Assembly: GCA_027309555.1 (NCBI GenBank) | Contig: DAIDCO010000018.1 | Coordinates: 1-34,411 of the forward strand | Source of the DNA: a bacterium | GTDB taxonomy: Archaea > Thermoplasmatota > Thermoplasmata > Lutacidiplasmatales > UBA184 | Direction: 5' to 3' | DNA length: 34,411 bases | Shown: in pieces, positions 1-34,411 of the stretch | Layout: each line of letters opens with the position of its first letter | Numbering within the stretch: position 1 is the first letter of the stretch | Position numbers and translations under genes: made by a program | Notes under the pieces: generated by a model | What the model saw: the letters and a program-made list of their open reading frames with translations, nothing else | What the model was told of the DNA's origin: nothing | The model's database searches: none

Positions 1-992
<992 letters not shown>

Positions 993-1006
<14 letters not shown>

Positions 1007-1778
1007 CGCGCTGCGGACCGCCCGCGCGGCCGGCCGACCGATCGTGGTCCCGTACCTCCTCGTCGACCGCGCGCGCAAGAACCGCCTCGCCGCCACGGTC
1101 CGCGCCTTGCGTGACGCGGGCGCGACCGCCCTCGAGCTCGGCTTCCCGTTCTCCGACCCCATCGCCGACGGGCCGGTCCTCGCCGCCGCCGCCGACCGGG
1201 CCCTCGCGCACGGCACGGACTGGTCGGATCTCCTAGCGGCCGGCCGGACCGCGAGCGCGACCCTTCCGACGGCCGTCATGACGTATGCGAACCCGGTCCT
1301 CCGCCACGGCCTCGGCGCGGCCGCCCGAGCGCTCGGCGCCGCCGGGGTCTCGGGGCTCATCGTTCCCGACCTCTCGCTCGAGGAGGCGGGACCCTGGCGG
1401 CAGTCGACCCGGGCGAGCGGCCTCTCCCTCGTCTTGCTGGCCGCCCCCGGGGGCTCGCCCGATCGCGTCGCGCGAATCGCGAAAGCGTCGCGCGGCTTCC
1501 TGTACCTCGTCGCCTACTATGGCACGACGGGTCATGCCGCCACGGGCGACCCCGTCGACCTGGCACCGATCGTCGCGACGGCGCGACGCGCGCAGCCCGC
1601 CCTCCCCGTGCTCGTCGGCTTCGGCGTCCGCGACCGGTCCAGTGCGCGGCGAGCCCTCGCGACCGGGGCGGACGGCGTGGTGATCGGAACGGCGCTCGAA
1701 GAGGCGATCGCTCGGGACCCGCGTCCCGAACAGATTGGGCGCTGGCTCCGTTCGGTCGTCCCGACCGCCGTCGGGTGA
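993..1778 (+). CDS. trpA: Tryptophan synthase alpha chain
   Basis: A TIM-barrel protein that cleaves indole-3-glycerol phosphate to indole and glyceraldehyde 3-phosphate; the indole passes to TrpB. At 261 aa it has the normal family length. The catalytic Glu lies in [15 protein letters not shown] and the catalytic Asp in the same stretch (ADGP). VPDLSLEE, the loop YYGTTG (GVTG in most homologues, Thr kept) and the phosphate-binding end VGFGVRD...[10 protein letters not shown] follow in the expected order. The GTG start at 993 lies inside the end of trpB, so the two are co-translated. The gene ends 40 bases before the convergent end of endA, with only a short GC-rich spacer between them. Confidence 0.96.
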
Positions 1779-1818
1779 TCCGGACCCGAGGGCCCGCGTC
1801 CGTGGGCCTTCGGGATTC

Positions 1819-2874
1819 CTACGGCCGCACGCGTTCGAGGGCCAGGAAGCGAACCTTCGCCTCCGGCGAGACTCCGGCCATCAGGAACTCCTTGCGGACG
1901 CCCTGGGCGACCCGGACGCCGCCCGCGACCTCGGGCCATGCGGTCACGTGCCCCGCCGGAACCGCCTGCACCAGGTAGCGGGCATGCGCGTTCGCCGGGT
2001 TCCGCGGGTAGGCGCGGAAGTGAGCCCCGTACTTGAACCCCGTCTTGACGACCAAGTTCCGGCCGCGAAGGTCGCGGTAGGCGCTCAGCCGCTCGAAAAA
2101 GCGCGGGTCGAGGCGGCGCGCCCGGCGCTCGAGCCGGTCGAGGGTCACCGTTCGGCCGGAGTGCGCGTCCCGGAGGCGCAGCTGCCCCGTGAGGACGAGG
2201 TACGCCGCCTCGATCAGGCTCAGTTCGAGCCGGTCGCCGATGCGGCTGCCGTAGGCGAGCTCGCGGCCGAGCTCCTCGACCGCGGCCGGCGCGTGGACCG
2301 TCACGCGGTCCTCCGAGAGCCAACCATCGGTCGGTTCGGGCAGCGGACGGGGGGGGAGCGCCCCGGTGGGCACGGGCCGACGCACTCGGTAGTACGTGAG
2401 GTCGGACTCTTCGTCCACGAGGCCCAACAGGAGCGCCTTCTTCGCGCTCTGGGCTCGTTCGGCGAGGTCGAAAAGGCGGGCGAGGTCGAACGGCTCGCGC
2501 TCGCTGAGCGCCTCGACCCAGTAGCGCGACGGGGTCTTGTGCAGGGTTCCGCCGCGAGGCAGGACGGCGAACGCGACCGGGGGAGGGCTCGCGCGAACGA
2601 CGTATCCCCGCTGCCGCAGGTCCCGGTAGACGAGATAGCGGACGGGGAACTCCCGGTCCTGGCGCACGGCCCGTCGGAAGATCGAGGGCCACTCGACGGC
2701 CCGGCCGGCCGTGCCGACGACCGAGATGCGGGACATCTCCGCGAGGTAGACCGCCTCGTAGCGGTCGAGCACGAGTCCGCCCGCCGCGGCCGGAGTCCCG
2801 AAGAACCCCTTGCCGTAGATCCCGCTCGCTTCGGCCGGGTCGTCGAACCGGACCGTCGCGTCGTCGGCGAGCAC
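1819..2874 (-). CDS. endA: tRNA-splicing endonuclease, tandem-domain (alpha2-type)
   Basis: This enzyme cuts bulge-helix-bulge motifs at exon-intron junctions of archaeal pre-tRNA. I place the start at GTG 2874 (351 aa), six bases after the pyrE stop; the longer ORF of the track runs through pyrE. The protein contains two related halves. The N-terminal half has YLVYRDLRQRGYVVR but no catalytic residues. The C-terminal half has YRDLRGRNLVVKTGFKYG, then the likely catalytic Tyr (HFRAY), His (NAHARYLV) and Lys (GVRKEFLMA). This matches the homodimeric tandem-repeat form known from Archaeoglobus and Thermoplasma, though it is somewhat longer than the ~300 aa usual there. It is the last gene of the lipid operon. 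The window also holds a tRNA with an intron at an unusual place (25.6 kb), a possible substrate. Confidence 0.9.
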   Translation of the reverse strand: MLADDATVRFDDPAEASGIYGKGFFGTPAAAGGLVLDRYEAVYLAEMSRISVVGTAGRAVEWPSIFRRAVRQDREFPVRYLVYRDLRQRGYVVRASPPPVAFAVLPRGGTLHKTPSRYWVEALSEREPFDLARLFDLAERAQSAKKALLLGLVDEESDLTYYRVRRPVPTGALPPRPLPEPTDGWLSEDRVTVHAPAAVEELGRELAYGSRIGDRLELSLIEAAYLVLTGQLRLRDAHSGRTVTLDRLERRARRLDPRFFERLSAYRDLRGRNLVVKTGFKYGAHFRAYPRNPANAHARYLVQAVPAGHVTAWPEVAGGVRVAQGVRKEFLMAGVSPEAKVRFLALERVRP

Positions 2875-2879
2875 GCCGC

Positions 2880-3437
2880 TCAACGACGGGCTCCGCGCAG
2901 CTCGGAGATCGTCACGAGCGGTTCGAGCCGGACCCCGGCGGCCGCGAGGCGCTCTCGCGCACCGGCCTCCCGATCGACGACGACGATCGCGCGGTCGACG
3001 CGTCCGCCGGCCCCACGAACGATCTCGACCGAGCGCAGCGTGCTTCCGCCCGTCGTGGAGACGTCCTCGATCAGGAGCACGCGCGCGCCCGCCGGGATCT
3101 CGCCCTCGAACGGGAGCCGGGTGCCGTGCTCCTTCGGCGCCTTGCGCAGGACGACCATGGGCCGGCCCGTCCGCAGCGCGGTCGCGACCACGAGCGGCAC
3201 CGCGCCGAGCTCCATACCGGCGAGGCGTTCGGCATCCCCCGCCCGCGCGGCGAGGGCTCGCCCGAGCGTGGCGAGCCGCGCGGGGTCGGTCCACGCCCGC
3301 TTCACGTCGATATAGACGTCGCTCTTCTCGCCCGAGGCGAGCGTGAACTCGCCGAAGCGCACCGCGCCCGCGTCGAGCAATAATCCCACGAGCACGGAGG
3401 TCGGGACCGGTCCTGGTGCGTCCTCGGTCCGCGTCAC
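2880..3437 (-). CDS. pyrE: Orotate phosphoribosyltransferase
   Basis: Transfers the phosphoribosyl group of PRPP to orotate, giving OMP in pyrimidine synthesis. The ORF track hides it at the end of an 804-aa frame; the real gene starts at GTG 3437, which overlaps the carS stop as GTGA, and encodes 185 aa, a normal length for archaeal PyrE. Seen in order: the N-terminal FGEFTLASGEKSDVYID (family SG-x-x-S-x-Y-D motif), MVVLRKAPKEHG with the catalytic Lys region, and the PRPP-binding motif VLLIEDVSTTGGST. It is cotranscribed with carS above and endA below, a housekeeping pairing with no direct metabolic link. Confidence 0.95.
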   Translation of the reverse strand: MTRTEDAPGPVPTSVLVGLLLDAGAVRFGEFTLASGEKSDVYIDVKRAWTDPARLATLGRALAARAGDAERLAGMELGAVPLVVATALRTGRPMVVLRKAPKEHGTRLPFEGEIPAGARVLLIEDVSTTGGSTLRSVEIVRGAGGRVDRAIVVVDREAGARERLAAAGVRLEPLVTISELRGARR

Positions 3438-4012
3438 CAGGGCACCCTCTTGAGTCCGGCCTTGTACCCGATCCAGTTGAAGGACGCGTGCAACCCGAGC
3501 GTGAACACGAGAAGCCATAAGACCGCTTCCCAGTGGAAGAAGACCTCGGAGAAGAGCGACGGGTAGAACGCGAACCCGAGCCCGATCGGAACCAGGACGA
3601 ACGGCAACTGATCGATCAGGAGGGTTCGGGACCCGCTCTCCCGGCCGAGACGGCGTTTCAGGAACGACCCGAGCGCGTCGCCGGTCATGGCGCCAAAGGT
3701 GAGGATCGCGGCGAGCGGCACCGCGGCCCCGACGCTCGCCGCGAGGACCGGGACGAGCTGAAGGTTCGGGGGGGCGGCCAGGATCAGTCCCGCCTCGAGC
3801 AGGCAGAACGGCATGCCGCCGAAGCCCGCGAACAGGAATCCCGACCAGGTCTTCGAGGGCCCGAAGATACGGCGGCCGTCGCGGCGCCACGCGCGGCCGA
3901 AGTCGAGGGCGGGTCCCCGACCTTTCGGGAGGGTAGCGAAGGCGTTCGCGATGTAGGCGGGAAGGAGCAACCAGAGGACGGCGAGCGCGCTCGCGAAGAA
4001 CTGCTCGAGCAC
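3434..4012 (-). CDS. carS: CDP-archaeol synthase (CarS, DUF46)
   Basis: A membrane CTP transferase that activates digeranylgeranylglyceryl phosphate (the product of the upstream DGGGP synthase) to CDP-archaeol, the precursor of all archaeal polar lipids. The 192-aa protein starts at GTG 4012 and has about five hydrophobic segments. Family motifs are clear: LPAYIANAFA near the N-terminus, DFGRAWRRDGRRIFGPSKTW with the charged cytosolic loop, then GAMTGDALGSFLKRRLG and IDQLPFVLVP, which resemble the catalytic loop of CDP-alcohol-forming enzymes. It overlaps pyrE by four bases and follows the M20 peptidase by 12 bases. Its presence in one operon with the two prenyltransferases supports the assignment. 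Confidence 0.94.
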   Translation of the reverse strand: MLEQFFASALAVLWLLLPAYIANAFATLPKGRGPALDFGRAWRRDGRRIFGPSKTWSGFLFAGFGGMPFCLLEAGLILAAPPNLQLVPVLAASVGAAVPLAAILTFGAMTGDALGSFLKRRLGRESGSRTLLIDQLPFVLVPIGLGFAFYPSLFSEVFFHWEAVLWLLVFTLGLHASFNWIGYKAGLKRVPW

Positions 4013-4024
4013 GGTGCGTCCCCG

Positions 4025-5656
4025 CTAGGCTTCCTTCACGAACCGTTCGATCGTCGCGACCACGCCGGCGAACAGCCGAGGGTCGAGGCTCTCCTCGGCG
4101 TCGTGGATATGGGACGCGGGGTCCATGCTTCCGAAGACGAGGGCGGGGAGCGGTGCGCCGTGCGGGGTCGTAAGTCCGCGGAGCGAGCTCGCGTCCGTCC
4201 CGCCGTACTCGCCGGATATCCCTTCCGCGCCTAGGGTCGCCCGAAGGATCCGTTCGAGCTGTTTCGCCGCCGGATGGTCGATCGGCAGCGCGTAGCCCGG
4301 GCGGCAACGCTCGGCCGGCGCCTCGAGGCGCGCGAGCGGAGCGTGGGCGGAAGACCAGGCACGGACCTGGCCGAGCGCGGCGGAGAGGCCGGCGTCGAGC
4401 TCCATCTCGGGGATCAGGCGGAGGTCGACCGTGAACGTCGAAACGCCGAGGGCGCGGTCGTCGAGGAGGCCGCGCCGGGCGGCCCGACGCAGGAGAGCGA
4501 TCGTGGCGGGAAGCGGGTTGTAGCCCCGGTGCGGGTAGCCTCCGTGCGTCGCCTCGCCGACGACCTGGATCGCGCGGGTGCCGGGCGCGGCCGGTAGCGC
4601 GCTCGCCCCCGAGGTTTCGATGCGGAACGGTGGTTCGAGGAGGGACGGGAGCTCCCGTACCAGCGCCTCGAGCCCCGGCGACGGTCCGCCGAAGATCAGA
4701 GTCACCGCGCGGGCGATCTGGTTGGCCGCGTCCGTCTCGGCGTGCGCCGCGAGAAGGCCGACCGCCTCCGGGGCGAGTCGGGCCTCGGTGAGGTCGAACT
4801 GGGTCAGCGACGCCCGGCCGGTCAGGACGGGCTCGGGCGCGTGGCGGTCCGGCCAGTCCGGGGAAAGGTAGACCGAGCGCCATCCCCGGGCCAGGTCGTG
4901 GAGCCGGACGAGCGCCTCGCCGTACTCGAGCGTCTCCGACAGTGGTACGGGGCGTTCGAACGATCCCTGCAGGAACGCTACCCCGCTCGACCCCGCCGTC
5001 GTCTCGGGGCTCCCGTCGGGGATCAGGGCGACCTCGGCACGGAGGAATCGTTCGGGGTCGTCCGGAGGCAGCTGCGCATCGTGCTCCTTCACGGCATCGA
5101 TCCCGCCCTGCCCGCCGGTCTCCTCGTCGCAGCAGACGAGCAACCGGACGTTCCGCGGGAGCACCTTCTCCTCCGCGAGGTGCCGCAGTGCGGTCAGCGC
5201 GGCCACGACCCCGCTGCCGAGGTCGTCGTTCGAGCCCCGGCCATACAATCGACCGTCCGAGCGGTAGGTGAGGGTGTGCGGGGGGCTCTTCCACCGGGCC
5301 CGTTGCTCGGCCGGTACGGGGACCACATCGTAGTGGGCCAGGACGAGCACCGTGTCGCGCGCGCCGACATCGAGGTCGATGATGACGTTGGGCCGGTTGA
5401 TCCCGTGCAGATCCCCGCCCGCATCGCCGTCGACCAGCGGGTCGTAGATCCGGGTGGCGAGGCCCGCCCCCCTCGCCGCGCGCACGATCGCGTCCGCGGT
5501 CCGAAGGTAGTTCGGCTTCTCCCAGCGCCGGTGGATCGGGTCTTCAAGATTCACGGGGGCGGCGGCCACGAGCTGGGTCAGCAGCCGCAGGGGCTCCTCA
5601 CCGCCCATCTGCCGCGCTGCCTCGCTCCCCGGACCCGGCGACGGTTCGACGGCCAT
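4025..5656 (-). CDS. M20-family metallopeptidase / deacylase
   Basis: A 543-aa di-zinc hydrolase of the M20 (ArgE/DapE/CPG2) family, starting at ATG 5656. Metal ligands are all visible: AHYDVVP (first His plus Asp), GRGSNDDLGSG (bridging Asp), CDEETGG (catalytic Glu and ligand Glu), IPDGS (Asp) and the C-terminal ASHIHDAEE (His). The lid or dimerisation domain lies around residues 330-430 with GEATHGGYPHRGYNP. The length is above the ~400 aa average because of an insertion of roughly 100 residues before the lid domain. The substrate cannot be told from sequence; di- or aminopeptidase or N-acyl amino acid hydrolase activity are all possible. There is no signal peptide, so it is probably cytosolic. 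It sits inside the lipid operon without an obvious link to lipids. Confidence 0.88.
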   Translation of the reverse strand: MAVEPSPGPGSEAARQMGGEEPLRLLTQLVAAAPVNLEDPIHRRWEKPNYLRTADAIVRAARGAGLATRIYDPLVDGDAGGDLHGINRPNVIIDLDVGARDTVLVLAHYDVVPVPAEQRARWKSPPHTLTYRSDGRLYGRGSNDDLGSGVVAALTALRHLAEEKVLPRNVRLLVCCDEETGGQGGIDAVKEHDAQLPPDDPERFLRAEVALIPDGSPETTAGSSGVAFLQGSFERPVPLSETLEYGEALVRLHDLARGWRSVYLSPDWPDRHAPEPVLTGRASLTQFDLTEARLAPEAVGLLAAHAETDAANQIARAVTLIFGGPSPGLEALVRELPSLLEPPFRIETSGASALPAAPGTRAIQVVGEATHGGYPHRGYNPLPATIALLRRAARRGLLDDRALGVSTFTVDLRLIPEMELDAGLSAALGQVRAWSSAHAPLARLEAPAERCRPGYALPIDHPAAKQLERILRATLGAEGISGEYGGTDASSLRGLTTPHGAPLPALVFGSMDPASHIHDAEESLDPRLFAGVVATIERFVKEA

Positions 5657-5667
5657 CTGCCCGCTAC

Positions 5668-7482
5668 CTATCGCAGCACCAAGGTGACGACGATCGAGCT
5701 CGTGAGGAGAAGGAGCAACATCGCCGGGAACATGTAGGTGAACATCGCCAGGGTGTCGCCGAGCGAGGTCAAAAGGCGTGCGGTGTGGCCGGGACCGAGG
5801 ACGCGCACCGCGGGCACGTCCGCCTCCCCGAAGCGCACTTCCACGGCACCGAGGTCCGCCCGCGCCCGCGTCACGACCTCCTCCGCATCGTGCACGAGGC
5901 GGGCGAGCGGGATACGCTCCCCGACCGGGTTGATCCCCCCGTCGACCTCGTGGACGACGTGATTGTCCGTGGTCATCACCTCGGCCACATCGACGATCCG
6001 CTCGAGCGCGGCGACCAGCGGCGCGCGTCGGCCGACGACCAGGTTGTTCCCGTCGATGAGCAGGTAGCCCGAGGTCCGGCCTCCGCTCCGGATCACGAGC
6101 GCCCGCATTCCCTGGGGACCGATCCCGTCCTGCCCGATCGAGTAGCCGGACCGCACCGCGACGCCGACCTCGATCGGTCCGGTAACGGCGGCGGCGGTCG
6201 CGGCGGCGAGCGCCGCCTTCGCATCGATGACCAGCTTCTCCGCGGTCGGGGTGCCGTACAGGATGTCCCCCTGGCCCTCGATGTAGGAGTTGTGGGCATC
6301 CACGAGCGCGATCGCGGGGCCGGGGCCGCTCGCCACTTCTCGCACCAGCCGGTCGGCCACGCTGTACGCGATGTCGTCGGTCGGGGACGGGGCCTGCGAC
6401 ACGGTGATGAGCGTGACGTCGCCGAGGAGCTGCGCCCGAGCGATGCTGCCGGCGTACGGGGTCACGAGAGCGCTCGACCGGCTCGAGGCCGGGGCGGCGA
6501 GCGACGCGAGCAGCGCCCGTGAGACCGCCGCCACTCGCTCGACCTCCGCCTCGGAGGGCAGGTCGAGGTCGTGGTCGGACGGCGTGTGCGGTACGAACAC
6601 CGTCCCCGCCGTAGGGCCGAGCTGTTCGGAGAGCTTCCGTGGCAAGTCGCTCGCTCCGAGCGCAGCGAACGGCCCGGGGTGGACGGTCGGCAGTGCGAGG
6701 GTCGCGTAGAACCTTCCGCCCCGGACGAACGCGAGCAGGCGTACTTTGAGGTCGGCGGGAACCGCACTCTTGAGGAAGAACGCTTCGAGCGCCTTGGTCG
6801 CCCCGGAGTCGCGCGCGCCGACGTGGTCGAGCAGGGGCCGGATGAGCGACACCCCGGAGGTCTGGAACTCCCGCCGCATCGGTCGGTCGGCGGCACGAAC
6901 GAGGGCGACCGCGCAGCCAAAAGCGAGAAGCAAGAAGACGGGAGCCGCGAGCACGACCGCGAGCGGCGGCGGAGTGAGGAGGAAGAGAGCGGCCAGGTAC
7001 AGCGCCGGCGGCAGGAGCGCGACCGGGACCATCGCGGCGTGGCTCGGGCGCGAGACGCCGTAGAGCGTCAGGTGGCGGAACCAGAAGAGCGGGCCCACCA
7101 GGAAGGTCGCCAGGGCCAGCATCCCCGGCACGCTCCCCGGCCAGACCTGCCAGGCCGCGCGCCAGACGAGCGCGAGGGGGACCTCAAGGACGAGGGTCGA
7201 GAGCGTGAGGAACGCCGAGCGGTGGAACTCGAAACGGCCTCCGAGCGCCTTCGCGAACGGTGGGGTCACGAGGGCGCCGACGATCGCCGGCACGGTCACC
7301 ACGAACACGAACCCTTCGAGGAAACGGGTCGCGTCCGGTAGCCACAAGAGCGCTGAGAGAGCGGCGCTCGCGACCACGGTGAGCGCGAGCGTGACCGGAG
7401 GCCGGGGCGCTCGGAAGAGGATGTGGCCCCGCCTCACGTCCCGGTGGGCCGCGGAGTCGTCGGGGTTCGCGCTAGAGGCCAC
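5668..7482 (-). CDS. DUF2070 multi-pass membrane protein
   Basis: A 604-aa archaeal membrane protein starting at GTG 7482, overlapping the GGGP synthase stop by 11 bases. Residues 30-200 hold about six or seven hydrophobic segments. A long soluble part (200-560) follows, with motifs I associate with DUF2070: TVHPGPFAALGASDLP, VPHTPSDHDLDLPS and LVDAHNSYIEGQGDI, rich in His and Asp and suggestive of metal binding. One or two hydrophobic helices close the protein (MFPAMLLLLLTSSIVVTLV). The family is restricted to archaea and has no assigned function as far as I know. Its place between GGGP synthase and CarS genes makes a role in membrane or lipid metabolism a reasonable guess, no more. Confidence 0.85.
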   Translation of the reverse strand: MASSANPDDSAAHRDVRRGHILFRAPRPPVTLALTVVASAALSALLWLPDATRFLEGFVFVVTVPAIVGALVTPPFAKALGGRFEFHRSAFLTLSTLVLEVPLALVWRAAWQVWPGSVPGMLALATFLVGPLFWFRHLTLYGVSRPSHAAMVPVALLPPALYLAALFLLTPPPLAVVLAAPVFLLLAFGCAVALVRAADRPMRREFQTSGVSLIRPLLDHVGARDSGATKALEAFFLKSAVPADLKVRLLAFVRGGRFYATLALPTVHPGPFAALGASDLPRKLSEQLGPTAGTVFVPHTPSDHDLDLPSEAEVERVAAVSRALLASLAAPASSRSSALVTPYAGSIARAQLLGDVTLITVSQAPSPTDDIAYSVADRLVREVASGPGPAIALVDAHNSYIEGQGDILYGTPTAEKLVIDAKAALAAATAAAVTGPIEVGVAVRSGYSIGQDGIGPQGMRALVIRSGGRTSGYLLIDGNNLVVGRRAPLVAALERIVDVAEVMTTDNHVVHEVDGGINPVGERIPLARLVHDAEEVVTRARADLGAVEVRFGEADVPAVRVLGPGHTARLLTSLGDTLAMFTYMFPAMLLLLLTSSIVVTLVLR

Positions 7483-8239
7483 GGTCGCGTCGCACCTCCT
7501 CCAAGATCCCCCGGAACCCGTCGCCGAATCCCTCCTCCTCGGTGATCGTCCCTGTCACGAGGATCTGGGCGCCCGCGTCGAGCAGCGTCCGGGCGTCGTC
7601 GCCGCTTCGGATCCCGCCCCCCACGATCACCGGAATGCCGACCGCCCCGCGGACGGCACGTACCATCGGCGCGGGGACCGGGGCGGGCGCGCCCGACCCC
7701 GCCTCGAGGTAGACGAAACGCATGCCCAGATACTGGGCGGCGAGAGCGAATCCGGTCGCACTTCGGAGGTCCTCCCGAGCCACCGGGTCCACCTGTCCCA
7801 CCTCGCCGACCCGCATGCCGGGCGCAATCACGAGATACCCCATGGGGATCGGCTCGAGGGCCATCGAGCGGACGATCGGGGCGGCGGCGGCGTGGGCTCG
7901 AATGACGAGGTCGAGATTCCGGGAATTGAGGAGGCTCATGAAGAGCACCGCGTCCGCCCCGGGCGCGAGCGAGCCCGGCCCTTCGGGGAAGATGACGACC
8001 GGTACGTGCACCGCGGCTTTGACGGCCTTCGCGGCCTCGCCCATGACCTCTCGGGAGATGCCGGTCGATCCGCCGAGCAAGATCAACTGACTTCCGAGAT
8101 TGACCGCGCCGCGAGCGATGTGGGCCGCCTTCTCGTCCGGGGACTTGTCCGGGTCGATGAGAGTGAAGTGGACCGGGCCGGTGCCGAGCGCCTCCGCGAG
8201 GTACTGCTCGACCCGGCCGACCGGCGCGGGGCCCGTCAC
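7472..8239 (-). CDS. Geranylgeranylglyceryl phosphate synthase
   Basis: Catalyses the first committed step of archaeal lipid synthesis, joining sn-glycerol 1-phosphate and geranylgeranyl diphosphate. The 255-aa TIM barrel starts at GTG 8239, sharing GTGA with the stop of the DGGGP synthase gene. Motifs in order: HFTLIDPDK, LLGGSTGIS, FPEGPGSLAPGADAVLFMSLLNSRN, EPIPMGYLVIAPG, YLEAGSGAP, and the phosphate-binding IVGGGIRSG. These are diagnostic of the GGGPS/PcrB family and the EPIPMGYLV segment fits the archaeal type. Its product is used by the enzyme encoded immediately upstream. Confidence 0.96.
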   Translation of the reverse strand: MTGPAPVGRVEQYLAEALGTGPVHFTLIDPDKSPDEKAAHIARGAVNLGSQLILLGGSTGISREVMGEAAKAVKAAVHVPVVIFPEGPGSLAPGADAVLFMSLLNSRNLDLVIRAHAAAAPIVRSMALEPIPMGYLVIAPGMRVGEVGQVDPVAREDLRSATGFALAAQYLGMRFVYLEAGSGAPAPVPAPMVRAVRGAVGIPVIVGGGIRSGDDARTLLDAGAQILVTGTITEEEGFGDGFRGILEEVRRDRGL

Positions 8240-9084
8240 CGGAACGCCACCACCAGGAACGCGACCAGCGCGACGGTCATCGCCACTTTGCTCAGCGTCT
8301 GCTCGTAGTGCAACCGCTCGGGCAGGTACCGCACGGAGACAACGAAAAGCGCGTCGGCCGCCCCGACCAGTACCATGTAGATAATCCCGACGGCCGATGT
8401 AGGGGATACGAACCAGGCGAGTGGGACCACGCTCAGGAGCACTCCGGCGGCCACGCTCCCTCGGGCCACCCGCCCCGCGACGGGGAGTCCGTAGGCCATC
8501 GGCAGGGTCGTGCGACCGACATCCCCGCGGACGTCCTCCATGTCCTTGATGACCTCGCGGCTCAGCGTTGCCAAGAACGCCATGCCAGCGAACGGGAGAA
8601 CGAGGGCGGCGTTTCCAGCGACCGCTCCGCCGTAGAGGAACACCATGGCGGTGAGGAACGCAACGACGAGGTTCCCCACCAACCCCTGAGCCTTGAACCG
8701 GAACTCGTATCCGAGGAGCGCGAGGACCGCGGCCGCTAGGATCACCCCCACGGTCGGCTCGACGGCGATGACGGGTAGGACGAGGAAGAGGCCGGCCACG
8801 AAAAGCCCGAGGACGAGCCCTTCGGCGAGATCCACCGAGACCTCGCCCGTGACGAGCGGCCGGTCGGGGTGGTTCGTCCGATCGCCCTCCCGGTCCCGAA
8901 GGTCGTTGAGCACATTCCCCGCCGCGGTGACGCAGGCGGTCGAGAGCCCGGCGAGCACGAGGAGGGCGCCGAGGCTCGCGGGCACGCCCGATCGGGCGTC
9001 GAACGCGACGAGGCCCCCGACCAGCGTGCCGACGAACGAGACGGCGAGGTTCGGGGCGCGCAGGAGCCGGAGGGCCGCTCGCAC
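8236..9084 (-). CDS. Digeranylgeranylglyceryl phosphate synthase (UbiA family)
   Basis: A membrane prenyltransferase that adds the second geranylgeranyl chain to GGGP. The 282-aa protein has about eight or nine hydrophobic helices. The first prenyl-diphosphate motif is NVLNDLRDREGDRTNHPDRPL (N-D-x2-D-x3-D) and the second is REVIKDMEDVRGD, both typical of the archaeal UbiA clade. The start is GTG 9084. A TATA-like CTCTTAAG is centred about 27 bases upstream on the minus strand, which would place the transcription start at or next to the start codon, so the operon is probably led by a leaderless message. It is the first gene of a seven-gene operon running down to endA. Confidence 0.95.
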   Translation of the reverse strand: MRAALRLLRAPNLAVSFVGTLVGGLVAFDARSGVPASLGALLVLAGLSTACVTAAGNVLNDLRDREGDRTNHPDRPLVTGEVSVDLAEGLVLGLFVAGLFLVLPVIAVEPTVGVILAAAVLALLGYEFRFKAQGLVGNLVVAFLTAMVFLYGGAVAGNAALVLPFAGMAFLATLSREVIKDMEDVRGDVGRTTLPMAYGLPVAGRVARGSVAAGVLLSVVPLAWFVSPTSAVGIIYMVLVGAADALFVVSVRYLPERLHYEQTLSKVAMTVALVAFLVVAFR

Positions 9085-9105
9085 GGCCGCCGATGGCCGA
9101 GCCGC

Positions 9106-9116
9106 TCGCTTAAGAG
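9106..9116 (-). promoter_or_regulatory. TATA-like box of the lipid operon
   Basis: Reading the minus strand, CTCTTAAG sits with TTAA centred near 9111.5, about 27 bases before GTG 9084. This is the archaeal TATA-to-start distance, so transcription should begin at or beside the start codon. It shares the short divergent region with the promoter of the M16 gene pair. Confidence 0.5.
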
Positions 9117-9244
9117 TTGTGTCTCATGCTTCCCCGAGGGGGACCCCCCTCGAACGGAAATAGGGGGCCGGAACGGGGCTTCCCGGGCGGCGCCCGGAGC
9201 TGGTGTTCGGACGGCCGCGCGGGGTAACCGGCGCGTGCGCGGCG

Positions 9245-9253
9245 CGTTATATC
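9245..9253 (+). promoter_or_regulatory. TATA-like box of the M16 gene pair
   Basis: GTTATATC in otherwise GC-rich DNA, with TTATAT centred about 26 bases before GTG 9276. The spacing again implies a leaderless transcript and supports GTG 9276 as the start rather than the out-of-frame ATG at 9269. Confidence 0.6.
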
Positions 9254-9275
9254 CCGGTCCGACTCCTCATGGGTC

Positions 9276-10595
9276 GTGGCTCCCCTCGGCGTGTCGCGAC
9301 CGGACCTCCGGTCGTTCGTCCTCGACAACGGTCTTTCCGTCGTCCTCGCACCGCTTCCGTCGAGCCCGACCGCGAGCGTGTGGGTCTGGTACCGCGTCGG
9401 GTCGAAGAACGAGTGGCCCGGGGTCACCGGTGCGTCCCACTGGGTGGAGCACATGCTCTTCGAGGGCTCGCCGCGCTATGCGAAAGGGGAGATCGACCGC
9501 GCGGTCGTCAGCGTCGGCGGGGAGCTGAACGCCTTCACGGACACCGACTTCACCGCCTATTTCTCGACGGTTCCCCGCGAGCATCTCTCGGTGCCCCTCG
9601 ACATCGAGTCGGACCGCATGACGCGGGCGCTGATCACCAACGAAGAGGTCGAGCGCGAGCGGACCGTCATCCACTCCGAGCGGGAGGGGAACGAGAACTG
9701 GCCCGAGTTCCGGGTCGAGGAGGAGCTCTGGTCCCTCGCGTTCCGGCTCCACCCGTATCGGTGGGACGCGCTCGGCCACCGAGAGGACATCGCCCGGATG
9801 ACGCCGGAGCAGCTTCGGGGCTACTACCGTCGGTTCTACGGTACGCGCAATGCGGTGCTCGTGGTCTCGGGGGGCTTCGAGCTCGCCGCGACCGAGGCCG
9901 AGGTTCGCGCTCGGTTCTCCCCGCTCCCCCCGACCGGGGATGCGGTCGCCGTCGCCGAGGTCGAGCCGCCGCAACGCGGCGAGCGTCGCTCGGAGCTGTC
10001 GGGACCGGGCACGACTCCGTACCTCCAGATCGGCTGGCGTTCGCCCGCGCTCGGGGACCCGGCGACCCCCGCGACGATGGTCCTCGATACCCTGCTCGGC
10101 GGCGAGACCCGAATGTTCTCCGCGGGCGCGGGCTGGGGCCGGAGCGCGGAGCACCCGAGCGCTCGGCTGTACCGCGCCCTGGTCGACACGGGCCTCGCGG
10201 TCCGGGCCACGAGCGAGTTTCGGCCGAAGTGCTACCCGGCGCTTTTCACGATCCAGGCGCTCGCCGCGAAAGGGGTCTCGCTCGACCGCCTCGAGCGCGA
10301 GATCGGGTCGGTCGTCGGCCGGCTGGCCCGCAGCGGGCCGACCGCGGGCGAGATGGAGGACCTCCGCGCGAAGATACGTCGGGGCGCGGCGCTGGCCTAC
10401 GAGGGGGCCTCTCGGACCGGGTTCCGTCTCGGCTACTTCTCCGTTCTGCGCTCGCCCGAGTACGAGGACGAGCTGTTTCGCTCCGTGCTTCGTGTACGCC
10501 CCGCGGAGGTCCGCGACCGCGCGCGCGCGATGCTCCGCGACGACCAACGCGTCGTCGTGCGCTATACCCCGACAGGAGGGGAGGCGGATGACTGA
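9276..10595 (+). CDS. M16 zinc peptidase, catalytic subunit
   Basis: A 439-aa M16 (pitrilysin/processing-peptidase fold) protein. The inverted zinc motif HxxEH is intact as SHWVEHMLFEG at residues 54-64, and the second acidic ligand region NEEVERERTVIHSERE follows about 70 residues later. NAFTDTDFTAYF and HPYRWDALGHREDI are also typical. No signal peptide is seen, so it is probably cytosolic. Together with the next gene, whose zinc motif is lost, it should form the two-subunit M16B enzyme known mainly from bacteria, in which one subunit is catalytic and the partner supplies the conserved Arg-Tyr pair. The substrate is unknown, probably small peptides. The GTG start is supported by the TATA spacing. 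Confidence 0.9.
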   Translation: MAPLGVSRPDLRSFVLDNGLSVVLAPLPSSPTASVWVWYRVGSKNEWPGVTGASHWVEHMLFEGSPRYAKGEIDRAVVSVGGELNAFTDTDFTAYFSTVPREHLSVPLDIESDRMTRALITNEEVERERTVIHSEREGNENWPEFRVEEELWSLAFRLHPYRWDALGHREDIARMTPEQLRGYYRRFYGTRNAVLVVSGGFELAATEAEVRARFSPLPPTGDAVAVAEVEPPQRGERRSELSGPGTTPYLQIGWRSPALGDPATPATMVLDTLLGGETRMFSAGAGWGRSAEHPSARLYRALVDTGLAVRATSEFRPKCYPALFTIQALAAKGVSLDRLEREIGSVVGRLARSGPTAGEMEDLRAKIRRGAALAYEGASRTGFRLGYFSVLRSPEYEDELFRSVLRVRPAEVRDRARAMLRDDQRVVVRYTPTGGEADD

Positions 10596-11853
10596 GGCGA
10601 CCGACCCGCTCCGGGTCGAGTACGGGGAAGAGCTCGAGGGCTTGCGCGTGGTCCGCCAGCCCTCCCCCGCCGGTGCGGCGAGTTTCTCGGCCACCTACGT
10701 GGGGCCGGCCGGCTGGGGATTCGACCCTCCCGGGCGGGAAGGCACCGCCCGGCTCGTCAATCAACTCATCACGAGCGCCGCCGGCCGCTACGACCGCGTC
10801 GCGCTCGCCCGACTCCTCGACCGCTCGGGCGCGACCCTCTCGCGGCAGAGCGCCCCCGAATCCGGAGAGGTCACGATCTGGGGCCCGGCGGGCGAGTGGG
10901 CCCGCCTGCTCGGGATCCTGGCCGACGTGGTGCTGCGTCCGCGCTTCGACCCGACCGACATCGCCCGCGCGCGGCGCCAGGCGCACGAGCGCCAGCTCCG
11001 AGAAGCGCGCCAGCCGGCGAACCGCGCCGAGGTGGAGCTGTTGCACGCGATCTTCCCCGCGGACCATCCGTACCGCGAGAGCGGGCTCGGCACCCCGCGC
11101 TCCCTCGCGCGCATCTCCCGCCGCGTCCTCGAGCGTTTTCATCGGGAGCATTACTCGAGTGGGGAGGCGATCCTCGTAGTGACGGCCCCCGCCCGGCGGC
11201 CGGCGGTCGAGCGGGTCGCCCGTCGGCTCTTCCGGGGGTTCGCTACCACGAACGGCCCCACGCTGTCGGTGCCCCGGTCCGGACCGCCCCGGCCGAACGA
11301 GCGCCGGATCGACCTCCCCGGCCGCTCCCAGGTCGAAGTGCGGCTCGGCGGGCCCTCGATCGCGCGGACCGCCGAGGAATACCCGGCGGCGTATCTCGCG
11401 AACGAGATCCTGGGCGGTCGCCCGATGCTGAGCCGCCTCTTCCAGCAGGTCCGCGAAAAGGGTGGACTGGCCTACCACGCTTCGAGCGCGCTTGACGCGA
11501 TGCGCTTCGGCGGTCATTGGGTCGTCCAGGCCGGTACGGGCGCCGACCGCTACCGGAAGGTCGTCCGCCTGCTACGGGACGAACTCGATCGGCTGCGGAC
11601 CCAACCGGTCACGACCGCCACGCTCGGGACGATTCGCGAGAGCGCCGTCGGCCAGATCCCGCTCGCCCTCGAGTCCACGGCGGAGGCCCACGAGCTCGCG
11701 GTCGAGGTCGCCTACCATCGACTGCCCGAAGACTATTGGCTCACGTGGCCGCGAACCCTTCGGGAGATCTCGCCGTCGGAGGTCCGGCGCGCCGCCGAGC
11801 TGGCGATGGACGGGCGGCGCGCAGTGACCGTTCTCGCCGGACCGCTCGGCTAG
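10588..11853 (+). CDS. M16-family non-catalytic partner subunit
   Basis: A 421-aa M16-fold protein starting at ATG 10588, behind a strong Shine-Dalgarno (GGAGGGGAGG), with an 8-base overlap with the catalytic subunit gene. Where the family has HxxEH this protein reads GTARLVNQLITS, so it cannot bind zinc in the usual way. It keeps the C-terminal QVREKGGLAYHASS, containing the Arg and Tyr that the partner subunit contributes to substrate binding in M16B heterodimers. The pair therefore looks like an active/inactive heterodimer. The longer ORF of the track (from 9850) is an upstream extension through the first gene in another frame. Confidence 0.87.
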   Translation: MTEATDPLRVEYGEELEGLRVVRQPSPAGAASFSATYVGPAGWGFDPPGREGTARLVNQLITSAAGRYDRVALARLLDRSGATLSRQSAPESGEVTIWGPAGEWARLLGILADVVLRPRFDPTDIARARRQAHERQLREARQPANRAEVELLHAIFPADHPYRESGLGTPRSLARISRRVLERFHREHYSSGEAILVVTAPARRPAVERVARRLFRGFATTNGPTLSVPRSGPPRPNERRIDLPGRSQVEVRLGGPSIARTAEEYPAAYLANEILGGRPMLSRLFQQVREKGGLAYHASSALDAMRFGGHWVVQAGTGADRYRKVVRLLRDELDRLRTQPVTTATLGTIRESAVGQIPLALESTAEAHELAVEVAYHRLPEDYWLTWPRTLREISPSEVRRAAELAMDGRRAVTVLAGPLG

Positions 11854-11893
11854 GCCCGACGGGCGAGCGCGGGCCGCATCGGGCCGGGGCGCC

Positions 11894-12643
11894 TCAGCGA
11901 CCCGGCCGCCTTCGGCCGCGGCGCACCGGCCCGGCCGATGTGGGCGCGGCGCCGAGATTTCGCTCCGCGACGTACCAAAGAGAGATCGGAAACTCCTCCT
12001 CTCCTTCTCGGCGCTCGACGCGGGCGACCCCCTCGAAACGACCGGCCGCGAGCCGCCGAATGTACTCCTCGGAAAAGTAATGCATCGGAACCCCCCGGGC
12101 CGGAGGCTCGAAGATGTCGGGCGCTATCCCGCGGCCCCGTCCGTACCAGGGGTCGGCCGTCGACCGCACCGAGTAGAGGTGGAGGCCCCCGGCCCGCAGG
12201 GCTCGGTGTACCGCGACCCAGAGCGCTCGATGCTCGGCCTCGCTGAAGTCCATGTTGTAGAACATGTTCGAATAGACCGCGTCGAGGCTCCCCGAGGGCA
12301 GGCGCTCGAGGAAGCCGAGGCAGTCCGCTTCGACGATCTCGCACGGTACGTCGGGCCCGGGCGCGCGTGAACTCGCGAACCCGCTGAGGTCCACCCCCCG
12401 AACCTGGAACCCGCCGGCGGAGAGGAATCGGGTGTCGCGTCCATACCCGCAGCCGAGGTCGACCACCGTTCGGACCCGCGGCTCCGCGCGAAGGATCGGG
12501 AGGCACCAGCGGGCGAAGTCGCTCTCCCCCTCCCCGAAGAACACGGGGTCCGCGGAGTAGGCTTCTCGCCAGAACGCGCGTTGGCGTTCCCGTCGCGCGT
12601 GAGGCCCGGGGAGGGAGGAAGGCTCGCTCACGCGCCGGCCCAC
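11894..12643 (-). CDS. Class I SAM-dependent methyltransferase
   Basis: A 249-aa protein with the Rossmann SAM motif I VVDLGCGYGRDTRFL near residue 60, an acidic residue at the end of the next strand (VRGVDLSG), the Asp of EIVEADCLGFL, and motif IV-like SLDAVYSNMFYNMDF. The family resembles the methyltransferase-11/25 group, and the substrate cannot be read from sequence. Two GTG starts are possible, at 12643 and 12631. An AT-rich stretch (TTACCATTTTCG on the minus strand) is about 28 bases before 12631, which would favour the shorter form as a leaderless start. The C-terminus is a basic tail (RRGRRRPGR). It is convergent with the M16 pair and follows fdhD on the same strand. Confidence 0.85.
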   Translation of the reverse strand: MGRRVSEPSSLPGPHARRERQRAFWREAYSADPVFFGEGESDFARWCLPILRAEPRVRTVVDLGCGYGRDTRFLSAGGFQVRGVDLSGFASSRAPGPDVPCEIVEADCLGFLERLPSGSLDAVYSNMFYNMDFSEAEHRALWVAVHRALRAGGLHLYSVRSTADPWYGRGRGIAPDIFEPPARGVPMHYFSEEYIRRLAAGRFEGVARVERREGEEEFPISLWYVAERNLGAAPTSAGPVRRGRRRPGR

Positions 12644-12729
12644 GACCGGTCGCTCGAAAATGGTAACGCTCGGTTCGCGCGTGAGTCCCCCGAGGCGCTC
12701 CCGTGCACCGCCGGGGCGGTCGCGCCGGG

Positions 12730-13590
12730 CTACGCCGGACCGGTGGCGGCTCCGTCTCCGAGCCGCTCGGGGTGAGCGTAAACGGTGAGGCGGTCCCCTC
12801 GGACGAACGCTCCGAGCGTGACCCCGAGCCGGTCGGCCGCGGAGACCGCGAGGCTGGTCGGCGCGGACACGGCCAAGACCACGGGGATACCCGCCGCGGC
12901 CGCCTTCTGCACGATCTCGTAGCTCACCCGGCCGCTGACCTGTAGGATGGCGTGGGCATCGGGCAGGCGGCCGGCGAGGAACCGGGCGCCGACGACCTTG
13001 TCGACCGCGTTGTGACGTCCGACGTCCTCCGCGGCGAGGATCAGCTGACCGGCGGGATCGAACAGCCCGGCCGCGTGCAGCCCGCCGGTCCGGTCGAAGA
13101 GCGGCTGCGCGGTTCGGAGCCGGGCGGGTAGCCCGATCAAGAGCGCCGCGGAGACCGTGAGATCGCTCCCCACCGGGCCACCGCGCGTCGCGTAGATCCC
13201 TTTCACGAGCGAACGGCCGCAGACGCCGCAGCTCGAGTTCGTGAAGAATCGCCGGCGGAGCTCGGGGTCGACGGTGACCGGCCGCCGCGTGTGGACCTCG
13301 ACCACGTTGCCGCTCGTGTCCAGATGGGGGACGATCCGCTCGACCTCGGAGGGGTCCGCGAGGATCCCTTCGGTGAAGAGGAACCCCGCCGCGAGGCTGG
13401 CATCGTCGGTCGGAGTACGCATCGTCACGCTCACGGTCTCGGCGACCCCGGCGTGCACCAGCCGGATCTCGAGCGGCTCCTCGGTCGCGACGACGTCCCC
13501 GACCGGATACGAGAACGCCCGCGCGCCGGCCGAGAGGGCGTACTTGACGCTCTCGACCCGCGCGACGGGACCCGCGTTGGGCTCGGTCAT
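12730..13590 (-). CDS. fdhD: Formate dehydrogenase accessory sulfurtransferase FdhD
   Basis: FdhD carries sulfur from a cysteine desulfurase to the bis-MGD molybdenum cofactor, which formate dehydrogenases need for activity. The 286-aa protein starts at ATG 13590, one base after the DUF1641 stop. It contains the sulfur-carrying cysteines in TNSSCGVCGRS, then RTGGLHAAGLF, EDVGRHNAVDKVVG, and SGRVSYEIVQKAA plus VSAPTSLAV, all hallmarks of the family. The location directly after the formate dehydrogenase gene confirms its role and argues that the dehydrogenase uses a sulfurated Mo or W centre. Confidence 0.96.
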   Translation of the reverse strand: MTEPNAGPVARVESVKYALSAGARAFSYPVGDVVATEEPLEIRLVHAGVAETVSVTMRTPTDDASLAAGFLFTEGILADPSEVERIVPHLDTSGNVVEVHTRRPVTVDPELRRRFFTNSSCGVCGRSLVKGIYATRGGPVGSDLTVSAALLIGLPARLRTAQPLFDRTGGLHAAGLFDPAGQLILAAEDVGRHNAVDKVVGARFLAGRLPDAHAILQVSGRVSYEIVQKAAAAGIPVVLAVSAPTSLAVSAADRLGVTLGAFVRGDRLTVYAHPERLGDGAATGPA

Positions 13591-13591
13591 C

Positions 13592-14062
13592 CTAGGCGTC
13601 GGCCGACCGGCCGATCCCCCGGAGGAAACCGAGCATCATACGGACCCCACGGTTCACCTCGGGGTCGCGCAGGGTGGTCGCGATCTCGAGCAGGCCCATC
13701 GGGCGGTCGGCCTCCGCCCGGCGCGCCTCCTCGAGGGCGGCCGGGACTCCCCCCGCGAGGGCGGCGAGCGTTGCCGGATCGAGCCGTTCGAACGCGTGCA
13801 GGAGGACCTCGAGGTTCCGCAACGAGCGGCCCAGGGTCGCGGGGTCGATGCGGTCGGTGAGCACCTCGATCACGCGGTCCTGCGAGCGGAGGAGGTCGGA
13901 GGAGAACCGCAGGACCCCGCGCTCCTCCAACAAGCGGACGAGGGCGAGGAGCTCCCGGATCGACTCCGCGGAAGCTCCGAGGTCGGAGGCGATCGCGTCG
14001 ACGCCGGGCGTCGTCCCGGCTCCCGACGGGACCGTGGGCCGAGCGCGGATCGGACGGGCCAT
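13592..14062 (-). CDS. DUF1641 family protein
   Basis: A 156-aa protein starting at ATG 14062, 11 bases after the fdhA stop; the track shows it only as the tail of a 541-aa frame. It is mostly helical, with a Leu/Arg-rich middle (LLALVRLLEERGVLRF) and the C-terminal signature DPEVNRGVRMMLGFLRGIGR that I associate with DUF1641. Such proteins sit beside YrhE-type formate dehydrogenase genes in Bacillus (yrhD-yrhE), so the pairing is conserved across domains. A role as a small subunit or electron-transfer partner is possible, but the protein has no cofactor ligands of its own. Confidence 0.82.
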   Translation of the reverse strand: MARPIRARPTVPSGAGTTPGVDAIASDLGASAESIRELLALVRLLEERGVLRFSSDLLRSQDRVIEVLTDRIDPATLGRSLRNLEVLLHAFERLDPATLAALAGGVPAALEEARRAEADRPMGLLEIATTLRDPEVNRGVRMMLGFLRGIGRSADA

Positions 14063-14073
14063 TGGCGTTCCGC

Positions 14074-16992
14074 TCAGCTCCCGGGCGGCCGGTAATCCGG
14101 CCGGGCCCACTTCTCCTCGACGCGGACTCCGGACTGGGCGGAGCGGGCCTTCCCGCGAGGGTTCGAAGCGCTCACCGGGGATTCGAGGGGACCCGGGGAC
14201 TCGAGCCGTTCGAGCCGGACGCGGGTTCCCTTGTAGTCGGGCGTGGTCGTCGGGCCGTCTCGCACGTCGCGCGTCAGTCGATTGACGGCGGCCTCGCCCC
14301 GGTCGTGCAACGTCAGGAACAAGGTCGAGCCCCGGACCCGGTCGGTGACGTGGACGCGCGCCGTGACCGAACCGACCTCGGAGGAGAGGCGTACCCGGTC
14401 CCCCTCGGAAAGCCCGCGCGCCCCTGCGAGGTCGGGCCCGACCTCGACGAACGTGCCGGGGACCTTGGCCCGGATTCCGCGATTCTCGTAGGTGAGGTTG
14501 CCCCAATGGAAATGCTCGAGCAGCCGGCCGTTGTCGAGCTCGAGGTCGAACTCGGGCTCGGTGGGCGTCGGCTCGGCCCACTCGACGGGATGGAACCTCG
14601 CCTTTCCGTCCGGAAAGTTGAACCGGTCGAGGTGGAGCGTCGGCGTGTCGGTCCCGTCCGGCCGTACCGGCCAGAGGAGGCTGCGGAATCCCTCGAGCCG
14701 TTCGAAGTTCGCCCCGGCGAAGACCGGGGTGACCCGCGCGACCTCCTCCAACACTTCCTTCGCGCCGGGATAGTGCCACGACGCGCCCAGGCGGGTGGCG
14801 AGTGCCTGGACGATCTCCGCGTCCGTCCGCGTCCCGGCGAGCGGTGGGAACGCCCGATAGAGACGCTGGATCCGACGCTCGGTGCTCACGAACGTACCCT
14901 CCTTCTCGATCGAGGCCGCCACGGGCAGCACGTAGTCCGCGAACTCCGCAGTGCGCGTCAGGAACAGGTCTTGGACGACCAGGAGGTCGAGCCGTTCGAA
15001 CGCGCGGGCGACCTTCGCTTCGTCGGCGTCGGCGAGCAGCTTGTCCTCCCCGAGGATGTAGAGCGCGTGGAGGCGACCGTCCAGGATCGCGTCGACGAGT
15101 TCGGTGCTCGTGAGCCCCTTGGTCTTCGGCAGCGGCGTGCCCCACTCTCGTTCGACCCGCGCCCGGGCTTCGGGATCGTCGATCTTCTGGTATCCGGGGA
15201 GGAATCCCGGGAGGCATCCGAAGTCACTGGCCCCCTGCACGTTGCAGTGACCGCGCAACGGATACCCTCCCGTCCCCGGCCGACCGAAATTACCGGTGAC
15301 GAGCAGGAGGTTGCAGATCGCGGTCGAGGTGTCGCTGCCGTTCTGGTGCTGGGTGATCCCCATCGCCCAGAGGATGCAGGCCGAACGGGCCGCATGGAAC
15401 ATCTCCGCCATCCGAACGATCTCGGCGGCCGGGAGCCCCGTCACCTCTTCGGCGAACTCGAGCGTGTAGCGCGCGAGGCGCGAGCGGAACTCCTCGAAGC
15501 CGTTCGTCCGGGCGGCAATGAACTCCCGCGCTTCCCACCCCTGGTCCACGAGGTAGCGGGCGACGGCATTGAGGAGCACGAGGTCGGTCCCCGGGCGCGG
15601 GGAGAGGAACAGGTCGGCTCGCTCCGCGAGCTCGTGCCTCCGGGGATCGACGACTAGGAGCTTCGTTCCCCGGAGCTTCTGCGCGCGTTTCACGCGCCCG
15701 GCGAGGACCGGATGGGCTTCGGCGGCGTTCGAGCCGATCGTCATGATGAGGTCGGCCTGTTCGATATCGGCCATCGTCCCCGCATCCGCACCGATCCCCA
15801 CGGTCCGGAAGAGGCCGGTCGTCGCGGGCGCCTGGCAGTAACGAGCACAGTTGTCGACGTTGTTCGTCCCGAGGACCTGACGGGCAAACTTCTGCGTGAG
15901 ATACGCCTCTTCGTTCGTCCCGGTGCAGGTCGCGATGACGCCGATGGAGTCGGGGCCGTAGCGCTCGCGGACCTCCGCGAACCGACGGGCGATCTGGTCC
16001 AGGGCCGCGTCCCAGCCGATCGCGGCGAACCGGTCGCCGGATCGCGCGAGCGGTTCGGCCAGCCGATTCGGCGAGTTCACGAAGTCGTAACCGAACTTTC
16101 CCTTCACGCACGTAGCGATCCCGTTCGCAGGGGACTCCGCTTTCGGAAGGACCTTGAGGATCTCCCGGCCCCGGCTCCAGACCTCGAAGGAGCACCCGAC
16201 GCCGCAGAACGTACACACGGTCTTCGTCCGCTGGATCGAGCCGTGTCGCGCGGCGGCTTCGAGCTCGCTCGTGAGCCAGAGCGGCCCGAGGTCCGGTGAC
16301 GCGGCCTTGGTCCAGGTGACGAGGCGTTCGCGGGTCGCCGGGGAGAGGTTCGAGAAGTGCGCCGCACGCCCGTGCATCGACGTTTCGAGCAAGGCGTCGA
16401 CCGGGCAGACGGTCGCGCAGGTCCCGCAGGAGACGCACGAGGACTGGTCGATCGACGCGCCCTGGTCCCAGACCACGCGCGGCGGAGCGAGGTTCCAGTC
16501 AATGTGCAGCACCTCGTTGACGACCACGTCCTGGCAGGCCTCGACGCATCGCCCGCAGAGAATGCATTGGCTGGGGTTGTAGCGGTAGAAGGGGCTTGAC
16601 TCGTCGATCGGATAGGGCTTCGGCCGGAACGCTTGCCGTGCGATCCCCATGCGGATCGCCGTGTTGTGGAGCTCGCAGTCGCCGTTGTTGCGATCGCAGA
16701 TCGTGCAGGCGAACTCGTGGTTCTCGAGCACCCGGTCCATCGCGGCGCGCTGGGCCGCGAGCACCACCGGGCTCGACGCGTCGATCGCCATCCCATCGGC
16801 GGGCACGGTCGCGCACGAACGGACGACCTTTCCGTCCACGACGACGAGGCAGGTGTCGCAGGTTTGAAGCGGACCGAGCCGCGGGTGGTAGCAGAGGCTG
16901 GGGGGCCCGCGTCCCTGTGCGCGCAGGAACTCGAGCAGCGAGGGCTCGCCCGCTGTTCGGAGCGGCTGACCGTCGAGAACGACCTCGGCCAT
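14074..16992 (-). CDS. fdhA: Molybdopterin formate dehydrogenase-like alpha subunit (YrhE type)
   Basis: A 972-aa multidomain oxidoreductase. In order it shows an N-terminal 2Fe-2S domain (CYHPRLGPLQTCDTC...RSC), a His-Cys ligand segment (HEFACTICDRNNGDCELH), two 4Fe-4S clusters (CILCGRCVEAC and CVSCGTCATVCP), the proximal 4Fe-4S motif of the Mo domain (CTFCGVGCSFEV), the bis-MGD-binding domains, and the C-terminal cap (HWGNLTYENRG). The residue that binds Mo is Cys in NVDNCARYCQAP, not selenocysteine, and the next residue is Gln where E. coli FdhF has the catalytic His. This suits the YrhE/YjgC-like branch, for which formate activity is not firmly shown. No membrane or NADH subunit lies nearby. 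The start ATG 16992 has a TATA-like TAAATA 51 bases upstream. Confidence 0.9.
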   Translation of the reverse strand: MAEVVLDGQPLRTAGEPSLLEFLRAQGRGPPSLCYHPRLGPLQTCDTCLVVVDGKVVRSCATVPADGMAIDASSPVVLAAQRAAMDRVLENHEFACTICDRNNGDCELHNTAIRMGIARQAFRPKPYPIDESSPFYRYNPSQCILCGRCVEACQDVVVNEVLHIDWNLAPPRVVWDQGASIDQSSCVSCGTCATVCPVDALLETSMHGRAAHFSNLSPATRERLVTWTKAASPDLGPLWLTSELEAAARHGSIQRTKTVCTFCGVGCSFEVWSRGREILKVLPKAESPANGIATCVKGKFGYDFVNSPNRLAEPLARSGDRFAAIGWDAALDQIARRFAEVRERYGPDSIGVIATCTGTNEEAYLTQKFARQVLGTNNVDNCARYCQAPATTGLFRTVGIGADAGTMADIEQADLIMTIGSNAAEAHPVLAGRVKRAQKLRGTKLLVVDPRRHELAERADLFLSPRPGTDLVLLNAVARYLVDQGWEAREFIAARTNGFEEFRSRLARYTLEFAEEVTGLPAAEIVRMAEMFHAARSACILWAMGITQHQNGSDTSTAICNLLLVTGNFGRPGTGGYPLRGHCNVQGASDFGCLPGFLPGYQKIDDPEARARVEREWGTPLPKTKGLTSTELVDAILDGRLHALYILGEDKLLADADEAKVARAFERLDLLVVQDLFLTRTAEFADYVLPVAASIEKEGTFVSTERRIQRLYRAFPPLAGTRTDAEIVQALATRLGASWHYPGAKEVLEEVARVTPVFAGANFERLEGFRSLLWPVRPDGTDTPTLHLDRFNFPDGKARFHPVEWAEPTPTEPEFDLELDNGRLLEHFHWGNLTYENRGIRAKVPGTFVEVGPDLAGARGLSEGDRVRLSSEVGSVTARVHVTDRVRGSTLFLTLHDRGEAAVNRLTRDVRDGPTTTPDYKGTRVRLERLESPGPLESPVSASNPRGKARSAQSGVRVEEKWARPDYRPPGS

Positions 16993-17038
16993 GTTCCGCG
17001 CAGCCGCACCGGCCGCTTGCGACGGCCCAGCACGCCGC

Positions 17039-17048
17039 CCTATTTAGG
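17039..17048 (-). promoter_or_regulatory. Possible internal promoter of fdhA
   Basis: The minus strand reads CCTAAATAGG across the mobA stop codon. TAAATA is about 51 bases before the fdhA ATG and would give a leader of roughly 25 bases. It would let fdhA be transcribed apart from mobBA. Confidence 0.35.
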
Positions 17049-17679
17049 AGCCCGTCGTCCGCCCGACGCCGGCGGTACGTTCCGGCTCGTACCCCGCCGC
17101 GGCAAGGGCTCGCGCATAGTCCGCCGGAGTGTCGAGGTCCGTGAACGACCGCTCGGCCACGAGGCCCGCCGGCAGGAGCTCGGCCGTGTCCTCTTCGAGC
17201 AGTACCTCGATAAGCTCGTGGAGCCCGCGTCCGGCCTCGAGGAGCGCGGGAAGCCGGGCGCCCTCGCGGCCCGTGTAGATCGCGTGGAGCACCTGCCAAT
17301 GACCCGAGCGAGATACCGGCACGAGGGTCCGGCCCCGAAACCGCGCGCGCAGTGCCTCGATCCCGGCTCGGTCGAGGAACGGCATGTCCGCCCCGAAGAG
17401 GAAGAACGGCCGGTTCGAGTCCGCGAGCGCCGACGCAAGACCGCCGAGGGGTCCGCGGTCGAGGCGGTCGCGGAGGAACCGCACGTCCGGGAGGTCGACC
17501 GGTGCTACGCCCACGAGGGTGACCTCGAGGCCGAGCGAGCGCAGGAGCCGAACTTCCCGGAGCACGACCGGCTCCCCTCCGAACGGGAGCAGGAACTTCC
17601 CCGGGAGTCTCGTGGCGCGCCCCGCGAGCAGGTAGGCGCGGCGGACGACGCCCGGCGCGCCGGTGGGTGTCAGGGCCAA
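17044..17679 (-). CDS. mobA: MobA-like molybdenum cofactor nucleotidyltransferase
   Basis: A 211-aa protein of the MobA/NTP-transferase-3 fold, which attaches GMP (or CMP) to molybdopterin. The nucleotide-binding loop is LLAGRATRLPGKFLLPFGG, a variant of the usual LAGGxSxRMGxDK but with the basic residues retained. GPLGGLASAL and FLFGADMPFLD (with the metal-binding DMP) follow at the expected spacing, and TDLDTPADY near the C-terminus matches the family NxNTPED-like end. The start is TTG 17679, since no ATG or GTG fits, with GAGGT seven bases upstream. It overlaps mobB by 10 bases and precedes fdhA, which needs the cofactor. Confidence 0.83.
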   Translation of the reverse strand: MALTPTGAPGVVRRAYLLAGRATRLPGKFLLPFGGEPVVLREVRLLRSLGLEVTLVGVAPVDLPDVRFLRDRLDRGPLGGLASALADSNRPFFLFGADMPFLDRAGIEALRARFRGRTLVPVSRSGHWQVLHAIYTGREGARLPALLEAGRGLHELIEVLLEEDTAELLPAGLVAERSFTDLDTPADYARALAAAGYEPERTAGVGRTTGS

Positions 17680-18248
17680 CGTCGGACCTCGTGGGCGCCC
17701 TCGACCTCGAGGAAGTGGGCCACGAACCGCCAGGGCCCCCGAGCTCTCCTCCGTCGCCCGTCGACCACGATCGAGGGGATACGGGGCCGGGGAGGGGCTG
17801 CCCGTACGATGCGGTTCACGCAGGCGGTCGCATCCGATGGCGCGGACACGCGCACCCGCGGCCCACCAAACCTCCGGTGGGAGTACCCCTCGACCAGTAC
17901 CACGTCAACGGGCAGGGCCGGCACAAGGCGAGCCGGCGATGCGCGGAACGACACGAACGACCGGCGCGAGGCGAAGACGACCACCGCAGCGCCGGCGTCG
18001 GCGAACCGCGAAGTGTCCTTGCCCCGAAGATCGGGCGAGTGGTGCGAGTGCTTGACCACCGCGACCGTAAGCCCCCGGGCCACGAGTCGCCGAACGGCGC
18101 GTTCCACGGTCCGGGTCTTCCCCGATCCGCTCGGCCCGACCACCTGGACCACGAAAGGGCGGTCGCTCACCGCCGCCCGGAGTCCCCCGAGGGCCATCAA
18201 GGCTCGGACCCTCCCCGCCCGGGGAAACGGCCCTCCCTCGTGGGGCAT
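17670..18248 (-). CDS. mobB: MobB-like molybdopterin guanine dinucleotide adaptor GTPase
   Basis: A P-loop protein that assists MobA in Mo-cofactor maturation. The Walker A motif is VVGPSGSGKT; VVKHSHHSPDLRGKDTSRFADAGA and VDVVLVEGYS follow as in MobB. The track start (ATG 18320) lies upstream of the start site implied by a TATA-like GTATAAG near 18330, so I prefer ATG 18248, which has GGAGGGGAG eight bases upstream and gives 192 aa. ATG 18197 is another option and would place the P-loop nearer the N-terminus, as usual. It overlaps mobA by 10 bases and opens the mobB-mobA-fdhA-DUF1641-fdhD block. Confidence 0.82.
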   Translation of the reverse strand: MPHEGGPFPRAGRVRALMALGGLRAAVSDRPFVVQVVGPSGSGKTRTVERAVRRLVARGLTVAVVKHSHHSPDLRGKDTSRFADAGAAVVVFASRRSFVSFRASPARLVPALPVDVVLVEGYSHRRFGGPRVRVSAPSDATACVNRIVRAAPPRPRIPSIVVDGRRRRARGPWRFVAHFLEVEGAHEVRRWP

Positions 18249-18324
18249 GCGTCCGGCTCCCCTCCGGAGCGGGGTCCCCTCCCGGCGAGGGGTCCTGAGA
18301 GGTGGTTCCTGCGCACCCATACGG

Positions 18325-18334
18325 ACTTATACGT
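18325..18334. promoter_or_regulatory. Shared divergent TATA-like box, mobB and RHH gene
   Basis: ACTTATACGT lies between the divergent mobB and RHH genes. On the plus strand, TTATAC is centred about 25 bases before ATG 18354, fitting a leaderless RHH message. On the minus strand, the same bases read GTATAAG and could serve mobB with a leader of about 55 bases to ATG 18248. TATACGTCTA (18328-18337) has imperfect dyad symmetry with four of five pairs matching, so it could also be an operator. Confidence 0.45.
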
Positions 18335-18353
18335 CTAGTACATTGTCGCAGTC

Positions 18354-18608
18354 ATGCGTCCCCGCCAGCGTCCCGAGCCCGCGCCCGCCGGTATGCAGCG
18401 AAAGAACATCACGATCACGCCGGAAGAGGCCCAGTTCCTCGAGCGGCATCCCGAGATCAACCAGAGCGCGCTGTTCCGGCAGATCGTCGAGAGCATGATG
18501 CTCGCCGAACGCACCCCGGGGGTCGGCTCCACCCAGCCGGTGCGCCTTGGCAAGGCGGTCTACCGCTCGGGCGCGATCATGTTCCAGAAGAACGAGCGAC
18601 GCGGCTGA
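18354..18608 (+). CDS. Ribbon-helix-helix DNA-binding protein
   Basis: An 84-aa protein. After a short Pro/Arg-rich N-terminal arm, residues 14-50 read as a ribbon-helix-helix fold: strand KNITITPEE, helix AQFLERHP, then INQSALFRQIVESMM. Such CopG/MetJ-like proteins bind DNA as dimers through the strand. The ATG at 18354 fits the TATA-like box 25 bases upstream; the ATG at 18393 directly before the strand is an alternative. Its gene is divergent from the mobB-fdhA block and shares the promoter region, so it may regulate that block and itself. A ligand is not visible, since there is no NikR-like metal-binding C-domain. Confidence 0.75.
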   Translation: MRPRQRPEPAPAGMQRKNITITPEEAQFLERHPEINQSALFRQIVESMMLAERTPGVGSTQPVRLGKAVYRSGAIMFQKNERRG

Positions 18609-18621
18609 GCGGTCGGTACCC

Positions 18622-19437
18622 CTACTCCGGTCCCTCCCGGGCCGGCGCATCCCCGTCTCGGAGCCGGCGGCCTACCCCACTCAGCGCGGGGTGACTCGCG
18701 TCCTGCGCGCGGGCGAAGAGGATTCCCTCGGCCCCGGCCGTCGATGCATAGGCGGCTCGAGCCGTCTCGGCGTCGAGCCCGTCGAGGGAATGGCGGGAGA
18801 GGATATGCCCGAAGGCCCAGTGACGTCGGAGGGCAAGCTGGGTGAAGTGCGGAGCGTAATGACCCCCCCCCACTCCGATCGCTACGCGGTCGCGGAGGTC
18901 CGGGTCGAGGCGGGGGATCGTCTCGGCGACCAGCTTCACGGCCACCGAGGGGGGCTCGGCTCTCGCGCCGTAGCCGATCTCCACGAAGAACGCCGGAACA
19001 CCGAGCTCGGGACCGTGGTGGGTCGCCTCGTAGGTGACCGAGAGCCCGGCGGGCTCCGCGCGCTCTGCCAGCGCTCGCAGGGCGGCGGCCATAGCGCGGG
19101 CATCGGTCGGGACGAGGGACCGCGGCCGCCCACCCACTTCGGCCCGCTCGCCCGGATTCCCGAGCGGGTGCACGGTGAGGCACTCGATGTTCTGCTCGCT
19201 CCGATGAATCGACGGGAACACGATCGTCGGCCGTTGCGCGGCAACGATCGAGGGGAGCCGAGCGTCCAGCCGCTCGTCGTGGATGTGCGGACCGGCGCGG
19301 CGCACGAGGAGGGTTCCGTCGGAAAGGGATCGGACGGCGGCCCCGTCGATGTGCTCGCCGGTCGCGGGAGGGGTACCCCATAGGGCGGCCACTCGCACTG
19401 CCACGGGGTCGGTCTCCGAGACCACCACGAGAAACAC
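18622..19437 (-). CDS. dtdA: D-aminoacyl-tRNA deacylase (DtdA, GEK1 type)
   Basis: Hydrolyses D-amino acids wrongly attached to tRNA; this is the archaeal and plant form. Motifs in order: FPSIHRSEQNIECLTVHPLGNPG, VTYEATHHGPELGVPAFFVEIG, GVGGGHYAPHFTQLA, and FGHILSRHSL, with the conserved His residues of the family. The track start at 19575 adds 46 residues with no family counterpart. I prefer GTG 19437, which begins directly at the first strand (VFLVVVSE), gives 271 aa as in other DtdA proteins, and has GGGAGGGAGAGGG seven bases upstream. It is convergent with the RHH gene, 13 bases apart. Confidence 0.93.
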   Translation of the reverse strand: MFLVVVSETDPVAVRVAALWGTPPATGEHIDGAAVRSLSDGTLLVRRAGPHIHDERLDARLPSIVAAQRPTIVFPSIHRSEQNIECLTVHPLGNPGERAEVGGRPRSLVPTDARAMAAALRALAERAEPAGLSVTYEATHHGPELGVPAFFVEIGYGARAEPPSVAVKLVAETIPRLDPDLRDRVAIGVGGGHYAPHFTQLALRRHWAFGHILSRHSLDGLDAETARAAYASTAGAEGILFARAQDASHPALSGVGRRLRDGDAPAREGPE

Positions 19438-19793
19438 TCGAGCACCCTCTCCCTCCCGAAGGCGGAAGCCTTGGGAACTGACGGGGGCCGAGAGCGCGCT
19501 TCCTGAATAGCCTAGGTCTTGGCTCGAGGCAGGGCGGTACGGTCCCTCCTTGGCGCGCGCGGAACCCAAGGGCATGGGACCATCCCACCGGGGGGATGGG
19601 CACCCGGCCTCCGATCCTCGCGACCTGCTCCTCGAAAGGCAGGGGTGTACGAGTCCCCGAAGCGCCGGATTGCAACGAATGCCGGCGGGCCCGTTCGATG
19701 CCGCCGTGGTGTCGGCTCACCGCATCTCCGAACCGGTTCGGCACGGCCTTTAGTTCATGATCCTGCCTCCATCGTTTGGGGAGCTCGGAATAG
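19438..19793. other. Intergenic region without a recognisable gene
   Basis: 356 bases between the divergent dtdA and DUF2249 genes. ORFs here have no domain-like sequence and no good start. The region holds the dtdA Shine-Dalgarno, a seven-pair hairpin CCATCCC-ACCGGG-GGGATGG (19580-19599), and a weak AT-rich CTTTAGTTCATG near 19747-19758 that could be the promoter of the DUF2249 gene with a leader of about 15-20 bases. Confidence 0.5.
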
Positions 19794-20117
19794 ATGGTCG
19801 AGACCGAGCGCAGTGGTGCTGCCGCCGGCGCCCAAGGGGAGCGAGGCGAACGCGGGGAGAGCGTGCTGGATGTTCGGAGTGTGAGCCCTCCCGAGCGCCA
19901 TTCTCGCATCTTCGGAACGTTTACCCATCTCGAACCCGGGGGGTCCTTCGTACTGGTGAACGACCACGACCCGAAGCCGCTCTTCTACCAATTCCAGGCA
20001 GAGTACACGGGCCGGTTCTCCTGGGAGTATCTAGAACAGGGACCGAAAACCTGGCGCGTGCGAATCGGAAAGCAGAAATCTAGCGTGGAGGCGACGCCCC
20101 TCCCCACGATTCCCTGA
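19794..20117 (+). CDS. DUF2249 domain protein
   Basis: A 107-aa soluble protein. Residues 25-95 carry the complete DUF2249 pattern: LDVRSVSPPERHSRIFGTF, FVLVNDHDPKPLFYQF, FSWEYLEQGPKTWRVRI. The NDHDPKPL motif and the WEYLEQGP segment are the family hallmarks. DUF2249 proteins are commonly found beside hemerythrins, NnrS and denitrification genes in bacteria and haloarchaea, and the same company is found here. The biochemical role is unknown; its His and Asp residues could bind a metal. The first 24 residues are a low-complexity Gly/Glu/Ala arm. It is followed 57 bases later, in the same direction, by the NnrS-like gene. Confidence 0.88.
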   Translation: MVETERSGAAAGAQGERGERGESVLDVRSVSPPERHSRIFGTFTHLEPGGSFVLVNDHDPKPLFYQFQAEYTGRFSWEYLEQGPKTWRVRIGKQKSSVEATPLPTIP

Positions 20118-20174
20118 CATCCAGGTAGGGCACCGTCGGTAAGATCTTCCGTCGGGCCGTGCGTAGGATTCCCC

Positions 20175-21290
20175 GTGGTAACGCGGTCTCGGGTCCGATT
20201 CCTCGGGATCGGCCTGTCCTTCGTCGCGTTGGGGCTGGGCCTATGGGCGGCGCTGTGGTTGGTCGGCTGGCCGATCCCGCTCCTCAATGCTTCGCTACCG
20301 GACGCCCACGGCGTTCTCATGGTGAACGGAGTCCTGGCAAGCCTCATCGGTATCGAGCGCGCGGTGGCGCTTAGCCGTCGAGCATTCTATCTCGCTCCTG
20401 TGCTCACCGCCGTCGGGGCGATTTCGCTCGCGCTGAGCGGGGACGCCGCCCTCGCCTTTGCCCTCGTCAGCGGCGGTGCGGCGATTCTCCTTCTGATGTT
20501 CCTGGTGATCCTCCGTCGCCAGCCGGCGCTCTACACCGCGGTCCAAGTCCTAGGAGCCGCCTGCCTCGTCGGAGGCAACGTCCTCGGTTGGAGCGGGCTC
20601 GACATTCCCTTCCTGATCCCGTGGTGGGGTTCCTTTCTGGTCCTCCTGCTTGCCGCCGAGAGACTGGAGCTAAGCCGGGTGCTCCGCCTGGACCTGCTCG
20701 ACAAACTCACCTTCGCCGTCTCGGCGTCGCTCAGTCTGATCGGCTGCGTCCTATCGACCGTCTGGTTCGCATCGGGATTCTTGGTGGCGGCCTCCGGGTG
20801 GGTCCTCCTTGCGGTCTGGCTCTTGTTCCACGACATCGCGTACCGGAACCTGTCACGGCCCGGCCTTCCCCGATTCACGGCGTTCTGTTTGCTGAGTGGC
20901 TATGCGTGGCTCCTTCTGGGGGGAGCAATCGTGTACCTCGAGGGCGGCAACCTCCTCGGATGGGAGTACGACGCGGGCCTCCACGCCCTCTTCCTGGGCT
21001 TCGTCCTCTCCCTCGTATTCGCCCATGCTCTGATCATTCTGCCCGCCGTTCTGGGAAAGAAGCTCCCGTTCCATCGCGTCCTGTACGTTCCGGTCTCGCT
21101 CCTGTACCTCTCGCTGTCCGTTCGCATCTATGCCGACTTCGGGGTCCTTCCGGTCCTGCGCGAGTGGGCCGGCCTGTTCAACGTGGTGGCAATCGTCCTC
21201 TTCGGTGCGCTCCTACCCGCGATCTCCCTCTACGATCGCTCTTGGTTCCGGCGGGCCTACGGCACGGATGCATCGACGTTCTACCCCTGA
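20175..21290 (+). CDS. NnrS-like polytopic membrane protein
   Basis: A 371-aa protein with about eleven hydrophobic helices, starting at GTG 20175. Several His residues sit in or beside helices: DAHGVLMVNGVLAS, LLFHDIAYRN, GLHALFLGFVLSLVFAHALI and GKKLPFHRVLY. The His-x3-Met-x2-Gly pattern near the N-terminus and the His-rich segment followed by a GKxxPFHR loop recall NnrS, a haem- and copper-containing membrane protein that protects cells from nitric oxide stress. Similarity is by eye only, so this is a family-level suggestion. The DUF2249 gene upstream and the hemerythrin gene further on support an NO or redox context. Codon use is slightly less GC-extreme than in the flanking housekeeping genes. 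Confidence 0.6.
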   Translation: MVTRSRVRFLGIGLSFVALGLGLWAALWLVGWPIPLLNASLPDAHGVLMVNGVLASLIGIERAVALSRRAFYLAPVLTAVGAISLALSGDAALAFALVSGGAAILLLMFLVILRRQPALYTAVQVLGAACLVGGNVLGWSGLDIPFLIPWWGSFLVLLLAAERLELSRVLRLDLLDKLTFAVSASLSLIGCVLSTVWFASGFLVAASGWVLLAVWLLFHDIAYRNLSRPGLPRFTAFCLLSGYAWLLLGGAIVYLEGGNLLGWEYDAGLHALFLGFVLSLVFAHALIILPAVLGKKLPFHRVLYVPVSLLYLSLSVRIYADFGVLPVLREWAGLFNVVAIVLFGALLPAISLYDRSWFRRAYGTDASTFYP

Positions 21291-21359
21291 GGCGTTGTTG
21301 CGGGGACGCCACCCCCGTCCGTCGTCCCGTCCGCGCACCCGGGCCGTCGATCGTGCTCC

Positions 21360-22058
21360 TCACGCGTAGCCGAACTCGCGCTTGGCCGTCGGACTCATCC
21401 GCTCGGGTCCCCAAGGAGGGTCCCATACAACGGAGACGTCTACCTCGCGAATGCCCGAAATCGATTCGGCGACGGCCTTGACCTCGTCCTGGAGCATGCC
21501 AGCGACCGGGCAGCCGGGACTGGTCATAGTCATCCGGATGTGCACTTTGCCTTCTTCCCCCCACTCGATACCGTAGATCAGGCCCAGGTCCAGGATGTTG
21601 ACGGGGATTTCCGGGTCATAGACCCGACGGAGGGCGAACCGAAGCTGGCGTTCTCGTTCGCCCTCGGTGCGGTCGGCCTCCGCGGAGTCCGCCGGCAGGG
21701 GAGCCGGTGGCGAGCCTCCGGCCGCTTGGTTCGAGGAAGAGGGGGCCGCGAGCGGGGTACTGAAGCGGGGGCCCGAGATCGAAAAGCCGCCCCCGGGAGA
21801 ACCCTCGTGAAAATCGACGGTCGCGCCATCGAGATAGAGCTGGCTGGCCGCGTCCACGACCAACCGTGCCGGGCCAAGATCGAGGATTTCATCTCCGGAC
21901 CGCGGCGTCGATAGGTACATTTGCGCCGTCGGATGCACCCCCGGGAGAACCCCCAGCCGCACGATCGTGGGGGATTGATTCCGGGCGATGGCCGCCCCCA
22001 TCGCCTCCCGGGCTGCTGGCGTGACCTCCAAACGGAAAGCGACCCCTTGGTTGGCCAC
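21360..22058 (-). CDS. Cys-less IscA-like domain fused to DUF59/SufT domain
   Basis: A 232-aa two-domain protein. Residues 8-100 follow the A-type Fe-S carrier fold (LEVTPAAREAMGAAI, then LVVDAASQLYLDGATVDF and GGGFSISGPRF), but the three cysteines that bind iron-sulfur in IscA are absent (GVLPGVHP, GGGFSISG). A Pro/Ala/Ser linker follows. Residues 136-232 are a DUF59 (MIP18/PaaD/SufT) domain with RVYDPEIPVNILDLGLIYG and MTSPGCPVAGML, including its conserved Cys. I use GTG 22058 as start; the track ORF to 22403 runs antisense through the ferredoxin. The protein likely acts in Fe-S cluster assembly or repair, with the IscA part as a binding or scaffold module. Confidence 0.82.
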   Translation of the reverse strand: MANQGVAFRLEVTPAAREAMGAAIARNQSPTIVRLGVLPGVHPTAQMYLSTPRSGDEILDLGPARLVVDAASQLYLDGATVDFHEGSPGGGFSISGPRFSTPLAAPSSSNQAAGGSPPAPLPADSAEADRTEGERERQLRFALRRVYDPEIPVNILDLGLIYGIEWGEEGKVHIRMTMTSPGCPVAGMLQDEVKAVAESISGIREVDVSVVWDPPWGPERMSPTAKREFGYA

Positions 22059-22232
22059 GGTTCCTCGTGGACACGGATAGCCGGGACTTGAATTACAAGC
22101 CCTCGCCGAATCGTTTCGGCGCTCCAGTGAAAACGGTCGGATGCCCTCGGTTTCCCAGCGTACCTGCGCGACTACCACGATCTCGGCCGCTGCCACTTCA
22201 GCTGCCGGCCCGGGTCGTGAAGGAGAGGCCCA

Positions 22233-22507
22233 GTGGACGTCAAGGCCCAGATCGAGAAGTGCAAGGGTTGCCGCCATTGCTTCGATGTCTGTCCCGTGAA
22301 CGTGTTCGTCATGCACCCCCGCACCGAGGTTCCCGACGTCGTGGGCGACACCGAGGTCGCTGCGAATTTCCGATTCCGCACGGAGAAGTCCGTGGTCGGG
22401 CACGGCCCCGATTGCATTCTATGTAACGCCTGCCGGACGGAATGTGAGGGTCGTGCATCACGATATGGGGCGACGAGGGGAAAACCTACCAGTCGACGTA
22501 CAAGTGA
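22233..22507 (+). pseudogene. Two-cluster ferredoxin with a frameshift near its 3' end
   Basis: Starts at GTG 22233 behind GGAGAGG. The first cluster motif is CKGCRHCFDVCP and the second CILCNACRTECEG, so all eight cysteines of a 2[4Fe-4S] ferredoxin are present, separated by about 40 residues. After GAG GGT CG the annotated frame turns into unlikely sequence and stays open for over 200 codons. If one base is restored at about 22453, the frame reads CITIWGDEGKTYQSTYK and stops at TGA 22505-22507, a natural ferredoxin C-terminus (about 91 aa). The gene is therefore either a recent frameshift or a sequencing or assembly error; the cluster-binding part would survive either way. Its neighbours suggest it feeds electrons to redox enzymes of the island. 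Confidence 0.75.
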
Positions 22508-22896
22508 GGGGACGGGTTCCTCTGGAACGGAGGACCCGGCTCACATCGACGCGAGCGCGGTCGTCTCCGGAGCGGGGCCGCACACCGCGTGGAGAGAACG
22601 CTCCCGGGTCGGTCCGTCGGACCGGTTCGCCCGTCTCGAGACACGTTCGCCGCGCTTCGCCCGCCTGGGGCTCGGAACAGCAGGGGCGGAACCGGCGCCG
22701 ACCCGCCGAAGAGCAATAGGGCACGTGAATCGATCGGGCCAACCCGGAGAAACCTGGTGGGCTGGCTCCGGCCGGAGAGGGCAGGGGTCGCACGTTCGAA
22801 CTACACCTGCGAGCTCCGACGCCATCGTTCCCCGACAGCGGCCGGAAGATCCCGGGGGTTCTGCGATCTATTCCCCCAAACCGGGGTCTCGTCGGC
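22508..22896. other. Intergenic region without a recognisable gene
   Basis: 389 bases between the convergent ferredoxin and membrane-protein genes. ORFs exist on both strands, including the out-of-frame run-on of the ferredoxin, but none has domain-like sequence, a Shine-Dalgarno or a promoter. A TTCGAAC near 22797 recalls a tRNA T-loop, but no stems pair around it. I see no terminator with a T-run. Confidence 0.5.
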
Positions 22897-23412
22897 TCAC
22901 CGCCCGACGCCCTGGTTTGGTCGCAAACTCTTCCCGCGCGAGAGCCCAGGAGAGACGACGAACGGCGCCACCGTCACCAGCACCCCGATTCCGAAGAGCA
23001 GGAATGAGAACGCCACCAGCCCCAAAAAGAGGTCCGGCGCGACGGTTCCGGGCGCAAGCAGGGCGGTAGTGAGGAATCCGATGAGGCCGACATTCGCGAG
23101 CAGGAAATGAAGCCGTGGGAGATACCGGGGTCGCAGCCAGACCCCCAAGTGGTTTGGGACGATGATGACGCTCACGCCGCTGATCATCATCCCCACCCAG
23201 CCAAAGAGGCCGATCAGGTCCCGGTCGTCGTACACGCGACTTGGGACCGAGGCCGCCCCCCCGAGCGACGACACTATACTCGTGACGATCACCATTATGC
23301 CGACGACGAGCAGGTAGCCCGTGCCGGACGCGATGAGCGTGAGGCCATCCCATGACGGAACCGCGCGCCGTGCGGGGGCGTTCCCGGCGGCCGGGAGCAC
23401 GACCGGATTCAA
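22897..23412 (-). CDS. Four-helix membrane protein of unknown function
   Basis: A 171-aa protein with four hydrophobic helices: LIASGTGYLLVVGIMVIVTSIV, LIGLFGWVGMMISGVSVIIV, a third starting at RLHFLLANVGLIGFL, and LFLGLVAFSFLLFGIGVLV. His residues occur at PNHLG and RLHF on the helix 2-3 boundary. The pattern helix-GW-helix-PxHLG resembles single bundles of haem-copper or NnrS-type proteins, but it is too short to be one. TTG 23412 overlaps the hemerythrin stop as TTGA, so the two are translated together; GTG 23400 is an alternative start. Function unknown; a membrane partner of the hemerythrin-like protein is possible. Confidence 0.65.
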   Translation of the reverse strand: MNPVVLPAAGNAPARRAVPSWDGLTLIASGTGYLLVVGIMVIVTSIVSSLGGAASVPSRVYDDRDLIGLFGWVGMMISGVSVIIVPNHLGVWLRPRYLPRLHFLLANVGLIGFLTTALLAPGTVAPDLFLGLVAFSFLLFGIGVLVTVAPFVVSPGLSRGKSLRPNQGVGR

Positions 23413-24290
23413 GGACTATCCGCGGCGATGGGGTCGCAGCAGCTACAGGGTTCCGGTTCCTCCGCCGCGGTCGGGGCCGGCTTGGCAGCCCCTCCGTCCT
23501 TCCGCGCCCCCACCGCGACCTCCCCGTTAGCGGCGCTCTTATCGCGATGATCCGGACACCAGAAATCGGCTCGCAGGCGGATGGTCCCGTCCTCGCCGAG
23601 GACCGCCGGTACCGAGACCACCTGCCAACCCGCAGGCACTTCGATTCCCAACCGGCCGTCGTTCGAGGGCACCACGTGCGACTCGGCGACCGCCGGGCAG
23701 TTCTCTCGACGGCACCGCACGGTCAAGGCGTGGCCGGGGGTGCCGGGAGCGCGCGCGAGGTACCGCTCGATATGTCCCTCCAAATCCGTGACCTCGGAGG
23801 CGGTTTGGCGGAAGGCGGTGCTCACGCGAGCCGCTGCCTCGTCCGGGAGAGCCGCTCTGAGGCAAGAAAGAGGGTAATCCTTCTCGAACGCCATGCTCTC
23901 GTGGTCCTTCTGCGTGAGCTCGGCGAGCGCTTGGGAGAGCCGGGATCGTGAGCCGCGGGGGTCGGATACGAAGTCCTTCAAGGCGGCCCGAGCGCGGTCA
24001 GTCTGGTCGCGCTCGACCCGGTGATCGTCGGTGATCGCGTCGAGATGCGGAAAACAACCGGCCATGGCCACGGAGCGCGCCTCGGGCTGGAGGTCGCGGT
24101 CGACCCGCCCGGCGTGGACCCTCCGATATTGCTCGAGGAGGCGAAGCCCCTCGGCGATCTCCCCGGGCGGTGGGTTTCTGCCTTCCTTCAGCTCGATGGC
24201 CGTCGCTGCAAGACGCTCGATCAGTCGCTCCGCGACATCGTTCTCGTGCTCGAGTTCGTCGAGTGGGTCCTGGGATTCGATCGTCATCAT
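23409..24290 (-). CDS. Hemerythrin-like protein with Cys/His-rich C-terminal domain
   Basis: A 293-aa protein starting at ATG 24290, behind GGAGGGC and a TTAA box about 50 bases upstream. Residues 1-170 look like a hemerythrin four-helix bundle: LEHENDVAERL, EQYRRVHAGRVDRD, AITDDHRVERDQTD and LTQKDHESMAFEKDYPL supply His and acidic residues typical of a di-iron site, though the second helix is divergent. From about residue 185 a second domain carries VRCRRENCPAV and ADFWCPDHRD, a C-x4-C plus C-x2-H set that could bind zinc. The protein ends with a tail containing CSCCDP. Hemerythrins bind O2 or NO or support Fe-S repair; the island context fits NO or oxygen sensing or scavenging. Confidence 0.72.
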   Translation of the reverse strand: MMTIESQDPLDELEHENDVAERLIERLAATAIELKEGRNPPPGEIAEGLRLLEQYRRVHAGRVDRDLQPEARSVAMAGCFPHLDAITDDHRVERDQTDRARAALKDFVSDPRGSRSRLSQALAELTQKDHESMAFEKDYPLSCLRAALPDEAAARVSTAFRQTASEVTDLEGHIERYLARAPGTPGHALTVRCRRENCPAVAESHVVPSNDGRLGIEVPAGWQVVSVPAVLGEDGTIRLRADFWCPDHRDKSAANGEVAVGARKDGGAAKPAPTAAEEPEPCSCCDPIAADSP

Positions 24291-24537
24291 CGCCTTGCCC
24301 TCCGGGGTGTCCCCAGGGTGGTAGGGAAGTCTGGGCCGTTAAGGGACGGACCTAGTGGGTTCGGCGGTGGGCGGACGGGTATGTTGGGTCCGCCCCTCGT
24401 CCTCGGGCCGAACGCGAAACGGATATGCCGTCCTCGGCCGCTACCGGGACGTGTCCCCGCGTGCGTCGCGAGCTACGTCGGGCCGCACGAGCACGCCCGG
24501 TCGTCGTGCGCGGGACGTTCGGAGCGACGGAGGGCCG

Positions 24538-25173
24538 GTGAGCGTCTGTCGACTCCGTGTTCCGTTGCCGGACTCCGCTTGGATAGCTCGCTTCTCCCGG
24601 GAGCATCCGGGGGTGACCATCGAGATGCTCAGCCGCCTTGACCTTGGAACGCGTAGGAGCCTCAGCGAAGTGCGCCTCTGCGTTCCCCAACCCGGCGATT
24701 GGGTCGGCGAGCTGCGGGCAGTCGACCAAGTGGAGAAGGTCGAGCTTCTCACTTCGGGACCCTCGGGGCTCCGACTGCGAGTGATCCACCGAACCTCGCC
24801 GTTCGTGCCGATCTTCCGGGCGCTTCTCCTCATGCGACGCCTTCCCTTCACGATCCGGGACGGCGAGGCATCGTGGACGGTCATCGCTTCGGAGGACAAA
24901 GTCCACAAGCTCCTCGACCGGCTGAGAGAGAAAGTTCCCGGTGTGGTCCTCGAGTCGGTCCGGCACTCCGACGATCCGACCGGTGCGGAGATCCTCACTC
25001 GCCGTCAGGCCGAACTTTTCCAACGGGCGCGGGCGGCGGGATACTTTGAGGTTCCCCGGAAGATCACACTTACCCGTCTCGCCGACCGCGAGCGGATGGC
25101 GGTATCCAGCCTTTCCGAAGCTCTGGCCATCGTGGAGAAGAAGCTGCTTGAAGGCTGGCCGTCGGGGGGTTAG
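24538..25173 (+). CDS. HTH-10 (Bat-type) transcriptional regulator
   Basis: A 211-aa protein. The C-terminal 60 residues form the HTH-10 domain of bacterio-opsin-activator-like regulators: ILTRRQAELFQRARAAGYFEVPRK followed by ITLTRLADRERMAVSSLSEALAIVEKKLLEG. The first 150 residues look like the ligand-binding domain often found with it (PDSAWIARFSREHP, then mixed strands and helices). The track start at 24355 adds 61 residues of Arg/Ser-rich sequence without structure; I choose GTG 24538, which has GGAGGG just upstream. It is divergent from the hemerythrin gene, so it may control the island, but no operator is evident. Confidence 0.8.
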   Translation: MSVCRLRVPLPDSAWIARFSREHPGVTIEMLSRLDLGTRRSLSEVRLCVPQPGDWVGELRAVDQVEKVELLTSGPSGLRLRVIHRTSPFVPIFRALLLMRRLPFTIRDGEASWTVIASEDKVHKLLDRLREKVPGVVLESVRHSDDPTGAEILTRRQAELFQRARAAGYFEVPRKITLTRLADRERMAVSSLSEALAIVEKKLLEGWPSGG

Positions 25174-25624
25174 GCCGGCCCTATCGGGTCGCACGGACGA
25201 CCGCGGACCGCCGAATCGTTCGAGCGCCTCGGGCAGCGACCACGCGCATGAGTCTTGATCGGTCGATACCCCCCACTCCGGGTGGGCGAGCCGGCTCCGA
25301 ATGACCGTTACGCACGAGAGCGCGGTCGAGCCGGTCACCCCACGCTTCTCCTCGCCCGGTACACAGTCACCGAGGACACGGTTCGCCTACCTCCCGCCGA
25401 ATTTCGGGACCGCGGCCGGAGTCGGGCCCGTCCGGAAACAGCAATCGAACACTCTCCGAGGATAGTTGGTCGCGGTGGTCGGCGAGCCGCGAGCGACGTT
25501 CCCGCGCTACCGGCGGACCTCGGGGTCCTGGTGCCGTTCGCGCTTCTCCGCAACTCGGAGGCCTTCGGTCGGGGGGAGAACGCAGGATGTCGGGATCGAG
25601 GAGGCTATGACCCTAAAGATGAGG
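25174..25624. other. Intergenic region without a recognisable gene
   Basis: 451 bases between the HTH-10 gene and the tRNA-Glu gene. The ORFs here are Arg/Pro/Ser-rich shadows typical of GC-rich DNA; none has a domain, a Shine-Dalgarno or a TATA box at proper spacing. A short ORF starting at ATG 25606 would run antisense through the tRNA and is not credible. Confidence 0.5.
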
Positions 25625-25729
25625 TGCTCCCGGCGGGATTTTCCCGGGTCGGACCGCTGGTCCGGCCAGCTTTGAACCCGCGTCAGAGGCTCGAGAGGCC
25701 TCTATCCTTGACCACTAGACTACGGGAGC
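25625..25729 (-). tRNA. tRNA-Glu (CUC) with a 32-nt T-loop intron
   Basis: The acceptor stem GCTCCCG (25729-25723) pairs perfectly with CGGGAGC (25632-25626). TA, a D-arm with AGTGGTCAA loop, the anticodon stem GAGGC/GCCTC with loop CTCTCGA (anticodon CTC, Glu) and a 4-nt variable region TGAC follow. The T-stem GCGGG pairs with CCCGC, but the T-loop TTCAAA|T is split by 32 bases (25639-25670). Removing them gives a normal 73-nt tRNA with discriminator A; CCA is not encoded. The intron can fold so that TTC pairs with GAA, flanked by bulges AAAG and AAT, next to CTGG/CCGG and a hairpin GGACC-AGC-GGTCC. That is a relaxed bulge-helix-bulge, the substrate form of EndA. The exact cut is ambiguous by the run of A's. 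Confidence 0.9.
25639..25670 (-). other. Intron of tRNA-Glu, between positions 59 and 60
   Basis: The 32-nt insertion lies in the T-loop, not at the usual 37/38 site next to the anticodon. Its inner part forms CTGG/CCGG and GGACC/GGTCC stems, which would present both splice sites in bulges of 4 and 3 nt around a 3-bp helix. Exon ends are uncertain by up to one or two A residues, without effect on the mature tRNA. Confidence 0.8.
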
Positions 25730-25750
25730 GCCCCTCGCCCGTAGCGGGGC

Positions 25751-25763
25751 GGCTCTTTGAGCC
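25751..25763. repeat. Small perfect hairpin GGCTC-TTT-GAGCC
   Basis: A five-pair hairpin between the ybjQ-like stop and the tRNA 5' end. No T-run follows on either strand, so it is not a clear terminator; it could separate the protein message from the tRNA. Confidence 0.3.
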
Positions 25764-25782
25764 TTTCGTCGGGCGCGGCGAG

Positions 25783-26181
25783 TCATCGCAGGGCGACCGG
25801 CTGCGCCGGGCCCGGGTCCGCTTCGACCACGACCGCGGTCCCGTAGGCGAGGACCACGGTCATGATGTCGCCCATCTCCGACGTGTCGAAGCCGACCGAG
25901 AGGACCGCGTTCCCCCCCAGGCTCTTCGCGTGGTCCTTCAGTCGCGTGATCGCGTCGTGGCGCACCTGCTCGAGCAACTGCGTGTACTCCGTGATCTCTC
26001 CTCCGGCGATGCTCCGGAACCCGGCGACGATGTTCCGGCCGAGGCCCCGGGATCGGACGATGAGCCCATAGGTGAGCCCGATCACCTTGGTGACGCGGTA
26101 GCCGGGTACGAACGGTGTCGTGGCGGCGCCGGCGAGCGCAAGCCCCCCTACTTGTAGGGGGGTTAGCGAGCCAAGGTTCAT
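25783..26181 (-). CDS. YbjQ/UPF0145 family protein with TE-derived N-terminus
   Basis: A small protein of the YbjQ (UPF0145) fold, which forms pentameric rings; the function is not established. The core from TTPFVPGYRVTKVIGLTYG to GNAVLSVGFDTSEMG and VLAYGTAVVVE is complete, including GGEITEYTQLLEQVR. In family members the protein starts a few residues before TTP. Here the frame continues another 20 or so residues, through the left-end hairpin of the adjacent TnpB element, to ATG 26181. The visible start is thus within the mobile element; the native start was probably cut off by the insertion. Whether the extended form is made is unknown. The tRNA-Glu gene follows 53 bases downstream on the same strand. 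Confidence 0.82.
   Translation of the reverse strand: MNLGSLTPLQVGGLALAGAATTPFVPGYRVTKVIGLTYGLIVRSRGLGRNIVAGFRSIAGGEITEYTQLLEQVRHDAITRLKDHAKSLGGNAVLSVGFDTSEMGDIMTVVLAYGTAVVVEADPGPAQPVALR
26143..26162. repeat. Left-end subterminal hairpin of the IS200/IS605-type element
   Basis: CCCCCCTAC-TT-GTAGGGGGG, a perfect nine-pair inverted repeat about 50 bases before the tnpB start. It has the same frame sequence (AAGCCCCC..ACTTGT..GGGGG) as the right-end hairpin, with TA/TA in place of GA/TC pairs. This identifies the two ends of one element. Confidence 0.75.
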
Positions 26182-26215
26182 GGCCCATCCCGTGCATGGT
26201 CTTTCGCTACCTCCG

Positions 26216-27448
26216 ATGTATCAGCCACAGAAGTACCGTCTCTACCCATTTCCGAACCAGGAGCGAGAACTCCTCCGGCAGTTCGAGGAACTCCGTTTTC
26301 TCTGGAATCACGCACTAGAGCAGCGCATCGAGGCGTGGCGCAAGGAGAAGCGCTCCCTCTCCCACGTGGACCAGTGTCGGGACCTCGCGCGATGGCGGGC
26401 CTACGACAAGGAAGGTATCGGGCGCGTGTACGGCCACGTCGCGCAGGATAGCCTCGCCCGGCTTCACGACGCTTTCGGACACTTCTTTCGGAGAGTGCGA
26501 GAGGGGGTTCGACCCGGCTTTCCCCGCTATAAACGGGAGATCACCTCGCTCACCTATCCCGACTCCAACGGGTCGGCGGCCATCGTCCCCGGGCGGAACG
26601 GGACGCGACGGCTGCGCTTGTCGATGCTCGGCGAGTTGCCCATCGAGGTCCACCGCGAGCCGCCGGCGGGTCGGGTCAAGACCTGCACGGTCGAGCGGGA
26701 GGGGGACCGGTGGTTCGCCATACTCACCTACGAGATGGAAGACCCCCCGTCGCCGCCCTCGACCCCGCCATCAGCGCCGATCGGCGTGGACCTCGGCCTC
26801 TCCCACCTTGCTACCCTCTCGACGGGGGAGACGGTGGAGCCGCCGAAGTTCCTCCGCCGCGCCGAGGAGCGCCTTCGTCGCGCCCAGCGGGTCGTGTCGC
26901 GGAGGACGAAGGGCTCGCACCGGCGGGAGAAGGCGAGGGAGCGGCTGGCCCGGTGCCACGCGAAGGTGCGGGACCAGCGGCGGGACTTCGCGCACAAGGT
27001 CACCTCGACGTGGGCGGCCCGCCACGACCTCATCGCCTTCGAGGACCTGTCCGTCCCATCGATGCTCGGCGACGCCCACCTGTCGAGGTCGATCTCCGAC
27101 GCCGGGTGGGGGATGCTCCGGCAGATGGCGGCCTACAAGGAGACCCGACGGTCGGGGCGGTACGTCGAGGTCCCGGCGAGCGGGACCACCCAGACCTGCT
27201 CGGGATGCGGCCGCCTCCACGACCCGCCGCTCACTCTCCAGGATCGCACGTACGTCTGTCCGTGCGGTCTGCACATGGACAGAGACCTCAACGCGGCGAG
27301 GAACATCCTCGCCCGCGCGCTCGCGAAGATACCCGGGGGCACCGGGGAATCGACGCCCGTGGAGACGGGACCTCCACCGCACCGCAAGGGGCGGCGAGTC
27401 CGGTCGAAGAAGCGGGAACCGCCACGGGACTCGGAGGTAGCACGATGA
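26216..27448 (+). CDS. tnpB: TnpB, RNA-guided endonuclease of IS200/IS605 type
   Basis: A 410-aa TnpB, a compact relative of Cas12 that cuts DNA with a guide RNA made from the element's right end. I use ATG 26216 (MYQPQKYRLYPFPNQ, a typical N-terminus) rather than the upstream ATG of the track, which starts in the left-end hairpin. The RuvC triad is intact: Asp in IGVDLGLSHLATL, Glu in IAFEDLSVP, Asp in DRDLNAARNIL. The zinc finger has TCSGCG and YVCPCG. The helical part (residues 10-170) and the basic tail (RKGRRVRSKKREPP) look complete, so the protein may be active. Confidence 0.93.
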   Translation: MYQPQKYRLYPFPNQERELLRQFEELRFLWNHALEQRIEAWRKEKRSLSHVDQCRDLARWRAYDKEGIGRVYGHVAQDSLARLHDAFGHFFRRVREGVRPGFPRYKREITSLTYPDSNGSAAIVPGRNGTRRLRLSMLGELPIEVHREPPAGRVKTCTVEREGDRWFAILTYEMEDPPSPPSTPPSAPIGVDLGLSHLATLSTGETVEPPKFLRRAEERLRRAQRVVSRRTKGSHRREKARERLARCHAKVRDQRRDFAHKVTSTWAARHDLIAFEDLSVPSMLGDAHLSRSISDAGWGMLRQMAAYKETRRSGRYVEVPASGTTQTCSGCGRLHDPPLTLQDRTYVCPCGLHMDRDLNAARNILARALAKIPGGTGESTPVETGPPPHRKGRRVRSKKREPPRDSEVAR

Positions 27449-27492
27449 GTCCCGGAGGAAGCCCCCGAACTTGTTCGGGGGAGGATGTCAAC
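27330..27492 (+). ncRNA. Predicted omega/reRNA region at the right end
   Basis: In TnpB elements the guide RNA overlaps the 3' end of tnpB and ends in the right end, with the guide taken from the flank. Here the candidate scaffold covers the tnpB tail and the right-end hairpin (27462-27481). By this model the guide would begin just after GGATGTCAAC, at about 27493. The 5' border is arbitrary. Confidence 0.4.
27462..27481. repeat. Right-end subterminal hairpin
   Basis: CCCCCGAAC-TT-GTTCGGGGG, a perfect nine-pair inverted repeat 14 bases after the tnpB stop. It mirrors the left-end hairpin and is followed by GAGGATGTCAAC, a common right-end sequence in this group. Confidence 0.75.
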
Positions 27493-27607
27493 AGAATGCA
27501 GTCGTTCGGAGGGGCGTAGAGCGGAGGCAGTCCCGAGGGGAGCCGTGCGGCGGACATGGACGGGTCACGTCGTGCGCGGCCTTCACCCTGGCGGGTCCGG
27601 GGAAAGG

Positions 27608-27615
27608 TGTTAATT
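27608..27615 (+). promoter_or_regulatory. TATA-like box of the unknown gene at 27638
   Basis: GTTAATT is an AT island with TTAAT centred 26 bases before GTG 27638. It fits a leaderless transcript and decides the start codon over TTG 27614, which lies inside the box. Confidence 0.55.
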
Positions 27616-27637
27616 GGCTCCGTCCCGTTCCGGGCCC

Positions 27638-28093
27638 GTGACCCCTCCCGTGAAGGCCCGCAGTGGCCACATCCTGCTCGACTCGAAGCGCTCGTACAAG
27701 GACCTCGTCCGCGTCTATCCCGAGATTCACAAGCGCGTGGTCGAGATGAACCGCCCGTTCGTTAAGGAGTCGGACCCGCTGCTCCCCGAGGTCCTGCTCG
27801 ACGAGAATCTACGCGATCTCAAGGGGGACCGCAAGCCGGTCGGCTACAACCGCCAGGACGCCTTCGGCCTTCGTCTGGTCTTCCCGATCGTCGATGAGCG
27901 GCGGACCGAGTTCTACTTCGCGAAACCCGCCCGCTGCCAGGAGGTCGTGCAGATCACCGAACAGGTCTCGACGCTCCTCCGCCGCCGCGGCATCAAGCAC
28001 ACGGTCGAGTACGACCGACTCGCGCTCGGTCCCCCGCGGGGACTCCCGAACGTACCCGTGACGGGCGTCGGGTCGGGGTTCCTTTCGTCGTAA
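27638..28093 (+). CDS. Conserved-looking protein of unknown function
   Basis: A 151-aa soluble protein that I do not recognise. It has no transmembrane segment, cysteine pair or P-loop. The composition is well balanced for a globular alpha/beta protein (HILLDSKRSYKDLVRVYPEI, DAFGLRLVFPIVDERRTEFYF, ITEQVSTLLRRRGIKHTVEYD). It is rich in Arg and Lys, which allows nucleic-acid binding, without proof. The GTG 27638 start is supported by the TATA spacing; the track start at TTG 27614 overlaps the box. It is convergent with the large repeat protein, with 12 bases between the stops. Confidence 0.7.
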   Translation: MTPPVKARSGHILLDSKRSYKDLVRVYPEIHKRVVEMNRPFVKESDPLLPEVLLDENLRDLKGDRKPVGYNRQDAFGLRLVFPIVDERRTEFYFAKPARCQEVVQITEQVSTLLRRRGIKHTVEYDRLALGPPRGLPNVPVTGVGSGFLSS

Positions 28094-28105
28094 CCCCGGC
28101 GGACC

Positions 28106-31100
28106 TTACGGGGGCCGGCGGAACGGCCAGACCGGGGCCGCGGGAGGCGGGGCCGCCGTCGCGCCGGCCCCCAGCTCCTGAAGCCGCCGCAAAGCCTCGC
28201 GCGCCTTCTCGAGGGCAGCGCTGTAGTCCGTCTCCCGCAGACGGATCGATTCGGTCAGGAGAGCTCGCGCCGACGCGGTATCGACGTGATGATCGTGCGC
28301 CCGCGCGAGCGCGGCATCGATCAGGTAGTGGAGGTTCATCAGTTCCCGATGGAGCGACTTCCGCAGGTTGAGCTCCTCCTCGGTCCGGAGGAGCGAGCGG
28401 GCTCCCTCGAGCGCTCGGCCCGCCCGGTCGAGCTCCTCGACCTCTTTCAGGCGCGCGCGAACCGACCCGACGCTGACGTGAAGGCCCTCCTCCGCGAACG
28501 TCACTTCGGTCTGGACCTCCTTGAGCTTGCGTTCGAACGGCTCGCGGACGACGGACTCGAGCGCCACGGTCGCGCGAACGAGCAGCCCGTCCGCGTCCTC
28601 GAGGCGGCCCGCGTCGAGCGCCACGCGGGCTTCACTGAACGTCTGCATCACCGGCGTCGTGTCGACCCCGAGCCGCTCGCCGACCCACAGGCGGTCCTTG
28701 AAGCCGGCGGCCCGCGCCTCGACCTCCTCCTGGTGGCGTAGACGGGCGTTCGCGGCCTCGGAGTGGAGCAGCTCGAGCGCCCCGGCGTACTCCGGGCGCT
28801 CGCGGAACGCGGCGAGGCGAGCGAGCACCTCGGCCCGGCGGGCGAGCTCCGCGTCGGTGGGACTCTCGGTGCGCGCGTACTCCGCTTCGAGCTCGCGCCG
28901 TTGGCCGTCGACGATCCCTTCGAAGATGGTCCGGCGGAGCTCCTGGCCCCGTCCCAGCATCTCGCGTGCCCGCTTCCATTCCCGCTCACGGAGGGCGGCT
29001 TCGCCCTGGGTCACGAGGGCCTCGAGAGGGTCGACCTCGGCCGAGAGACCTCGCTGCTGGGCCATCTCGACCTCGCGGCGGAGTTCGCCGAGAGGCGCGG
29101 CGAACCGCCGCTCGATCGCCCATCGTCCGAGCTCGGTCGCCTCCCGGCTCGCGCGGATCGCCTCGGCGTACTGCCCCGCCCCAAAGTGCTGGCGTGCCTC
29201 GGCGAGTCGCGCCGTGGATTCCGTGGCGTCGGCGCCGTGCTCGGCGGTCTCCGCGACTTGCCGATCGGCCCCCGCGAGCGACTCCTGCGCCCGCCGGTGG
29301 CCCTCGCGAGCGACCGCGAGCGCGTCGAGCGCGTCCATCGACCGCTCGAGAACGTCGGCGAACTCGCGCGCTCGGAGCGCGACCTTCGCCGCTTCGTACT
29401 GCTCGCCGGCCCGCTCGGAATGGATCCCTTCCCCGATCGCTTTCGCGATCGCACCGCCCGCGGCTTCGATCGACCCTTCGGCGACCCGCTGCTGGAGCTC
29501 GGCCCGCTCGACCTCGGCCTCGCTGTGGGCGGCCAAGCGCAACGCCTCGACCGAGCGTCCCTCGTCGACCGCCATGCGGGCCTGGTGCAGGAGATTCTCC
29601 GCGAGCGAGGTATCGACGCCCTGGGCCCGAACGCCGGCCACCATCGCTTGGAAGCTGGCCAGGGTCTTCGAGACGTGCTGATACGTGGTCTGGAGCAGCT
29701 CCCGCTCGATCGGCCCCCCGAGCTCGATCACGCGCGCGTACTGCTTCTGGGCGAGGAGCTGCTCGAGTCGGTCCATCTGGCCCCGGAGGGCGACCGTATC
29801 GGCGTGCAGAAGGTCCGCGCCCGCGAGCGCCTCGCGCGCCCGCTTCGCGATCCGCTCGGCGTGCTCGACGAGCCCGCGGGTCGCGACGAACTCGGCCCGG
29901 GCAGAATCGAGGAGCGCGGCCGCTCCGATCGGGATCGGTAGCGCGACACGGCGCCGGGCCTCGGCGAGCGGCAGGAGGATTCTCTCGAGATCGACGCCGG
30001 CGCCCCGCGCGATGTCGAGGTCGACCTCGAGCGCCCGGAGATTCTCCTCAAGGACCGGTCGCAGGATGGCGATGAGCTCCTCGTGGAGGAGGCGCGCCCC
30101 GGTCCGGGTCGCTTCGGCGGGCGCGGTGGGGCGCTCGGTACGCAACTGTTCGACCCGGGCCTCGAAGGGTTCCATGGGGGAGGAGAGTCGGTGACCGTCC
30201 TCGATCATGAGCCCGATCTCCTGGAGCAGCCGAGAGGTCTCGAGGCGCGCTTCCTCGTCGGCGAGGCGCTGATGAAGGTCGTCGAGCAGGGTCCGAGCGG
30301 CGTCGAAATCGAGCGACTGGAGGAGGCCGCGAGCATTGCGGAGCGGTTCGTAGAACGGCGCGGGGTCGACGCCGGCCTCGCGCAGCCGGTTCAGCTGCTC
30401 GCCGGCCCGGGCAATCCCCTCGAGGAGCTGCTGGGCGGCGGCCCGGGCCCGCGAGGTGGCTTCCTCGAGCTTCGTCGCGACCCGGTAGGCCTCGAGGTAC
30501 TGACCCGCCCGGGCCGCGGTCTGGGCCTCCTCGAGCTGTCCTCGGAAGTCCGCGAGCTCGAGGCCCATCGTCTCGAGCTCGATGAGCGAGAGCTTGGTAT
30601 GGGAGACCGCGCCCTCGCTGCGCAACAGCTGTTGCTGCTGCGCGCGGGTTCGGATCTCCTGCGACGCGCGCGACGCCTTGACGAAGTCGCCCATGTTGAA
30701 GATCTGCTGGACCTCGTCGATCTGGCGCTGGATCTCGTCGCTCGCGCCTCCCATCTGCTCGAGGACGTGTCCTTCCGACTCCAGTACCTCGACTAAGGCG
30801 GAGGCGTGAGCGGCAAACACCGACGCGAAGTCGCGCTCGGCCCGTCGCAGGCTCTCGACCGCCGCCATGAGGTCCTGCTTCACGCGCAGGTTCACGTCCG
30901 CGTCCGCGAGCAGGCGTCGGACCGGGGCGGTCAGCCCGTCATCCGGGATGTCCCCGAGCCCCTTCTCCATCTCCTCGACCCGGCGCGCAATGTACGACCC
31001 GGCGGCGGTTCGGAGTTCGACCTCGGCCCGTCCGATTCGCTCGGCGCCGTCGGCGAGGTCGCCTCGGTCGAGGAGCTCCCGCGATTCCGTGAGGGCCCGG

Positions 31101-32224
31101 TCGGCGTCCGCGGAGAGGAACCCGCGGGAGCGGGCGTACTCACGGACCCGGTCGAGTCCGGTCCAGCGGCCCAGGAAGAACTGGAGGGCATCCCGGCCGA
31201 GACGGACGACCGTGTCGGCGAGGAGCTCTCGAGCAGGTCCGATCTCCGCACGGTCGAGGTGAGCGCGAATCCGACCGATCGCCGATTCGAACGGCTCGAC
31301 GGCGAGGCCCGTCTGTCGGAAGCGGCCGAGCATCTCCTCGACCGCGGCCATCTCGTCGCGCGCCGCGCTCATGTCCTCGGTAAGGCGGCTCACGCGGTCG
31401 AGTGCCTCCTGGCTCGCGGCGAACGCCTCGGAGTAGATCTTCAGCCGAAGCGCCTCCCGCGCACGGTTCATCGCCGCGAACACCTCGCTGGGATCGCGAC
31501 CGAGGCGACGGGCCTCGGCGATCCGGGGACGGACCTCGTCGAGCACGCTCGCGATGACCGTCACGACCGGCTCCTCGGCCACGCGACGGGCCTCGAGGAA
31601 GATCGAATGGAGGTCGAGCGGCGCCGCCGTGGCGATCCGCGCGGTGGCCTCCTCGATCGCGCGGCGGGCTTCGACGGGGTCGACGCCGTAGTCGGCGGTC
31701 GCATCAACCGAGGCGCGGAGCCCCGCGAGCCCCTGGAGGCACCGCTCCCGGAGCGCCTCCCCCACCTCCGCGACCGCGGCCTCGGTCGCGGGCACGGTGT
31801 CGGGCCAACTCTCCACGCTCGCCTCGGCGCCGGCGTCGAACGAGGCCTCGAGTACGGACGTGGGTGCCCCGTGCTCCTTGGCCTGCGAGAGCAGCGTCGC
31901 CGCGGCTTCCCGGATCGAGCGACGACGCTCGACCGCCTCAGGAAGGTGGTCCCTCAATGCCCGTTGGATCGCCTCGAGTCCCTCCGCCGGGCGCCCTTCC
32001 TGGGCTGCCGCAGCGGCTTCATCGAGCTCGCGCTCGAACTCGGACATCCGTTCGGGGGGAAGGGCCGCCCAACGAGCGACGCGAACGGCCCGCTCGCGAA
32101 CGGTCGCGAAGTGTTCTGACTGCGCCCGGCGCAGCGCATCCTCGGCGTGCACCAGGTGAGCGACGGTCGTCGACCAGGCCTCCTTTTCGGAAGGGTGCGA
32201 AAGCGAGTCGAGGTCGGCCGTCAC
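28106..32224 (-). CDS. Giant alpha-helical repeat / coiled-coil protein
   Basis: A 1372-aa protein of almost pure helix (Ala, Glu, Arg, Leu) with no membrane segment and no cysteine-rich or catalytic motif. It is built of repeats of roughly 80-100 residues. A recurring core is a short G-[VLI]-[DST] turn, then a helix with LxxAR, then G-x-x-x-[ED]-A followed by another helix. Examples are YGVDPVEARRAIEEA, RGFLSADADRALTESRELLDRG, AGVDPAPFYEPLRNARGLL, QGVDTSLAENLLHQARMAVDEG and LGVDTTPVMQTFSEARVALDAG. The helix pairs recall TPR-like solenoids, but the turn signature differs. The protein ends with a Pro-rich tail VWPFRRPP. GTG 32224 is only the first start in frame; the same repeat pattern continues upstream. 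Function unknown; a scaffold or structural role is inference. Confidence 0.8.
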   Translation of the reverse strand: MTADLDSLSHPSEKEAWSTTVAHLVHAEDALRRAQSEHFATVRERAVRVARWAALPPERMSEFERELDEAAAAAQEGRPAEGLEAIQRALRDHLPEAVERRRSIREAAATLLSQAKEHGAPTSVLEASFDAGAEASVESWPDTVPATEAAVAEVGEALRERCLQGLAGLRASVDATADYGVDPVEARRAIEEATARIATAAPLDLHSIFLEARRVAEEPVVTVIASVLDEVRPRIAEARRLGRDPSEVFAAMNRAREALRLKIYSEAFAASQEALDRVSRLTEDMSAARDEMAAVEEMLGRFRQTGLAVEPFESAIGRIRAHLDRAEIGPARELLADTVVRLGRDALQFFLGRWTGLDRVREYARSRGFLSADADRALTESRELLDRGDLADGAERIGRAEVELRTAAGSYIARRVEEMEKGLGDIPDDGLTAPVRRLLADADVNLRVKQDLMAAVESLRRAERDFASVFAAHASALVEVLESEGHVLEQMGGASDEIQRQIDEVQQIFNMGDFVKASRASQEIRTRAQQQQLLRSEGAVSHTKLSLIELETMGLELADFRGQLEEAQTAARAGQYLEAYRVATKLEEATSRARAAAQQLLEGIARAGEQLNRLREAGVDPAPFYEPLRNARGLLQSLDFDAARTLLDDLHQRLADEEARLETSRLLQEIGLMIEDGHRLSSPMEPFEARVEQLRTERPTAPAEATRTGARLLHEELIAILRPVLEENLRALEVDLDIARGAGVDLERILLPLAEARRRVALPIPIGAAALLDSARAEFVATRGLVEHAERIAKRAREALAGADLLHADTVALRGQMDRLEQLLAQKQYARVIELGGPIERELLQTTYQHVSKTLASFQAMVAGVRAQGVDTSLAENLLHQARMAVDEGRSVEALRLAAHSEAEVERAELQQRVAEGSIEAAGGAIAKAIGEGIHSERAGEQYEAAKVALRAREFADVLERSMDALDALAVAREGHRRAQESLAGADRQVAETAEHGADATESTARLAEARQHFGAGQYAEAIRASREATELGRWAIERRFAAPLGELRREVEMAQQRGLSAEVDPLEALVTQGEAALREREWKRAREMLGRGQELRRTIFEGIVDGQRRELEAEYARTESPTDAELARRAEVLARLAAFRERPEYAGALELLHSEAANARLRHQEEVEARAAGFKDRLWVGERLGVDTTPVMQTFSEARVALDAGRLEDADGLLVRATVALESVVREPFERKLKEVQTEVTFAEEGLHVSVGSVRARLKEVEELDRAGRALEGARSLLRTEEELNLRKSLHRELMNLHYLIDAALARAHDHHVDTASARALLTESIRLRETDYSAALEKAREALRRLQELGAGATAAPPPAAPVWPFRRPP

Positions 32225-32568
32225 CTCCGGGGGGAGCGTGATCCCGATTCCCGATAGCTGTCCCAGCGCGTCGCGCGTTCGCTGACGGCGGGCCTCGAGG
32301 TTCTCGGGGACCGTGCGCGAGAGGTGGTCCAGGAGCGCCTTCGATTCCCGCTCGACGCCCTCCCAATCGGACCGGCGCTGAAGCTCTCGGATCGACTGCT
32401 GGCGCTCGGCGACGCCGCTCGGCGTGATACCGAGCTGGTCGAGCTGCTGGACCTGCTCGTCGAGCCGGTGCTGCTCGACCTCGGCCGCCTGCCGCTGCCG
32501 CTTGAGCGCTTCCGCCTTTTCTTGGAGGATTCGCGTGAGGCGGGAGGACGGAAGTGCGCCGACCCCAC
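32225..32568 (-). other. Probable N-terminal part of the giant repeat protein
   Basis: The frame of the 1372-aa ORF stays open upstream of GTG 32224 and reads as the same kind of protein (ILQEKAEALKRQRQAAEVEQ, then LGITPSGVAERQQSIREL, a repeat unit). No ATG, GTG or TTG occurs in this frame back to beyond 32640. A GTG at 32568 in another frame would give MGSA and, with one base added near 32555, join LPSSRLTRILQEKAEAL. The real start is therefore hidden by a missing base in the sequence or uses a rare codon. The TATA-like box near 32661 supports transcription from upstream. Confidence 0.6.
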
Positions 32569-32656
32569 CCGGTCCCGTCGTACGTCCCCCTCCTAAGACC
32601 GACCGGACCGATGGCGGCGATCGGGCCGGACGGGTACCCGTTTCATGCCCCGTCCC

Positions 32657-32667
32657 CTTTATTAATG
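32657..32667 (-). promoter_or_regulatory. TATA-like box of the giant repeat protein gene
   Basis: On the minus strand, CATTAATAAAGGGG is the most AT-rich spot of the region. TTAATAAA centred near 32661 would start transcription near 32635, just upstream of the extended reading frame and after the eIF5A gene ends. Confidence 0.5.
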
Positions 32668-32714
32668 AAGCGAGGCGGAGGCGGTGCTAGAACGGGGACC
32701 CGAGCGTGCGGCCG

Positions 32715-33101
32715 TCAGGTCCGCGTGATCCGTCGCTTGCCCATCGCGTCCAGGTACTGGATCTCGGTCCCGGGCGAGAGCTGGCCCTTGAGGTCGGCGT
32801 CGAGCGGAAGGCTGAACGTCTCGTAGCTTTCGAGGTCCATCAGCTGTACCTCGGCGTCGGTGAGCGACAGCACCTGCGCCTGTCGCTTGCCGATCATCGG
32901 CACCTGGACCTTGTGCTTCACGGGAAAGACGACGCTCCGTTTGGAGCCGTCGAAAATCCCCACTGCATCGATCCGAGCCTTCGCCTCCCCGTGCTTCCCC
33001 GGTTTCGAGGTCTGAATGCTGAGGATGCGACAGGGCTCCTCGTCGATCAGCATATAGCGGCCCTCTTTGAGTTCCCGAACCTCTTGCTGCGTCCAGGCCA
33101 T
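32715..33101 (-). CDS. Translation initiation factor 5A
   Basis: aIF5A helps the ribosome pass difficult sequences such as proline runs and carries a hypusine made from one lysine. The 128-aa protein starts at ATG 33101; the track ORF adds unrelated upstream residues. [21 protein letters not shown] contains the modified Lys at about position 36. The C-terminal OB domain is complete ([21 protein letters not shown]). A TATA-like CTTATCA about 42 bases upstream gives a leader of about 16 bases. The gene points toward the giant repeat protein gene and is divergent from the aaRS-like gene. Confidence 0.96.
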
Positions 33102-33192
33102 CGGATGGATCCTCGAGGATTCGGGGAAGGGTCCGGTGTGATAAGAGTTGCCCCGGACCTCGGGACGCGGGTCTTCTGCCGGCGCGAAGGAG

Positions 33193-33201
33193 GGTTTATT
33201 C
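33193..33201 (+). promoter_or_regulatory. TATA-like box of the aaRS-like gene
   Basis: GGTTTATTC with TTTATT about 54 bases before ATG 33251, which gives a leader of about 28 bases. It is the only AT-rich spot on the plus strand between eIF5A and this gene. Confidence 0.45.
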
Positions 33202-33250
33202 GAGGCCCGGCCCATCCCGAGATCGTCCGACCGCCGTCCTTCTTCCGAAC

Positions 33251-34411
33251 ATGCCTCCCCCTTCCAGCGAGTACGATCCTCGGTCGTTGGAAGCCGAGGT
33301 ACGCCGGTTCTGGAAGGCGCGAGGTCTCCCCCCTGCCGGAGGGATCTCCGGCCCCGCGGACGGCGCAATCCTTCACGCCTTCGAAGGGACCTGCGTCTCC
33401 CGGGAGGGGCCCGGCGCCCTCGTCTTCCGGGCCGTGGCCGCCGACGTCGACGCCCGGTATCTCGCCCTCATCGGCCGTCGGTTCGTCGGCACGCTCCGCT
33501 GGGAAAAGGTCGGCGAGATGGCCGAGCCGCCCGAGGGAGAGCTTCTCCGCCGCCTGGGAGTCTGGACCGGGGGAAACGGCGCGGTACCGTGGGATACGGA
33601 AGACCGCTTCCGGATCGTGGAAGCGATCGTGGGGCGGCTCGCGCGCCGGGGGGCGATCGTCTCGCGCGATCTCCCGATGCGGATCTGCCCGACGTGTACG
33701 GTCCCCCGCGCCCCCGAGCGGATCATCTACGAGGAAGAGGAAGGGGAGACCCACCTCGTGCGGTTCTCGATCCACCGGGACGGGCACGCGGTCTCCGCCC
33801 TCGTTTGGGTCGATAGCCCCTGGAAGCTCCTCGGGGCCGCCGCCGTCCTCCTCCACCCCGACCTACCGTACGTGGTCGCGCGCTACCGTCGCAAAGACGC
33901 CGAGGAGCTCGTACTGACCTCCCGATCCTCCCTCGAACGGTTCCGCGCTTGGATCCCGAGCGCGACCTTCGAGGTTCTCGAGGAGCAGCCCGGCCGCGCG
34001 TTCGTGGGGACGGTCTACCAGTATCCTCTCCGTCACGAGTTCCCGATGGGGGGAACGGTCGCACCGCCCGGCGGAACCCTGCTCGCAGTCCCCGAGGTGA
34101 CCGACACAGGCACGGGCATCGTTCCGCTCGTTCCCGGCCACGGAAGCACGGACGCGACCGTCGCGGAGGCCTACGGGATCGCCGGGTGGCCGCTGCTCAC
34201 GCCCCGCGGCCAACTCGATTTCACCCTGGTCCACAAATACGCGGGCCTCGACCTCAAGACGGCGAACGAGTTCATCGTTCGAGACCTAACGGAAGCCGAC
34301 GCGGTCTTCGCTCATCTCACGGTGCGCCACGGGGTACCCCACTGCCTCGTTTGCGGGACCGCCCTGATCTGGATCCCCGGGCGGGCGTGGTGCCTCGAGC
34401 CGGGTCGCCTC
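33251..34411 (+). CDS. Class Ia aminoacyl-tRNA synthetase-like protein lacking HIGH (partial)
   Basis: The 387 visible residues run off the window, so the track does not list it. The N-terminus [17 protein letters not shown] matches IleRS/ValRS. Where those have GPPYANGxxHxGH, this protein reads [20 protein letters not shown], so the ATP-binding HIGH motif is missing. A Rossmann part with RRLGVWTGG and the zinc-like CPTCT follows. The editing-domain (CP1) features are kept: [21 protein letters not shown], corresponding to WTTTPWTL, then [26 protein letters not shown], corresponding to GTGIVH.APGHG..D with the editing Asp. [12 protein letters not shown] and [11 protein letters not shown] match the usual continuation. 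Start ATG 33251 has a TTTATT box about 54 bases upstream. It is most likely an inactive paralogue that could act as a trans-editing factor. Confidence 0.75.

Follow-up and report, generated by a model that had tools for sequence, protein, structure and literature searches.

Our analysis of the window (the whole 34,411-nucleotide stretch, which is the entire contig C24 of genome G000) indicates that the isoleucyl-tRNA synthetase (IleRS)-derived gene running off its end (Table 1) is very probably the native archaeal-type enzyme of this lineage, which would have gained a C-terminal HhH and DUF835 module while still active, been displaced from charging by an acquired type-2 IleRS, and been kept as a pseudo-synthetase unable to activate isoleucine or charge tRNA. 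Sequence comparisons and a structural model together demonstrate loss of the synthetic site, retention of the fold, a remodelled and conserved CP1 domain, descent from the archaeal-type (type A) enzymes and a DUF835 tail, and pseudo-synthetases related to it occur in seven or more Thermoplasmata families. The explanation that we favour overall, and consider probable, is that of a displaced native synthetase retained as a non-charging pseudo-synthetase that presumably binds tRNA(Ile).

Table 1. Features of the window, with coordinates, strand and basis of assignment.
Feature	Coordinates	Strand	Basis or remark
1,372-residue protein, probably coiled-coil	28106..32224	-	no Pfam match
aIF5A gene	32715..33101	-	head-to-head with pseudo-synthetase
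Divergent intergenic region between aIF5A and pseudo-synthetase, 149 bases	33102..33250	.	coordinates
IleRS-derived pseudo-synthetase, N-terminal part (387 residues)	33251..34411	+	ORF open at contig end
Replaced HIGH region (residues 38-71), 34 residues of other sequence	33362..33463	+	alignment with intact IleRS of the class and orthologs
CPTC (C146, C149), first Cys pair of structural zinc site; kept in 60/60 orthologs	33686..33697	+	alignment with 1ILE and orthologs
Remodelled Thr-rich strand of CP1, W186-V-D188-S-P-W191-K192-L-L-G-A (canonical WTTTPWTLPxN)	33806..33838	+	alignment with 1ILE and orthologs
Second CP1 motif, 15 residues, GTGIVP for canonical GTGxVH..PxxGxxD	34109..34153	+	alignment with 1ILE and orthologs
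CLVC (C365, C368), second Cys pair of that zinc site	34343..34354	+	alignment with 1ILE and orthologs

The window protein matches the NCBIfam ileS profile (TIGR00392) over residues 125-381 (6e-25; 88 bits against a curated cut-off of 621), a complete ortholog scores 103 bits, also below the cut-off, and a phmmer comparison with known structures gives IleRS matches, the best being 1ile at 1e-18; residues 1-125 had no match by sequence. An origin from ValRS or LeuRS was ruled out, as the best profile and structure matches are to IleRS and the tree leads to archaeal-type IleRS. Motif states were taken from alignments, in which the canonical F.EGPPTANG.PHIGH is replaced in the window protein and likewise in the orthologs (e.g., LHQLEGSFVSTED). 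KMSKS is gone in the full-length orthologs, where a segment reading about VLPTLPEIDL stands in its place (the corresponding part of the window gene falls in an assembly gap), the WCISRQRYWG, DVWFDSG and DQTRGWF segments have also been lost in the pseudo-synthetase family, and its two catalytic halves have shrunk, one from 172 to about 137 residues and the other from 226 to about 176. The sequence thereby combines the absence of a synthetic site with a retained editing domain, as a trans-editing factor would. A diverged synthetase that still activates some amino acid through a non-canonical site is extremely improbable: the overall IleRS fold is kept, and altered HIGH motifs are reported for some resistant IleRS (PMC10485003), but here all catalytic segments are gone rather than a single motif, both catalytic halves are shortened, and it is these halves that are least conserved relative to active enzymes (ratio 0.25, against 0.43-0.51 elsewhere in the protein).

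The gene could be recovered in two pieces. Its DUF835 end lies outside the window at the start of contig C68 of the same genome (C68:2-1183, locus L149; 50 bits against the DUF835 profile, cut-off 33), and the middle, sought in the same genome, is missing in the assembly gap between C24 and C68. Complete orthologs are about 1,340-1,820 amino acids long and consist, in order, of a Rossmann domain carrying CP1, an anticodon-binding domain, a C-terminal domain, HhH, a proline-rich linker and DUF835, with Anticodon_1, HhH and DUF835 (PF05763) all retained, the last at 44 and 50 bits against the same cut-off. Eight Cys, which from alignment with IleRS we take to be the ligands of two zinc sites, are kept in 59-60 of the 60 orthologs. 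For one ortholog, 70% identical to the window's part, residues 1-1085 were modelled with AlphaFold2; the model is confident (pLDDT 88, pTM 0.79) and has a full-length IleRS as its best PDB match (4e-48), including the C-terminal tRNA-binding domain. What remains is thus most of a synthetase scaffold and not a free-standing editing domain.

Orthologs are present at 44-73% identity in most genomes of the host genus, and genera g33 and g98 have them at 32-38%. The pattern common to these 60 sequences from three genera, taken mostly from draft assemblies, is far beyond chance. In one of the genomes of the host genus the pseudo-synthetase is present twice (L210 on G237:C20 and L211 on G237:C58), with 57% and 52% identity to L036. 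Close ortholog pairs are under purifying selection (dN/dS about 0.17-0.3, Nei-Gojobori). The gene is absent from five near-complete genomes of the genus (G001, G002, G013, G019 and G057), so the pseudo-synthetase is dispensable. The aIF5A gene adjoins it head-to-head at 38 ortholog loci, and we infer that the intergenic region is a promoter region common to both; relatives of the 1,372-residue protein on the far side of aIF5A flank the pseudo-synthetase at about 34 ortholog loci. The split of the window gene over two contigs and its loss in some genomes of the genus might suggest a functionless decaying relic, a chimera or a contaminant, a reading that is barely credible given 60 orthologs with long open frames, the low dN/dS, fixed pocket residues (see below) and the conserved synteny with aIF5A. 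The orthologs, the model, purifying selection and synteny therefore make an artefact, chimera or contaminant very unlikely.

Genomes of the class Thermoplasmata contain up to two types of IleRS. Type A is archaeal-type, reads HIGT and SKS and is often about 1,240-1,540 amino acids long, and type B is type-2 (bacterial/eukaryote-like), with PHIGH, KMSKS and a length of about 1,040 amino acids. The window family lies inside the type A clade with an SH-aLRT support of 100, in a tree made by a quick search in which long branches group decayed copies, leaving the number of displacements and decays unsettled. Many intact type A enzymes end in DUF835, several of them with HhH, and a gain of DUF835 after decay was ruled out because active type A enzymes carry it. 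L079, L099, L102, L103 and other apparently active type A IleRS have this C-terminal DUF835, several with HhH or zinc ribbons. In the other classes of the phylum, type A matches stop near position 1,065 and the frames are mostly about 1,050 amino acids, and so without DUF835.

The second IleRS of the host genome is a type-2 enzyme on contig C104, in which PHIGH, KMSKS, WTTTPWTLPAN and GTGFVHVAPSFGPDD are all present, with an intact editing site and its last residues cut by the contig end; the ValRS is on contig C43 (826 bits). The C104 gene rules out that the window gene is the host's only IleRS, and a simple recent duplicate of the host's IleRS was ruled out since the two genes are of different types in the tree. 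The preliminary description of this DNA had seen a HIGH region replaced by unrelated sequence, which holds for the window protein and its orthologs, and had offered a repurposed synthetase as one reading; that reading gains support from the canonical IleRS and ValRS found elsewhere in the genome and from the absence of KMSKS in the full-length orthologs.

The two IleRS types were compared family by family across the class. Type B is complete, and type A lacks KMSKS and usually HIGH, in families f1, f2, f3, f6, f9, f13 and f18; type A is gone in f15 and f19; and ten families without type B have an intact type A. Family f5 reverses the roles seen in all other families with both types, as its type A is intact and its type B decayed (KISRAS, KIKRGT and KMRNVH at the KMSKS position). 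The editing site is altered too in the decayed f5 copies L124, L126 and L130 (G065, G078 and G088). Exactly one complete IleRS type was found in 20 of the 20 scored families, the other being absent, lost or decayed (Fisher p 6e-6, with families counted as independent and before kinship correction; the scoring excluded f20, which has a third IleRS-like gene, and f10, whose gene is partial). The simplest history would be displacement of A by B with A retained, and the reverse outcome in f5. Two further variants were observed among these genes. L143 (G086:C27) is an IleRS-like gene with GVHH for HIGH, MHRS for MSKS and an intact editing strand (WTTTPWTLSSN), which stands beside an archaeal-type IleRS and recalls IleRS with altered signatures. 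In f11 (L103, L105, L109 and L110) the sole IleRS detected in each genome has MHKS in place of KMSKS, a change that is therefore presumably tolerated.

The CP1 pocket has been remodelled, and its altered form is fixed in the family. Across the 60 orthologs (L036 numbering; window residue numbers are one lower), W187 is found in 58, D189 in 59, and W192, K/R193, H298 and D302 in all 60. Relative to the Escherichia coli enzyme, the position of T242 is Asp in 59/60 and that of T246 Lys or Arg in 60/60, T241 corresponds to Val or Thr and is changed in about half, T243 is mostly Ala or Ser, N250 is Thr or Ala, and H333 is Pro, Thr or Ala. The window protein itself has Pro for the editing His (H333) and keeps H297 and D301, the latter at the position of D342, where Asp is present in all orthologs as well. 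In IleRS, T241 and D342 act in hydrolysis and T246 and H333 keep cognate isoleucine out (PMC9023258), and the amino acid carried by the tRNA is bound at its amino group by D342, whose loss costs 10^4-fold in deacylation (PMC4861432). As no relevant substitutions were reported for the editing domains of 334 IleRS sequences (PMC4861432), a rebuilt and conserved CP1 pocket should surprise specialists. Judged from its residues, the pocket of the family is conserved, yet differs from the known IleRS deacylase site. Retention of the amino-group Asp with loss of both residues that exclude isoleucine would fit the recognition of charged tRNA(Ile), and simple hydrolysis of Val-tRNA(Ile) is argued against by the additional Lys/Arg and by the missing T241.

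The preliminary description had also proposed that CP1 features remained and that the protein might be a trans-editing factor for Val-tRNA(Ile) or Thr-tRNA(Val). The domain and its second motif are indeed present, and the Asp aligns with D342; the strand called WTTTPWT-like reads W-V-D-S-P-W-K in the alignment with 1ILE and the family, its editing threonines replaced, and the editing His has been lost from GTGxVH, which became GTGIVP. Because all or nearly all orthologs differ at T242, T243, T246, N250 and H333, and about half of them at T241, such trans-editing is not supported, and a trans-editing factor also sits badly with the intact editing site of the host's IleRS and with the near-complete scaffold of the protein. 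What survives of the idea is a trans-acting deacylase of altered specificity, e.g., for cognate Ile-tRNA(Ile) or a non-protein amino acid on tRNA, with D189, H298 and D302 as a rebuilt centre. We regard it as unlikely: CP1 is the best-conserved domain in the window's family, the Asp at the D342 position, so important in deacylation, is invariant, and E. coli IleRS with T246A/H333A hydrolyses Ile-tRNA(Ile) in trans (PMC9023258), both positions being changed here, but about half of the orthologs have another residue for T241, which acts in hydrolysis, and nearly all have replaced T242, T243 and N250, a Lys or Arg for T246 should fill the pocket rather than open it, the host's own IleRS has an intact editing site, and hydrolysis of cognate Ile-tRNA(Ile) would be costly.

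Conservation is distributed differently in the displaced copies of different families. Within the window's family, conservation is highest in CP1 (0.65 within and 0.49 between sub-groups), the other domains reaching 0.46-0.56 and 0.32-0.39, respectively, with DUF835 at 0.56 and 0.39 and the anticodon-binding and C-terminal domains among the less conserved; among active enzymes the catalytic halves are the most conserved (0.58-0.60 against 0.51). Relative to active enzymes, DUF835 stands at 0.89-1.10 in f13, f18, f2, f3 and f9 and the catalytic halves at 0.30-0.84, and f6 has lost DUF835 and keeps the C-terminal domain at 0.97 of active-enzyme conservation. In the decayed copies of f9, CP1 is the least conserved domain (0.30), so a role of CP1 is not general, and constraint is clearly on the C-terminal part. 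These values for f9 and for DUF835 in the five families would suit a function, regulatory or nucleic-acid binding, that resides solely in the C-terminal domain, HhH and DUF835, with the synthetase part as an eroding passive scaffold. That reading is nevertheless rather unlikely, if somewhat less so than a new deacylase, as CP1 exceeds DUF835 in conservation in the window's family, the CP1 pocket is fixed in the 60 orthologs, and f6, without DUF835, still keeps the rest.

For the retained pseudo-synthetase we tentatively suggest a role as a sensor of tRNA(Ile) charging, or a chaperone, rather than as a quality-control enzyme, a proposal that we hold with less than even confidence. The protein would grip tRNA(Ile) through its anticodon-binding and C-terminal domains, and the remodelled CP1 pocket would read the charged 3' end, the invariant Asp at the D342 position holding the amino group where the isoleucine-excluding T246 and H333 are gone; the charging state may then be passed on through the HhH/DUF835 tail, which is inactivated KaiC-like. 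The one paper found that mentions DUF835 deals with two-component systems and lists the domain, present in response regulators of archaea, as an inactivated KaiC (PMC5847659). The sensor mechanism appears weakened by the tRNA-binding domains, which are present but among the less conserved in the window's family. Family f5 also keeps a decayed type B copy without a long C-terminal extension, so DUF835 cannot explain retention there. The more specific form, a regulator in which the pocket (W-x-D-x-x-W-K/R, P-x-H-G-x-x-D) recognizes or slowly hydrolyses cognate Ile-tRNA(Ile) and is coupled to a KaiC-like DUF835 output, is unlikely.

Replaced synthetases are normally expected to be lost; here the native one persists in several Thermoplasmata families as its synthetic site erodes, and it probably has a new job involving tRNA. 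The reciprocal pattern of one complete IleRS per genome amounts to a natural experiment on the roles of synthetases besides charging, and with the remodelled CP1 comes an amino-acid-binding pocket, the altered specificity of which is open to direct assay. Our literature search, mostly outside subscription journals, found no trans-editing protein derived from IleRS, no link between DUF835 and a synthetase, including any IleRS-DUF835 fusion, no dead IleRS or one lacking HIGH and KMSKS, no rebuilt IleRS CP1 pocket and no reciprocal decay after displacement. The fusion of an active archaeal IleRS to HhH and DUF835 thus seems to be undescribed.

Among known systems, the archaeal-type IleRS of Thermoplasmata with HhH and DUF835 (e.g., L079 and L099) share both the clade and the domain order of the pseudo-synthetase; unlike the window family, which has lost all of these motifs and has shortened catalytic halves, they keep HIGT, SKS and WTTTPWT...GTGxVH. 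Coexistence of two IleRS types in one genome, one of them probably acquired, has been described for bacterial IleRS1 and IleRS2 and for the Lokiarchaeon ileS2 beside an archaeal IleRS, but that work describes no decaying copy (PMC4861432). HisZ, PoxA and SbzA, the last an IleRS homolog, are likewise synthetase paralogs with functions other than charging for translation, though none of the paralogs covered in that work is an IleRS without HIGH and KMSKS and with a rebuilt CP1, and PoxA and SbzA are transfer enzymes (PMC9437257). The nearest known synthetase paralog is LeuRS-I of Sulfolobaceae, also an extra archaeal class Ia synthetase copy whose CP1 is altered; it binds but does not charge tRNA, still makes leucyl-adenylate and has a disrupted CP1 (PMC9437257). 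In the window's family, unlike LeuRS-I, no synthetic site is left and no part is better conserved than CP1.
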